Assembly (NCBI GenBank): GCA_026416095.1
Contig: JAOAFV010000001.1
Span: 1-58,444, forward strand
Reading direction: 5' to 3'
From: Bacteroidales bacterium
GTDB lineage: Bacteria > Bacteroidota > Bacteroidia > Bacteroidales > GWA2-32-17
Length of the DNA: 58,444 bases
Under the pieces are notes generated by a model that was given only the letters and a program-made list of their open reading frames with translations, was not told where the DNA came from and did not search any database. How positions within the stretch are numbered: the first letter of the stretch is position 1; every line of letters begins with the position of its first letter. Below are positions 1 through 58,444 of this stretch, one piece after another. The translations under genes were made by a program, and so were the position numbers.

Positions 1-417
1 TGCTAGTACGTCGCAATCCTTGTTGTAATGGACATATCACTTCAACCTTTACATAGTCCAAATATACCCCATCTAACGTAAAGTCGCAATCCTTGTTGTA
101 ATGGACATATCACTTCAACGCCAAGTCTTCTTGTCGAATTAAAGAAATCCGATAAGGTCGCAATCCTTGTTGTAATGGACATATCACTTCAACAGGTTAA
201 AAAAAACTTAATAATTTACAAAATCACTAAGTCGCAATCCTTGTTGTAATGGACATATCACTTCAACTAGATGTTCCTGAAATTTTCAGGCATATAGGTG
301 ATGACGTCGCAATCCTTGTTGTAATGGACATATCACTTCAACTACCAATAAATTTCACTATTTGGCCATCATAATACCACGTCGCAATCCTTGTTGTAAT
401 GGACATATCACTTCAAC
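1..417 (-). CRISPR. CRISPR array end, six 37-nt repeats, type III/I-like
   Basis: Six identical repeats lie at 10-46, 83-119, 157-193, 231-267, 306-342 and 381-417. Each begins GTCGCAATCC and ends ATCACTTCAAC on the plus strand. Five complete spacers of 36-38 nt separate them, and bases 1-9 are the end of another spacer, so the array continues to the left. Read on the minus strand the repeat ends in GGATTGCGAC; its last eight bases resemble the 8-nt 5' handles (ATTGAAAC-like) of type I and III crRNAs. This, and a minus-strand -7 box at 580-587, suggest transcription leftward from a leader at 418-590. No repeat is degenerate. No cas gene is in the window, so the subtype is a guess from repeat appearance only. 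Confidence 0.95.
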
Positions 418-504
418 AGTAACTTTTGCATGTGATTGAATATCAGAAAGTTGAATTAATTTTTTAAGTTTTATTAACATTTTTTTTGAAAAAAAACTAA
501 CCAT
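361..504 (-). other. Small ORF (48 aa) running from the leader into the array
   Basis: An ATG at 504-502 on the minus strand is preceded by AAAAAGGGGAGATA, a strong Shine-Dalgarno-like sequence in a genome where such sites are rare. The frame codes a lysine-rich N-terminus (MVSFFSKKMLIKLKKL), reads through repeat 6 and stops within the next spacer at about 361-363. Its last third is therefore encoded by CRISPR repeat and spacer. It may be a chance frame, a translated leader peptide, or the remaining 5' end of a gene that the array interrupts. I do not recognise the protein. Confidence 0.25.
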
Positions 505-590
505 TATCTCCCCTTTTTAACATTTTAAAAAACCTAAAAAATTCTTTAATGCAATTTTAAAGTAATTTTTCCTAATTTCCAAATTTATAT
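418..590 (-). promoter_or_regulatory. Probable CRISPR leader and promoter
   Basis: This AT-rich stretch follows the last repeat. On the minus strand, bases 587-580 read TAAATTTG, an exact match to the Bacteroidota -7 element TAnnTTTG, although I see no good -33 TTTG partner. Transcription from it would run about 155 nt before reaching the array, which is reasonable for a leader. The 36 bases touching repeat 6 (418-453) could instead be a last spacer without a flanking repeat. Leader assignment is inference from strand logic and AT content. Confidence 0.45.
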
Positions 591-656
591 TATAGTTTTT
601 TTAAGCTTTTATTATTCCATTAATTAAAAAAATTTTTAATACTATAACATAAAACA

Positions 657-687
657 TTTGTTTTTGTTTTTAAAAGGAATATTTTTG
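657..687 (+). promoter_or_regulatory. Bacteroidota-type promoter of the kor operon
   Basis: TTTG at 657-660, a 19-base spacer, then TATTTTTG at 680-687. This is an exact match to the TTTG-N19-TAnnTTTG pattern recognised by the primary sigma factor of Bacteroidota. The expected start of transcription is about 10 bases before the ATG at 704. Confidence 0.65.
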
Positions 688-703
688 AGCAAAAAAATAA
701 AAA

Positions 704-937
704 ATGGCAACAAAAGTAAAAGGAGCAATAGTAATTGATACTGAAAGATGTAAAGGATGCGAGGTTTGCATTCCAGCATGTCCACAAAAAATACTTGCAC
801 TGAGTAAACAAGTTAATTCAAAGGGTTATTTTTATGTTATAGTTCAAAATCATGAAGAATGCACAGGATGTACAAATTGTGCAATAGTTTGTCCGGATGG
901 AGCAATAGAGGTATACCGTGCAAAAGTTGAAGTTTAA
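704..937 (+). CDS. korD: 2-oxoacid:ferredoxin oxidoreductase, ferredoxin (delta) subunit
   Basis: A 77-residue 2[4Fe-4S] ferredoxin. The cluster cysteines are visible as C16-K-G-C19-E-V-C22-x3-C26-P and C53-T-G-C56-T-N-C59-x3-C63-P. It passes electrons between the catalytic subunits of the cytoplasmic 2-oxoacid oxidoreductase and soluble ferredoxin. It is the first gene of a four-gene operon (delta, alpha, beta, gamma) with 17 bases to the next gene and a canonical promoter directly upstream. Order and sizes match the Bacteroidales operons annotated as 2-oxoglutarate or branched-chain 2-oxoacid (VorB-type) oxidoreductase. The substrate cannot be settled from sequence alone. Confidence 0.9.
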   Translation: MATKVKGAIVIDTERCKGCEVCIPACPQKILALSKQVNSKGYFYVIVQNHEECTGCTNCAIVCPDGAIEVYRAKVEV

Positions 938-954
938 TAAAATTATACATAAAA

Positions 955-2025
955 ATGAGCGAAGTAAAATTAATGAAAGGTAATGAAGCATTTGCCGAAG
1001 CTCTTATTAGAGCTGGGACAGATGCGTATTTTGGATATCCAATTACTCCACAGTCGGAAGTGGTTGAGTATTTAATGTCGCAAAAGCCATATGAAACAAC
1101 AGGTATGGTAGTACTTCAATGCGAAAGCGAAGTTGCCGCAATTAATATGTGTTATGGTGGAGCAGGAGCTGGTTTTAAGGTGGCAACTTCTTCGTCGAGC
1201 CCAGGAATTAGTTTAAAACAAGAAGGAATTTCGTATCTTGCAGGGGCCGAACTTCCTGCATTAATATTAAATGTAGCAAGAGGAGGGCCAGGATTGGGTA
1301 CTATACAACCAGCACAAAGCGATTACTTTCAAGCGACAAAAGGTGGTGGTCATGGCGATTACCGATTATTTGTACTTGCCCCATCGTCGGTCCAAGAAAT
1401 GGCCGATTTTGTACCATTAGCTTTCGACGTTGCTTTTAAATATAGGAATCCTGCTATGATATTAAGCGACGGCATTATTGGTCAAATGATGGAAAAAGTT
1501 ACCCTTTTTGAACCTATACCCCGCCGCTCATTAGAACAAATAGAAAAAGAATGTCCGTGGGCAACAACAGGTAAAAAACCAAATAGAGAAAGAAATATAA
1601 TAACTTCTCTCGACCTAGATCCTATAAGCCAAGAAAAACACGTTATGAAACTAAAAGAAAAATACGAAAAAATGCAAGCAGAACTTAGATACGAAGAAAT
1701 TAATACAGACGATGCAGAATATTTAATTGTTGCTTACGGATCAAGCGCAAGAATTTGTCATAAAGTAGTGTCTATTGCCAGAAAACAAGGTTTAAAGGTA
1801 GGTCTATTGCGGCCAATTACCCTTTTCCCATTTCCTTACAAAAGAATTAATGAATTAGCAAATAAAGTAAAACATATTTTAGTAACAGAACTAAGCTTAG
1901 GACAAATGGTAGAAGATGTTAAGCTTGCAGTTGAAGGCAAAGTGCCTGTTTATTTTTATGGTCGTACTGGTGGAGCAATTTATACTCCAGTTGAAATATT
2001 AGAGTATCTAAAAACTAAATTATAG
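955..2025 (+). CDS. korA: 2-oxoacid:ferredoxin oxidoreductase alpha subunit (KorA/VorB-like)
   Basis: A 356-residue protein carrying the pyrimidine-binding half of the thiamine diphosphate site, with the family hallmark GYPITPQSEVVEYL near residue 27. A middle stretch (GGPGLGTIQPAQSDYFQATKG) and the C-terminal GLLRPITLFPFP segment, typical of domain II, are also present. Together with the beta subunit it catalyses CoA-dependent oxidative decarboxylation of a 2-oxoacid with ferredoxin as acceptor, or the reverse carboxylation. Length is normal for the family and no key segment is missing. The enzyme points to anaerobic or low-redox metabolism. Whether the substrate is 2-oxoglutarate or branched-chain 2-oxoacids is open. 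Confidence 0.9.
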   Translation: MSEVKLMKGNEAFAEALIRAGTDAYFGYPITPQSEVVEYLMSQKPYETTGMVVLQCESEVAAINMCYGGAGAGFKVATSSSSPGISLKQEGISYLAGAELPALILNVARGGPGLGTIQPAQSDYFQATKGGGHGDYRLFVLAPSSVQEMADFVPLAFDVAFKYRNPAMILSDGIIGQMMEKVTLFEPIPRRSLEQIEKECPWATTGKKPNRERNIITSLDLDPISQEKHVMKLKEKYEKMQAELRYEEINTDDAEYLIVAYGSSARICHKVVSIARKQGLKVGLLRPITLFPFPYKRINELANKVKHILVTELSLGQMVEDVKLAVEGKVPVYFYGRTGGAIYTPVEILEYLKTKL

Positions 2026-2029
2026 GAGG
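2024..2029 (+). promoter_or_regulatory. Strong Shine-Dalgarno site before korB
   Basis: AGGAGG overlaps the stop codon of korA and lies 7 bases before the ATG at 2037. It is notable because most starts in this window are preceded only by A-rich sequence, as is usual in Bacteroidota. Confidence 0.7.
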
Positions 2030-2036
2030 GAAAATT

Positions 2037-2822
2037 ATGATAACTTATAAAGACATTATAAAGCCAGAAAATTTAGTGTACCGACGAACACCATTATTAA
2101 CACAAAAGACATTATCGTTTTGCCCAGGTTGTGGGCATGGTACTGTGCACCGATTAATAATGGAAGTAGTAGAAGAAATGAACATTCAACAAGATACCAT
2201 AGGCATTGCACCAGTGGGTTGCTCTGTACTTGCCTATGAGTTTATGGACATAGACATGCAACAAGCAGCACACGGAAGGGCAACAGCTCTTGCAACTGCA
2301 TTATCGCGTCTGATGCCGAACAAATATGTATTCACATATCAAGGCGACGGCGATTTGGCAGCAATAGGTACTGCAGAAACAATACATGCTTGCAACAGAG
2401 GCGAAAATTTTATTATAATATTCATTAATAACGGTATTTACGGCATGACTGGTGGCCAAATGGCTCCAACAACAATACCAGATATGATAACTACCACATC
2501 ACCATACGGAAGAGATACTAAAATAATGGGTAACCCTCTTAAAATTACTGAATTAGTAGCTCAATTACCTGGCACTTGCTACGTTACTCGCCAGTCGGTA
2601 CATACGCCAAATAATGTAAGAAAAACAAAAAAAGCAATTCGCAATGCTTTTGAATATATTAAGCAAAAGAAAGGAACATGTTTTATTGAAGTGGTATCAA
2701 ATTGTCCATCAGGCTGGCGTATGACCCCTCTTCAGGCTAATAAATGGATGGAAGAAAACATGTTTAAGCATTATCCTCTTGGAGATTTAAAAGTTCCTAG
2801 CAACGAAAATGTTAAACAATAA
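2037..2822 (+). CDS. korB: 2-oxoacid:ferredoxin oxidoreductase beta subunit (TPP-binding)
   Basis: A 261-residue protein with the thiamine diphosphate/Mg2+ motif: GDGDLAAIG near residue 102 followed about 28 residues later by NNGIYGMTGGQ. The N-terminal CPGCGHG near residue 29 is typical of the short beta subunits of KGOR/VOR enzymes. It supplies the catalytic diphosphate-binding half of the active site in the complex with KorA. It starts 11 bases after korA, behind a strong AGGAGG site, and is followed by the gamma subunit 14 bases downstream, so the four subunits are almost certainly co-transcribed. Confidence 0.92.
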   Translation: MITYKDIIKPENLVYRRTPLLTQKTLSFCPGCGHGTVHRLIMEVVEEMNIQQDTIGIAPVGCSVLAYEFMDIDMQQAAHGRATALATALSRLMPNKYVFTYQGDGDLAAIGTAETIHACNRGENFIIIFINNGIYGMTGGQMAPTTIPDMITTTSPYGRDTKIMGNPLKITELVAQLPGTCYVTRQSVHTPNNVRKTKKAIRNAFEYIKQKKGTCFIEVVSNCPSGWRMTPLQANKWMEENMFKHYPLGDLKVPSNENVKQ

Positions 2823-2836
2823 TAAAAATAAAAACT

Positions 2837-3379
2837 ATGACAGAAGAAATAATAATAGCAGGTTTTGGCGGCCAAGGGGTACTTATGATGGGTAAAATAA
2901 TTGCCTATGCAGGAATAATGCAAAATTACGAAGTAAGTTGGATGCCTTCGTATGGCCCCGAAATGAGAGGAGGTACTGCAAACGTTACAGTAATAGTAAG
3001 CGATGAAAGAATAAGTTCTCCTATATTAAATGAATACGATACAGCAATAATTTTAAATCAACCTTCGCTCGATAAATTCGAAAAAACTGTTAAACCAGGG
3101 GGAATATTAATATACGATCCAAATGGAATATTACGACATCCTGAACGTAAAGATATATCTATTTACAAAATACCTGCTACCGAAGAAGCTGCAAAATTAG
3201 GGCTAACAAAAATATTTAACATGATGGTATTAGGTGGCTTTTTAAAAATTAAGCCAATTTTATCGGTAGAAAGTGTTATCAAAGGCATTGAAAAATCGTT
3301 ACCTAAACGCCATCATAAGTTAATACCACAAAATAAAGAAGCTATATTAAAAGGAATGGAAATAATTAAACTTGTTTAA
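2837..3379 (+). CDS. korC: 2-oxoacid:ferredoxin oxidoreductase gamma subunit
   Basis: A 180-residue protein of the 2-oxoacid:acceptor oxidoreductase gamma family. It shows the N-terminal GFGGQGVLMMGKI segment (residues about 9-21) and the SYGPEMRGGTANV signature (about 38-50), which is family-typical and contributes to CoA binding. It completes the heterotetrameric enzyme. Length is standard. It is the last subunit gene; TerC follows after 12 bases and may be on the same transcript, but has no evident functional link. Confidence 0.9.
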   Translation: MTEEIIIAGFGGQGVLMMGKIIAYAGIMQNYEVSWMPSYGPEMRGGTANVTVIVSDERISSPILNEYDTAIILNQPSLDKFEKTVKPGGILIYDPNGILRHPERKDISIYKIPATEEAAKLGLTKIFNMMVLGGFLKIKPILSVESVIKGIEKSLPKRHHKLIPQNKEAILKGMEIIKLV

Positions 3380-3391
3380 TTACTTTAAAAG

Positions 3392-4429
3392 TTGAACGAG
3401 ATATTATTTTTAGGAGCAATTTTATTTGTTGTAATTTCTGTAATTTGTATCGATTTATTAGTAATTGGTAAGGAATCGCATAAGCCTTCGTTTAGAGAGT
3501 CTTTAATGTGGACAATAGTATGGATTTCGTTGGCTATATTTTTCTTTATATTCTTAAAATTTTATGGCTACAAACTTCACGACATTAATTCGCTCGATAA
3601 GCTAAAAAAAATAATAGATTATCACGATCATCCAATAAAAATAGATAACTTAACTTATTCCGATGCTTTAAAAAAATATAATAATAATCTTGCATTAGAG
3701 TTTATTACGGGTTATTTTATTGAATACACTCTATCGCTAGATAATATATTTGTGATATTATTAATATTTCTAACATTTAACATAAACGAAAAATATTACA
3801 AAAAAGTTTTATTTTGGGGCATTTTGGGAGCAATTGTTTTTAGATTTCTATTTATTTTTTTTCTTTCCGCTCTTGTTCATAAGTTCGAATTTATTTTTTA
3901 TATTTTTGGAGCCATTTTGTTTTACTCAGGCATTAAAATTATCTTCAAAAAAGACAAAAAAGAAAATATAAAAAATCATATAGTAATAAAAGTACTTTCA
4001 AAGTTTATAAAAATAAAGGATTCATATAGTGGCCCAAAATTTATTATCAAAGAAAATGGGAGTAAATATATAACTCCTTTATTTGTATCGCTTTTAATTG
4101 TTGAATTCTCAGATATAATATTCGCAATCGATTCGGTACCAGCAATTTTTTCAGTAACAAAAGATCCCTATCTTGTTTATTTCTCAAATATATTCGCAAT
4201 ATTAGGACTTCGTACATTGTTTTTCTTAGTTGTAAACATGATAAATTACTTCAAGTATCTTAAACATGGCGTTTCTGTATTGTTAATGTATATTGGTATT
4301 AAGCTTATTTTTCATTCTTATCTTAAACAAATAGGCTTTTCGCCAGCTATATCCTTAGTTATAGTGTTATCGGTATTACTTCTTAGCATTTTAGCCTCTA
4401 TTATATCTGAACTAAAAGCTAAAAAATGA
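3392..4429 (+). CDS. TerC/Alx family integral membrane protein
   Basis: A 345-residue polytopic membrane protein. It carries the two conserved acidic membrane segments of the TerC family, LEFITGYFIEYTLSLDNIF (about residues 100-118) and VEFSDIIFAIDSVPAIFS (about 230-247). These aspartates and glutamates are thought to bind metal; family members (Alx, MntX-like) are implicated in manganese export or metal-stress protection. The best start is a TTG at 3392, since no ATG precedes the first hydrophobic helix; this start is less certain than the frame. It overlaps the next gene by 4 bases (ATGA). Its job in this organism is inferred from family only. Confidence 0.85.
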   Translation: MNEILFLGAILFVVISVICIDLLVIGKESHKPSFRESLMWTIVWISLAIFFFIFLKFYGYKLHDINSLDKLKKIIDYHDHPIKIDNLTYSDALKKYNNNLALEFITGYFIEYTLSLDNIFVILLIFLTFNINEKYYKKVLFWGILGAIVFRFLFIFFLSALVHKFEFIFYIFGAILFYSGIKIIFKKDKKENIKNHIVIKVLSKFIKIKDSYSGPKFIIKENGSKYITPLFVSLLIVEFSDIIFAIDSVPAIFSVTKDPYLVYFSNIFAILGLRTLFFLVVNMINYFKYLKHGVSVLLMYIGIKLIFHSYLKQIGFSPAISLVIVLSVLLLSILASIISELKAKK

Positions 4430-5301
4430 TTACACACTTTCTAGTTTACCTTTTTTTCAGAACCTTAATATTTCTATTCAAACTAATTCCTTTAAAAGCT
4501 TTGTATGTCTTATCAGATATAATTACATTTTTTCTTCAAAATGTTTTCAAATATAGATACAAGATAGCACAAATAAATATTATGAATTCATTTCCAGATA
4601 AAAGTGTATTTGAATATAACAAAATAATAAAAAAACATTACAAACATTTAAGCGATTTAATAATAGAAACAATAAAAGGATTTACCTTAAACACTAAAAT
4701 TGAAAACTACATAAAACCAATAAACTTAGAAATAATGGAAGATCTTTATAACAAATACAACGGTATAATTGGCATTTTAGGTCATTACGGTAATTGGGAA
4801 TGGGCTGGTATATTGGCTGGTTTAAAATTAAAACAAAAACCAATAATTTTTTATACACCTTTATCGAATAAGTATATAGATAAATATTTAAGAAAATTGA
4901 GGGCAAAATCGGGTTGTTTACCTATTTCTATAAAATACACTAAAAGAGCATTCGAAGAGTTTGCACATAAAAAAAGTTTCTTTGCAATGGTTGCCGATCA
5001 AAGCCCATCAAATCTTGATAAGTCGTACTGGTTTCGCTTCTTAAATCAGGACACTCCATGTATTCATGGCCCAGAAAAATATGCCAAATATTACAACCTT
5101 CCTGTTGTTTATGTAAAAATAGACAAAATAAAAAGAGGGAATTACACTGTATTATTTAAAATAATAACTACAAATCCTAACAACGAGCCAGAAGGTGAAA
5201 TAACAAAAAAATTTTTTAGCAACCTAGAAAACGACATTAAAGAAAAACCACATTTATGGCTTTGGACCCACAGAAGATGGAAACACAAAAAATTAACATA
5301 A
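4426..5301 (+). CDS. LpxL/HtrB-type lysophospholipid acyltransferase
   Basis: A 291-residue member of the lipid A late acyltransferase family. The catalytic H-x4-E motif is seen as GHYGNWEW near residue 119. Downstream are the substrate-pocket stretch ending in MVADQSP and the C-terminal LWTHRRWK motif. It probably acylates lipid A (or an aminolipid) at the cytoplasmic face of the inner membrane, with an N-terminal hydrophobic anchor at residues 1-30. It overlaps terC by 4 bases. Bacteroidota often carry one or more such genes, so the precise acyl position is unknown. Confidence 0.88.
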   Translation: MITHFLVYLFFRTLIFLFKLIPLKALYVLSDIITFFLQNVFKYRYKIAQINIMNSFPDKSVFEYNKIIKKHYKHLSDLIIETIKGFTLNTKIENYIKPINLEIMEDLYNKYNGIIGILGHYGNWEWAGILAGLKLKQKPIIFYTPLSNKYIDKYLRKLRAKSGCLPISIKYTKRAFEEFAHKKSFFAMVADQSPSNLDKSYWFRFLNQDTPCIHGPEKYAKYYNLPVVYVKIDKIKRGNYTVLFKIITTNPNNEPEGEITKKFFSNLENDIKEKPHLWLWTHRRWKHKKLT

Positions 5302-5313
5302 AATAATTCTCAG

Positions 5314-5343
5314 TTTTTACTTCCTATAAAAATATTACCTTTG
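5314..5343 (+). promoter_or_regulatory. Probable promoter before the VWA-like protein
   Basis: TTTT at 5314-5317 (one mismatch to TTTG), 18 bases, then TACCTTTG at 5336-5343, an exact -7 match. The ATG follows at 5352. Confidence 0.45.
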
Positions 5344-5351
5344 AATAGTTA

Positions 5352-7436
5352 ATGAAACAATTTTCGTTATATACCGAAATAACCTCATTACTTATTATTA
5401 TAATTATACCTGTAGCATACATTATTTCAAATTATCTTTACAAAAAAGATACAACACTAACCGAAACTCCAAGATTTTTAAAAACAATTCTGAAATTTTT
5501 ACGATTTTGTACCATAACAATAATATTGTTACTACTATTAGGCATATTTACAAAACATACCACAACACATTATGTTAAACCAAAATTAATAGTTGCGTAC
5601 GATAACAGCGAATCAATAAAATTAACCAAAAATTTTAACAAGCAAAATAATTTTCTAAACGATTTCTCAAATAAATTAAACAATCTTTCAAGTAAATACG
5701 ATATAATAAAATTAAAATTTGGCAGCAACATTACAAACTACGATACCCTAACTTATACCGAAAAAACAACAAACATAAGCAATATATACAATTTCATATC
5801 GCAAAACTATAATAAAACCGACATTGCTTCGGTATTACTTATTTCAGACTTTATTTATAATACAGGCGAAAACCCTTTGTATAATCAAAATTTAATAAAT
5901 ACCACTCCAGTCCTTTTAGGCGATACCACTCTTTTCCCCGACATCTCTATCGATAAAGTTTTTCATAGTAAAATAGTATACACAGGCACAATTTTTAAAA
6001 TACAGGCAAAAATAAAAGCACAAAAACTTAAAAATAAAACGTCTGAAATAAAACTAATAAATAATAATAATAATGTAATTGATAAACAAATTATCCAAAT
6101 CACTGGAAACAACTATTATAGGAGTATAAATTTTTTTGTTGAAGCAAAAAAACCTGGTATAGAAAAATACCTCCTACAAATTGATACTTTAAAAGAAGAA
6201 AATAATAAAAAAAATAATAGTATTAGCATTACTTTAGAAATAAAATCGGAACGACAAATAGTATATATTATAACCAACATAACAAGCCCCGATGTTGGCT
6301 GCTTAATAACTTCATTAGAAAACACATATCAATATATAGTAAAAACCAGCGATTTTAATATACCAATAGATTCGTTAATTAGAGCAAATTGCGTTGTTAT
6401 TTTCTTGTCGGAAACACGAAACTTAAATATCTTAAAAATGCTCGAAACGTTAAATAAATATGAAATACCATTATTTTTAATTTATGGAAAAAACTCTAAC
6501 CCTTCTCAACTGAATAAGTTTTTTGAAGTAGATTTATTTAAAGAAAAACTCAATAAATACGATGAAGCATACTGCGAAGTCAATAGAAGCAATAATATTT
6601 TAAATTTAACCGACGAAGATATTGAAATTATAAATAGTTATCCTCCACTCAGTGTTATATATGGTGAATATAATACAGCTGCTGAAAGTGAAATAATTTT
6701 TTTTCAGAAAATAAAACAAATAGTTACAAGTAAACCTTTGTTGTTACTGACTAAAGTAAACAAGCAAAAAATTATGATTTTATATGGCGAAGGCTTGTAT
6801 CGTTGGCGGCTCGCTGAATATAAAATTAAACAACAACATACAACATTTAATAGAATTATAAACAAAATAATAGCATATTTATCGCATCAGAAAAAGAAAA
6901 AACAATTTCTTGTAAAAACTGAATCAATTTACAGTTCACACCAGCCAATAAATATCGAAGCCGAATTATACACAAAAAACAATGAACCAATAAATACTCC
7001 TGAAGTACTTTTTGAACTAAAGGATTCTGCTAACAACATTTATACTTTTACATTTCAGAAAACATCGCTATTCTACAATTTAACCATTAATTCTCTACCA
7101 GCAGGAAAATACAAATGGAAAGCAACTGCAAAATTAGATACAAATATCTACACTGAAAGCGGGGAATTTTATGTTAAAGAAGAATCTTTAGAAACTATCG
7201 AAACTACTGCAAATAAAGACCTTGCCGAAAGAATTGCTAAAAAAACAGGCAGTAAAGTATTTTTTGTCGATAACATCGATTCACTTATTATATACCTAAA
7301 AAAATTAAATTTTCCTGGCAAAATTGAAGTTCATACCGAATATAAACACATTATAGATTTTAAAATTCTTTTCTTTATACTAATTTTGCTTTTTGCTACT
7401 GAATGGTCGATTCGAAGATATTTTGGTACATTATAA
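5352..7436 (+). CDS. VWA-like large membrane protein
   Basis: A 694-residue protein with two N-terminal membrane helices (about 11-29 and 45-65), a large extracytoplasmic region and a C-terminal helix ending AT-E-W-S-I-R-R-Y-F-G. After the second helix LIVAYDNSESI looks like a von Willebrand A domain MIDAS (D-x-S-x-S), and LLISDFIYNTGENP near residue 160 fits the later SDG-type strand with F in place of G. The arrangement matches uncharacterised Bacteroidota membrane proteins with BatA-like topology, which lack a defined function. A stalk of Ig-like strands (PIN-IEAELYTKNNEPI) occupies the last third. It is followed 8 bases later by the M48 protease gene, suggesting co-expression. Confidence 0.6.
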   Translation: MKQFSLYTEITSLLIIIIIPVAYIISNYLYKKDTTLTETPRFLKTILKFLRFCTITIILLLLLGIFTKHTTTHYVKPKLIVAYDNSESIKLTKNFNKQNNFLNDFSNKLNNLSSKYDIIKLKFGSNITNYDTLTYTEKTTNISNIYNFISQNYNKTDIASVLLISDFIYNTGENPLYNQNLINTTPVLLGDTTLFPDISIDKVFHSKIVYTGTIFKIQAKIKAQKLKNKTSEIKLINNNNNVIDKQIIQITGNNYYRSINFFVEAKKPGIEKYLLQIDTLKEENNKKNNSISITLEIKSERQIVYIITNITSPDVGCLITSLENTYQYIVKTSDFNIPIDSLIRANCVVIFLSETRNLNILKMLETLNKYEIPLFLIYGKNSNPSQLNKFFEVDLFKEKLNKYDEAYCEVNRSNNILNLTDEDIEIINSYPPLSVIYGEYNTAAESEIIFFQKIKQIVTSKPLLLLTKVNKQKIMILYGEGLYRWRLAEYKIKQQHTTFNRIINKIIAYLSHQKKKKQFLVKTESIYSSHQPINIEAELYTKNNEPINTPEVLFELKDSANNIYTFTFQKTSLFYNLTINSLPAGKYKWKATAKLDTNIYTESGEFYVKEESLETIETTANKDLAERIAKKTGSKVFFVDNIDSLIIYLKKLNFPGKIEVHTEYKHIIDFKILFFILILLFATEWSIRRYFGTL

Positions 7437-7444
7437 TATAAGTA

Positions 7445-8692
7445 ATGCCTATGCAATCAGAAATTATTCTAATAATCATTATAAGCATTGTTGTTATTAA
7501 GTATTTTGTCGATATTTATTTAAGCAAATTAGAACAAAAGTCGTTATACTTTCCAATACCCGACATGCTTAACGATATTTACGACTCTGAAACTATAAAA
7601 AAGCAACGTAATTACAAACTCGAACATATTAGACTAAGTAATTTAGAAAGTTTTATAAATTTTATTGTTTTAATTTTTGTCTTATACTTTGGCATTTTCG
7701 GAAAATTAGATGCGTTTCTTAGAAATCAATTAAAACACTCTCCTATTTCCGATTACCTCGTACCAATAACTTATTTTTTTATAATTGGCTTTGCTTATAA
7801 AGTATTAAATATTCCTTTCCACTATTATTCTATTTTTAAAATAGAAAAAAAATATGGCTTTTCAAATTACACTAAAAAACTTTTTGTTACCGACTTACTT
7901 AAACAAATATTTGTTAGTATTATTATAGGCCTACCTCTGCTAATAATCACATTAAAAGTATATTTTTCACTTAATCAATGGTTTGTTCCGCTTATGTTCT
8001 TAGTTTTTGTATTTTTCATAGTATTTATTAATTATTTTTATACTACACTAATTTTACCCTTATTCAACAAACTTACTCCACTACCCGACGAAGAATTAAA
8101 AGAAAAAATTAAAAATTATTGTGAGCAATCTAAATTTAAAATAAAAGACGTCTACATAATCGACGAGTCGAAAAGAACAACAAAAGCAAACGCTTTTTTT
8201 AGCGGCTTCGGTAAAAAGAAAAAAATAGTTTTATACGATACACTATTAAAAGACTTTAATCACAACGAAATTATTGCTATATTGCTTCACGAAATCGGTC
8301 ATTATAAGCATAAGCATATAATAAAATTTATTCTTCTAAGCATGTTACAAATAGCTTTTGTATTAACAATTTTATGGCTTTTTCTTAAATTTAAAATCTT
8401 CTCTGAAGCACTTGGTTCACCTTATCCATCTTTTCATATTGGAATAACAGCTTTCGGTATATTATATTCACCAATCAGCTTTTTAGAATCTTTATTAATA
8501 AATCAAATATCAAGAAAGTACGAATACCAAGCCGATAATTTTGTAAAAAAATTTAATCATAACCAAAATCTAATATCATCGTTAAAAAAACTTGCTCGAA
8601 AAAATTACTCTCACTTAACACCTCATCCTTTAATCGTTAAGTTGCTTTATTCGCATCCACCATTGAAAGATAGAATTATTAATTTATTGTAA
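7445..8692 (+). CDS. M48 (Ste24/CAAX-type) zinc metalloprotease
   Basis: A 415-residue multi-pass membrane protease. The zinc-binding HEIGH sits near residue 282 and the third ligand glutamate in the KYEYQADNF segment near residue 358. The N-terminal half contains several hydrophobic helices and the KYGFSNYT motif typical of Ste24-type members. It probably cleaves membrane or exported proteins for quality control at the inner membrane; prenylated substrates are not expected in bacteria. It starts 8 bases after the VWA-like gene and ends 3 bases before cinA. Confidence 0.9.
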   Translation: MPMQSEIILIIIISIVVIKYFVDIYLSKLEQKSLYFPIPDMLNDIYDSETIKKQRNYKLEHIRLSNLESFINFIVLIFVLYFGIFGKLDAFLRNQLKHSPISDYLVPITYFFIIGFAYKVLNIPFHYYSIFKIEKKYGFSNYTKKLFVTDLLKQIFVSIIIGLPLLIITLKVYFSLNQWFVPLMFLVFVFFIVFINYFYTTLILPLFNKLTPLPDEELKEKIKNYCEQSKFKIKDVYIIDESKRTTKANAFFSGFGKKKKIVLYDTLLKDFNHNEIIAILLHEIGHYKHKHIIKFILLSMLQIAFVLTILWLFLKFKIFSEALGSPYPSFHIGITAFGILYSPISFLESLLINQISRKYEYQADNFVKKFNHNQNLISSLKKLARKNYSHLTPHPLIVKLLYSHPPLKDRIINLL

Positions 8693-8695
8693 TTA

Positions 8696-9925
8696 ATGAA
8701 AACTGTCATTATAAATGTTGGAGATGAATTACTATCTGGTCGAACAGTCAATACAAATGCAACGTTTATTGCCAGACACCTTACTTTACTTGGTTTTGAT
8801 GTAATAAAAATTATTATAGTAAAAGATAAGGAAAAAGAAATTAAAGAGGCATTAAGTTACGCTACAAAGAATTCAGTATTATCGATAATAACTGGTGGTC
8901 TTGGACCTACAATCGACGACATAACTAAAAAAACTATTGCAAATTTTTTTCTATTACAATTAGAATTTAATTCATCGGTTTGGGAAAATGTGCAAGCCTA
9001 CCTAAAAAAACGTAATATCAAAATATCTAAAAATACAATGTACGAAGCAATGATACCACAAACAGCAATAATATTTGAAAACAACCTTGGTAGTGCTCCT
9101 GGTTTTGCAATCGAAACAAATAACCATACCCTAATTGCATTGCCTGGCATCCCTTACGAAGCAGAAAATATTTTTACTACAAGTATAATAAGCTATCTTA
9201 AAACAAAATTTAATATTAAACCAAATCCTTCTTGTGTTTTTATTTTTACAAATATTAGTGAATCTGAATTAGCGATTAAGCTAAAGAAATGGGAAAAAAT
9301 TTTTTGTAAAAATAATATCAAAATTGCATACCTTCCGTCGCCTGGAATTGTTAAAATTATAATAAACTACAACGATACCTATTATGAGTTAATAAGCAAA
9401 TTTAAAGCTTATGTAAATGAACATTTAAAAAAATACATATTGCACGACGACGATCATTCATTACCAGAAATATTAAAATTAAAACTATTACAAGCAAAAG
9501 CTACTTTATGCACAGCCGAAAGTTGCACGGGTGGATATTTATCGCATCTTATTACGTCTGTTGCTGGAAGTTCTGAATATTATAAGGGTTCTATTATTGC
9601 GTATTCAAACGAAGTAAAATCAGACATCTTAAAAGTAGACTCATCAATTCTTAAAAAGCATGGTGCAGTAAGCAAAGAAGTTGTTGAAGCTATGGCACTA
9701 AATGCCATTAAAATTCTTAATACAACACATTCAATTGCAATTAGTGGGATTGCCGGACCCTCAGGCGGATCTCCTAAAAAACCCGTTGGCACAACATGGA
9801 TTTCGGTTGCTTCCGAAAAACAAATATTTTCTCAAAAGTTCTCTTTTAGCTCAAATAGATTAGTGAATATTCAACGAGCTGCAATTGCTGGCATTGTTTT
9901 ACTTATACAAAAATTTTTAAAATGA
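8696..9925 (+). CDS. cinA: CinA family protein (NMN deamidase-related)
   Basis: A 409-residue two-domain CinA. The N-terminal MoCF/COG1058 domain begins VGDELLSGRTVNTN and includes TGGLGPTIDDITKK (about residues 63-76). The C-terminal deamidase domain contains TAESCTGGYLSHLITS (about 271-286) and AISGIAGPSGG. Known homologues salvage pyridine nucleotides by deamidating nicotinamide mononucleotide and hydrolysing ADP-ribose. Full length for the family and no motif lost. It is the last gene of the rightward block; the next gene is convergent, with 14 bases between stops. Confidence 0.92.
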   Translation: MKTVIINVGDELLSGRTVNTNATFIARHLTLLGFDVIKIIIVKDKEKEIKEALSYATKNSVLSIITGGLGPTIDDITKKTIANFFLLQLEFNSSVWENVQAYLKKRNIKISKNTMYEAMIPQTAIIFENNLGSAPGFAIETNNHTLIALPGIPYEAENIFTTSIISYLKTKFNIKPNPSCVFIFTNISESELAIKLKKWEKIFCKNNIKIAYLPSPGIVKIIINYNDTYYELISKFKAYVNEHLKKYILHDDDHSLPEILKLKLLQAKATLCTAESCTGGYLSHLITSVAGSSEYYKGSIIAYSNEVKSDILKVDSSILKKHGAVSKEVVEAMALNAIKILNTTHSIAISGIAGPSGGSPKKPVGTTWISVASEKQIFSQKFSFSSNRLVNIQRAAIAGIVLLIQKFLK

Positions 9926-9939
9926 AAAGTACTATAATT

Positions 9940-12900
9940 TCATCTAAGTAAATTTACTACACCTTTTTTTTCTAAAGTTTTATTATTAGAATATGTTTCT
10001 ACTTTAACATAATAAGCATAGGTATCTATATCTTGGGGTTTCCCTTTATATGTACCATCCCAGCCTTCGTTAATATTGTTAGTACTAAAAATACATTGCC
10101 CCCATCTGTTGAAAATTTTAAATTCTATTAGATTCTTAATACCCCATCCACGCACATATAAGACATCGTTTATTCCATCACCATTCGGAGTAAAGGCCAT
10201 AGGCACATCAACAGTATATTCTTCTTTAACTTCAATATGAACAGCATCGCTTATAGTAAAGCATTTTAAACTATCTTGAATTTGTAACGTATATGTTATA
10301 GACTGTAATGGTTTAGCTTGAGGATTTGCACAATCAATACAAGATAAATATGTTGCTGGTTGCCATAAATAACTTAAATTTTGTTGATCAGATATCGACC
10401 ATAAATTTACTACTTCGCCAATAATAATTGTTGTGTCGTTACTAATTACGAGAGTAGGAGGCTGTTGTACCCATACTGTAACTGTGTCTGTATTTTTACA
10501 CCCATAAACATCGTAAACACTTGCAATGTAAGTTGTTGTAGAATCGGGCGACGCAATCGGATTAAATACTAAGTAATTACTTAATCCTTCGGTTGGTATC
10601 CAACTAACCGAATTCCCTCCTTGCACCCATAATTGAGTTGACCCACCTCTACATATAAAAACATCGTTACAAATGCTAATGTCGGGAATATTATGTAATG
10701 TAATAAATTTTGTTACACTGTCTTTACAACCAATATCGCTTGTAATTTGCAACGTAATTGGTATTACCATAGAAGTATCTGAACTATTAGAATAAGTATG
10801 TTGAGATGGTATAAACTCGGTAGAAGTTGTACCATCACCAAAATGCCAAAGATAAGACGAAGCTCCTGCACTTTCATTAGAAAAATAAACAGTTGCCGAA
10901 CCACATGCACTAGTGTCGGTTAACCCATTAGAAATATAATAATTAAAATTGGCAAAAACCTGAAAAATGTTAATTTTGGCAGTATCGAACTGGCAACAAG
11001 TAGCCTCGCTACAATAAACAAGCGACGCAGTAAACTGACCCGAGGGGGGTACAAAATTATACACATGCGATACGTTTTGAGCATTTGCCGATGATCCATC
11101 GCCAAAGTCCCAATTATATATGGTAATATTTTCTGGATTTGTTACCGTAAAATGTACAGTATCGCCTTTACAAATAATGCTATCGCTTACAGATATTTGA
11201 GTATAGGGTCCTCCTACTGTAATTTTTATAGAGTCTTTATCTTTACACCCAAACGAAGTTGTTGCTTCTAGCACTAGCCAATATTCACCTGGCATGGTAT
11301 AGTTATGAAAAGGTGTATGTTGATCGGAATAACTATTATCGCCAAACGACCAATACCATGTAGGACTATAAGCAGTACTAGTTAAATTTGTAATTTGTAC
11401 AGGGAAAGGATAACAATTTGTGTCGGTATTCGCTACCACAAAATTAACAGTAATATCTTGCACTTGCACATAATCTGTAATAATGGCAGTATCAATGCAA
11501 TTAGGATATTGATTAGAAGCTATTAAAGTTACTGTATACTTACCTGTATCGGTATACTGATGATACGGATTCATTGCTGTATCCCATTGGCTCCCATCGC
11601 CATAATTCCAAATAAAAGTTGTAGCATTAGGCACATTAGGTATAAACTGAATACTATCGTAAACACATATTGTATTATCACTCACAGAAAATTGAGATAC
11701 AATTTGATTGGCGTATATATACTGATATGTGGTTGCCTGACATCCAATAGCATCTACTACAGTTAAAGCAACCGTATAAGTTGCGGGTACTGTAAAGTTA
11801 AACGATGGGTTTGTATCAACAGAACTCATACCTATCGGCTGAATGTACCACGACCAATAAATAATTGTAGTATCGGCTGTCGAAGTATCTGTAAAATTCA
11901 CAGTAAAAGGAACACAAAAAGTATAATTATCGGCATAAAAGCCTGGTTTCGGAGAAAAAACAATAAAAGTAACAGAATCGGTATCGCTACAACCAATATT
12001 GTTAGTAAGATATATATATGCCGTAATTGTATCTGATTGCTGTGGGTAATTATGATAAACATATTGATGATAAAATAATGTATCTAATAAATATTGTTGA
12101 TAAGAAAGTGTACTTGTATACCCATCGCCATAAATAAAAGTAATATTATCAAAATCGACCGAATTTGCTGTATTAAGGAAAACATTATTAGGGCATACAG
12201 GGCTATTCACATGTAAATTTGCCTGGATATCTCGTACTACAATAGTTTTCGATGTTTCCCACATGCAGCCAGTACTATCATTATATGCCACAAAACGAAT
12301 GGTATAGCTGCCTCTTGAAGGATAAATAAACCAACAAGTATCATTAAATCCATACCCCACATAGTTAAGAATAGTAGAATCTTCGTAAATACCATCATTA
12401 TTCATATCCCAATACCAACGTGTTGCCTGTTTTACTTCGTTTATAATTGCTCCTATTAAATAAGGATTATGACAGCCAACCATGGCAGTATCGATAGAAC
12501 CTCCAAAAGGTCCATTTACTTTAAAAGCAGAATCAACAGTAAGAGTATCAAAACAACCATTATTTTCAATAGTATATTGTATGGTTATATAGCCTATTCC
12601 ATTAAAGCTATTAAAAGTAGGATGCGCATTGGTTGAAGTTGCTACCACAACATTGCTATCGTTCACTAAAGTCCAAGAATATGAGTCGATAAAGTTAGAA
12701 TCGGTCGATAAACTTATAAAATGAGCTGTATCGTTCGAACAAATCGACGTAACATCGAACGAAATTTGAGGATTTTGATGCGTACCAACTTCTACTTTCA
12801 TAGTATCTATTGCAGTACATCCTAAATTTGTTGTTATTACAAGAGTAACAATAAAAGTGCCTGTATCGGTATAAGTGTGTGTAGGATTTTGTATATTAGA

Positions 12901-14334
12901 AGTACCACCATCTCCAAAATTCCATTGCCACGAGGTTATTTGAGTATAATTTACATTACAGGTACTTTGGTCTATAAAGTTTACTGTTAATGGTTTACAA
13001 CCATTTTTAGGGTTGCCATCAAATTCACAAACAGGTTTCTCAACAATAATAGGTGTAGGCGATTGATAAGCATTTGTACAACCATGTTGATCTGTTACAA
13101 TCAGCGAAACATAATAGTTGCCGTTCTGTGTGTAGGTATGTGATGGTGTTTGTTGATTAGAAGTAGTATTGTCGCCAAAGTTCCAAATATAGCTTGTTCC
13201 ATTAGAAAGATATGGAGTAAAAGTTATAGGATTACCACACGAAAAAGAACTACTAAATGTAAATTGGGCATTAGGATAAGGCCTCACATATAATGTACCA
13301 AATGCAGTGTCTTGACATGGAGTACCAGGTGCTGCTATCATTATTATTGTGTAAGTACCAGGATTTGTATATACATGAGTAGGATTAAGGTCGGTACTTG
13401 CAGTATTGTCGCCAAATGCCCAAAGTGCATTTGTTCCTGAGTCGTTTATAAAATGTACTGTTTGATTTGGACATACTGTATCGCCCTCTTGTATATGAAA
13501 TGCGGCATTAATAGTTGAAATATTTATAAAATTATTTATAGTCAATGTATCGCTACAGCCATATTGATTAGTTACAATTAAAGTAACTGAATAACTTCCA
13601 ACCGATGTATAAGTATGTGTTGGATTTTGTAATGTTGAAGTTGCAGTACCATCACCAAAATTCCATAAATAATTTAGAGTACCCATACCTGTGCTTTGAT
13701 TAATAAAATGAACAGTTAAAGGTGGAACACAAGCACTTGTTACATTGGCTGTAAAATTAACATTTGGATACGAAGAAACAATAACTGCATTAGGTATTGT
13801 AATACTATTCGAACACCCATTAGTATCGGTAACAGTTAACGAAACATTATAATAACCAGATTGTGAATAAAAGTGAGAAGGATTTTGAGCTGTAGAATTA
13901 TAGCCATTCCCAAAATCCCACAAAAAATTTGAAATAGGTGCACTACCCACTTGCGAAGTATTAGTAAAATTCACCGTTAAAGGTACACAGCCATATTGAG
14001 GCGAAACAGAAAAATTTGCAGTAGGTTTTTTAAAAACTTTTATGTAATCATACCTTATGAGAGTATCAAAAGTGACACCATTCCCTACTATCAATTTTAC
14101 AGTATAAGTACCAGGATTTATATAGTTAACAGTAGGATTTGGCAAATTCGAATAATTGCCATTTCCAAAATCCCAAAAATAAGACGTTATATTACCCGTA
14201 GACAAATTTTGAAAACTAACCACTAGTGGTGCACAACCTTTTACAGGATTAGCTATAAAATTAGCTTCTATTTGAGAGAAAAGTATATTAGGCAATACGC
14301 ACAATAAAATTACCCATATTAAGAGTATGTGCAT
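9940..14334 (-). CDS. Giant PKD-repeat surface protein with T9SS type B sorting domain
   Basis: About 1464 residues from the ATG at 14334, which begins a signal peptide ending NILFSQ; an earlier in-frame TTG at 14358 would put hydrophilic residues first and is less likely. Some fourteen PKD-like domains follow, many with the WDFGNG/W-x-FGDG core and HTYT strands, each with a cysteine pair. The last 85 residues form a gliding-motility-type (type B) C-terminal domain: MAFTPNGDGINDVLYVRGWG, then FKIFNRWGQ and WDGTYKGK. The protein should be exported by the T9SS and held at the cell surface as an adhesin or filament. No catalytic domain is visible. Type B cargo usually needs a PorP/SprF-like partner, and one is encoded 3 kb away at 17294. 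Confidence 0.9.
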   Translation of the reverse strand: MHILLIWVILLCVLPNILFSQIEANFIANPVKGCAPLVVSFQNLSTGNITSYFWDFGNGNYSNLPNPTVNYINPGTYTVKLIVGNGVTFDTLIRYDYIKVFKKPTANFSVSPQYGCVPLTVNFTNTSQVGSAPISNFLWDFGNGYNSTAQNPSHFYSQSGYYNVSLTVTDTNGCSNSITIPNAVIVSSYPNVNFTANVTSACVPPLTVHFINQSTGMGTLNYLWNFGDGTATSTLQNPTHTYTSVGSYSVTLIVTNQYGCSDTLTINNFINISTINAAFHIQEGDTVCPNQTVHFINDSGTNALWAFGDNTASTDLNPTHVYTNPGTYTIIMIAAPGTPCQDTAFGTLYVRPYPNAQFTFSSSFSCGNPITFTPYLSNGTSYIWNFGDNTTSNQQTPSHTYTQNGNYYVSLIVTDQHGCTNAYQSPTPIIVEKPVCEFDGNPKNGCKPLTVNFIDQSTCNVNYTQITSWQWNFGDGGTSNIQNPTHTYTDTGTFIVTLVITTNLGCTAIDTMKVEVGTHQNPQISFDVTSICSNDTAHFISLSTDSNFIDSYSWTLVNDSNVVVATSTNAHPTFNSFNGIGYITIQYTIENNGCFDTLTVDSAFKVNGPFGGSIDTAMVGCHNPYLIGAIINEVKQATRWYWDMNNDGIYEDSTILNYVGYGFNDTCWFIYPSRGSYTIRFVAYNDSTGCMWETSKTIVVRDIQANLHVNSPVCPNNVFLNTANSVDFDNITFIYGDGYTSTLSYQQYLLDTLFYHQYVYHNYPQQSDTITAYIYLTNNIGCSDTDSVTFIVFSPKPGFYADNYTFCVPFTVNFTDTSTADTTIIYWSWYIQPIGMSSVDTNPSFNFTVPATYTVALTVVDAIGCQATTYQYIYANQIVSQFSVSDNTICVYDSIQFIPNVPNATTFIWNYGDGSQWDTAMNPYHQYTDTGKYTVTLIASNQYPNCIDTAIITDYVQVQDITVNFVVANTDTNCYPFPVQITNLTSTAYSPTWYWSFGDNSYSDQHTPFHNYTMPGEYWLVLEATTSFGCKDKDSIKITVGGPYTQISVSDSIICKGDTVHFTVTNPENITIYNWDFGDGSSANAQNVSHVYNFVPPSGQFTASLVYCSEATCCQFDTAKINIFQVFANFNYYISNGLTDTSACGSATVYFSNESAGASSYLWHFGDGTTSTEFIPSQHTYSNSSDTSMVIPITLQITSDIGCKDSVTKFITLHNIPDISICNDVFICRGGSTQLWVQGGNSVSWIPTEGLSNYLVFNPIASPDSTTTYIASVYDVYGCKNTDTVTVWVQQPPTLVISNDTTIIIGEVVNLWSISDQQNLSYLWQPATYLSCIDCANPQAKPLQSITYTLQIQDSLKCFTISDAVHIEVKEEYTVDVPMAFTPNGDGINDVLYVRGWGIKNLIEFKIFNRWGQCIFSTNNINEGWDGTYKGKPQDIDTYAYYVKVETYSNNKTLEKKGVVNLLR

Positions 14335-14376
14335 TTTATCTAATAAAATTTTTTGCAATTTATAAATTTTTTTTCA

Positions 14377-14407
14377 TTTAAAAAAATAATAAACTTTTGT
14401 AACTTTG
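14377..14407 (+). promoter_or_regulatory. Probable promoter of the sigma-54 regulator operon
   Basis: TTTA at 14377-14380 (one mismatch to TTTG), 19 bases, then TAACTTTG at 14400-14407, an exact -7 match. The ATG is 16 bases further on. It lies in the 89-base gap between two divergent genes. Confidence 0.55.
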
Positions 14408-14423
14408 CTAATTATAATTTTGT

Positions 14424-15608
14424 ATGGATATTCAAAGCATTAAAAACCGATTTGGTATAATCGGTAATTCTCCAATGTTAAATAGAGCAATTGAAGTAGC
14501 TGTTCAAGTTGCATCTACCGACTTAAGCGTATTAATTACAGGTGAGAGTGGGACAGGTAAAGAAGTATTTCCTCAAATTATTCATCAATTTAGTAGAAGA
14601 AAACATAATGTTTACATAGCGATTAATTGTGGAGCAATACCAGAAGGCACCATCGATTCTGAACTTTTTGGGCATGAAAAGGGGTCGTTTACTGGCGCAA
14701 TCGAAAAACGTAAAGGATATTTTGAAGTTGCCAATAATGGTACTATTTTTTTAGACGAAGTATCTGAAATGCCACTTGCAACCCAAGCTCGTTTATTAAG
14801 AGTACTTGAAACAGGTGAGTTCTACAAGGTTGGAAGTAGCATACCTCAAAAAACCGACGTACGAATTGTTGCTGCCACAAATGTTGATATTACAAAATTA
14901 ATTCAACTCGGCAAATTTAGAGAAGACTTATTTTATAGATTAGCTACTGTACCAATTTTCATTCCACCATTAAGAGAAAGAGGAGAAGATATTATACTCC
15001 TATCAATTAAATTTGCTAACGATTTTGCCGAAAAATATAGAATGCCTCCTATAAAATTCACTACCGACGCTCAAGAAGTGCTCCTTAATTATTCTTGGCA
15101 CGGTAACGTGCGACAATTAAAGAATATTGTTGAACAAATTTCTATAATCGAAAAAGAAAGAGAAATTAACGCCGAAATATTAAAAAAATACTTACCCGAT
15201 TATACTCCTTCTAAACTTCCTGTAATTATCGAAAACGAACTTATTAATCAAAAAACCTTTAACACTGAAAGAGAAATATTATTTAAAATTTTATTTGACT
15301 TAAGAAATGATATTAACGATCTAAAGCAAAAAGTAAAAGAACTAAGCGAAATGTATAATCATAGTCATGCTAATATTACAAATTTTGTAACAAAAGTAAC
15401 TAATAAGTTACCTGATAATGATAAAATACAAGATACAGAGATCATCGAAGAAACTCAAGAAACATATTCATTGCAAGAAAAAGAAAAAGAACTAATAATA
15501 AAAGCTTTATTAAAACATAACCGTAAAAGAAAATTAGCAGCCGAAGAATTAGGAATTAGTGAACGTACCTTATATCGTAAATTAAAAGAATACAAGATCG
15601 ACTTATAA
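14424..15608 (+). CDS. Sigma-54-interacting transcriptional regulator, no receiver domain
   Basis: A 394-residue AAA+ enhancer-binding protein. Walker A GESGTGKE is near residue 38, the sigma-54 contact loop reads GSFTGA (serine for the second alanine-position residue of GAFTGA) near residue 89, and Walker B GTIFLDE near 109. A lysine/glutamate-rich linker (about 260-340) precedes a Fis-type helix-turn-helix (AAEELGISERTLYRKLKEY). There is no N-terminal sensor or receiver domain, so activity may be set by level or by a partner. It leads the conserved Bacteroidota set regulator-LptE-TPR-SecG with gaps of only 5-6 bases. I saw no convincing -24/-12 promoter in the intergenic regions of this window, so its targets are unknown. 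Confidence 0.92.
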   Translation: MDIQSIKNRFGIIGNSPMLNRAIEVAVQVASTDLSVLITGESGTGKEVFPQIIHQFSRRKHNVYIAINCGAIPEGTIDSELFGHEKGSFTGAIEKRKGYFEVANNGTIFLDEVSEMPLATQARLLRVLETGEFYKVGSSIPQKTDVRIVAATNVDITKLIQLGKFREDLFYRLATVPIFIPPLRERGEDIILLSIKFANDFAEKYRMPPIKFTTDAQEVLLNYSWHGNVRQLKNIVEQISIIEKEREINAEILKKYLPDYTPSKLPVIIENELINQKTFNTEREILFKILFDLRNDINDLKQKVKELSEMYNHSHANITNFVTKVTNKLPDNDKIQDTEIIEETQETYSLQEKEKELIIKALLKHNRKRKLAAEELGISERTLYRKLKEYKIDL

Positions 15609-15614
15609 TTTTAA

Positions 15615-16118
15615 ATGAAAACATCTACACAAATATTTTTTTTTATTGGTTTATTCTATATAACTTCATGTAAAATTAATTACACTTTCAGCGGAGCTTC
15701 ATATTCTGCCGATATAAAAACATACCAGGTAAATCACTTCGAAAATAAAGCTCCACTTGTTTATCCTCCCTTAAGCAATATTTTAACAGAAAATCTAAAA
15801 GAAAAAATAAATCAACTAACAAAACTTAAACTTTCTAACGATGGTGATATAAAATATGAAGGCACAATAATTGATTATAAAATAGTTCCTTCTGCTATTT
15901 CAGGCAACAATAATGCTTCTTTGAATAGATTATCTATATCGGTGCTTGTAAAATTTACAAATACTAAAAATTATTCACAAAATTTTGAAAAAACTTTCAC
16001 TCACTATGCCGATTTCGATGCATCAAAAAATTTTACATCGATAGAAGCCGATCTTGTAAAAGAAATTACCGAAAAAATTATCAACGATATCTTTAATGCT
16101 TCGCTCGTAAATTGGTAA
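15615..16118 (+). CDS. lptE: LptE-like lipoprotein, LPS assembly
   Basis: A 167-residue lipoprotein with signal sequence and lipobox I-T-S-C19. The stretch FSGASYSADIKTYQVNHF is characteristic of the Bacteroidota LptE family, and the later part alternates beta strands and helices as expected. LptE forms a plug-and-barrel complex with LptD in the outer membrane to place lipopolysaccharide on the cell surface. It sits 6 bases after the sigma-54 regulator and before a TPR protein and secG, a gene order conserved in the phylum, which supports the assignment despite weak sequence motifs. Confidence 0.8.
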   Translation: MKTSTQIFFFIGLFYITSCKINYTFSGASYSADIKTYQVNHFENKAPLVYPPLSNILTENLKEKINQLTKLKLSNDGDIKYEGTIIDYKIVPSAISGNNNASLNRLSISVLVKFTNTKNYSQNFEKTFTHYADFDASKNFTSIEADLVKEITEKIINDIFNASLVNW

Positions 16119-16124
16119 AAGTTT

Positions 16125-16940
16125 ATGAACATAAATGAATTTTACAAATATTTAAATGACTTTTCATTACTCAACGAAAAAACATTAGATGATCTTAAAA
16201 AATTAATTAACCTTTACCCCTATTTTAACATACTTTATGTTCTATATGCAAAAAATATCCAAAAATATAACAATTATGAGTTAAATGATATAATTCCTGT
16301 TGCTTCGATGTACGTCTTATCTCGTTCACATTTTTACGAAATCATAAAGAAAGAAATCATGCCATCTACTACCGAAGTCGAAGAATTACCTGCTTCTACA
16401 CAAATTGCCCAAGAACAACAATTTTCATATAATAAAACGCAAGTTAACAACGAAGATATACACCTGAACGAAAAAGTCACAATTGGTAACAACAAAAGCC
16501 AGATTATTTTTTCAAATGAAAAAGAAATAAATTTACCAGCTCTCGTTGAACAAGAAAGAAACGATATTTACTATGCCAATATTACTTTTTATCAGAATTC
16601 AACATTAACTTTCAAGTTTTCACAGAAAAATTACGCTATTAATACAAGTGAAATTTTTTGCACTACTATAAAGAAAAGTAAAGAAAATGAAATTGATAAA
16701 CTTATAAAAAAATTAGATGATTTTAAAATTACGCCGGGGGCCGAAAACGTTGAACCAGTTTTATACGAATATCACGACAATGAAGAATTCTATACAGAAA
16801 CTATGGCCGAAATTTATGCATTGCAGGGAAATTTCGACAAAGCAATTACTATTTATGAAAAATTAATTTTGAAATTTCCAGAAAAATTTAATTATTTTGC
16901 TGAAAAAATTAATAAGCTAAAACAAAAAAATAAACCATAA
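16125..16940 (+). CDS. TPR-like protein between lptE and secG
   Basis: A 271-residue protein without signal peptide. Its N-terminus (about 1-75) forms amphipathic helices, the middle (about 85-170) is low-complexity, and the C-terminus carries a tetratricopeptide-like repeat: TMAEIYALQGNFDKAITIYE. It is a hypothetical protein that recurs at this place in Bacteroidota, so a role near the envelope-biogenesis operon is plausible, but I cannot assign a function. Spacing to lptE and secG is 5-6 bases. Confidence 0.75.
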   Translation: MNINEFYKYLNDFSLLNEKTLDDLKKLINLYPYFNILYVLYAKNIQKYNNYELNDIIPVASMYVLSRSHFYEIIKKEIMPSTTEVEELPASTQIAQEQQFSYNKTQVNNEDIHLNEKVTIGNNKSQIIFSNEKEINLPALVEQERNDIYYANITFYQNSTLTFKFSQKNYAINTSEIFCTTIKKSKENEIDKLIKKLDDFKITPGAENVEPVLYEYHDNEEFYTETMAEIYALQGNFDKAITIYEKLILKFPEKFNYFAEKINKLKQKNKP

Positions 16941-16945
16941 AAATT

Positions 16946-17284
16946 ATGATTTATAATCTTACTATTGTCTTAATTTTTATTGTAAGTATTTTACTGGTAT
17001 TAATAATACTTATACAAGTAAAAGGAGGTGGTATTGCAGAAAACTTCATTGCAACAACTCAGATTATGGGAATGCGAAGAACCGCCGATTTTCTTGAAAA
17101 AGCTACATGGACACTAGGAGCATCAATAATAGCTTTATCGATTATTGCAAGCATAAGTATTCCAAGAAGCACCGAAAATACAAACACTTCAATAATCGAA
17201 GAAAAAATCATGAATATGCCCGGCAAAACTAATATACCAGTGCTACCGTCACCATCACAACAAGAACCTCAAAAAAATAACTAA
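16946..17284 (+). CDS. secG: Preprotein translocase subunit SecG
   Basis: A 112-residue protein with two membrane helices (about 3-22 and 56-76) joined by the conserved loop LIQVKGGGIAENF. The first helix and loop are typical of SecG, which pairs with SecYE in the inner membrane and assists SecA-driven export. A short proline/glutamine-rich tail ends the protein. It closes the regulator-lptE-TPR-secG set; PorP follows after 9 bases. Confidence 0.9.
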   Translation: MIYNLTIVLIFIVSILLVLIILIQVKGGGIAENFIATTQIMGMRRTADFLEKATWTLGASIIALSIIASISIPRSTENTNTSIIEEKIMNMPGKTNIPVLPSPSQQEPQKNN

Positions 17285-17293
17285 TTTAAATAA

Positions 17294-18370
17294 TTGCAAC
17301 GTGTGAAGCTAAAATCACCAAATATACTTAAAATTACAAAAAATTTATTTGATAGGCCAAAAATAAGACAATTTCTATTTCTGTACATATTCTTTTTACA
17401 TTTTACATTTCTAAATAACATTAATTCACAAGATATACACTTTACACAAATATACTATTCACCTTTAGTTACAAATCCTGCAAATACTGGGAACTTTGAT
17501 GGCAACTGGCGATTTGTTAATAATTATAGAAATCAGTGGAAGGCAATTTCTATTCCTTTTAGAACAATTGCAGTATCGTACGATAAAATTTTTTACATTT
17601 TTACCGAAAAATTCTCTTATGGTATTAACGTAATCGACGATAAATCGGGAAATATAAATTTAAAAGTTAATAAAATATTTCTTTCTTTTGCATATCATAA
17701 ACAAATAGATTTTAATATTTTCCATTTTGGTATACAATGTGGCTACGTTTTTAAGAACTTTTCTACCAACAATATTACATTTCCTTCGCAGTTCGATATG
17801 AGTATAGGCTTATTCAACAGCCAATTACCTAATAACGAAACCAATCTAAAAACAAGCATAAATTATCCCGATATTAATTTTGGTGGTATTTGGGAGCGCA
17901 AATACGGAAAAATAAAGCCTATTGTAGGTATGTGTTTAAATCATTTAACCTTTGCAAATGAATCGTTTTTAGGCGAAAAAAATAATTTACCTCTCAAATA
18001 TTCAATATTTTCTAGTTTAGATATAAATATAAAATCGTTTCATATTGTACCTTCAATATTCCGAATGAGCCAAAGAAAAGCTACAGATTTCATTGGTGGA
18101 ATTGAATTAAAACAAGAACTAAAATCGTTATTATTTCGAAAAATATATTGCGGTTTTTACAATCGAAACGATTTTAAAACTGCTAACGATGCTTTAATAT
18201 TTCTTATAGGGATTCAAGTTAAACAGTGTAATTTTGCAGTAAGTTACGATATTAATGTAAGCCCATTAGCTAAAGCCACTAATAATAGAGGTGCTTTTGA
18301 ATTTTCGGTAATATATACATCAAAATCTTTAATTCCTAACAAAATTACAATGCCATGCGAAAGAATATAA
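17294..18370 (+). CDS. PorP/SprF-like T9SS outer-membrane protein
   Basis: About 358 residues. After a hydrophobic export signal (around residues 28-45, ending NINSQ) comes the family hallmark DIHFTQIYYSPLVTNPANTG, followed by a beta-barrel-rich region with NNYRNQWK and paired aromatic strands. PorP/SprF proteins are inner-leaflet-facing outer-membrane components needed for secretion or attachment of T9SS type B cargo. The first possible start is TTG 17294; GTG 17303 is an alternative, so the start is uncertain. It overlaps the next gene by 16 bases, a tight pairing seen widely in Bacteroidota. Confidence 0.88.
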   Translation: MQRVKLKSPNILKITKNLFDRPKIRQFLFLYIFFLHFTFLNNINSQDIHFTQIYYSPLVTNPANTGNFDGNWRFVNNYRNQWKAISIPFRTIAVSYDKIFYIFTEKFSYGINVIDDKSGNINLKVNKIFLSFAYHKQIDFNIFHFGIQCGYVFKNFSTNNITFPSQFDMSIGLFNSQLPNNETNLKTSINYPDINFGGIWERKYGKIKPIVGMCLNHLTFANESFLGEKNNLPLKYSIFSSLDINIKSFHIVPSIFRMSQRKATDFIGGIELKQELKSLLFRKIYCGFYNRNDFKTANDALIFLIGIQVKQCNFAVSYDINVSPLAKATNNRGAFEFSVIYTSKSLIPNKITMPCERI

Positions 18371-20457
18371 CAACAATATTAGTTTGTTTACCATTTTTCT
18401 TTGCAATTTCGCAACCATCTAATACAATTCCATTTTTAAATAAATGGCAAATAAAAAGTTATGCTAAAAACAGCACAAAACTAGGCGACATATATTCTGC
18501 TATCGAATATTACGAAGCCTTATTAAAATACAATTCTGAAAATTACGACATTCAATATGAACTTGCAAAATTATATTTTAAATCGCGAAATTATTCATCT
18601 GCTTTAATATATTTTAATAATGTTTTTGAAAAAGCACGCGATAAATACCCCGAAGCTTTATACTATAGAGCATTAATGAAAAAATACCTCGGTAATTACG
18701 ACGAGGCAAAAAACGATTTTAACATATTTTTAAAAGCTATCAAAGGAACCGAATTAGATCAAATATATAAAAAATCTGTAAAAAACGAAATCGAAGGTTG
18801 CGATTTGGCAAAAAAACAAATGGCTAGTCCTCTTGAAGTGTTTATTCTTCGCCCCGATACTGCAATTAATAAGCCATTCTTAGAAAATTCACCTTTATCA
18901 TATAAAAATGGCTTACTATTTACTGCAATAAGAACCGATAAAGTACTTTACTTCGATAAAGATAGCATTTCAGCTTTAAGAAAAATTTATTATGCCGAAA
19001 GAAAAAAAGAAAAATGGGAATTTAAAGGATTATTCGATGAAAATATCGACGATACTACTCAACATGTTTGTAATCCAGCTTTATCGCCCGACAAAAAAAG
19101 GCTATATTTTAACAAATGCTTTAAAAATTGGAAAAATAAATATATTTGTCATATATATAAAAGCGAACTACAAGATAATAAATGGCTACCTCCTGTAAAA
19201 TTAAACGGAAAAATTAATACCGACAAGTATACTTCAACACAACCTACGGTGGGAACTTCATCTAAAACAAATACCGATGTTCTTTATTTTGTTTCCGACC
19301 GTGAAGGAAGTGTAGGAGGATACGACATATGGTTTTCTGTATATAACCCTAAAAAGGCCGATTTCGATGAACCTAAAAATGCCGGAAAAAAAATAAACAC
19401 TCCTGCCGATGAAATTACTCCTTTTTATGACGATAATTCACGAACATTATATTTCAGTTCAAATGGACATGTAAATATTGGTGGTTTCGATATATTTAAA
19501 GCACAAGGAGAATTAAATCAGTTTCTGCCACCTCAAAATATAGGATATCCTATCAATTCATCGGCCGATGATTTATTTTTTTCTCTTAATGAAAACGAAA
19601 TGGGGGGCTTTTTTGTGTCGAACAGAAAAGGTACAACCCCATTTCTTCACGAAACATGTTGCGACGACATTTTTGAATTTAGATGGTCAAACTTAATTAA
19701 AATTGCCGTAAAAGGTAAAATATTTGCTATAAAAGACAAATCGCTGTACGAACAACTCGAACAACAAGATGTAGATTACGGGACCCTTAGCGCATTAGCC
19801 GAAGAAATAGATAAAGTATCTGTTTTGCCCAATAAAAGAGTAGACTTGTACGTAGTAGAAGGTAAAGAAAGGCTTTTTGTTAAAAGTACAACTACCGATT
19901 CAACTGGCGAATACTTTTTCAATCTCCAGCCCGATAAGGAATATAAAATTGTTGTTGATAATTATGGCCTTTTTACTAAAGAGATGAGCGTTATTACTAA
20001 AGGAATTACCAAATCAGATACTTTAATAGCAAATGCAATATTTATAAACCTTATTCCCCTGGAACCTGTAATTATTAAAAACATTTATTTCAAATTTAAT
20101 AAGTGGGAATTAACCGATTCAGCAAAAGTGATACTAGACAATACTATTCTTTCTCTTATGAAAAACAACCCACGAATAATAGTTGAAATTTCTGCTCATA
20201 CCGATAGCATAAGCAACGATGAATACAACTTTAAATTATCTCAAAAAAGAGCAGAGAGCGTTGTAAATTACTTAATTTCAAAAGGAATTGAAAAAGAACG
20301 ATTAGTTGCTAAAGGTTATGGACGTACACGACCCATTGCGCCAAATAAAAATCCAGATGGCACCGATAATCCCGAAGGCCGACGAAAAAATCGAAGAGTT
20401 GAATTTAAAATTATTGGTGCTTTAGAAGAAAAAAGAAATATAATTTACGAAGAATAA
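18355..20457 (+). CDS. OmpA-family protein with TPR and PD40 beta-propeller (PorE-like)
   Basis: A 700-residue envelope protein. A short signal peptide ends AISQ. TPR-like helices span about 30-150, with WD40/PD40-like propeller repeats (NPALSPDKKRLYF, FVSDREGSVGGYDIW, YFSSNGHVNIGGFDIF) about 180-430. A carboxypeptidase-regulatory-like fold lies about 440-560 and an OmpA peptidoglycan-binding domain at the end (about 570-690), with HTDS and GYGRTRPI. This architecture is that of T9SS PorE and relatives, which link secretion components to peptidoglycan. Overlap with the PorP/SprF gene supports a joint role. Confidence 0.88.
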   Translation: MRKNITTILVCLPFFFAISQPSNTIPFLNKWQIKSYAKNSTKLGDIYSAIEYYEALLKYNSENYDIQYELAKLYFKSRNYSSALIYFNNVFEKARDKYPEALYYRALMKKYLGNYDEAKNDFNIFLKAIKGTELDQIYKKSVKNEIEGCDLAKKQMASPLEVFILRPDTAINKPFLENSPLSYKNGLLFTAIRTDKVLYFDKDSISALRKIYYAERKKEKWEFKGLFDENIDDTTQHVCNPALSPDKKRLYFNKCFKNWKNKYICHIYKSELQDNKWLPPVKLNGKINTDKYTSTQPTVGTSSKTNTDVLYFVSDREGSVGGYDIWFSVYNPKKADFDEPKNAGKKINTPADEITPFYDDNSRTLYFSSNGHVNIGGFDIFKAQGELNQFLPPQNIGYPINSSADDLFFSLNENEMGGFFVSNRKGTTPFLHETCCDDIFEFRWSNLIKIAVKGKIFAIKDKSLYEQLEQQDVDYGTLSALAEEIDKVSVLPNKRVDLYVVEGKERLFVKSTTTDSTGEYFFNLQPDKEYKIVVDNYGLFTKEMSVITKGITKSDTLIANAIFINLIPLEPVIIKNIYFKFNKWELTDSAKVILDNTILSLMKNNPRIIVEISAHTDSISNDEYNFKLSQKRAESVVNYLISKGIEKERLVAKGYGRTRPIAPNKNPDGTDNPEGRRKNRRVEFKIIGALEEKRNIIYEE

Positions 20458-20548
20458 CCATTAATGCCTTATCAATATAAAGTTTTTCCAATAAAAATTA
20501 TTAAATTTTAGAAAGTAAAATGCACTATTTCAACTCCACCTAATAAAC

Positions 20549-20989
20549 TTAATGTGAATTATGAACAATTAATTTCCTTATTTTAGATCTAAAATTTTTT
20601 ATGCCTATTTTAAAAACTAGAAAATCATAAAATAAAGAAAAAACATCGTTATCTCCACCACTAAGTTTTACATAATATTTATACTTAGTTTTCAATACCT
20701 CCGATGGCAAATCAATATTTGTTTTATATTCTTTCACTTTTAGCTTAAATTTCCTATTTTCTCTAAAGTCTTTATCTGTCTCAATTTCTATAATTCTCTT
20801 AACCAAATAAATTTTTTCAGCTATAGTAATTAACAAAAACTTTATTTTTTTGTTTATGTATGCTTCTGTTATTAATTTAATGCTATCGTTCTCATAATCT
20901 TTCTCGTAAGTATAATTTAAAATTTCCTTTTGTTCTTTTTTCTCCTTTAATAATTTATTAAGATTTGTTATTAAAGTTTCTATTTCCAT
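20549..20989 (-). CDS. Hypothetical 146-aa protein
   Basis: A lysine- and glutamate-rich, mostly helical protein without signal peptide or membrane segment. The N-terminus (TLITNLNKLLKEKKEQKEI) looks like a short coiled coil. I do not recognise a family. It stands alone between two rightward transcription units. Upstream on its own strand TTACTTTG at 21004-20997 is one mismatch from the -7 consensus, consistent with its own promoter. A real gene is likely because the frame is long for so AT-rich a sequence, but the function is unknown. Confidence 0.6.
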   Translation of the reverse strand: MEIETLITNLNKLLKEKKEQKEILNYTYEKDYENDSIKLITEAYINKKIKFLLITIAEKIYLVKRIIEIETDKDFRENRKFKLKVKEYKTNIDLPSEVLKTKYKYYVKLSGGDNDVFSLFYDFLVFKIGIKNFRSKIRKLIVHNSH

Positions 20990-21056
20990 ATTTTTGCAAA
21001 GTAAGAAAAAAATATTTTTTCAGGTACAAAAACATTCTATGTTTTATAAACAACTT

Positions 21057-21089
21057 TTTGTCGATTTACTTTAAAATAAGTTAATTTTG
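21057..21089 (+). promoter_or_regulatory. Probable argS promoter
   Basis: TTTG at 21057-21060, a 21-base spacer (slightly long) and TAATTTTG at 21082-21089, an exact -7 match, 8 bases before the ATG at 21098. Confidence 0.5.
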
Positions 21090-21097
21090 CATAAAAA

Positions 21098-22861
21098 ATG
21101 ATTTCAATACTTAAAAAAGATATTCACGAAATTATTGCAAAAGAATTCAACATACATGAAGAAGTAGTCCAAATAAAACCCACTAATAAAGAATTTGAAG
21201 GCGATTATTCTTTTAATGTTTTTCCACTTTTAAAATATAAATTTTCAGAAGAAAAAAAACCCGAAGCAATTGGCATATTGATTTGTCAAAAACTAGTTGA
21301 GAAATGCAACTACATAGAAAAATTTTCTATAATAAAAGGCTTTGTTAATTTAACAATAAATAATAAATATTTAATAGAATACTTAAAAAAGTACTCTTTT
21401 AATCATAAAACAAATAATTCTTTAAAAATAATAATAGAATACTGTTCGCCAAATACTAATAAACCATTACACTTAGGCCATATTAGAAATATGCTTATTG
21501 GGTCAGCGTTAGCAAACATTTTAAAGGAATACGGCCACGACGTAATAAGAATTAATCTAATAAACGATAGAGGTATACACATATGCAAATCAATGCTTAG
21601 TTGGATTGAACAAAACGATAAAGCAACCCCAACAAAATCTCAAATAAAAGGCGATAAACTAGTAGGAGAGTTATATGTAGCCTTTGAAAAGAAATATAAG
21701 CAAGAAGTGGAGGAGTTAATGAAAGAAGGAATGACAAAAGAAGAAGCATTAAAAAATGCTCCTTCCATAAAAAAAGCTTCTGCGCTACTAAAAAAATGGG
21801 AAACAAACGATAAAGAAATCCGCGAAATATGGAAAATGTTAAATAATTGGGTATATTCTGGTTTCGAAGAAACTTTTAAAAAGCTTAACATAACTTTCGA
21901 TAAAATTGAATACGAAAGCGAAATATACAACATAGGCAAGGAAATAATAGTAGAAGGATACAAAAAAGGCATATTTTACAAAAAAGACGATAATTCCATT
22001 GCAGTAGATTTAAAAGACGAAGGCTTAGATGAAAAAATATTACTTCGAGCCGATGAAACCTCGGTATACATAACACAAGATATAGGTGTGGCTTTGTTAA
22101 GACACACAGAATACAAACCCGATATTATGATTTATGTTGTTGGTAATGAGCAAAATTATCATTTTCAAGTACTCAAGTTAGTACTAAAGAAACTTAATTA
22201 TAATTGGTACAACAAAATTTATCACCTTTCATATGGAATGGTTGAACTTCCCTCGGGCAAAATGAAATCAAGAGAAGGAACAGTTGTCGATGCCGACGAT
22301 CTAATCGAACAACTACACACAGAAGCAATTAAAATAGCACAATCTTCGGGCAAATTAAATAAAGACGATGAAAAACAATTTAAAGAAATAACTTTTAAAA
22401 TTGCTATGTCTGCTCTTAAATATTTTATTCTCAAAATTGATCCTGCAAAAAACATGGTTTTTAACCCATCTGAATCTATCGATTTTGATGGAAACACAGG
22501 ACCTTTTATACTTTATACATACACAAGAATTATTTCAATGTTAAAAAAATCCGATAAGAACAATTTTTTATTCGATTCCAATAATTTAAATATTCTGGAA
22601 AAAGAAAGAGAACTAATTTTACTACTTATCAACTACGAAATTGCCTTCACTGCATCTATCGAAAATTACAACCCCGCTGAAATTGCAAATTATGTTTATA
22701 AAGTAGCAAAAGAATACAATAATTATTATCAAACTATACCAGTGTTAAAAGAAGAAAACGAAAATTTACGAAACTTTAGATTATACTTAAGCCAAAAAGT
22801 TGCTATGTGCATTGAAAAGTGTTTTAAATTGCTTGGAATAGATTTAGTTGAAAAAATGTAA
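21098..22861 (+). CDS. argS: Arginyl-tRNA synthetase
   Basis: A 587-residue class I synthetase charging tRNA-Arg. It has the N-terminal additional domain (about 1-110), the HIGH motif as HLGHIRNMLIG (about 125-135), the KMSKS equivalent as KMKSREGTVVDADD, and the C-terminal DALR anticodon-binding domain starting near FDGNTGPFILYTYTRI. Length and motifs are normal for Bacteroidota ArgS. Monocistronic: mnmE is convergent with only 3 bases between stop codons. Confidence 0.97.
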   Translation: MISILKKDIHEIIAKEFNIHEEVVQIKPTNKEFEGDYSFNVFPLLKYKFSEEKKPEAIGILICQKLVEKCNYIEKFSIIKGFVNLTINNKYLIEYLKKYSFNHKTNNSLKIIIEYCSPNTNKPLHLGHIRNMLIGSALANILKEYGHDVIRINLINDRGIHICKSMLSWIEQNDKATPTKSQIKGDKLVGELYVAFEKKYKQEVEELMKEGMTKEEALKNAPSIKKASALLKKWETNDKEIREIWKMLNNWVYSGFEETFKKLNITFDKIEYESEIYNIGKEIIVEGYKKGIFYKKDDNSIAVDLKDEGLDEKILLRADETSVYITQDIGVALLRHTEYKPDIMIYVVGNEQNYHFQVLKLVLKKLNYNWYNKIYHLSYGMVELPSGKMKSREGTVVDADDLIEQLHTEAIKIAQSSGKLNKDDEKQFKEITFKIAMSALKYFILKIDPAKNMVFNPSESIDFDGNTGPFILYTYTRIISMLKKSDKNNFLFDSNNLNILEKERELILLLINYEIAFTASIENYNPAEIANYVYKVAKEYNNYYQTIPVLKEENENLRNFRLYLSQKVAMCIEKCFKLLGIDLVEKM

Positions 22862-22864
22862 AAA

Positions 22865-24262
22865 TTATTTACCTATACAAAATCTACTAAATATTTCATG
22901 CAAAACTTCTGTATTTGTAACTTCTCCAGTTATTTCCGATAAATAATAATTAATCATTTTTAGTTCTTCGGCAAGCAGATCGGCAGATAAATTTTTTTCC
23001 AAGGCTTCGTAAGCATTACTTAAACATTCGCTGGCTTTTATAAAAAGATTGTAATGCCTTTCGTTTGTAATTATACAGTCATTACCTGTTAAATTCATCG
23101 ATTCAACTAGTTCGTACATTACATCAAGAAGTAAGCTGATGTTTACATTATGCTTTGCCGAAATTGGTATAATACGATATGTTGAGTATATCTTTTTTAT
23201 TAAACCTTCTACTTCATTTAATGTTTTTTCTGTAACTTTATCTATCTTATTAATCAACAATATTATTTTCTGTTTTTGTGTAACGTTTAATAACAAATTA
23301 TTAAACACATTAATTTGCTCATCAATCTGTTGGGTTGGATCAAATAAATAAAGCAATATGAACGATTCTTTAGCTTTATTTATGGCTTTTTCTATTCCAT
23401 ATTGTTCTACTATTTCAGTTGTCTTACGTAATCCTGCTGTATCGGCAAACCTAAAAGTTAATCCTTTATAGTTAAAATAATCTTCTACTATATCTCGTGT
23501 AGTACCCGGTATGTCAGTAACTATGGAACGATCCTCTTTCAATAAACTATTCATTAGAGTCGACTTACCCGCATTTGGATTACCAAGAATAGAAACTAAA
23601 ATACCTTTTTTTACCGCATTCCCGTAAGCATAAGAAATAGTAAGCTTTTCTATGTAGCTATGCAATGAATCTAGTAATTCTTTTATTTTTTTCCTACTCG
23701 CAAATTCTACATCTTCTTCCGAAAAGTCAAGTTCAAGTTCAAGATAAACTAGTAACTCTGTGATCTGCTTGCGTAAATCGGATATTAATGAAGATATATT
23801 ACCTTTATATTGTCTAAAAACAATGTTATGCGCTTTTTCATTTTCAGACTGAATTAGGTCGTTAATTGCTTCTGCCTGCGATAAATCAATTTTTTTATTC
23901 AAGTATGCACGTAAAGTAAATTCTCCAGGGTTTGCGTATCTTATACCTTTACTAAATAGTGTACGCAAAATGGCTTGCTTTATATAGTACGAACCATGAC
24001 AATGTATTTCAATTACGTCTTCACCAGTGTATGAATGTGGCGATTTGAAAAAAATAAATATTATGTCATCTATAAAATTGCCATTATCATCTATAAATTC
24101 TGAATAATAAACTCTTTGTGCTTCAACATTTCTATGTCTTTTTTTTAGTTTAATATTGCCACTTAGCAAATCTAAAATATTTTCGCCACTAATTCTTATT
24201 ATAGCTATTGGTGCATTTACATTACCAGTAGATATTGCACATATTGGAAGATTATCGTACAT
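22865..24262 (-). CDS. mnmE: tRNA modification GTPase MnmE (TrmE)
   Basis: A 465-residue GTPase that with MnmG makes 5-carboxymethylaminomethyluridine at the wobble position. The N-terminal folate-binding domain contains HCHGSYYIKQAILR and NPGEFTLRAYLNKK. The G domain has GNPNAGKSTLMNSL (P-loop), the DTAGLR switch and the NKID specificity motif. The C-terminus ends with the conserved C-x-G-K tetrapeptide (FCIGK). All key elements are present. Minus-strand TACATTTG at 24281-24274, 11 bases before the start, fits a -7 box. Confidence 0.96.
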   Translation of the reverse strand: MYDNLPICAISTGNVNAPIAIIRISGENILDLLSGNIKLKKRHRNVEAQRVYYSEFIDDNGNFIDDIIFIFFKSPHSYTGEDVIEIHCHGSYYIKQAILRTLFSKGIRYANPGEFTLRAYLNKKIDLSQAEAINDLIQSENEKAHNIVFRQYKGNISSLISDLRKQITELLVYLELELDFSEEDVEFASRKKIKELLDSLHSYIEKLTISYAYGNAVKKGILVSILGNPNAGKSTLMNSLLKEDRSIVTDIPGTTRDIVEDYFNYKGLTFRFADTAGLRKTTEIVEQYGIEKAINKAKESFILLYLFDPTQQIDEQINVFNNLLLNVTQKQKIILLINKIDKVTEKTLNEVEGLIKKIYSTYRIIPISAKHNVNISLLLDVMYELVESMNLTGNDCIITNERHYNLFIKASECLSNAYEALEKNLSADLLAEELKMINYYLSEITGEVTNTEVLHEIFSRFCIGK

Positions 24263-24273
24263 TGCTTTTTTTT

Positions 24274-24281
24274 CAAATGTA
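24274..24281 (-). promoter_or_regulatory. Probable -7 box of mnmE
   Basis: TACATTTG on the minus strand matches TAnnTTTG exactly and lies 11 bases before the mnmE ATG. I found no matching -33 TTTG at the right distance. Confidence 0.35.
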
Positions 24282-24371
24282 CTATAATTTTTTTATTTTG
24301 TATAATTTTCTACCATTGTGTATTTAAAAATTTTATTATAATTTTACAACATAAACTTTAAAAGTATTTTT

Positions 24372-24974
24372 ATGAAAAAATTTGTAACACTAATTTTTAT
24401 TATCTTTTTTTTTAAATTAACTTCTCAAATAATTGAAGAAGGTAACGTTATTATAGACGTTTATTATGGTTGGCCAAATTTATGGACAAATTTTGCTAAA
24501 AACGCAGTAACAACAGTAAATTCACAAAATGTATCGGTGAGCACAATTGGGCCCCTTGGAGCAAGAGCAGAATATATGGTCAGCGATAAAATTGGGTGGT
24601 CTGCTGAATTTAACTATAGCACAACATCAATTAAATTTAATGAAGAAACTACCGATCAAAACAACACTATTATAACATATTATTACAAATTTTCTATTCC
24701 TCGTTTTAGAGCTCTTTTTAGGTTCAATTATCACTTTGGTCAAGGAAAAAAATATGATTCTTATTTTACTGCAGGATTAGGTTATTATGGAGTTACATAT
24801 AAATATGAGACAAACGACCCAAATAGTCGTTCCGATTATTTTAAAAACTGGATACCTGTAACCTATAGAATAGGATTGGGTGGCAGGTTGTTTTTCTCAG
24901 AAAATTTTGGCCTAGCCGTCGAATTAGGCTTAGGTGGTCCTTTAATGACTTTTGGTCTATTTACAAAATTCTAA
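24372..24974 (+). CDS. Outer-membrane beta-barrel protein (porin-like)
   Basis: A 200-residue secreted protein. A signal peptide (hydrophobic to about residue 16) is followed by amphipathic strands ending in aromatic residues (SDKIGWSAEFNYS, RALFRFNYHF, YFTAGLGYYGVTYKY). The small-barrel end motif GLAVELGLGGPLMTFGLFTKF closes with phenylalanine. This fits the outer-membrane beta-barrel (OmpW/OprF-like, about 8 strands) superfamily abundant in Bacteroidota. The function is unknown. It starts a run of tightly spaced rightward genes to 27367. Confidence 0.75.
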   Translation: MKKFVTLIFIIFFFKLTSQIIEEGNVIIDVYYGWPNLWTNFAKNAVTTVNSQNVSVSTIGPLGARAEYMVSDKIGWSAEFNYSTTSIKFNEETTDQNNTIITYYYKFSIPRFRALFRFNYHFGQGKKYDSYFTAGLGYYGVTYKYETNDPNSRSDYFKNWIPVTYRIGLGGRLFFSENFGLAVELGLGGPLMTFGLFTKF

Positions 24975-24978
24975 AAAT

Positions 24979-25332
24979 ATGAGAGTAGTTATTATTACTA
25001 TTATTTCATTGTTTATTACAGGCAGTTGTTTATTTTCACAAAAGAAAGAATATTTTATTTTACGTGTAACTTACCTTATAAAACCAGCTCGTATCGAATG
25101 CAAATTAGAAGTAGATCTGGGAACAAAAGCTCATACTCTAAAAAATATAATTGAAAATACTTCTGATGGTGCTTTAAAAATAAAAAACGACGATGGAACT
25201 ATTTTTATCATTAAAAACGAAGTAGATTTCATTAACTTTATACAAAAATATAACTATAAACTAATAAATTCTTATACTTTCACTCAACTAGATAAATCGT
25301 ACGTAAACTTCTTATTTGAAAAAGATTTGTAA
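24979..25332 (+). CDS. Hypothetical 117-aa secreted protein
   Basis: The ATG at 24979, 4 bases after the previous stop, starts a clear signal peptide (MRVVIITIISLFITGSCLFS) and is preferred to an upstream in-frame ATG inside the preceding gene. The mature part (about 95 residues) shows beta-strand and helix alternation with no recognised domain. A cysteine at the end of the hydrophobic stretch (G-S-C) could be a lipoprotein site. Its stop overlaps the next start by one base, so it is translationally coupled to the methyltransferase gene. Confidence 0.65.
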   Translation: MRVVIITIISLFITGSCLFSQKKEYFILRVTYLIKPARIECKLEVDLGTKAHTLKNIIENTSDGALKIKNDDGTIFIIKNEVDFINFIQKYNYKLINSYTFTQLDKSYVNFLFEKDL

Positions 25333-26114
25333 TGTTCTTTTATTATAATTTTATTAAATACCTTTTAACTTCTAGACATCGGAAAGGTCACGGTATTCAC
25401 TCTCCATATATATACCACTTAATAAAAAATGTTTTTTTGTATAATCAGAAAAAATACCAATTAAAATTAGTTCCACGACGTTTTAAAGAAATCATCCAAA
25501 AATATTCAACGGTAGAACATTTAGACTTTGGGGCTAAAGGAAAAGGTACAAAATACCTAATTAATGTAAAGAAAAAATACAAATACATCTCGGTTCCAAT
25601 TAAATATGGTAAAATTTTATCTAATCTTATTACATATTTTAATTGCAAAAACATTTTAGAACTTGGTACAGGGCTTGGTATTAGTTCTTCATACATGGCT
25701 TTATTAAACAATAGATCAACTATTACAACTGTCGATGCTTCTACCGAATTCATTAAAATAGCCCAAGAATTATGGAAAAAATTACGAATAAACAATATAA
25801 ATGTAATCAATAAAACATTCAACGAAGCAATAAACGAAATTATCAAAACTAACGATTTTATAGACATGTTATTCATAGATGGCAACCATAAAAAAGATGC
25901 ATTATTAAGTTACTATTATAAACTTAAGCCTAAATTTAATAAAAACACAATAGTTGTTATCGACGATATATATTGGTCGAAAGAGATGCACGAAGCCTGG
26001 AATATTATTAAAAACGATCCCGATGTGTCGCTATCAATCGACATTTTTAGAATGGGGTTAATTTTCTTTACCGACAAAATATTTTTTAAACAACATTATA
26101 AAATAAGATATTAG
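25332..26114 (+). CDS. Class I SAM-dependent methyltransferase
   Basis: A 260-residue protein. An N-terminal stretch (residues 1-30) with RKGHGIHSPYIYHLI resembles a membrane-proximal extension seen in Bacteroidota homologues. The Rossmann fold follows: motif I ILELGTGLGISSSYMA (about 107-122), VDAS (about 134), and the DMLFIDGNHKKDA acidic motif (about 178), all as in O-methyltransferases of the COG4122 type. Substrate unknown. Starts inside the stop of the preceding gene and its own stop overlaps the GTG of the ABC ATPase, so four genes are coupled. Confidence 0.82.
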   Translation: MFFYYNFIKYLLTSRHRKGHGIHSPYIYHLIKNVFLYNQKKYQLKLVPRRFKEIIQKYSTVEHLDFGAKGKGTKYLINVKKKYKYISVPIKYGKILSNLITYFNCKNILELGTGLGISSSYMALLNNRSTITTVDASTEFIKIAQELWKKLRINNINVINKTFNEAINEIIKTNDFIDMLFIDGNHKKDALLSYYYKLKPKFNKNTIVVIDDIYWSKEMHEAWNIIKNDPDVSLSIDIFRMGLIFFTDKIFFKQHYKIRY

Positions 26115-26783
26115 TGAATATTATAAAATTAAACAATATTTACAAGTTCTATAAAACAGGTAAAGTTATTGTTAAAGCAATTAATGGCATTTCTCTTGAA
26201 ATTTCGAATAACGAATTTGTTGCAATAATGGGACCTTTGTATTCAGGAAAAACAACTCTAATGAATATTATTGGCTGCCTCGATGTTCCAACGGCTGGTG
26301 AATATTTCCTTAATCACAAAAAGGTAAGTATATTAAACGATAATCAATTTGCACAAATAAGAAATAAAGAAATTGGATTTGTATTTCAATCGTTTAATTT
26401 AATGCCTCGTTATACTGTTTTAGAAAATGTTACGTTACCACTTGTTTATACTGGTATATCATTAAAAGAAGAAAAATTTAAAGCCATTGAAGTACTTGAA
26501 AAAGTAAACATTGCAAGTAAAGATTTAAACAAGCCTAATAAGCTTTCAGGTGGCGAATTCCAGCGCGTTGCAATTGCTAGATCTCTTGTAAATAACCCTT
26601 CAATAATACTTGCCAACGAACCCCCAAGGAAATTTAAATTCTAAAATTTCGCATGAAATTATGAAACTATTTTTAAAAATTCATACAGCAGGTAACACAA
26701 TTGTACTTGTAACTCATGAAGAAGATATCGCTTCGTTTGCTAAAAGAATTGTAAAACTTAGAGATGAAAAAATAGAAAAATGA
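26114..26783 (+). pseudogene. LolD/MacB-like ABC ATPase, frameshifted at a C5 run
   Basis: The first 173 residues form an ABC ATPase of the LolD/MacB type: Walker A GPLYSGKTT, Q-loop FVFQSFNLMP, signature LSGGEFQRVAIARSL. At 26621-26625 a run of five C breaks the frame and a stop follows at 26642. Removing one C restores ...NEPQGNLNSK... and a frame to the TGA at 26781-26783 with the H-loop LVTHEE, giving about 222 residues, the normal family length. Other degradation is visible: the Walker B aspartate is asparagine (IILANEP) and the D-loop NLD is NLN; the P-loop LY replaces the usual SG. No permease gene is adjacent. Either a sequencing error at the C-run, plus divergence, or a pseudogene. 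Confidence 0.8.
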
Positions 26784-26791
26784 TTACATAA

Positions 26792-27367
26792 ATGAAAAAC
26801 AAAAAATCACTGAAACAATATAATAATATTTATTACTCTAGGAAAGGCGACCAAGGTTATACTTGTTTAATTAGCGGCGAAAAAGTTGCAAAATCCGACA
26901 CTCGCATAATGGCTTATGGCTCGGTTGATGAACTTATTGCCTTCGTGAGTTTGCTTTATAACAACATACAAAACAATGAAATAAAAGAACATTTGCTATT
27001 TATTATGAATAAACTAATGAATGTAGCCTGCCAACTCGCTAGTAATAATGATAAACTCGCTAAAAAATTACCAGATATAAAAAAAGAAGATGTAGAAAAA
27101 CTAGAAAATTTTATTAACTTGCTTACAAAAGAACTTCCACTTCTTAAAGATTTTATTTTACCAATAGGAAGTACTTTAATTTCTTATGCACATATTTGTA
27201 GAACTGTATGTCGCAGATGTGAAACTATTATTGTTAAGCTAACTCACGAAAAATCTGTTGATCCTCATATTCTTTCATTTATTAATAGACTATCGTCTTA
27301 TTTTTTTATACTTGCAAGATATTTAGCTTATATGCACAATATCAAAGAAACAACGTGGAGCAAGTGA
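26792..27367 (+). CDS. Cob(I)alamin adenosyltransferase, PduO-type
   Basis: A 191-residue ATP:cob(I)alamin adenosyltransferase that makes adenosylcobalamin for B12-dependent enzymes. It shows the N-terminal ATP-binding motif RKGDQGYTCLISGEKVAKSD (TRTGDxG-like; lysine replaces threonine), RIMAYGSVDELIAF, and the C-terminal HICRTVCRRCETIIVKL. The latter retains the arginine-rich signature with cysteine in place of alanine. Length is normal. It follows the broken ABC ATPase after 8 bases and is the last gene before a convergent neighbour. Confidence 0.9.
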   Translation: MKNKKSLKQYNNIYYSRKGDQGYTCLISGEKVAKSDTRIMAYGSVDELIAFVSLLYNNIQNNEIKEHLLFIMNKLMNVACQLASNNDKLAKKLPDIKKEDVEKLENFINLLTKELPLLKDFILPIGSTLISYAHICRTVCRRCETIIVKLTHEKSVDPHILSFINRLSSYFFILARYLAYMHNIKETTWSK

Positions 27368-27382
27368 TTTAGTAAGTAATTT

Positions 27383-28030
27383 TTACCATCCTGGCCCAAG
27401 GTCGCCTATTACTATTCTAATAAAATCTACAAATACCCATATGCCCAAAGCTAACCATATCAAATAACCAATAAAAAACCAAAAAGTGAACAAACCCACA
27501 CAAAACATTACAAGCTGAATTATTCCTTTCCTTTTGTTACCTAAATAAAAGCTATGGATTCCTAACATTCCAAGGAAAAGACATAGTAAAAGTGCAATAA
27601 TCTGATCTTTTTCACCACCTTTTTTCTTTATTACCTTGCATTCTGGCAAATACATTGTTTTGTTATTTAACGATTTTTGTATACTCTTAAATACTTCAGT
27701 CCTCGATATTGTAAAGGTATATCTTATTCCATTATAGCTAGTATTCGAAACTAAAATATCGTAATCATTTGATCTCTTTAAGTTATAGTCATAAATTACA
27801 TTTTGCTTTATTTCATTAATTTCCTGATTTTGTTGTATACTTTCGCTTGTCAAGGGTATTTTGTTCATGTAATCATTTACCACCGGAAATTTGCCAACGG
27901 ATGCTTCTTTTTCAACATTTTTACTTTTTAAATCAATGTAATAACCTGGTAAATATTGCCTTTTAATAACCGTACAACCTGTAAAAATTATCAACAATAA
28001 AACAACACGAGTTAAACTTAAATTTTTCAT
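27383..28030 (-). CDS. TM2-domain lipoprotein
   Basis: The preferred ATG is 28030, giving a 215-residue protein with signal peptide and lipobox IIFTGC. An earlier TTG at 28045 lies inside a promoter -7 box and is rejected. The middle is hydrophilic, then a TM2 domain at the C-terminus (about 138-210): LFLGMLGIHSFYLGNKRKG followed by two or three membrane helices. TM2 proteins are small membrane proteins of uncertain function. The combination of lipidation and TM2 suggests an inner-membrane protein with a tethered N-terminus. I cannot assign a role. Confidence 0.75.
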   Translation of the reverse strand: MKNLSLTRVVLLLIIFTGCTVIKRQYLPGYYIDLKSKNVEKEASVGKFPVVNDYMNKIPLTSESIQQNQEINEIKQNVIYDYNLKRSNDYDILVSNTSYNGIRYTFTISRTEVFKSIQKSLNNKTMYLPECKVIKKKGGEKDQIIALLLCLFLGMLGIHSFYLGNKRKGIIQLVMFCVGLFTFWFFIGYLIWLALGIWVFVDFIRIVIGDLGPGW

Positions 28031-28042
28031 AAAAATTTTTTT

Positions 28043-28050
28043 CAAAGATA
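28043..28050 (-). promoter_or_regulatory. -7 box of the TM2 lipoprotein gene
   Basis: TATCTTTG on the minus strand matches TAnnTTTG exactly, 12 bases before the ATG at 28030. It overlaps an in-frame TTG at 28045, which is therefore unlikely to be the start. No clear -33 element seen. Confidence 0.45.
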
Positions 28051-28809
28051 AATAAAATTTTTTTAGTTAATATCTTTAACAAAATAAATATTTTTAACAA
28101 GTTGAAGATTTCCCTAATTTTTTACTACCAAGAAAATTTTTTTTATTTAATTTTACTAGTTTTTTAAACATTACTAAAAATACTATTTTTATTAGTATTG
28201 GTGTAATTCTTTTTTTAGTGAACAACAAATTAAGTTCGCAAAGAAAAAACATTGTTAAACTCAATGATGTGATTTTACATCGCTATAATTTATTGGATTA
28301 TCATATTTGTAGATTTTGTAAAGGAAATATTTGACAAAAAAGTAATAACAGATTAATTGTTGGAAAAAGTTTTAATCTACGTTAAAACCTTAAAGTAAAA
28401 TATAAAGCAAAAGTTATTATGAACACGTCTGCAATTTTATACGACAAATATTTTCTTTAAAAGTGTTATAAAGTTTAATTCGACATTAAAAATGTTTTCA
28501 ACTTTTTTTTTCATTTTGATACAACTTAGTTATAAATTTTATCTCGACCTTGAAGATATTTTAAATAACGAATTTAAAGAAATAATAAACACGTATAGAT
28601 TGGATTAACTCTTTCAGCGAATAAATTGAAAATCTTAATTTTATACAGATTGAAAAAGTTATTTAACACTATCAGTTGATAACTTTTAATGAAAAAGATT
28701 AAAATTTAAACAAATCGCAGCAATTAGAAAAATTGTAAATTAGAAAATAATGTGTGTGAAATACCATAAATAAGCAATTATTAATTATTTAAATATTCTT
28801 CCATTTTTT
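28051..28809. pseudogene. Gene-poor 760-bp gap with possible decayed coding fragments
   Basis: No complete gene is visible. On the plus strand an open stretch ends at the TGA of 28332-28334 and includes a signal-peptide-like segment (FISIGVILFLVNNKLSSQ) similar to other signal peptides here, followed by RKNIVKLNDVILHRYN. After the stop the same and shifted frames continue with QKSNNRLIVGKSFNLR, KVKYKAKVIMNTSAILYDKY and, from an ATG at 28492, KFYLDLEDILNNEFKEII, which reads like the helical end of a protein. Broken frames in one direction over 500 bases suggest a degraded gene for a secreted protein. Base composition alone could mimic this, so confidence is low. Confidence 0.35.
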
Positions 28810-29469
28810 TCAATTTATACTGTTTTTTTTCTCGTTAATTTTTTTTAGGTTCTCTATTTCTTTTAATTTTTCTTGTTTTAATCTTTCTACTTCATTTTTA
28901 AGATCTTCAATATCTTTTTTCGCCTTTTCAATTAAATTTGTCCATTTTTTAATGTCTTCTTCCAGATTGTTTATTTTTTTAGTCTTATCGTTTATTTCAT
29001 TTTCATAATTTTTTATTATTTTTTCTTGCTCATTTATTTGAGTATTTATTGCCTCTATTGCTTGTTCTTTTGCGAAGTTATATAAAATATCGTACGCTTC
29101 TTTGTATTGTTTACTATGATCTTTTTTATTTAAATAAGCTCCTCCTAAATCAAAACCTACAATCATAATAGTACCATTTTTCATTTCTTCAAAACGTGAA
29201 TATATGTCAATAGGGTTTTCTGATATTTTCTTTATTATTGCATTATCTGCAAACTGTTCATTATCTCCTTTAACCTTTGCATCGTAGCTTTTTGTCAATT
29301 TTTTCCATGCTTGCAAAACATCTTTTTGTTTTGCTTCTGGAATTGTTACAATAAAACAACTATTATTTCCATTACCTATAGTTTGTTCATCATCTTTTAT
29401 TATTATTTTTTGTGAATGCACTATCGAATTAAAAAAAATAAAAAAAACAATCAACGTATTTATAAACAT
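28810..29469 (-). CDS. Secreted coiled-coil protein, unknown function
   Basis: About 219 residues from the ATG at 29469, chosen because AAAGGAG lies 8 bases upstream and the frame then begins with a clean signal peptide (MFINTLIVFFIFFNSIVHSQ). Starts at 29487 and 29511 would place charged residues ahead of it. Mature residues form an alpha/beta region (about 20-125) with a glycine-rich turn (VGFDLGGAYLN), then an uninterrupted coiled coil of about 90 residues rich in K, E, N and I. I recognise no family. The gene is transcribed with thpR, whose stop at 29490 lies 21 bases upstream. Confidence 0.7.
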   Translation of the reverse strand: MFINTLIVFFIFFNSIVHSQKIIIKDDEQTIGNGNNSCFIVTIPEAKQKDVLQAWKKLTKSYDAKVKGDNEQFADNAIIKKISENPIDIYSRFEEMKNGTIMIVGFDLGGAYLNKKDHSKQYKEAYDILYNFAKEQAIEAINTQINEQEKIIKNYENEINDKTKKINNLEEDIKKWTNLIEKAKKDIEDLKNEVERLKQEKLKEIENLKKINEKKNSIN

Positions 29470-29474
29470 ATTTA

Positions 29475-29481
29475 CTACTCC
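29475..29481 (-). promoter_or_regulatory. Ribosome binding site deciding the start at 29469
   Basis: The minus strand reads AAAGGAG followed by TAGTAAAT and the ATG at 29469-29467. Such a site is uncommon in this window and supports this start over two upstream in-frame ATGs. Confidence 0.55.
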
Positions 29482-29489
29482 TTTCATAA

Positions 29490-30041
29490 TCACACAAGTT
29501 TTATGCTCCATATTTTTTCGTAAATAGGACCATCATGAGTAAGTGTGCTTTTATATAAAAATAGATCTTGCAATACCACAGGATAATGATCAATCTGTTG
29601 GGCTAATAATTTATGATACTTGTTAATATCGAAATGTTGTTTTACTCTTCCAAAAGTGACATGAGGTACAAACAATCTTTTATCAATTTCGTAATTTAAC
29701 GACTTTATTATTTTCCGACATTTATTAACTAATAATTCAAATTCTAAATTATAGTTTAATTTAATTCCAATAACCGAAGGTTTTCGAGGTAAACCAAAAA
29801 CAAAGTATCCTTCGATATATGAATTTATTTGTTTCATGTTATTAAGGCATTCATCAAAATTTTTTATTAGCACTTGAATTTCGTCTTGTTCAATTTCGCC
29901 AAAAAAATGAATTGTAACATGCAAGTTGCCAACTTCTGAATATTTAATTTTTTCATCCTGTAACAATTTAGCAGCTTTTAAGTATAAATTATGTATTTCG
30001 TTAGTTAGAGTTACAGGTAATGCCATAAAACACCTTGGCAT
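29490..30041 (-). CDS. thpR: RNA 2',3'-cyclic phosphodiesterase / 2'-5' RNA ligase family
   Basis: A 183-residue two-histidine phosphoesterase. Both H-x-T motifs are present: L-H41-V-T43-I-H-F-F-G and, near residue 128, PHVTFG. The N-terminus CFMALPV fits the first strand of LigT/ThpR. Family members hydrolyse 2',3'-cyclic phosphates of RNA; a physiological role is unclear. Expressed from a back-to-back promoter with elbB and followed by the coiled-coil gene. Confidence 0.88.
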   Translation of the reverse strand: MPRCFMALPVTLTNEIHNLYLKAAKLLQDEKIKYSEVGNLHVTIHFFGEIEQDEIQVLIKNFDECLNNMKQINSYIEGYFVFGLPRKPSVIGIKLNYNLEFELLVNKCRKIIKSLNYEIDKRLFVPHVTFGRVKQHFDINKYHKLLAQQIDHYPVVLQDLFLYKSTLTHDGPIYEKIWSIKLV

Positions 30042-30050
30042 TTTTTATTT

Positions 30051-30071
30051 CAAATATAATAAATATATTTG
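30051..30071. promoter_or_regulatory. Back-to-back -7 boxes between thpR and elbB
   Basis: TATATTTG is found on the plus strand at 30064-30071 and on the minus strand at 30058-30051, giving perfect 8-bp inverted arms around a 5-base centre. Each box has a TTTT (one mismatch to TTTG) at about the right -33 distance (30041-30044 for plus, 30081-30078 for minus). The two promoters overlap, so polymerase could probably occupy only one at a time. Confidence 0.55.
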
Positions 30072-30095
30072 CTAAATAAAAAAGAAAATAGTGCC

Positions 30096-30761
30096 ATGAA
30101 AACTAAAAAAATTGCTGTTATATTAGCAGGCTGTGGAGTTTACGATGGTTCTGAAATTCATGAAGCTACCTTAACATTACTTGCTATTTCCAAATTAGGG
30201 GCAACCTACGAATTATTTGCTCCTGATATTGATCAATACGACGTAATAAATCACTTGACTGGACAGCCCATGAACGAAAAGCGAAATGTTTTAGTTGAAG
30301 CCGCTCGAATTGCAAGAGGGAAAATTAAACCACTAAATTATTACAAAGCAAGCGAATTCGATGCGTTAATAATTCCAGGAGGGTATGGGGCAGCTAAAAA
30401 TCTATCGACCTTTGCTATTGATAACGAAAACATGAAAGTTAACGAACAGGTTGAACGAGCTATTATAGATACCGCAAAATTAGGTAAACCAATAGGTGCA
30501 TGGTGCATTTCTCCAGTAATTTTAGCTAAAGTACTTGGAAAAATAAACATTACATTAGGCCAAAACAACAATGTAGTAGACGTAATTACTAAATTTGGTG
30601 CCAATCATGTTACAACAAATCCCACCGAGATTGCCATCGATAAAACAAATAAAATTGTCACTACTCCTTGTTACATGCTTGAATCTACTATTGCTCAAGT
30701 TTACGATGGTATTGAAAATGCTGTAAGAGAAATTTTAAAACTTACTTTAACTTTAAGTTAA
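30096..30761 (+). CDS. elbB: ElbB-like (DJ-1/PfpI superfamily) protein
   Basis: A 221-residue protein from the ATG at 30096; an upstream in-frame TTG at 30069 lies inside the promoter and is rejected. It begins KKIAVILAGCGVYDGSEIHEA, the ElbB hallmark, with IIPGGYGAAKNL in the nucleophile-elbow region and GKPIGAWCISPVILAKVLG holding the predicted nucleophilic cysteine (C-I-S-P; C-I-A-P in E. coli). ElbB has been reported as a glyoxalase-like enzyme and linked to isoprenoid synthesis. Only the family assignment is secure. It sits 19 bases before mfd and may be co-transcribed. Confidence 0.88.
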   Translation: MKTKKIAVILAGCGVYDGSEIHEATLTLLAISKLGATYELFAPDIDQYDVINHLTGQPMNEKRNVLVEAARIARGKIKPLNYYKASEFDALIIPGGYGAAKNLSTFAIDNENMKVNEQVERAIIDTAKLGKPIGAWCISPVILAKVLGKINITLGQNNNVVDVITKFGANHVTTNPTEIAIDKTNKIVTTPCYMLESTIAQVYDGIENAVREILKLTLTLS

Positions 30762-30780
30762 TTTTTTCCTTATATTGCTA

Positions 30781-33700
30781 ATGCTTATCGATTACTATCT
30801 TAACCATCCTATAATTAACGAGTTACTTAAAACTTTAACCGAAGGTAACCAAAAAATAAATATAAAAAAATTTAAAGGTTCGTCTTTATCTTTTTTTATC
30901 TCAGCATTTTACAAAATTTCGAAAAGAAGTATTTTATTTATTTCTCACGATATTGAACACGCTTTGTATGTTTTTTCCGATATTCATTCTAATAATTGTG
31001 TCGACAATTTATTTTTTTTTCCATCTTCTTTTAAGAGAAAAATAAAAAACAATCATTTTACCGAAAGCTTTGTAGTTTTAAGAAATAAATGTTTGAATGC
31101 CTTAACTGAACACAAACATGTTATGATAATTTCATACCCCGAAGCCCTATTAGAAAAACTTCCAGAAGATTCAAATGCTACTCAATTAAAACTAAAAGTT
31201 GGCGATAAAATAGATATCGATTTTCTTGAAGAGTTTTTACAAGAATATAATTTTACATATTCCGATTTTGTTACCACTCCTGGCGAGTACTCACGACGAG
31301 GAATGCTCATTGATGTGTTTTCTTATTCTTCAGAAACTCCATATAGAATAGAAATTAGAAACGATATTGTTTATTCAATTAGAAATTTTGACGTTGAAAC
31401 ACAAGTATCCGATAAAAAATTAAATGAAATAACTATTGTTCCAAATGTCTATAATAATAAGGAAATAAAACTAACAAAATCGTTTTTCGATTTTATACCT
31501 TCTAATACTATTATAATTACCAACGACTTTGCTTTCTTCGAAGAAAAAATAAAAACCTTTACTCAAGTATTGCTAAACGACAATGTATCTTGCTTCACTT
31601 ATCAAGATATTTTAACTTATTTAAATAAGTTTATATGGTTAAATAATGGCATGCACAACACAAATTGCGATTATTATTTAAATGTAGATACTTCTGTTCA
31701 ACCCTCTTTTAACAAAAATTTCGATATATTTAAAGAAAATATTAATTATTACTACGAAAATTTTTATAAAGTTTATTTATCTGTTCACAACGAAGCTCAA
31801 AAACAAAGAATAGAAGATATACTAAAAAACATTAATTTATTAAACAAATTAAGTATTATCAATAACTATGTTAGCTATGGTTTTATCGACGATAACTTAA
31901 AAATATTATGTTATACAGAACACGAATTTAACGAGCGCTTTATAAAACATAAACTTCAAGATAAAATAATTAAAAATTATAATATCATTTTAGATGAATT
32001 TTATTCTCTTAAACCTGGCGATTATGTGGTTCACTGCGATCATGGCATAGGTATATTTGGGGGCATAGAAAAAATCGAAGTAAACGGGAAAGTACAAGAA
32101 AAAATAAAAATAGTTTTTAAAGATAATGCATTACTATATGTAAGTATAAATAATATTCACAAAATCACAAAATACAAGAGCAGTAATAATGAACAACCAA
32201 AACTAAGTAAGCTGGGGAGCGGAGCATGGATAAAACTAAAAGAGCAAACAAAAAACAAAGTAAAAGACATAGCAAGAGATTTAATAAAACTTTATGCTGC
32301 CCGTTTAAAGCAAAAAGGATTTGCTTTTTCGCCAGATTCATACCTACAAGAAGAACTTGAATCTTCGTTTTTTTATGAAGACACACCCGATCAATACAGA
32401 GCAAATAAAGAAATAAAGCAAGACATGGAAAAACCTTACCCAATGGACCGATTGATTTGTGGCGATGTAGGATTTGGTAAAACTGAACTCGCAATAAGAG
32501 CAGCATTTAAAGCCGTTGCCGATAATAAGCAAGTTGCAGTTCTTGTGCCCACAACAATACTTGCATTCCAACATTACTTGACATTTAAAGAAAGATTAGC
32601 AAAGTTTCCTGTAAACATCGAATATTTAACAAGAAAAAAATCGAATACAGAAGTAAAAAAAATACTTGAAAACTTAAAAACCGGTAAAATCGACATAATA
32701 ATAGGCACACACAAGCTTTTAGGCAAAGACGTTGCCTTTAAAGATCTTGGACTACTCATAATCGATGAAGAACAAAAATTTGGAGTTGCTCATAAAGAAC
32801 ATCTAAGAAAACTTAAAACTAATGTCGACACCTTAACCCTTACTGCCACCCCTATACCTCGTACATTACACTTTTCACTTATTGGAGCAAGAGATATTTC
32901 TATTCTACAAACACCACCTCTCAATCGCCAACCAATAGTAACCGAAGTGCATGTTTACAACGAACAAATTATTAAGGAAGCAATAGAATTTGAAATAAGC
33001 CGAGAAGGTCAAGTGTTTTTTATACATAACAGAATTGAAACCATTTACCACATGTATAATAAACTACGTAATTTAATGCCTTCAATAAGAATTACTGTGG
33101 CTCATGGAAGAATGAAACCCGTTGAAATAGAAGATATTATACTTAAATTCATGGAAGGCGATTACGATGTTTTATTATGCACTACTATAATTGAAAACGG
33201 CATTGATATACCAAATGCAAATACTATTATTATAAACGATGGGCACTTATTTGGTTTAAGCGATTTACATCAGCTCCGTGGAAGAGTTGGTCGTACGAAT
33301 AGAAAAGCATATTGCTATATTTTAGTACCTCCTTTCGACACTCTAAGTACCGAAGCACAAAAACGGTTAAAAGCAATTGAAGAATATAGCGACTTAGGTA
33401 GTGGTTTTTATATCGCAATGCACGACCTTGAAATAAGAGGCGCTGGTAATTTGTTAGGCGCAGAACAAAGCGGTTTTATAGCCGAAATGGGCTACGATAC
33501 CTATTTAAAAATTCTACAAGAAGCAATTGAAGAACTAAAAATAGAAGAAGGCTTAACCAATGTGCAGCCAAAAGAAAATGAAAAAAAAGCAAAAATTAAT
33601 TGTATTTTCGAAAGTGATGGCGATTTCTACATCCCAGAAAATTATATTAGCAACACAGCCGAAAGAATAAAATTGTATAGAGAACTTGATTCATTAACAA

Positions 33701-34065
33701 CAGACGACGAAATTAATAACTTAATAATTAAAGTAGAAGATAGATTTGGACCAATTCCAGAAGAATTTTTCGGCTTGTTTAAGATACTGAAAATACGTCA
33801 GATTGGTTCTTCACTCGGGTTTGAAAAAATTGTTCACAAAAATAATCAATTGATATGTTTCTTCCCATCTAATAAAAACTCAGAATATTACGAAACCAAT
33901 ATATTTAAGGAAATACTTAATTTTCTCAAATATCATCACCTGCAAGTTAATTTAAAAGAAAAGAATAATAAATTATACTTGATATTTAGTAATATTAACA
34001 ACTTAGATAAAGTTTTTGAAATATTATCAAAAGTAAATTCATTTGTTTATCAAAAAGTTGTTTGA
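30781..34065 (+). CDS. mfd: Transcription-repair coupling factor Mfd
   Basis: A 1094-residue SF2 translocase. From N to C: UvrB-homology region (about 1-350, with TTPGEYSRRGMLIDVF), the CarD-like RNA polymerase-interaction domain (LKPGDYVVHCDHGIG, about 415), the RecG-like helicase core with Walker A GDVGFGKTE (about 560), DEEQKFG, TATPIPRTLH and the C-terminal TRCF domain. All catalytic motifs look intact. Mfd removes RNA polymerase stalled at lesions and recruits UvrA. The ATG at 30781 is preferred to a TTG two codons earlier. Confidence 0.96.
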   Translation: MLIDYYLNHPIINELLKTLTEGNQKINIKKFKGSSLSFFISAFYKISKRSILFISHDIEHALYVFSDIHSNNCVDNLFFFPSSFKRKIKNNHFTESFVVLRNKCLNALTEHKHVMIISYPEALLEKLPEDSNATQLKLKVGDKIDIDFLEEFLQEYNFTYSDFVTTPGEYSRRGMLIDVFSYSSETPYRIEIRNDIVYSIRNFDVETQVSDKKLNEITIVPNVYNNKEIKLTKSFFDFIPSNTIIITNDFAFFEEKIKTFTQVLLNDNVSCFTYQDILTYLNKFIWLNNGMHNTNCDYYLNVDTSVQPSFNKNFDIFKENINYYYENFYKVYLSVHNEAQKQRIEDILKNINLLNKLSIINNYVSYGFIDDNLKILCYTEHEFNERFIKHKLQDKIIKNYNIILDEFYSLKPGDYVVHCDHGIGIFGGIEKIEVNGKVQEKIKIVFKDNALLYVSINNIHKITKYKSSNNEQPKLSKLGSGAWIKLKEQTKNKVKDIARDLIKLYAARLKQKGFAFSPDSYLQEELESSFFYEDTPDQYRANKEIKQDMEKPYPMDRLICGDVGFGKTELAIRAAFKAVADNKQVAVLVPTTILAFQHYLTFKERLAKFPVNIEYLTRKKSNTEVKKILENLKTGKIDIIIGTHKLLGKDVAFKDLGLLIIDEEQKFGVAHKEHLRKLKTNVDTLTLTATPIPRTLHFSLIGARDISILQTPPLNRQPIVTEVHVYNEQIIKEAIEFEISREGQVFFIHNRIETIYHMYNKLRNLMPSIRITVAHGRMKPVEIEDIILKFMEGDYDVLLCTTIIENGIDIPNANTIIINDGHLFGLSDLHQLRGRVGRTNRKAYCYILVPPFDTLSTEAQKRLKAIEEYSDLGSGFYIAMHDLEIRGAGNLLGAEQSGFIAEMGYDTYLKILQEAIEELKIEEGLTNVQPKENEKKAKINCIFESDGDFYIPENYISNTAERIKLYRELDSLTTDDEINNLIIKVEDRFGPIPEEFFGLFKILKIRQIGSSLGFEKIVHKNNQLICFFPSNKNSEYYETNIFKEILNFLKYHHLQVNLKEKNNKLYLIFSNINNLDKVFEILSKVNSFVYQKVV

Positions 34066-34091
34066 AATGCCCTTTTAAAGTTTTATATTTG
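34061..34091 (+). promoter_or_regulatory. Consensus Bacteroidota promoter of the SprB-repeat adhesin
   Basis: TTTG at 34061-34064, exactly 19 bases, then TATATTTG at 34084-34091. Both elements match the consensus. The ATG follows at 34109. The -33 element overlaps the end of mfd. Confidence 0.7.
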
Positions 34092-34108
34092 CATTAAAAT
34101 ATAAAAAA

Positions 34109-37100
34109 ATGAAAAATTCATTTTTCATAATTTTATTATTTTCTTTGTTTATAACTAAAAATATTAATTCGCAACCACCTGTTGCAGACTTTATTTCAAA
34201 CACTACCTACGCGTGTGTTGGCGAAGCTGTTTTTTATATCGATTTATCTTTAAATGCTACCCAATGGCATTGGATATTTGAAGGAGGCGAACCATACGAA
34301 TCGTTCGAGCAATATCCATTTGTAACTTATTCTTCACCTGGTACATATGATGTTACTTTAATAGTTTCTAATAATAGTGGTAGCGACACAATTACAAAAA
34401 CAAATTACATTTCTATATTTCAAGCAAATCCATACATACATATAAATGTTTCACAAAACCCAATCTGTACAGGCTCTCAAGTTACCTTTACTGCAGAAAT
34501 AATTGATGGAGGTCCTGAACCAGGTTTTATGTGGTTCGTAAATGGCGTTGATGTTCAAGTTTATGAACCCACCTTTACAACTTCTTCGCTAAATAATGGC
34601 GATAATGTTTATTGTGTTTTAACTTCTTCGGAAAATTGTGCTATAAATAATCCTGTTACCTCAAACACAATAGTAATGGAAGTAAACAATAACTTACCTG
34701 TAAGTATTATAATTTTTTCCGATAATACAAGCGCTTGCCCAGGTTCTGCTGTGTATTTTTACTCCCAAACTCAAAATGCCGGAACAAACCCCACCTACTT
34801 ATGGTTAAAAAATGGAGAAGAAATAGGTGATAATAGCCCCACTCTTACATTAACCGATTTTTCTGATGGAGATATTATTAGTTGCTACGTAACGTCATCT
34901 GAACAATGTGTTATAAATAATCCAGCATACTCTAACGAAATTACAGTTGGTGTGTACCCTACTCCTCAATTTTTAATTTCTCATAACGACGTTTTATGTT
35001 ATGGTGAGGCCAGTGGTTCTGCAGAAATAATAATAGACGACCCTCAACAGTATACGTATCTATGGTCTAATGGTGATTTAGTTCATTATATAACTAATCT
35101 TTCAGAAGGCAATTATTCGGTAACCGTTACTAACAATTTTGGTTGTACAGCCCAAGGTAGTGTGTATATTTCTCAACCTCAAGATATTTCAGTGTCATTT
35201 AGTGTAACCAATGCTAATCCTGGAATTAATAATGGTTCAATTACCGCAAGCATAAATGGAGGTACTCCCGATTATAACATATTATGGTTACCTGTTAATA
35301 TCGTAAATACTTTAACAATAAGCAATTTAAGTGCTGGTGAATATACCATAAGCATTACTGATGCTAATGGTTGTACTCACGTAGAAAGTGTATGGGTATA
35401 CGAAAATAATTGTTCTCTTAATTATGTAATAGACTCTTTAAAAAATATTAGCTGTTTTGGATTTTCCGATGGCTATATTTTAATTCACGCAATTAACGGG
35501 CAAGAACCTTATAACTATGTATGGTCTAATGGTAATATTGGTAATGAACTAAGTAACATAACTGCAGGCACTTATATAGTTACTATAACAGATAATTTAA
35601 ACTGTGAACTTATAGATACTATAAACATTATACAACCCTCGCCTTTACAATATTCATTAAACACAATACCTTCTACATGTGGCAATAATAATGGTTCAGC
35701 AACTATTAATGTTAGTGGAGGTATGCCACCATATTATTATGAATGGAACACCGAACCACCTCAATTTACCGAAACTGCCAGCTATTTATCTGCTGGCATA
35801 TATTTTGTTACAATATTAGATGCAAACGGATGCAATTTAACCGTCCAAGTTGAAATATCAGACAATTCGAATTTAACTGTTGAAATTACAACAGTAAATA
35901 ATGTTACTTGTTCTAATATGTGCAACGGAAGTGCAATAATCAATATTGAAGGTGGTACACTTCCTTTTACTATATTATGGAGCAACGGTCAAAACAACGA
36001 TACAATTAATAACCTTTGTGTAGGAAATTATTATGTCACTGTTACCGATGCCAACAATTGTTCTGTCGTTAAAATTCTATCGATTATCGAAGAAAATATT
36101 TTGTCTGTTAGTTCTAATGTTACAAATATATCATGTTACCAAAACTGCAATGGTAGCATAACCTTAAGTGTAAGTGGAGGGGTTACTCCTTATTCATTTT
36201 TATGGTCTATACCTGGCCAAACAACTCCCAACTTAACAAATCTATGCGCTGGTCAGTATTCTTTCACTGTAACCGATGCAACAGGATGTAGTGTTATAAA
36301 TACTTTAAACATATCGGAACCTTCTTCGTTGAACATTCAATTTAATATTGTACAACCTACCTGTGGCCAAAATAATGGTATAATAACTGCCAACGTAAGT
36401 GGAGGAACTGCTCCTTACACCTATTTATGGAATACTCAACCCCCTCAAAATACACAAACAGTTAGCAACCTATCTTCAGGTACATACATAGTAACTGTTA
36501 CCGATGCCAATAATTGCACAAAAACAAATTCTATTTTATTAACAGCTATACCTTTTTCTGTTATTATAGATTCAATAAAACATGTAACGTGCTTTGGGGG
36601 CAACAATGGGTATGTTCACCTAAATATACAAGGCACACCACCATATACTATTCAATGGTATCCGGCTGGCATTAATACTTCAAGTTTATCGGCTGGGACT
36701 TATTATTATACAGTAACCGACATGTTAGGTTGCAATTCAATTGGTAATTTTACAATAACGCAACCACAACCTTTGGTAATTAATGTATCTGTTACAAATG
36801 CAAGTTGTGGCTTAAATAATGGAAGTGCTATAGCTTATGTTAATGGCGGTGTAGCACCTTATTCTTTTTCATGGAATACAAATCCGCCACAAAATACTCA
36901 ATCAATACAAAACTTATCGGCAGGTATTTATATTGTTACAGTTACAGACGCCAATGGATGCACAAAAACAGCAACAGCTATTGTACAATCGCAAAGTAAT
37001 TTAAACATAATACTCGATACTTTAGTTAATGTAACATGTTATGGTTACTCAAATGGCATTATATCTATTCATACAACTGGAGGAACACCTCCATATTCTT

Positions 37101-38638
37101 ACCAATGGTCTAATGGAAGTACTAGCTCTATAATAAGTGGTTTAAGTGCTGGAAACTATTGGGTAACAGTTACAGATAGTAACAATTGTATTGCAATACA
37201 AAATTACACAATCAATAGTCCACAAGAAATGAATGTAAATTATACTTTAAACTATGCAAATTGTACTTCGACAAGTAATGTGTTAATAAACATTACAACA
37301 ACTGGTGGTACACCTCCTTATTCTTATATATGGTCAACTGGTTCACATGCCGAAGATATTGTTGTTAACCAAGCTGGTACATATTTTGTAACTGTAATAG
37401 ATTCAAAAAATTGTCCACCGGTTGTGAAAGAAATAACAGTACAACAAGCGTCTATTATTAACGTTAGTGTTGTTAAACAAGACGCTTTATGTAAAAATGA
37501 ATGTACAGGTAATATAAATATTACACCAACGGGCGGTATACCTCCATATGGATATTATTGGAAAGGTCCAAATGGTTTTATTTCGACCGACGAAGACATA
37601 TACAATTTATGTGCTGGTTGGTATTATGTTACAATAAGCGACATGCGTGGTTGCACAATTCAACGAAGTTTTACAATAGGAGAACCACCATTACTAAATG
37701 CATCTTTTAGTTTAATATCTAATCCTACTTGTAATGGTTTATGTAATGGTAAAATAAAAATTTTAGCTAGTGGTGGCACACCTCAATACACGTATACATG
37801 GGATGGTATTAGTTGCCCATGTTTTGGAAACTATGTAACTAATCTTTGTGCAGGGGTTTACACTATTACAATTACCGATGCTAAAGGATGTACAAAAGTT
37901 TTACAAACCGAGTTAATTGATCCTGAAGGATTTCCTTTATCAGCCATATCTACAAATGTTACATGTTATGGTTATAACAATGGAAGTATTGATTTAAGTG
38001 TAGATACTATACTTTCGTTCCCAGTTAGTTATTCTTGGGTTGGTCCAAACAATTACACTAGTACTTCAGAAGATATATACAATTTAGTAGCCGGCTATTA
38101 CACCGTTGTTGCTACTAGTGGAAATTATTGTTCGTCGTTGATAATTCACATCACTCAACCCCCTAAATTAGAAGTATATTTTATTGTTAGAAACGAAACT
38201 TTTGCTGGCGCCTCCGACGGTCAAATCATTGCAAAAATAACAGGAGGTACTCCCCCTTATTCATTAAATTGGAATAACGGTCAAACTAACGACACAATTT
38301 CTGGCCTTAGTGCCGGAACTTATACCGTTACCATAACCGACAATAACGGTTGTTATGTTATTAAAAGTGTAAAAGTAAACATAGGGATTGGCATTAGTGA
38401 AAATAATATTGAAAATGAGTGTTTCCAAATTATTGGTAATAAAAATATAACTATTTATTCTAATGGTTGTGTCGAAAAAATTCATTTATACGATTTATTA
38501 GGTAAGTTTTTAAGAGAAATAAAAGCCAACGAAAAAAATATTTATATAAGTACATCAGACTTACCTAATGGCTTATACACGCTAAAAATTCATACATCAA
38601 GTGGAATATTTGTACGTAAAGTAATAATTACAAATTAA
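34109..38638 (+). CDS. Giant surface adhesin with 15 SprB-type repeats and T9SS type A sorting domain
   Basis: A 1509-residue secreted protein. After a signal peptide (ITKNINSQ) come one PKD-like domain (about 22-105), two Ig-like domains (about 110-285; WFVNGVDV and WLKNGEEI), then about fifteen SprB-type repeats of 74-82 residues (about 288-1427). Each repeat holds a cysteine near its start (VTCYGYSNG or PTCGQNNG), GGTPPYxYxWSNG, LSAGxYxVTVTDxNxC. The last 70 residues form a type A sorting domain with NGLYTLKIHTSSGIFVRKVIITN-like strands. It should be exported and displayed by the T9SS for adhesion or gliding. It has its own consensus promoter. Confidence 0.92.
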   Translation: MKNSFFIILLFSLFITKNINSQPPVADFISNTTYACVGEAVFYIDLSLNATQWHWIFEGGEPYESFEQYPFVTYSSPGTYDVTLIVSNNSGSDTITKTNYISIFQANPYIHINVSQNPICTGSQVTFTAEIIDGGPEPGFMWFVNGVDVQVYEPTFTTSSLNNGDNVYCVLTSSENCAINNPVTSNTIVMEVNNNLPVSIIIFSDNTSACPGSAVYFYSQTQNAGTNPTYLWLKNGEEIGDNSPTLTLTDFSDGDIISCYVTSSEQCVINNPAYSNEITVGVYPTPQFLISHNDVLCYGEASGSAEIIIDDPQQYTYLWSNGDLVHYITNLSEGNYSVTVTNNFGCTAQGSVYISQPQDISVSFSVTNANPGINNGSITASINGGTPDYNILWLPVNIVNTLTISNLSAGEYTISITDANGCTHVESVWVYENNCSLNYVIDSLKNISCFGFSDGYILIHAINGQEPYNYVWSNGNIGNELSNITAGTYIVTITDNLNCELIDTINIIQPSPLQYSLNTIPSTCGNNNGSATINVSGGMPPYYYEWNTEPPQFTETASYLSAGIYFVTILDANGCNLTVQVEISDNSNLTVEITTVNNVTCSNMCNGSAIINIEGGTLPFTILWSNGQNNDTINNLCVGNYYVTVTDANNCSVVKILSIIEENILSVSSNVTNISCYQNCNGSITLSVSGGVTPYSFLWSIPGQTTPNLTNLCAGQYSFTVTDATGCSVINTLNISEPSSLNIQFNIVQPTCGQNNGIITANVSGGTAPYTYLWNTQPPQNTQTVSNLSSGTYIVTVTDANNCTKTNSILLTAIPFSVIIDSIKHVTCFGGNNGYVHLNIQGTPPYTIQWYPAGINTSSLSAGTYYYTVTDMLGCNSIGNFTITQPQPLVINVSVTNASCGLNNGSAIAYVNGGVAPYSFSWNTNPPQNTQSIQNLSAGIYIVTVTDANGCTKTATAIVQSQSNLNIILDTLVNVTCYGYSNGIISIHTTGGTPPYSYQWSNGSTSSIISGLSAGNYWVTVTDSNNCIAIQNYTINSPQEMNVNYTLNYANCTSTSNVLINITTTGGTPPYSYIWSTGSHAEDIVVNQAGTYFVTVIDSKNCPPVVKEITVQQASIINVSVVKQDALCKNECTGNINITPTGGIPPYGYYWKGPNGFISTDEDIYNLCAGWYYVTISDMRGCTIQRSFTIGEPPLLNASFSLISNPTCNGLCNGKIKILASGGTPQYTYTWDGISCPCFGNYVTNLCAGVYTITITDAKGCTKVLQTELIDPEGFPLSAISTNVTCYGYNNGSIDLSVDTILSFPVSYSWVGPNNYTSTSEDIYNLVAGYYTVVATSGNYCSSLIIHITQPPKLEVYFIVRNETFAGASDGQIIAKITGGTPPYSLNWNNGQTNDTISGLSAGTYTVTITDNNGCYVIKSVKVNIGIGISENNIENECFQIIGNKNITIYSNGCVEKIHLYDLLGKFLREIKANEKNIYISTSDLPNGLYTLKIHTSSGIFVRKVIITN
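34970..38390 (+). repeat. Fifteen tandem SprB-type coding repeats
   Basis: Protein-level repeats of about 74-82 residues, some forming subfamilies; those near residues 525, 755 and 900 share a CGxNNG...WNTxPPQ form. Their DNA has diverged at synonymous positions, so the array is old rather than a recent expansion. Confidence 0.8.
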
Positions 38639-38639
38639 C

Positions 38640-39023
38640 TCAAGATTCACCATAAAAATCCTTAATAAAAGGCAACTTAAAAAACAATTTAATAATGAAA
38701 TTTTGTTTACCAGTAATGTTATTATATACTACACTTATTCTAAGTAAAACCTCAATAACAAGAAAAAATATAATACAGTAAATAAAAAACTTGTGATATA
38801 ACACTGCTAACAAAGTACAGCTGTAAATAGTAGGAAATACTATAAAAGATATTATAACTAATGTTTTTTTTACTCCATATTTTTCAAATAATTTTCTTAC
38901 AATAATGTTTCTTTCTATTGAAAAATCATTGTTATTTTTTCTTATAGCAAGATAAGTGGTCAACGCATCGAGTAAAAGCAATAAATATGCAACGCTCAAA
39001 AGTATAAAAATAACAATAATCAT
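38640..39023 (-). CDS. Small integral membrane protein (DUF5658-like)
   Basis: A 127-residue protein with three to four membrane helices. The N-terminal helix carries LLLLDALTTYLAI and is followed by a charged stretch ending ERNIIVRKLFEKYG, the D-x-x-T...E-x-N pattern of the small DUF5658-like family. No function is known. It is adjacent (one base) to the stop of the SDR gene upstream on the same strand and convergent with the adhesin (one base between stops). Confidence 0.65.
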   Translation of the reverse strand: MIIVIFILLSVAYLLLLLDALTTYLAIRKNNNDFSIERNIIVRKLFEKYGVKKTLVIISFIVFPTIYSCTLLAVLYHKFFIYCIIFFLVIEVLLRISVVYNNITGKQNFIIKLFFKLPFIKDFYGES

Positions 39024-39986
39024 TTAGTATTCACATTTTTCTACTTTAATTTTTACATTTTTAATCATGTCTTCTACCATAGTTTCCATATCATAAGAAG
39101 GTGCCCATCCCCATTCTTCTCTAGCCAAAGAATCATCTATTGATCTTGGCCAACTATCAGCTATTTGCTGACGATAATCAGGTTCATATTCAATGGTAAA
39201 TTCGGGTAAGTATTTCTTTATTTCATTATAAAGCATTTCAGGCGTAAAGCTCATTGCGGCAATATTAAAATCAGTGAAATGTTTTAACTTTGAGAAATCG
39301 GCATGGAAAAGATCAATAGTTGCTTTAAGACAATCGGGCATATACATCATCGGGAGCATTGTATCTTTTTTAAGAAAGCACTTGTAATGTTTATATTTTA
39401 TTGCGTCAAAAAATATTGCTACAGCGTAGTCGGTAGTACCACCTCCTGGCAAAGTTTTATAACTAATGATACCAGGGTATCGTAAGCCACGCACATCTAA
39501 GTTATATTTTCTTACATAGTATTCGCCTAATAATTCACCAGTAACTTTTGTTATTCCATACATTGAGGTAGGTTTAAGCACAGTTTCTTGTGGTGTATTT
39601 TCTTTAGGTGTAGTAGGTCCGAAAACAGCTATTGAACTTGGATTTAATATTCTTTTTACTCCTAATTCTCGACTTACTTCTAATATATTAATTAATCCGT
39701 TTATGTTAACATTCCAAGCCCTATGAGGGTTTTGTTCTCCAACAGCCGATAGAATTGCTGCCATGTTTATTATAGCATCAATCTTATATTCTTTTATTAC
39801 ATTAGCAAGTTCGTGAGCATTAGTTATATCTAGCTTTACATAAGGGCCATTTTCTAATATTTCGGGAGTTGGTTCTCTTAGGTCTGCTCCAATAACATTG
39901 GAGCGACCATATATTTTTCTCAATTCTTCTATTAATTCACTTCCAATTTGGCCATTACTACCAGATAATAGTATTCTTTTAATCAT
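39024..39986 (-). CDS. NAD-dependent epimerase/dehydratase, L-threonine dehydrogenase-type
   Basis: A 320-residue extended short-chain dehydrogenase. NAD-binding motif GSNGQIGSELIEEL (about 8-21), catalytic Y-x3-K as MYGITK (about 142-147), and the conserved AVFGPTTPKE and RYPGIIS stretches are those of bacterial TDH-type SDRs. These oxidise L-threonine to 2-amino-3-ketobutyrate, which is cleaved to glycine and acetyl-CoA by a partner ligase (kbl) not found in this window. UDP-sugar epimerase activity is the alternative. It is one base from the downstream DUF5658-like gene. Confidence 0.82.
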   Translation of the reverse strand: MIKRILLSGSNGQIGSELIEELRKIYGRSNVIGADLREPTPEILENGPYVKLDITNAHELANVIKEYKIDAIINMAAILSAVGEQNPHRAWNVNINGLINILEVSRELGVKRILNPSSIAVFGPTTPKENTPQETVLKPTSMYGITKVTGELLGEYYVRKYNLDVRGLRYPGIISYKTLPGGGTTDYAVAIFFDAIKYKHYKCFLKKDTMLPMMYMPDCLKATIDLFHADFSKLKHFTDFNIAAMSFTPEMLYNEIKKYLPEFTIEYEPDYRQQIADSWPRSIDDSLAREEWGWAPSYDMETMVEDMIKNVKIKVEKCEY

Positions 39987-40079
39987 AACAAAAAAATTTT
40001 TACAAGTATAACTTATCTTATTTTAACAAAAAAATAAAATTATTGAGAATAAGTTTTTAAACAAATTTTTATTAACTAC

Positions 40080-41024
40080 TTAAACAATAAATGTTGAACT
40101 AATTGACTGCAAGTTGTAAATTTTATTTATAATATCTGCAAAGAGATCGGCAATTGTAAGCACTTTTATTTTACTAGATTCATATTTTAAGGGAATAGAA
40201 TCTGTAACAATAACTTCTGAAATTAGTGAATTTTCAATACGTTCAATAGCATTACCTGAAAACACTGGATGAGTAGCGACAACTCGCACACTCTTAGCAC
40301 CCTGATTTATCATCATTTCAGCTGCTATAGTGACTGTGCCTGCGGTATCGATCATATCATCGAGTATAATTACATTTTTGTTTTTAACATCGCCTATCAT
40401 AGCCATGTGCTCGACTTGGTTAGCTTGTTTACGTAACTTATAACATACCACCATATCGCAACCTAAAAACCTTGAATATGCATTAGCTCGTTTTGTAGCA
40501 CCCATATCGGGAGCTGCAAAACAAAGATTTTCGAGGTTTAAACTTTTAATATAAGGCACAAAAATTGCAGAGGCATATATATGATCAACAGGGATATTGA
40601 AGAAGCCTTGAATTTGATCGGCATGCAAATCCATTGTCATTACTCTATCCACACCAGAAGCCATTATTAGGTCGGCTACTAGCTTGGCAGCAATTGGTAC
40701 TCGTGGTTTGTCTTTTCTATCCTGTCTTGCCCAACCGAAATATGGTATTACTGCAATTACTTTATAAGCCGAAGCTCTTTTAGCTGCATCGGCCATCAAT
40801 AAAAGCTCCATTAAATTTTCGGCAGGTGGAAATGTACTTTGAATAATAAACACGTTACAACCTCGTACTGTTTCTTCAAAAGATGGTTGAAATTCGCCGT
40901 CACTAAAAACATTTATTGATGATTTTCCTAATTGCGTACCAAATTTTTCTGCAATTTTTTCTCCTAAATATTTAGACGCTCTTCCCGCAAAAAATTTAAT
41001 GGGAGGCTTTATTAATTGGTTCAT
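40080..41024 (-). CDS. prs: Ribose-phosphate pyrophosphokinase
   Basis: A 314-residue PRPP synthetase making 5-phosphoribosyl diphosphate for nucleotide, histidine and tryptophan synthesis. Family signatures are clear: IKFFAGRASKYLGEKIA near the N-terminus, FGWARQDRKDKPRVP (about 98-112), the metal-binding MDLHADQIQGFF (about 133-144) and the PRPP loop VIILDDMIDTAGT (about 220-232). It ends an operon with a secreted protein and bTHX upstream; spacing to bTHX is 5 bases. Confidence 0.95.
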   Translation of the reverse strand: MNQLIKPPIKFFAGRASKYLGEKIAEKFGTQLGKSSINVFSDGEFQPSFEETVRGCNVFIIQSTFPPAENLMELLLMADAAKRASAYKVIAVIPYFGWARQDRKDKPRVPIAAKLVADLIMASGVDRVMTMDLHADQIQGFFNIPVDHIYASAIFVPYIKSLNLENLCFAAPDMGATKRANAYSRFLGCDMVVCYKLRKQANQVEHMAMIGDVKNKNVIILDDMIDTAGTVTIAAEMMINQGAKSVRVVATHPVFSGNAIERIENSLISEVIVTDSIPLKYESSKIKVLTIADLFADIINKIYNLQSISSTFIV

Positions 41025-41029
41025 TTTAA

Positions 41030-41242
41030 TTACTCTTTTCTCTTTCTCTTGCTTAACTGTTTTTCTTGTTGTTGGTTTTGTTGTTGAGTTTCCTGGTTGG
41101 ACTTTTCTTGTTTTTCAGGAACTTCGATAGGATTTGTTATTATTTGTTTATTATTTTTTTTCTTTTTTTTGGCTGGTCGTGTTTTTCCACTTGTACCACG
41201 CCATATTTTTCCTCTCCGAGAACGACGATCTCCTTTACCCAT
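41030..41242 (-). CDS. 30S ribosomal protein bTHX with long basic/Gln-rich tail
   Basis: A 70-residue protein whose first 25 residues, [20 protein letters not shown], are the typical bTHX signature. bTHX is a small basic protein that stabilises the top of the 30S head in Thermus and Bacteroidota. A tail of about 45 residues, first lysine-rich and then glutamine/glutamate-rich, follows; the Thermus protein is only about 26 residues, so the tail is unusual though often extended in the phylum. It lies between a secreted protein and prs. Confidence 0.85.
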
Positions 41243-41248
41243 ACTTTA

Positions 41249-41734
41249 TTAGTTTTTTGTTTCACTTTCTCTTGGTTGTGGTAATGCTCTTGAGTCTTTA
41301 TTTTTTTGCATCTTTTCCGATTGTGCTTTTAACTTAAGAGCGTTTAATTCGTTCTTAAATTCTTGCACTTGATCTAATCCAAATTCTTTCCCATTTAAAA
41401 CAACTTTTGAAAAACCAGTGTTCTTTAAAAATCGTAAGATACTCTCTTCTTTTTTCGAAGTTATCGACATTAAAATATCTCTTTCGTCATTTACAGCAGC
41501 TCCTTTATACTCAAATCTTTTAACTAAACTATCTTTACTAATTTTATCGTAAAGCATTTTCCATTCTTTTTCTGTCTTTGGGCCTTTAATTTTGGCGTTC
41601 TGTAAATGATAAATATTTGCATCTTTAATTAGCAGTTTACCATCATTACTTGTTAATATAAGTTTAATTTCATTTTGGCTTAATAAATAATTTACACTCA
41701 AAACTAAAATAGTAATAAGAGTTGAAGCTTTCAT
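41249..41734 (-). CDS. Hypothetical secreted protein upstream of bTHX
   Basis: The preferred ATG is 41734 (161 residues), as the upstream ATG at 41764 lies within 3 bases of a -7 box and would sit upstream of the likely transcription start. It begins with a signal peptide (ITILVLSVNYLLSQ). The mature protein is mostly hydrophilic, with a helical, lysine-rich C-terminal third. I do not recognise it. It is co-transcribed with bTHX and prs. Confidence 0.65.
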   Translation of the reverse strand: MKASTLITILVLSVNYLLSQNEIKLILTSNDGKLLIKDANIYHLQNAKIKGPKTEKEWKMLYDKISKDSLVKRFEYKGAAVNDERDILMSITSKKEESILRFLKNTGFSKVVLNGKEFGLDQVQEFKNELNALKLKAQSEKMQKNKDSRALPQPRESETKN

Positions 41735-41761
41735 ATAAACATTCTTTATTAAATGTTGTTG

Positions 41762-41769
41762 CAAATATA
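41762..41769 (-). promoter_or_regulatory. -7 box of the bTHX-prs operon
   Basis: TATATTTG on the minus strand, an exact TAnnTTTG match, with a TTTC-like -33 partner around 41790-41787. Transcription would begin near 41755, so the start codon of the first gene must be 41734 rather than 41764. Confidence 0.5.
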
Positions 41770-41796
41770 ATCGAAAATTTTAAAACGAAAAATTAT

Positions 41797-44700
41797 TTAA
41801 TTTATAAATTTTTCATTGTAAAAATTATAGCCATCGAAAATACTTATAAAATAAATTCCTTTTGAAAAACTTTGCTTATTTATTGAAAATGTATACATTG
41901 CATTTTTATTAACTACGAAATTATTTTCATACAAAATTCTACCTGTTATATCAGTAATCAAACACATTATTGATATTCCTGGTATGCTGATCAAAGTAAA
42001 AGTAATGTTATCAATGTCTTCATAAATTTTGTAATTTGTTAAAATTTTTGAAAAGTCAGGTACAATCGCAATAATTTCTGAAAAAGCAAAATTTCCATCA
42101 TTATCTACTTGTTTAAGACGATAATAAGTTACCTTGTCTACTGGTTCATTATCGTATGCTTCATAATAATTTATTTGATTTGAGTTGCCTTTTCCTTTAA
42201 TATTAGCAATCTCTTTAAAGATAATTGCATCATACGATTTTAACACAATAAAATGGTTGTTATTTACCTCAGAAGCAGTAGCCCATTCTAATTTAACTTT
42301 GTTATCAATAAGATTTCCTCTAAAATATAACAATTCAATTGGTAGCACTATATCGCAATTCATGGCGCCACCTTCCTGAAAATTCCAAATAATATCAAAA
42401 CCACCGCCACCAGGCGACCAATTGTTTATTAATAAATAATAGGTTTCTCCAGCAGTTACTGAGACACCTTGTACCCAGCTGTTACCTGTAACATCTTCTG
42501 AAAAATCTGTTTCGGTGCTATTCATCCCTGTATTTGTAGGCCAATATTGAGCAGTACAAGGCACACAATCTACACCACCGCAATCGGTACCTACTTCGTC
42601 GGCATCTTTTATGTTATTGCTACAATGTGTACCATCAGTAATAAATATTAAATAATCTTCAACTTCACCATAATATGCAGATGCCCCACAGTTTGGAATA
42701 AAGCCGTCATATCCAACTGTTATTCTCATTAAAGTTTGCCCTACCCTTGCTGTTGATGGTATAGTTATATTTATGCTATAAGTTCCAGCACCAACATTTG
42801 AGGCTACTATATACGCTTCGCCAGCATCTGCAAGCGACATATTTTTATTCCAATCAAATAATGCTCGAATGTAACATTTATTTCCACCTGCAACTGTTAC
42901 CGAAAGATTATAAGTGTTTCCTTTTGTTACTGTTGTTTGTATAGAAGAAATATTTCTACTAAAACTTTCGCAGCTTGAAGATTTGTTCAATGTATTGAAT
43001 GTTACGTTAGTTATACGCCTACCCTGAGCTGAACTACAGTCATTATTATACCAATAGTAATATACTGTGCTTGAGCAATAATCAGTTAAGGCAGCATAGG
43101 TACACCTTATTGGATCTCCTAAATTGGAGCAATTGTTGCTTTTAAATAAAGCAAAATCATAATCATCAAACAAATTATTTGGTTTTATATCTACATAAAG
43201 TTTACCATCGTTTGTTATTTGGAAGTAATACCAATTAGAAAAGTTTTCGCTTAATTCGCACCCCCCACAGGTAGATGTTATACCAGGTCCTATACTTGAA
43301 CCAGAAAATGAAGTTGTGCCACAAATAGGTGTAGAAGTTATACAGTCGTTATTCATCTGCGAATTTTGGGCACAGTCAACACAATCGAAAGTTATATTCC
43401 ACCCAGGTCTGTTTATACTGCTATTACTATAAAATTGAAAAGTAAGGCACCCACTTGAGTTTGTCGATACAAACGGATTTGTAAAAGAACCAGCTATAGT
43501 AGTAGGACTTGCCAATGTATAACAACCTGCCCATAATATTGGACTACCTTGTGTTGGACCATTTCTTATGATTAAATAATCATAGCAAACTGTTGTAGTT
43601 CCTTCAATATCCATAGAATTTATTGTAGCACGAAGACATTTGTTTCTAGAATTTGGGCAAAATGTTCTGTATATACTATTAACATTATTTGAATAATTCC
43701 CACTAGCTCCACCATCGTCGGTGTAAGTTCCTGTACACGTATTAACCATACATGAACCCAAATAAGTTCCTTGCAATCCTTGAGTTGGATGAAGATAATT
43801 TCCAGGTGTTTCAGGACATCTAATAGAAAAAGTATGAGTAGAAGTGGTTGCATTACCATTATCTAACAAAATGTAATAGGTAGTACCAGCAGTGAGATTA
43901 AAAGGCCCATAAGAACCAGGTGACGAGATATTACCAATACATGTCCACCCTGCATATGCACAATTATTTGCCTGATAACCATACGATATAGCTCCACTAG
44001 CAGAAGAAACAACAAGATAATATGGAGCGGTGGTGGCAGGTGTAAATGAGTAAACTCTTTCATTTCCTGGGGTACCAACCCCACAAATTTGCCCATTCCA
44101 TTGGCCCGACCCAGAAGGTATAGTTGCGGTAACAGAGGTGCCACAAGAAGGTATATTTGTTATGCTTGCGCAAGGGCCTAAAGCAGGGTCGTATGCACAA
44201 ATTCCAAAACTACCATTATTATTATTGCCATATTCCCAAAAACGAATATACAAGGTAGAACCCGGCGTTAATCCGCTTCTATCAATCATTGGCATCAAGC
44301 CATTAGGGCTATCGTCGTCGTCGCACTCCAATAAGGTTAACGAAGCACAAGTACCTGTATATATAGCCATTGCACCATCGGTTAACGTTCCATCGTCGGT
44401 ATCTAAAATAACATGTCCTGTTGAGGGTACTGTTAATTTAAACCACACATCGCCGCCTAAATAATTTCCGCAGCCTGGATCGGGAATGCCTGCCGAATTA
44501 GATGCATATTGATTTGAGTATGTAGAATAAGAACAACTTGCGGTAACACTTAAAGTGATTGCATTATTACACTCATCATTCGATGGTGGTGTAACACTCG
44601 TAACTACAAACGAATACGATGCCGATAAAGTACTATAATAATTGTCGATTATAAGATATACTGTTTGTCCTGCTGTTAAATATATGGTTTGCTGCCCATA

Positions 44701-45045
44701 ATCGACACAATCAATAAATAGGTTGGTTGAATTTGGATTACAGGACGACATTAAGAAAAAATCAGGTTCGCCTGAAACATTGGACATGTTGAAAAGATAA
44801 TATCCACTAGACGGAGCCGTAAATGAATAAACAACTTCATCTCCCAACATATTCCATACGCAATTAGAATAATAATTCCAATCGTTACCACTACCGCTTA
44901 GTGTACCATTGTATGTTGTACCAAGAGTTATAGATATTATGTTACTACAAGGATTTTGTGAATATAAATCATAAAAAGATAGTATATATATTGAAGTTAA
45001 AGTACTTAAAATGTAAATTTTTAATATATTTTTAAAAAACTTCAT
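41797..45045 (-). CDS. Large secreted protein with PPC-like, CUB-like and GEVED domains, T9SS type A
   Basis: A 1082-residue protein with an N-terminal membrane/signal segment. It then has three to four pre-peptidase-like beta domains (YSFTAPSSGYYLFN, about 30-150; VWFKLTVPSTGHVI; VYSFTPATTAPYYLVV), and a CUB-like region with paired cysteines (about 415-560). A GEVED domain follows (ASAYYGEVEDYLIFI, near residue 805). At the end a fibronectin-like strand region precedes a type A sorting domain. It should be a T9SS-exported surface protein binding glycan or protein; no catalytic site is visible. Confidence 0.85.
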   Translation of the reverse strand: MKFFKNILKIYILSTLTSIYILSFYDLYSQNPCSNIISITLGTTYNGTLSGSGNDWNYYSNCVWNMLGDEVVYSFTAPSSGYYLFNMSNVSGEPDFFLMSSCNPNSTNLFIDCVDYGQQTIYLTAGQTVYLIIDNYYSTLSASYSFVVTSVTPPSNDECNNAITLSVTASCSYSTYSNQYASNSAGIPDPGCGNYLGGDVWFKLTVPSTGHVILDTDDGTLTDGAMAIYTGTCASLTLLECDDDDSPNGLMPMIDRSGLTPGSTLYIRFWEYGNNNNGSFGICAYDPALGPCASITNIPSCGTSVTATIPSGSGQWNGQICGVGTPGNERVYSFTPATTAPYYLVVSSASGAISYGYQANNCAYAGWTCIGNISSPGSYGPFNLTAGTTYYILLDNGNATTSTHTFSIRCPETPGNYLHPTQGLQGTYLGSCMVNTCTGTYTDDGGASGNYSNNVNSIYRTFCPNSRNKCLRATINSMDIEGTTTVCYDYLIIRNGPTQGSPILWAGCYTLASPTTIAGSFTNPFVSTNSSGCLTFQFYSNSSINRPGWNITFDCVDCAQNSQMNNDCITSTPICGTTSFSGSSIGPGITSTCGGCELSENFSNWYYFQITNDGKLYVDIKPNNLFDDYDFALFKSNNCSNLGDPIRCTYAALTDYCSSTVYYYWYNNDCSSAQGRRITNVTFNTLNKSSSCESFSRNISSIQTTVTKGNTYNLSVTVAGGNKCYIRALFDWNKNMSLADAGEAYIVASNVGAGTYSINITIPSTARVGQTLMRITVGYDGFIPNCGASAYYGEVEDYLIFITDGTHCSNNIKDADEVGTDCGGVDCVPCTAQYWPTNTGMNSTETDFSEDVTGNSWVQGVSVTAGETYYLLINNWSPGGGGFDIIWNFQEGGAMNCDIVLPIELLYFRGNLIDNKVKLEWATASEVNNNHFIVLKSYDAIIFKEIANIKGKGNSNQINYYEAYDNEPVDKVTYYRLKQVDNDGNFAFSEIIAIVPDFSKILTNYKIYEDIDNITFTLISIPGISIMCLITDITGRILYENNFVVNKNAMYTFSINKQSFSKGIYFISIFDGYNFYNEKFIN

Positions 45046-45202
45046 ATGTCCTTATAAACATTACGAATTAGTCAGAAAATTGTTCCTTAAAAATTAATTT
45101 TTTTATAAAAAAAACTATCATTTTCATAAAAATTTTCTTGAAAAATATAATAAATTACTTTATGATAATCAGTTTACAATTGCAGACGTATATAAATTTT
45201 TA

Positions 45203-45225
45203 CTAACTAAAAAACTTTTAGTTAG
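45203..45225. repeat. Perfect 10-bp inverted repeat upstream of priA
   Basis: CTAACTAAAA at 45203-45212 and TTTTAGTTAG at 45216-45225 form a perfect stem around the loop AAC. It is not followed by a clear T-run on the plus strand, and sits about 115 bases upstream of the priA ATG, so an operator or a transcript-end hairpin for a minus-strand neighbour are both possible. Confidence 0.5.
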
Positions 45226-45296
45226 CTTATGTAAAATTATGTAGAAATGTAAACATTGTTTTTTACATGATTACTCAGAAAATAATTTCAACCATC

Positions 45297-45327
45297 TATG
45301 TTTTTTTTAAAAGATTAAAGATATTTG
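45297..45327 (+). promoter_or_regulatory. Possible priA promoter
   Basis: TATG at 45297-45300 and GATATTTG at 45320-45327, each one mismatch from the consensus and 19 bases apart. The ATG lies 13 bases beyond. Confidence 0.4.
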
Positions 45328-45340
45328 TAAAATAAAAAAA

Positions 45341-47803
45341 ATGAGCTCAAAGTATGCCGATATTATACTACCATTAAAAGTAAACCAGCTATTTACTTAT
45401 GAAATTCCAGAACATTTATCAAATTCAATAAAAATCGGACAAAGAGTAATAGTACCATTAAAAGAAAAAAAACTTTTAACGGGAATCGTCAGAAATATTC
45501 ACAATACAATTCCTGTGTATAGCGTAAAAAAGATTATTAATATTATTGATAATGAAATTATTATAAACGAGCAGCAATTTAGATTATGGGAATGGATATC
45601 GGCTTATTATATGTGTTCAATAGGCGAAGTATATTTAGCATCTTTACCATCGGGTTTAATTTTAGAAAGCGAAACTGTAATAGTGGCCGGAGAAAAATTT
45701 TCTGAGTTTCAACCTAATAGTGATAAAGAAAAAGAAATACTAAATATTATAAGCACAAAAGGATTTATTGACATAAAGGTTTTAAAAAAATTATTGGGTA
45801 AAAGTAATTTTAAAAAAATTATTAACAATTACGTAAAAAATAAAATACTTAACATAGAACCATTTATAAAAAATGAAACAAAAAAATATATAGAGTTCGT
45901 AAATTTTAAAAATCAAAATTTATGTGAAGAAGAATTAGATGCGATATTTAAATCTTTAAAAAAGTCGAAAAAACAAGCTGAATTGATTTACACATTCATT
46001 CATTTAAATAATGGTAAATTCACAAATGTTGTACCAATAAAGAAAAATGTATTATTAGAAAAAGCACATTCTAAAGAATCTCATTTAAAAGCACTTGTTG
46101 ATAAAGGAATATTTGTAATTGAACAAAAAGAAGAATCTGAAGAAATTAGAATGCCACGGTATTTTTCAAAATACTTAATACCTTTGAGTAACAATCAGAA
46201 AAAATTTATTTCGGATATTAAAAAGCTTTTAAATGAAAAAATACCCCTCTTAGTAAGAAATATTTACAACGATGAAGAGAAATTTACTTTGCTTTTGAAC
46301 TTAATTGATGAATATTTAGCTAAAGAAATGCAAATTTTATATTTAGTACCAGAAATACACTATGCCGATAAAATAAAACAAAATTTTGAAAAAATTCTTG
46401 GTAATTATGTAATACCTTATCATAACGATATATCAGAAAATAATCGTTCAAAGTTATATTTAAACTTATGCCGTAATAATTTAAAAGAATGTGTGATAAT
46501 TGGTGCAAGAAGTGCTGTGTTTTTACCATTTAACAAGTTGGGGTTAATAATTATCGACGACGAACATGAGCAATCATATAAAAATCAATCTGTACCGTAT
46601 TTTAATACTAGAGACGTGGCTATTGTCTTATCTAAAATTTACAATGCAGATGTACTACTATTAAGCAATACACCTTTGTTAGAAAGCATATACAATGTTA
46701 AAGTAAATAAGTATAATGAAATTTTTTATAATTGCGACAAGAAAAAAGCTGATAATGTAAAAGTTGAAATTATTGACTTTAAAAAAGAAAAAAATAAAGG
46801 AAATGTAAAGTTAAATTACTACACCGATATTGTTATTAATGAAATAAAAGAAACAATAAAAAGAAATTTACAAGTTGTTATTTTCATAAACAGAAGAGGC
46901 TATTCTCCATACTTGGAATGTGAAGAGTGCATATGGGTTGCAAAATGTAAAAACTGCGATGTGAATCTTGTATATCATAAGAATTCAAGAAACCTTATCT
47001 GTCATTACTGCGAATATTCTATAGACATTCCACATAGTTGCTCTTTATGTGGTAGTGCTAAACTGAAAATAAAGGGTGTAGGGACTCAACGAGTTGAAGA
47101 TGAAATTACATTATTAATAGAAAATGCTAATATAGTAAGAATAGATTACGACGCCCTCAAAGATAAAAAAAAACGTAGCGAAACTACAGAAAAAATAAAA
47201 AGTAACGAAATTCAAATAATAACAGGAACTCAAATGATAAAGAAAATAGTCGACTTTAAAAATGTTGGGCTTATTGTTATACCAGAAATCGATACTTTAC
47301 TCAATTTTGCCGATTTTAGAGCTAATGAAAAAGTTTTTCAAATTTTAGAAACTTTTCGCAATAAACTAACAACTTCCGATACAACTACTAAAATATTAAT
47401 TCAAACTAACAGGCCTAATCATCCTGTTTTAAAATATTTTGAATTAAATAATATTAACAGTTTTTACGAATACTTGCTTAATGAAAGAAAGATATTTTTT
47501 TATCCCCCATTTTCACGCATTATAAAAATAGTAATTTTTCATAAAGACAGGAATAAGGTCTTGCATATAGCAGAACAATTAAAAAACGAACTTTTAGAAA
47601 TTAATTCGTTAGTAATTCTTGGTCCACAATTTCATAGAATAGAAAAAATTAAAAATAATTTTATAATCGAATTATTTCTTAAAATTCCCAAAGGTACTGA
47701 ATCATCCAATATAAGGATTAACATATACGATAAAGTAACTAATTTCTTTATGATACCTGATTATAAAAATGTAAAATATTACGTCGATGTAGATCCGTTG
47801 TAA
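45341..47803 (+). CDS. priA: PriA-like primosomal protein lacking helicase motifs I and VI
   Basis: An 820-residue PriA homologue. The DNA-binding N-terminus (LPLKVNQLFTYEIPEH), the VIIGARSAVFLPF segment, DDEH (motif II, normally DEEH, about 405) and FINRRGYSPYLECEEC are clear, as is the zinc region with four C-x2-C pairs (about 527-570). But the Walker A position, normally GVTGSGKT, reads RNIYNDEE near residue 305, and the QVAGRAGR motif reads ETFRNKLT near 672; GTQMIAKGHDF has become GTQMIKKIVDF. It should therefore not hydrolyse ATP or unwind DNA. In E. coli, Walker A mutants still assemble primosomes, so a loading scaffold role is possible. The frame is intact and codon use like its neighbours. 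Confidence 0.85.
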   Translation: MSSKYADIILPLKVNQLFTYEIPEHLSNSIKIGQRVIVPLKEKKLLTGIVRNIHNTIPVYSVKKIINIIDNEIIINEQQFRLWEWISAYYMCSIGEVYLASLPSGLILESETVIVAGEKFSEFQPNSDKEKEILNIISTKGFIDIKVLKKLLGKSNFKKIINNYVKNKILNIEPFIKNETKKYIEFVNFKNQNLCEEELDAIFKSLKKSKKQAELIYTFIHLNNGKFTNVVPIKKNVLLEKAHSKESHLKALVDKGIFVIEQKEESEEIRMPRYFSKYLIPLSNNQKKFISDIKKLLNEKIPLLVRNIYNDEEKFTLLLNLIDEYLAKEMQILYLVPEIHYADKIKQNFEKILGNYVIPYHNDISENNRSKLYLNLCRNNLKECVIIGARSAVFLPFNKLGLIIIDDEHEQSYKNQSVPYFNTRDVAIVLSKIYNADVLLLSNTPLLESIYNVKVNKYNEIFYNCDKKKADNVKVEIIDFKKEKNKGNVKLNYYTDIVINEIKETIKRNLQVVIFINRRGYSPYLECEECIWVAKCKNCDVNLVYHKNSRNLICHYCEYSIDIPHSCSLCGSAKLKIKGVGTQRVEDEITLLIENANIVRIDYDALKDKKKRSETTEKIKSNEIQIITGTQMIKKIVDFKNVGLIVIPEIDTLLNFADFRANEKVFQILETFRNKLTTSDTTTKILIQTNRPNHPVLKYFELNNINSFYEYLLNERKIFFYPPFSRIIKIVIFHKDRNKVLHIAEQLKNELLEINSLVILGPQFHRIEKIKNNFIIELFLKIPKGTESSNIRINIYDKVTNFFMIPDYKNVKYYVDVDPL

Positions 47804-47808
47804 TATAA

Positions 47809-49206
47809 TTAATGATATTCAAAAGCTCCTAAATCGGGCATTCCATCTGTTAAACGATTATATTGTTTATAATCTAGAGCATAAGATACAGCAATATTAT
47901 AATTGCCCTTGTTTATACAAAAAGAATTTTGAGTAAGTTCAAAGTTTTCGTTTGCAGGATCTTTTAACGAAGGTGCATAATTCTTATAAATATTTTCCCA
48001 ATGAAAATTATTAGTATTAAAATTTTCAGGTACCTTAATAAGACAATTTTTGAATTGATAATTAAAATAATTCATGTTTGGAAAACTATCTAAAAGAATC
48101 TCTTGTTGAATATTACCATATAGAATACAATTGGCAAATAAAGCATTTTGTAAAGGACGAATTTGATAAACATTATTTATGTCTTTATAATAATTATTTA
48201 AAATAATTGAAGGTGTTTGACGTACACTTTGGTACCAACAATTATAAACAGTGCAATGATAAAATTCATAATAACCACCAATAAATAGGCCGATAGCAAA
48301 ATAACCGCAGTTACCAATAATAAGGTTCCATCCTTTAATTGACGAGCCAAGTGCATAGATGGCTCCTATCGCCATATTAAAAAATCGTGTATTAGAAATT
48401 GTAAGACACGGCTCTTGAGTAACAAAAGAATCGGCTTGTATTCCAATTATAGCATTTTTTATATCGGCATAATTAATAACATTATTTCTGCTACCGGCCA
48501 ATAAGTGTATGCCACCCCATTGGCCTGGTATTTTATTGTACCAATCTTCAAGTCGGTCGTGTCGAAATATTACTGGATTTTCTAAGGTGCCATTAACTTT
48601 TAAAGTGCCTTTTACATATAACTTCGAACCTTTATGGAAATACAATTTAGTACCTGCTTCTATTGTAAGCGTTGCATTAGTATCTACAAGCATTGAATTA
48701 TAAATTAGATATGGTTTATCTGGAACAAATGTTGTGTTTGTATAAAATATCTCTCCTTTAATCAAATGTACATCTTGCCCATAGGCAATTAAGTCTACAT
48801 CGTAAATTTTATTTTTAGTATGAAACTCAATGGAGTCATGCACAAGAATTGGATTGTTTGAATTAGTAGGATCTATCTTAACCTGAACAAATACAAAAAA
48901 ACTGTCATTTGCGTCAAGTTCGTAATCATTTATTTCGGTTGCACTTATACCATCAATATTAATTTTAAAATACGATTGCGAACCTTTACCTATACGAATT
49001 TTACTTATTTTAACTGGCCTATTAGTTTTGTTGTAAACTGTAAAATAATAGGTAGCACTACCTATTGTGCTAAAAACAGTATCGAACAATAGAGTATCAA
49101 CAGAAAAACTTAATTTTACATCTGTATCTAAATACTTATTCTCTTTTTTGCAAAATGTAAACAGTAATACTAATAGTGTTATTATTGTATGAAAAAAAAT
49201 TCTCAT
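47809..49206 (-). CDS. Lipoprotein with right-handed beta-helix repeats
   Basis: A 465-residue protein. The signal peptide ends at a cysteine followed by lysines (TFCKKE), so it is likely a lipoprotein. Residues about 30-130 form an immunoglobulin-like domain (VKLSFSVDTLLFDTVF). The rest (about 170-440) is a parallel beta-helix with repeating short strands: LTIEAGTKLYFHKGSKLYVKG, then NVINYADIKNAIIG. No active-site residues are recognisable. It overlaps dnaX by one base; the stop of dnaX and the start here share base 49206. Confidence 0.78.
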   Translation of the reverse strand: MRIFFHTIITLLVLLFTFCKKENKYLDTDVKLSFSVDTLLFDTVFSTIGSATYYFTVYNKTNRPVKISKIRIGKGSQSYFKINIDGISATEINDYELDANDSFFVFVQVKIDPTNSNNPILVHDSIEFHTKNKIYDVDLIAYGQDVHLIKGEIFYTNTTFVPDKPYLIYNSMLVDTNATLTIEAGTKLYFHKGSKLYVKGTLKVNGTLENPVIFRHDRLEDWYNKIPGQWGGIHLLAGSRNNVINYADIKNAIIGIQADSFVTQEPCLTISNTRFFNMAIGAIYALGSSIKGWNLIIGNCGYFAIGLFIGGYYEFYHCTVYNCWYQSVRQTPSIILNNYYKDINNVYQIRPLQNALFANCILYGNIQQEILLDSFPNMNYFNYQFKNCLIKVPENFNTNNFHWENIYKNYAPSLKDPANENFELTQNSFCINKGNYNIAVSYALDYKQYNRLTDGMPDLGAFEYH

Positions 49207-50996
49207 TAATAAAAATCTAAATCCAATTTATTCTTTAGATAAATTAATTGTGGATATTTCTTCGAAAGGTATTCAAATTTTTCTTTACTTGTATAAGGCT
49301 TAGTTAAGTTTATTTGATCTTCGGTAACTTTAATTTCAATTTCTATTAAAACATTATGATGCGATTTGAAATACAATTTTATGTCGGGTATTAATTGTTC
49401 TATTTCTTTTGCAAGTACATTATTACTTACAGAAAATATAAGCTTGTTTAACTCTGCTTTAATAAAATTTGAAGAATTTTTGAGAACACTTTGTAATGGC
49501 TTTTCTTTTGCTGCTTTTTCTTGAAAATACTTATTCCAAATAGCTATTATTTGGTCTGGTGTTAATAGTGTAGCCACATTTTGATCTTCTACTTTATTGC
49601 CAACATTGTCTTGAGTAGGGGTTGTGTTAATAATAATTTTCGGTATTTCAGGAGTTATTTTTATTTTCTTTTCTTTGTTTATACTTTTATCGTGCGTTGT
49701 TGTATAATCGGTAATATTAGCATTAATTGCTTCGCCAACTTTTTTAACATTAGATGTAGATAATTCATTTGCGATGTAATTCTGTTGGATGCTCTTTTCG
49801 TCTGGTAATGGTTTACTTTCGCCTTGTTTTATGTTAGAAGCCTGCCGATAAAAATTAACTTGTGTTTCCGATAGTGTATTAAAATCTTGTTGCAAAGTGT
49901 TAACACTCGTAATATTTGTAAGTTTTAAGAGCATAAGTTCTATAAGAAATCGTTTATTATAGCTTGTCCGATATTGTACATCTGTTTCATTTATTATGTC
50001 CATAGCCTTATAAATAAAGTTGAGTGTGCATTTTTTCGATTGATTTAAATAATTATTTGCAATGTTTTCCGAAACTTCCAAAAGCTTTATAGTATTTTCG
50101 TTTTTACACATTAGTAAATTACGAAAATGTTCGGCTAGGCCATAAATAAAATATTGCAAATCGAAACCTTTAAAAATAATATCGGCTAATAATAATAATG
50201 CATTAGAAAAATTATTTTCAAGAAAGCAGTTTACTAACGTAAAATAATAATCGTAGTCAAGAATATTTAAGATTTTTATAACATTCTCGTAAGTAATATG
50301 ATTATCAGAAAAGCTAGCAATTTGATCGAAAATAGAAAGAGCATCGCGCATGCTACCATCAGCTTTTTGTGCTATTATATTTAGTGCTTCTTCTTCGTAG
50401 GTAATTTTTTCTTGTGTAGCAACATATTTTAGTTGTTGTACAATATCTTTTACAAATATTCTTCTAAAATCGAACACCTGACAACGCGAAACAACAGTTG
50501 GTATAACTTTATGTTTTTCGGTAGTAGCCAATATAAATATAGCATGTAAAGGTGGTTCTTCGAGTGTTTTAAGAAAAGCGTTGAATGCTTCTTTAGTAAG
50601 CATGTGTACTTCGTCAATAATATATACACTATATTTACCAGATTGTGGTGGAATTCTAACATGACTAATTAAATCGCGTATAGCTTCAACACTATTATTC
50701 GAAGCTGCATCGAGTTCATGAATATTAAACAAAGCATTTTTATTAAAATTCACACACGATTCGCACTCATTACATGGTTCAATGTCTTGTGTAAGATTTG
50801 TGCAATTTATTGCTTTTGCCAATATTCGTGCACATGTTGTTTTACCAACACCACGAGGACCACAAAAAAGGTACGCATGAGAAATTTGGTTATTTTTTAT
50901 TGCGTTTTTTAGGGTTATAACTACAGCATCTTGGCCAACAACCATATTAAACGTTGAGGGGCGATACTTTCTAGCCGATACTATGTATTCGCTCAT
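49206..50996 (-). CDS. dnaX: DNA polymerase III subunit gamma/tau
   Basis: A 596-residue clamp-loader ATPase. Walker A GPRGVGKTTCARILAKA (about 44-60), a zinc module C-x8-C-NEC-ESC, DEVHMLT (Walker B) and the SRCQ sensor motif are present. A long C-terminal extension, low-complexity (about 370-470) then folded, marks it as tau-length. No obvious A-rich slippage site for a gamma form was seen. It drives clamp loading at the replication fork. It is transcribed with the DUF5689 lipoprotein (one base upstream) and overlaps the beta-helix lipoprotein. Confidence 0.94.
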   Translation of the reverse strand: MSEYIVSARKYRPSTFNMVVGQDAVVITLKNAIKNNQISHAYLFCGPRGVGKTTCARILAKAINCTNLTQDIEPCNECESCVNFNKNALFNIHELDAASNNSVEAIRDLISHVRIPPQSGKYSVYIIDEVHMLTKEAFNAFLKTLEEPPLHAIFILATTEKHKVIPTVVSRCQVFDFRRIFVKDIVQQLKYVATQEKITYEEEALNIIAQKADGSMRDALSIFDQIASFSDNHITYENVIKILNILDYDYYFTLVNCFLENNFSNALLLLADIIFKGFDLQYFIYGLAEHFRNLLMCKNENTIKLLEVSENIANNYLNQSKKCTLNFIYKAMDIINETDVQYRTSYNKRFLIELMLLKLTNITSVNTLQQDFNTLSETQVNFYRQASNIKQGESKPLPDEKSIQQNYIANELSTSNVKKVGEAINANITDYTTTHDKSINKEKKIKITPEIPKIIINTTPTQDNVGNKVEDQNVATLLTPDQIIAIWNKYFQEKAAKEKPLQSVLKNSSNFIKAELNKLIFSVSNNVLAKEIEQLIPDIKLYFKSHHNVLIEIEIKVTEDQINLTKPYTSKEKFEYLSKKYPQLIYLKNKLDLDFY

Positions 50997-50997
50997 A

Positions 50998-52272
50998 TTA
51001 TTTTGCTATTACTTTAAATTCGTCGACTTCCCATTGAGTAGCCGAAGTAGGACTAGTAGAAGTATATTTAAAACCTATGTATACTATTTTTCCAACATAA
51101 CTACTTATATTTATATCGCCAGACGAAGTCCAAGTTGTAGAGTTTTGAGCAGGTAGTGTTGCTGTGAGCTTTGTCCAGTTAAAATTATTAGGATTGCTAA
51201 TACCATCGTAATCGTAAGAAATCCATATAGTAAGAGGTTCGCTATTCGTAGGATCGGTATACTTTGTCCATGTTCTAAAATTAAATTTTGCACTTTGATA
51301 AGTAGTTAAATTTATAGGCGGGCTAATTAACCAATCTTCCGAAGCTTCGTCGGCCTGGTAACCATTAATAACCATGCATGTGTACTGTGAGCTCCAATAC
51401 CAATTTTTATTACTTTTTACACTATAGGTAGTAAAATTGCCTTGAGATGTTGTAAAACTTTCGGAATATATTATAGATTCGAACGTTGCACTAGTATTCC
51501 AGTTAAAAATATCATTAATACTATTAATCAATATCTGATAGGTTGTACCGTAAATAGTTAAAATACCACGAATAGAGCCCATGCCTGGTGGGGTTTTCTG
51601 ATAAGCAAAATCGGCATATTTGCTGGTTCTTAAAATTATTGAATTACCTGCCGAATCGAGTAAAGTTAAATTTGTGTAACTCGACATCTGCGATGCATAT
51701 TCTACTCCTACTTCTTGAAACCTAATTGAATCTAGTTGTATATATGTACATATATCGTTTGTTGTTAACTGATTAATTTTTACCTTTTTTGGTTGGGGAG
51801 CATTACCTGGTAAACCATCTCTAAATATATGTGCGTCGATCATACTATTAGGTATACGGCCAATAGTATTGTTATCTTTATAACCAAGTTGAATTGTTCC
51901 ACCATAGTTACCTAAAAATAATCCTTTACATTTAACTAGAACTTTTTGGCCTATTTTAAAAGTTGTGTATAAATTTGTTCTGTCTAAAGCTATCATAATC
52001 CCACCTGTACTGTCTTGAATAAAGAGAGATTTATATATGTTTCCATGTTCATCGGACGATATAACTACTCCTTGAATAATAATAGTGTCTTTTATCGAAT
52101 CTAAACCACCAGAATATGTTGCCTTTAGCTGCTGAATTGTAGTATTAGCTTTAAAATCGACAGTTGGAATTTTTAGTGGTGGTTCATCGAAATCTTCTTT
52201 AATACATGAACATGCTAATAAAACGAACGTGATTGAGCAAACTAACTGAATTAAATTTTTATTTTTCATCAT
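50998..52272 (-). CDS. DUF5689 lipoprotein with choice-of-anchor C-terminal domain
   Basis: A 424-residue lipoprotein; signal and lipobox L-A-C-S-C. The DUF5689 segment (about 35-240) includes IIQGVVISSDEHGNIYKSLF and GGIMIALDRTN, an OB-like beta fold. The C-terminal part (about 270-420) is a jelly-roll of the choice-of-anchor J type (SEDWLISPPINL, FNFRTWTKY). Such lipoproteins are paired with a TonB-dependent receptor upstream, as here (12 bases), and probably bind the transported ligand at the cell surface. Ligand unknown. Confidence 0.82.
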   Translation of the reverse strand: MMKNKNLIQLVCSITFVLLACSCIKEDFDEPPLKIPTVDFKANTTIQQLKATYSGGLDSIKDTIIIQGVVISSDEHGNIYKSLFIQDSTGGIMIALDRTNLYTTFKIGQKVLVKCKGLFLGNYGGTIQLGYKDNNTIGRIPNSMIDAHIFRDGLPGNAPQPKKVKINQLTTNDICTYIQLDSIRFQEVGVEYASQMSSYTNLTLLDSAGNSIILRTSKYADFAYQKTPPGMGSIRGILTIYGTTYQILINSINDIFNWNTSATFESIIYSESFTTSQGNFTTYSVKSNKNWYWSSQYTCMVINGYQADEASEDWLISPPINLTTYQSAKFNFRTWTKYTDPTNSEPLTIWISYDYDGISNPNNFNWTKLTATLPAQNSTTWTSSGDINISSYVGKIVYIGFKYTSTSPTSATQWEVDEFKVIAK

Positions 52273-52284
52273 AGTTTAATATTT

Positions 52285-54960
52285 TTAAAAACGATAAGTT
52301 ATTGTAAAATAGTATGTTCTACCAAAAACATACGAATATTTTGGTGGAAATTTGTTTACATTTCGATTTTCATAATCAAAACGAAGTTGTTCAAAGGCAT
52401 AAGAAACTATATTTTGGTTATTTAATATGTTATTTACATTAAGGTTAAGCGAAATGTATTGTTTATTTATTTTCCATGATTTCCCAATAGAAAAATTAAG
52501 TAAAAATGCTGACTTTAATTTTTTTTGTTCAATAATTTCTTTTATAAGTGGATCATTTGGTAAAAGATTTAATACAGCTTCTTCGGTTCTGCGTAACGGA
52601 TTTACTTGAATATAGTTATCGGTAGCAAAAACAAAATGCAAGCCAATAAACCAAAAATTACTGCTTTTGTAGTTTAAACCAGCGGTAACAATTTTTTGAT
52701 ATCCAGGCAGATTAAAATACTTTAAATACGAAGTTGTTAAAGTGTCTGGTTTCGAACCATTTGCGAAGTTTATGTATGCAATTGGACGAGAAATGTATTT
52801 ATTTTGCGAGATATTAGCAGCCCCTTCAAAGAATAATGTTTTAGTTATTTTTACTTCGCCGGCAAATTCTATTCCTTGGTAAATTTTATCGACGTTTGTA
52901 AGAGTAACATTAACAAAAGTTCTATACTGATCGTGATAAAAACTCATTTTTTCAATATCATTATCAAAAGAAGTTTTATAACCACTTAATTTAACACGTA
53001 ACATTTGACTAATAAATTCGTACGATAATTCATTTGAAAATACTGAAATTAATTTATTATTAATTGTAAGATCGCATATTTGTGGATTAATGAAATATGA
53101 GTTAAAAGACGGTGCTAAATTTTTATAGTATGTGTTATAAAATAACAAATGTCTTCCTGTAATTTTAAAAAGCAGGTTTCCTACGTAGCCATAATTTAAG
53201 AAATAATAAGTTTTCGATTTACCATAAGAATTGTTGGGATATCGTCCGTTTCGCATTAATCCTTCGCGTTGGTAACTTGAATAAGTAAAGAAAGGTTTAA
53301 CACTAATATCGATTTTTTTAAATGTTCTTTCTACCTGAAACCACAGATAATGAAATTGATAATTAAATTTGTAATTATACCCGAAAATATCGCCTTTTTT
53401 TACAATTTTGTTTGGATTATTTAAATCGTTGTAAAGAATAGAATCGTTATTAGGGAAATCACGTTCTGCGTACTGATCAATATCGAGCCAATAGTTTGCT
53501 CCAAGTAAATCGTCAACTGTTTTATAATACTTATTAGTACCAAATTGCCCATAAATTCCAGCGTTTATTTCGGTATAGTTGTTTAATTGGTATTTTGTAA
53601 AAGTAGAATATTTTACAGAACTAACATCTTCGTGCCTTTTTTCAAGAATATATCGGGCAGATTTTCCTTCATTATTTGCTAAATAGTTAATTTGATACAA
53701 ATTATCCCAATTTATTTGATAAACAAATGGCGAAGAAACCCAATACGATTGAGTATAGTGATAAACAACACTGTCGGAAGAATAATAAGAAGGTAAGTAA
53801 CGATAATAATCGGGGCGAGGATCGTTTGCATTATACCAATTTAATGCTGTATTATTATAATGCCCAAATTGGTATCCTAAGTTGAAAAAAACTTTAAATT
53901 TTTTGCTAAAATTGATTTTATCGGATAGTACTATAAGTGGCTGATGAACACTTCGAACCTTTGCATTACGAATAATTCCATTCTGATAGCCCCAGTTTGG
54001 ATTATAGTAATGAGAATTAAGCAGATTAAATGTTTCTTCGACAGCAGGTGAAGAAAGAGCCCTTTTATAAGAAGAACCAATTAGGCTTAAAGAAAGTGAA
54101 TGTTTATTTAATACTTTTTCTATTGAACCATAATAAGAAAAGCCATCAAACCAAGTGCCTTTAATATAAGAGCGCTCAGCATACCTTTTAGAAAAACTAA
54201 AACTGTATGCCCACCCTTTTGGCATTAGTCCACTTGAATATGTGTATCGTATCTGATGGTTGTATGTTACATTAGAATTAGAATAAGTTAGTACATTTTG
54301 CTTTCTAACATCTGCAGCATTAATAATAATTTGAGTTGCCCCATTTACTCCTTGAATACCATAATCAAACTTTTGAATTGAATAGGAATTAATTTTATTT
54401 TTTGTAATGTTATTTAAGCCACTAAATATATTGTAATTTACATTAAAATCGTCCGATTCAAATATTGGTAACCCATTAATGAAAACAGTCTGATTGTCGT
54501 TTTCGTAACCTCTGTTTTTATGAAATAACTGACTATATTGATAACCTGTAATCCTAGAATAAATATCGTCAAAAGCATTTAAAATACTTCCATAAAGCTG
54601 TTTATCGGTTTGGTTATCTAATTCAATTTCTTGTATATTTTCTTCGGCATAAACTACCGAACGTATTAATGGGAAAAATAAAAAATTTGTGCCTTCTGAA
54701 ATTGTAATTTTTTGATTTATTATTTCATATCCTTCAATCATTACAACAACATTATGATCACCATAACTTAATTCTATTGTAATTCTGCCTAAACTATCTG
54801 TATCATATCGTTTACCATCAATCCAAACTGGCACTGAAAAAGTAACTTTATTTACCGTATCGGAAAATTGTAATTCAACTTGTTTTACTTGTGAAATCGA
54901 TAAAATAGTAAAAAATAAAAATAATATTACAATACTTAACTTTATTGAGTTATTACTCAT
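52285..54960 (-). CDS. TonB-dependent receptor-like outer-membrane protein
   Basis: An 891-residue protein: a signal peptide, a small Ig/PEGA-like N-terminal domain (about 25-100; KRYDTDSLGRITIELSYGDH), a plug-like region with NQTVFINGLPIFESDD (about 150), and a long beta-barrel closing with YVFGRTYYFTITYRF, the C-terminal phenylalanine typical of outer-membrane barrels. No clear TonB box is visible, which is common in this family. It is the first gene of a minus-strand run with a DUF5689 lipoprotein, dnaX and a beta-helix lipoprotein. Probably imports a large ligand. Confidence 0.85.
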   Translation of the reverse strand: MSNNSIKLSIVILFLFFTILSISQVKQVELQFSDTVNKVTFSVPVWIDGKRYDTDSLGRITIELSYGDHNVVVMIEGYEIINQKITISEGTNFLFFPLIRSVVYAEENIQEIELDNQTDKQLYGSILNAFDDIYSRITGYQYSQLFHKNRGYENDNQTVFINGLPIFESDDFNVNYNIFSGLNNITKNKINSYSIQKFDYGIQGVNGATQIIINAADVRKQNVLTYSNSNVTYNHQIRYTYSSGLMPKGWAYSFSFSKRYAERSYIKGTWFDGFSYYGSIEKVLNKHSLSLSLIGSSYKRALSSPAVEETFNLLNSHYYNPNWGYQNGIIRNAKVRSVHQPLIVLSDKINFSKKFKVFFNLGYQFGHYNNTALNWYNANDPRPDYYRYLPSYYSSDSVVYHYTQSYWVSSPFVYQINWDNLYQINYLANNEGKSARYILEKRHEDVSSVKYSTFTKYQLNNYTEINAGIYGQFGTNKYYKTVDDLLGANYWLDIDQYAERDFPNNDSILYNDLNNPNKIVKKGDIFGYNYKFNYQFHYLWFQVERTFKKIDISVKPFFTYSSYQREGLMRNGRYPNNSYGKSKTYYFLNYGYVGNLLFKITGRHLLFYNTYYKNLAPSFNSYFINPQICDLTINNKLISVFSNELSYEFISQMLRVKLSGYKTSFDNDIEKMSFYHDQYRTFVNVTLTNVDKIYQGIEFAGEVKITKTLFFEGAANISQNKYISRPIAYINFANGSKPDTLTTSYLKYFNLPGYQKIVTAGLNYKSSNFWFIGLHFVFATDNYIQVNPLRRTEEAVLNLLPNDPLIKEIIEQKKLKSAFLLNFSIGKSWKINKQYISLNLNVNNILNNQNIVSYAFEQLRFDYENRNVNKFPPKYSYVFGRTYYFTITYRF

Positions 54961-55439
54961 GAGCGCAATTTAATAATACAAATTAAGCAAATAATATCAA
55001 AATAAACAAAATATTATACTATAAAAAACATCTTCTTTCTTGCAATAATATTGTTTGTAGCCATTACATTCATAAAAATTACCAAAAATTTACTTCTTCA
55101 TATAACTTAATTTGAGAATTATACTTATAAAAACAAAAATTTAAAAAAGCCAATAATTTTACTTTTTTGCAAATAATAAGAAATTTAACTTTTTTCTCAT
55201 CAATTTATTTAGGCTATTTAATTTACGCATCCCTAACAACAAATATTATGGAAATCTTATAAAAAAGCACATACTTTATTCATGCAGTTTATATAAGCCT
55301 ACATAATTGATGTTATATCGTAAAAAAAATAAAAATTTGTTCGTTCATCTTATAATAACAAATTACAGCAATTTTAACACTAATCTTTAAATCAAACTAC
55401 TTACAATAAAAAAATTGTATTAAGTGTTAAAAAACAAAC
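54961..55439. other. AT-rich 479-bp intergenic region, nothing recognisable
   Basis: Between the TonB receptor start and the end of the isoaspartyl peptidase gene. I see no gene, tRNA, strong inverted repeat or exact promoter match, only A/T runs. Confidence 0.5.
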
Positions 55440-56384
55440 TCATTCTTTAATAATTTTTTTACCACTTTTATCTATATAAGCATAATGCATACCTGTTGTA
55501 TTATATTCCACAACAACGTTTCCTTGTTTATCTATAGCAATAAGTCCACCGTAGCCTCCTTGATTTTTAATAGTATTGTTAATAACGTACTTAGCACTTT
55601 CTGTAAGTGGTTTATTTGCATATTTCATTTGAGCAATAACATCGTAAGCAACGGAGTTTCTAATAAAATATTCACCATAGCCTGTACACGATACACCGGC
55701 ATAGTTATTATCGGCATAAGTGCCAGCTCCAATAATAGGAGTATCGCCCACTCTACCCCATTTTTTACCTATTAGCCCACCTGTACTGGTAGCTGCAGCA
55801 ATATTACCATATACATCAAGAGCGACACAACCTACTGTTCCTCCTGTTTTTAATTTTTCTTTCCATTTAGTAAATTTTTCAATCGATTCTGGCGTTATAA
55901 AATATGAATTATCTACCATTTCGAGTTGTAATTCTTTTGCAAAAGCTTCGGCACCTTCGCCTACAAGCAAAACATGCGATGTATTTTCCATCACTTTCCT
56001 TGCAAGCAAAACTGGATTTTTAACATGTTTAACACAAGCAACTGCTCCTGCTTTTAGTGTTTTACCATCCATTACAGAAGCATCAAGCTCTACCTCCCCT
56101 TTACTGTTTAATACTGCACCTTTACCAGCATTAAACAAAGGGCAATCTTCGAGCATCATCACAACTTTTGTTACTACTTCTAAAGCAGTAGCACCATTAT
56201 TAAGCCATTTACTTGCACTATCAAGCAATTGATTCATAAAACGAAAATATTCTTTTTTAAAAACTTCGGGCAATTCTTCAGGTTTATAATTACCTGCTCC
56301 ACCATGAACAACTACAACAGGTTGCGCAATCATACTTACACTTATTAAAACAAATAAGCTAATAAAAATATAATGCCTTAACAT
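55440..56384 (-). CDS. Isoaspartyl peptidase / L-asparaginase (T2 Ntn-hydrolase), exported
   Basis: A 314-residue protein from the ATG at 56384, which starts a signal peptide ending SMIAQ; the TTG at 56402 overlaps a promoter element and is rejected. The N-terminal PVVVVHGGAGN and the self-processing site G-G-T-V-G-C-V-A-L-D (nucleophile threonine near residue 190) identify the type 2 asparaginase/isoaspartyl peptidase family. It removes isoaspartyl residues or asparagine. The export signal suggests periplasmic action on damaged peptides. Length fits alpha plus beta chains. Confidence 0.93.
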   Translation of the reverse strand: MLRHYIFISLFVLISVSMIAQPVVVVHGGAGNYKPEELPEVFKKEYFRFMNQLLDSASKWLNNGATALEVVTKVVMMLEDCPLFNAGKGAVLNSKGEVELDASVMDGKTLKAGAVACVKHVKNPVLLARKVMENTSHVLLVGEGAEAFAKELQLEMVDNSYFITPESIEKFTKWKEKLKTGGTVGCVALDVYGNIAAATSTGGLIGKKWGRVGDTPIIGAGTYADNNYAGVSCTGYGEYFIRNSVAYDVIAQMKYANKPLTESAKYVINNTIKNQGGYGGLIAIDKQGNVVVEYNTTGMHYAYIDKSGKKIIKE

Positions 56385-56399
56385 CTTCAATAATTTCAA

Positions 56400-56430
56400 C
56401 AAATATATTTAAAAATTTCTTTGAAAGAAA
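56400..56430 (-). promoter_or_regulatory. Promoter of the isoaspartyl peptidase gene
   Basis: On the minus strand TTTC at 56430-56427 (one mismatch), 19 bases, then TATATTTG at 56407-56400, exact. The box overlaps the in-frame TTG at 56402, so translation must begin at the ATG 56384. Confidence 0.55.
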
Positions 56431-56456
56431 AATACAATCACCATAAATTTCTTAAC

Positions 56457-56475
56457 AAAAAAGCCTTTATCGGCT
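56457..56475 (-). terminator. Likely intrinsic terminator of the glycan cluster
   Basis: On the minus strand AAGCC, a six-base loop and GGCTT form a stem followed directly by a run of T (TTTTTTG). It is about 110 bases beyond the stop of the GT2 gene at 56584 and is one of the few GC-containing hairpins in the window. Confidence 0.5.
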
Positions 56476-56583
56476 TATCAAAATAAATTTATTGTGTTTT
56501 TTGCTTTTAGTAGCCTTATATAATTTCTGATAACCTTCTTGCTTTTATAGTTTAGTTTTGAAAAAAAATTAAAAAAACAACTT

Positions 56584-57330
56584 TTAAAAAAATTGAGGTA
56601 ATTTTCGCAAGTTTTTTAAAACTAATGTTTTCAAACCACCAATACTATGATGCTTAATTGCTTTATAATCTTCTTTCATTTTAATGACGATATTTTTAAG
56701 TGCATTGCTTTTACCGCCAATTGTCATTTTAACGATATATTCATTTAAGTAATAAATTTTTAAATCAGGAATTAATAATATACGAATCATCCATTCGTAA
56801 TCGGCAGCAATTTTGTAAGAAGTGTCGTAAAAGCCATATTTTTCGAATATGTCGCGTTTAACAAACACAGATGTGTGAGGTGGCATCCAACCGTTATAAA
56901 GTTTTTTTCTACTGAAACTGCCCGCAATCCAATTACGAACAACATTTTCTGTATTTTTATCTTTTACATATTGAATATTTCCATATAAAAAATGAGGGCT
57001 GAATTTTTCAAAAGCAATAGCAACTTTTTCTAAAACAAATTCATCGTAATACATATCGTCGGCATGAAGCCACGTGATAATATTACCATTAGCTAATTTT
57101 ATACCTTTGTTTAAGGCATCGTACATACCTTTATCGGGTTCCGATATTAATTTTATTGTTTTTATTGTGTCATATTTTTTCACTAATTCAAGGGTATTGT
57201 CTGTCGATTCTCCATCGACAATAATAAGCTCATAATTTCTAAAACTTTGCTTCAATACCGAGCGAATGCTTCTTTCAATAGTTTTAGAATTGTTTAGTGT
57301 TACTGTAATAATAGACATTAAGATAGACAT
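56584..57330 (-). CDS. Family 2 glycosyltransferase
   Basis: A 248-residue GT-A fold enzyme: MSIITVTLNNSKTIERSIRS, then QSFRNYELIIVDGESTDNT (nucleotide-sugar strand) and the DxD-like WLHADDMYYD near residue 90. The length and ADYEWMIRI (about 165) are typical of short WcaA-like GT2 members adding a sugar to surface polysaccharide or lipid. A short direct repeat, ATGTCTAT, at the start creates a second ATG four codons in (57318), so the exact start is uncertain. It is the last gene of a minus-strand glycan run. Confidence 0.85.
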   Translation of the reverse strand: MSILMSIITVTLNNSKTIERSIRSVLKQSFRNYELIIVDGESTDNTLELVKKYDTIKTIKLISEPDKGMYDALNKGIKLANGNIITWLHADDMYYDEFVLEKVAIAFEKFSPHFLYGNIQYVKDKNTENVVRNWIAGSFSRKKLYNGWMPPHTSVFVKRDIFEKYGFYDTSYKIAADYEWMIRILLIPDLKIYYLNEYIVKMTIGGKSNALKNIVIKMKEDYKAIKHHSIGGLKTLVLKNLRKLPQFF

Positions 57331-57348
57331 TACCGGAGAAAATTTACT

Positions 57349-58263
57349 TTAATAATTCGTTTTAAAAAAATTTTCGATAATTGAATCAATATTTCTCAAG
57401 ACATTTTCGTCGTTAATTTGAAAATTATCATTAAAAAAGGTCTCTTTATAAAGGAGAGGAGTAAAAGGGACTTTTACTGTATCGTTAGGATGTCGTAAAA
57501 TAATTGCCGACGAAAAAAAACATGCCCAAGTGCTAAATGAACTTACAATAGAAGGAATAATAATTCTACTTTTTGAAATATGAAGTAAATCAATCATTGG
57601 ATTATAAGTAGTTTTATAAAAAACATTGGGTATTGATAATAAATTTTTTAGTTGCTTTGCAGGTGAATCGGTAAAAATATATATAGGTAAAAATCTATTA
57701 TATCTTTCTTTAAAAAAGTATATAATCTTAATAACATCGTCAAGTGGTGTTACAAGATTATTGTTGGCAACAAGTAAATCGCCCCTTCTTAAGTGAATGG
57801 ATATTAATGGTTCGTCAAGATTATTATATTTTTCAATAATTCTTTTCTTTAAATTTTTGAAAATAAAATTTTTTATTAATTCTTTCTCATTAACATATTG
57901 ATGAAGAAAATACTGATGTTGCGGATAAATACAAAAAACAAAAATCTCATTACTTTCGGGTTCTTTATTAAAGGGCTCATATATTTTAATAAACTTTTTT
58001 TTGTAATAATTCAATTTTACAATTGAGGTTAAACTTCTTGCTTTAAATATACCACCATAAAATCTTAAATCTTTCTGAATTCCTTTTAAATTACGAATAT
58101 ACGCACGCGGATGAAAATTTATCCAAGAAGAGCGATATAATTCAAGGTTATACTTTCGGGCAAATAAAAAAGCTTTTGTCCACACATACATTTTATTACC
58201 TAAACCTGCTGAAGTTAGATTAGCAAATACTATGGATTTTTTGATTGACTTGGAATTAAGCAT
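57349..58263 (-). CDS. GT11-like fucosyltransferase (alpha-1,2-FucT fold)
   Basis: A 304-residue protein. Near the N-terminus AGLGNKMYVWTKAFLFARKY resembles the GGLGNQMFQYA start of GT11 enzymes, and SIHLRRGDLLVANNN (about 165) contains the H-x-R-R-x-D GDP-fucose motif, with IYIFTDSP after. These point to the GT11/O-fucosyltransferase superfamily; the exact acceptor and sugar are inferred. It overlaps the stop of the preceding gene by 34 bases and lies 18 bases upstream of GT2. Confidence 0.72.
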   Translation of the reverse strand: MLNSKSIKKSIVFANLTSAGLGNKMYVWTKAFLFARKYNLELYRSSWINFHPRAYIRNLKGIQKDLRFYGGIFKARSLTSIVKLNYYKKKFIKIYEPFNKEPESNEIFVFCIYPQHQYFLHQYVNEKELIKNFIFKNLKKRIIEKYNNLDEPLISIHLRRGDLLVANNNLVTPLDDVIKIIYFFKERYNRFLPIYIFTDSPAKQLKNLLSIPNVFYKTTYNPMIDLLHISKSRIIIPSIVSSFSTWACFFSSAIILRHPNDTVKVPFTPLLYKETFFNDNFQINDENVLRNIDSIIENFFKTNY

Positions 58264-58444
58264 ATTATATTATTTTCAATTTTCAATTGATATGAATTAT
58301 CTAATCGAGCAACCAAAATTCTTAACTCTTCTATACTAGGATAGGAATTAAATCCTTTGAAATCATTGGCATCGTCAATTAGAATAATATGTTTATACTT
58401 ATTGTTTGACAGTATTGCTTTCAATTCTTCAGTTACCGGACATT
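58230..58444 (-). CDS. C-terminal end of a surface-glycan gene, cut by the window edge
   Basis: The minus-strand frame is open to the edge, so only about 71 C-terminal residues are visible. They include HIILIDDANDFKGFN and SYPSIEELRILV. This pattern recurs at the end of SAM-methyltransferase-like proteins in polysaccharide clusters, but the family cannot be settled from this fragment. Overlap with the GT11-like gene suggests translational coupling. Confidence 0.6.
   Translation of the reverse strand, partial: CPVTEELKAILSNNKYKHIILIDDANDFKGFNSYPSIEELRILVARLDNSYQLKIENNIICLIPSQSKNP

Follow-up and report, generated by a model that had tools for sequence, protein, structure and literature searches.

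According to database annotation, the PriA proteins of Actinobacteria are without helicase motifs. A published survey describes them as smaller and very divergent (PMC1193525). The PriA of Deinococcus radiodurans is reported neither to hydrolyse ATP nor to unwind DNA and to bind both forks (108.5 nM, the range given for other PriAs being 50-135 nM) and DnaB, and recruitment of DnaB during restart has been proposed as the role that it keeps (PMC4504706). According to the same report, the ATPase/helicase activity of PriA is not strictly needed in E. coli (PMC4504706), and the E. coli priA300/PriA K230 mutants are described as retaining primosome assembly with ATPase and helicase activity removed (PMC4504706, PMC10175261). 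Here we describe a gene from a Bacteroidales genome, located in a window of 58,444 nucleotides (the whole stretch of DNA that was analysed), which is a candidate for a PriA pseudohelicase. A literature search, with subscription journals mostly outside its reach, found no report of such a protein in Bacteroidota.

The priA-like gene and its modules

The gene and three of its domains are located as follows.

45341..47803, + strand: priA-like gene, 820 amino acids, PriA pseudohelicase candidate (uninterrupted open reading frame)
45359..45649, + strand: 3' DNA-binding domain (3'BD), residues 7-103, kept (PF17764 and branch ratio)
46910..47074, + strand: cysteine-rich zinc module, residues 524-578, 8/8 cysteines kept (Pfam and alignment)
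47507..47797, + strand: PriA C-terminal domain, residues 723-819, kept (Pfam)

The encoded protein, hereafter the window PriA, passes the TIGR00595 equivalog model (438.7 bits; cut-off 230.35) and scores under the cut-offs of the longer PRK05580 equivalogs. The TIGR00595 match starts at residue 318 and the Pfam DEAD match at residue 322, both past the P-loop. Together with the PriA domains recognised by Pfam, namely the 3'BD (PF17764, 92.3 bits, cut-off 22.7), the zinc ribbon (PF18319, 40.6 bits) and PriA_C (PF18074, 44.2 bits), this bears out the first-pass annotation of a PriA homologue, and the protein also has sequence matches to solved PriA chains. The zinc module had likewise been called intact, and it is: the cysteine pairs C527/530, C536/539, C554/557 and C567/570, each C-x2-C, are all retained and align with those of relatives. 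The source genome (2.46 Mb in 62 contigs, 96.9% complete) gives a single PriA match, and a search of this assembly for another, intact priA detected none at E<=0.001. The species is represented by one draft genome of one strain, which we count against the reading favoured below.

Might the gene simply be on its way out? A decaying or subfunctional priA could be found here if an intact copy lay in the unassembled ~3% of a genome that is 96.9% complete, or if restart were dispensable. We judge this unlikely, because the 820 codons contain zero stops or frameshifts, whereas simulated neutral decay introduced 4.0 stops on average when divergence was 2% and 9.8 when it was 5%; about 2% of the simulated copies were still open at the lower divergence and 0/300 at the higher. 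GC by codon position (0.35, 0.22, 0.20) follows the pattern of a coding gene. All in all, the window priA does not seem to be a gene in decay, and further points on either side of this alternative are taken up with the rates and the neighbourhood.

The fold is predicted to be intact. AlphaFold2, supplied with a 48-sequence alignment, returned both lobes folded at a mean pLDDT of 87.6, and the five top matches among solved structures are PriA chains (Z 29.6-36.6, with 26-29% identity and an rmsd of 4.3 to 7.0 A over 542 to 688 aligned residues), followed by Mfd at Z 19.6.

Loss and retention of helicase motifs

The near alignment comprises 49 relatives at the level of the order or closer, contributed by 49 of the 56 other genomes that gave a match; the seven whose matches are partial or split (G018, G023, G031, G035, G036, G041, G047) were left out, and a PriA match was absent in three genomes of this search. 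Adding 80 named contigs yields a wide alignment of 129 comparison PriAs; at least two of the 80 are duplicates (L051 and L052 of L003 and L004) and were excluded from the lobe-rate control described below. The family-level search covers 10 genomes. The closest relatives found are three same-genus PriAs, at 39-40% amino-acid identity over the full length. A search of genome_contigs and viral_contigs with peptide patterns from the window PriA returned 66 and 7 stretches with zero relatives among them, and the best 80 of 548 relatives from an alignment-based scan of genome_contigs are at most 39% identical to it.

In a phylum survey with TIGR00595, 388 of 395 genomes have a match, which is a profile match only. 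The weakest best E values are 1.5e-36 (G358), 2.2e-113 (G290), 4.8e-132 (the window genome) and 2.1e-143 (G291), and among the survey matches listed, which are the best ones, alignments start at the first or second position of the profile. In ten of the surveyed genomes the match is weak, split or absent, and further motif losses may occur elsewhere in the phylum. In G290 and G291 the match of this survey falls into two pieces, as does in G036 the match from the search behind the near alignment, there with internal stops; each represents a split gene, a frame break or an insertion.

Aligned with these relatives, the helicase motifs of the window PriA read as follows (K314 is placed by alignment register).

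46250..46294, + strand: motif I/P-loop region, destroyed, residues 304-318, LVRNIYNDEEKFTLL
46280-46282, + strand: Walker A lysine K314, retained
46502..46531, + strand: motif Ib, kept, residues 388-397, GARSAVFLPF
46556..46567, + strand: motif II/Walker B, residues 406-409, DDEH for DEEH
46661..46675, + strand: motif III region, residues 441-445, LSNTP for GSATP/GTATP
46883..46900, + strand: motif IV region, kept, residues 515-520, FINRRG
47225..47257, + strand: motif V, residues 629-639, GTQMIKKIVDF
47351..47374, + strand: motif VI, residues 671-678, TFRNKLTT for QVAGRAGR

Motifs I, II and VI of SF2 helicases are usually assigned to nucleotide chemistry, and Ia, Ib, IV and V to DNA contact. 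On alignment, the nucleotide-hydrolysis motifs I and VI are gone and III is partly so, with Ib, IV and most of V kept. The P-loop reads RNIYNDEEKF, its glycines and threonine having disappeared (G307N, S312E, G313E, T315F) and one residue having been inserted upstream. The first-pass annotation had described a degenerate Walker A in which lysine and threonine were both replaced by glutamate; the degeneracy stands, but the threonine has become phenylalanine and the lysine is still there. We take K314 to be this lysine because a gap-free count back from PEI gives the spacing that the GKT lysine has in the same-genus PriAs, the extra residue lying upstream. Motif VI is lost as had been proposed, its columns now carrying Q671T, V672F, G674N, R675K, G677T and R678T. 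The KIVDF noted earlier in motif V is KGLDF altered by G636I and L637V, with GTQM, K, D and F retained. Motif II carries E407D and retains D406, E408 and H409, and the loop after it is one residue short; motif III goes from SAT to SNT by A443N, and motif Ia loses A340, T342, Q344 and R348.

The G, G, K and T of the P-loop and the Q, G, R, G and R of motif VI are kept in 129/129 comparison PriAs, as is the KGxDF glycine that the window PriA lacks, and HGVTxSGKTE, GSATP, KGLDF and QVAGRAGR are all present in the three same-genus proteins. Because every one of the 129, those of the same genus included, keeps these residues, the loss looks restricted to this lineage, as the first-pass annotation had supposed.

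Counted over near-invariant columns (defined from the 49 relatives), the window PriA has lost 41 of 132; in a leave-one-out control on nine relatives, eight lose 1 to 5 columns and the most divergent (G017) loses 24. The helicase lobes account for 36 lost and 57 kept, compared with 5 lost and 34 kept in the rest of the protein (132 columns, Fisher p=0.004). Motif I has lost 8/10 of its columns and motif VI 6/6, so that the motif set of an active helicase is not in place. Motifs I, II and VI together show 15 lost and 5 kept, and Ia, Ib, IV and V 7 lost and 21 kept (Fisher p=0.001), in a test whose motif ranges were chosen after the columns had been seen and which omits motif III (2 lost, 3 kept). 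Against a pseudohelicase we count that motif Ia has lost 4/7 near-invariant columns and kept 3, and also that near-invariant residues of the 3'BD have changed (G41K, Y46L, A101S).

Conceivably, the protein is still an ATPase with unusual motifs, capable of slow or switch-like nucleotide binding, given that K314 stands in register, that D406, E408 and H409 survive, that DDEH is also present in one intact PriA (L046) and that the fold is predicted to be intact. This seems to us quite improbable, however, as both arginines of motif VI are missing along with the glycines and threonine of the P-loop, all of them invariant in 129/129 others, and as the D. radiodurans PriA, in which the GKT lysine is an arginine and motif II is poor, is reported to be without measurable ATPase (PMC4504706). 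From the sequence we infer that the ATPase is lost; residual nucleotide binding is possible in view of K314 and D406/E408/H409. An assembly or sequencing artefact, such as a chimera or a local pair of frameshifts, could also mimic motif loss, and the assembly is indeed a draft with another frame break in the window at 26.6 kb. It is an extremely improbable explanation all the same: the missing motif is encoded in 0/3 forward frames at both the motif I and the motif VI site, the substitutions are scattered across both lobes and several motifs, and the codon-position GC is typical of a coding gene.

Descent, evolutionary rate and genomic setting

A tree of 50 PriAs places the window PriA as sister to those of the three same-genus genomes, at an ultrafast-bootstrap support of 100. 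The same placement is obtained, again with support 100, when residues 271-712 are removed, and it fits vertical inheritance.

Selection was gauged by domain-wise rate tests and the neutral-decay simulation in place of dN/dS; synonymous sites would be saturated, because the nearest relatives are only 39-40% identical in amino-acid sequence. The ratio of the own branch to that of the mates is 4.4 for the whole PriA and 2.8-6.7 for nine other proteins, which implies no more than a distant lineage. Broken down by domain, PriA has a ratio of 3.1 for the 3'BD (below that of 8/9 other proteins), 2.8 for the winged helix, 6.8 and 6.8 for the lobes, 4.2 for the zinc module and 4.3 for the C-terminal domain. 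Comparison of the lobes with the rest (6.3 vs 3.3) gives a quotient of 1.94, matched by 0/200 random column partitions; with the larger alignment it comes to 1.77, whereas 124 intact PriA controls have a median of 0.93 and reach at most 1.36. Judging from these rates, constraint is relaxed in the lobes and not, or much less so, in the rest of the protein. A further claim of the initial reading is upheld, namely that the DNA-binding N-terminus is retained (it matches PF17764, and its rate does not exceed that of other proteins in the genome). Constraint persists outside the degenerate lobes, the N-terminal domains changing at an ordinary rate and the lobes about twice as fast. As for decay of the gene, the acceleration of the lobes is in its favour, but the N-terminal DNA-binding domains keep the pace of other proteins and 8/8 zinc cysteines have been preserved.

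At sites identical in the three relatives, PriA retains 55.6%, the lowest of nine proteins, and we count this against the pseudohelicase reading. The same retention amounts to 69.9-84.9% in UvrB, two RecQ, Mfd, RecG, a UvrD/PcrA-type protein, DnaB and RadA, and these eight values rule out a genome-wide decay of helicases. That PriA is a uniquely fast gene was likewise rejected, since its whole-gene branch ratio is ordinary; the description holds for the lobes and for conserved-site retention. A simple P-loop pattern was found in 6/9 own proteins tested; it missed both RecQ proteins and their relative alike, and an AddA-like protein only here, the relative being matched. A UvrD-family, AddA-like protein (L165, on contig C46 of G000) diverges strongly throughout the genus, being 29-31% identical to its mates, which are 37-48% identical among themselves; the copy here starts at a contig edge and has no NCBIfam match at 1e-80.

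The three same-genus genomes share the gene order ispH, pfkA, then priA. This cluster of the relatives (at L199 6331-10077) is broken in the window genome. A PfkA signature is found in 14/129 priA loci, of which two are repeats and many have short flanks. In the window genome, cmk-ispH lies within a 121-kb contig, where era and der come next and neither pfkA nor priA is present; no close pfkA match was found in this genome, and its one PFK match is 37% identical over part of the length. Because cmk-ispH runs into era/der and the sole PFK is only 37% identical, priA has probably moved, which counts against the pseudohelicase reading, and pfkA has probably been lost from this genome. A priA outside its ispH-pfkA-priA neighbourhood, along with so distant a PFK match, is compatible with a gene in decay, but the position of cmk-ispH inside the 121-kb contig, with era and der next to it, leaves no hidden pfkA-priA adjoining. 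In one relative, priA is followed by a gene (P0003, without an NCBIfam match) that has no match in the window genome. Elsewhere in the window, at 26114-26644 (+), an ABC-transporter ATPase ends just past its Walker B and the domain resumes in another frame; its best NCBIfam model is LolD, under the cut-off, and the frame break is a mutation or an assembly error.

Possible partners are encoded in the genome: DnaB, DciA, SSB with the tail DDLPF, RecG, two RecQ-family proteins, a UvrD/PcrA-family protein and Mfd. DciA is found in 3/4 genomes of the genus, G003 being without a match. The E. coli priA300 allele is reported to suppress recG defects (PMC5055574); loss of RecG as a cause was rejected here, as RecG aligns over its full length and passes its equivalog model.

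Proposed ATP-free fork recognition and its known counterparts

How might such a PriA act at a fork? We think it likely that the window PriA, the only one detected and vertically inherited, has turned into a pseudohelicase which needs no ATP to recognise forks and recruit DnaB; an ATP-independent fork scaffold is the best reading because the loss is lineage-restricted, no second copy was detected and constraint is retained. Abandoned forks and D-loops would be recognised through the 3'BD, the winged helix, the zinc module and the inert helicase lobes, with the SSB tail guiding PriA to the fork. PriA would then recruit DnaB, possibly together with DciA, and would spend no ATP on unwinding the lagging-strand arm. 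Clearing of that arm, if needed, might be performed by RecG, RecQ or the UvrD/PcrA-type helicase, or gaps at the fork might provide single strand. For the more specific proposal, an independent, lineage-restricted ATP-free PriA in Bacteroidota that has lost hydrolysis, largely keeps its DNA-contact surface and serves as a static clamp loading DnaB, perhaps with DciA, we would put the chances at about even.

Compared with intact Bacteroidota PriAs, the window PriA is orthologous, has domains identical in kind and shares 39-40% identity with the same-genus proteins, but is without their HGVTxSGKTE, GSATP, KGLDF and QVAGRAGR. If the ATP-free reading is true, the same-genus relatives with an intact enzyme form a natural before-and-after pair: with ATPase lost here and kept there, the accompanying changes could be compared directly. 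The actinobacterial PriAs, compared by description only, are likewise divergent and belong to another phylum (PMC1193525). E. coli priA300/K230 are one-residue laboratory mutants, whereas the window PriA represents a natural loss across several motifs.

The nearest likeness is to the D. radiodurans PriA, also an orthologue with degenerate nucleotide motifs and conserved DNA-binding modules, as far as the published account describes it (PMC4504706). There, motif I (K to R) and motif II are reported to be changed throughout Deinococcus-Thermus (PMC4504706); here, the change concerns one Bacteroidales lineage in which the lysine stays and the P-loop glycines and threonine are lost together with motif VI. 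The Deinococcus pattern of a lysine turned arginine with a poor Walker B is thus not what is found, K314 being kept and Walker B altered only by E407D. Loss of ATPase was measured for D. radiodurans (PMC4504706) and is deduced from sequence for the window PriA. PriA pseudohelicases as such are already known; what is new is a narrower and apparently independent loss, involving other motifs and standing beside intact same-genus relatives, which suggests that the Deinococcus case is not unique.
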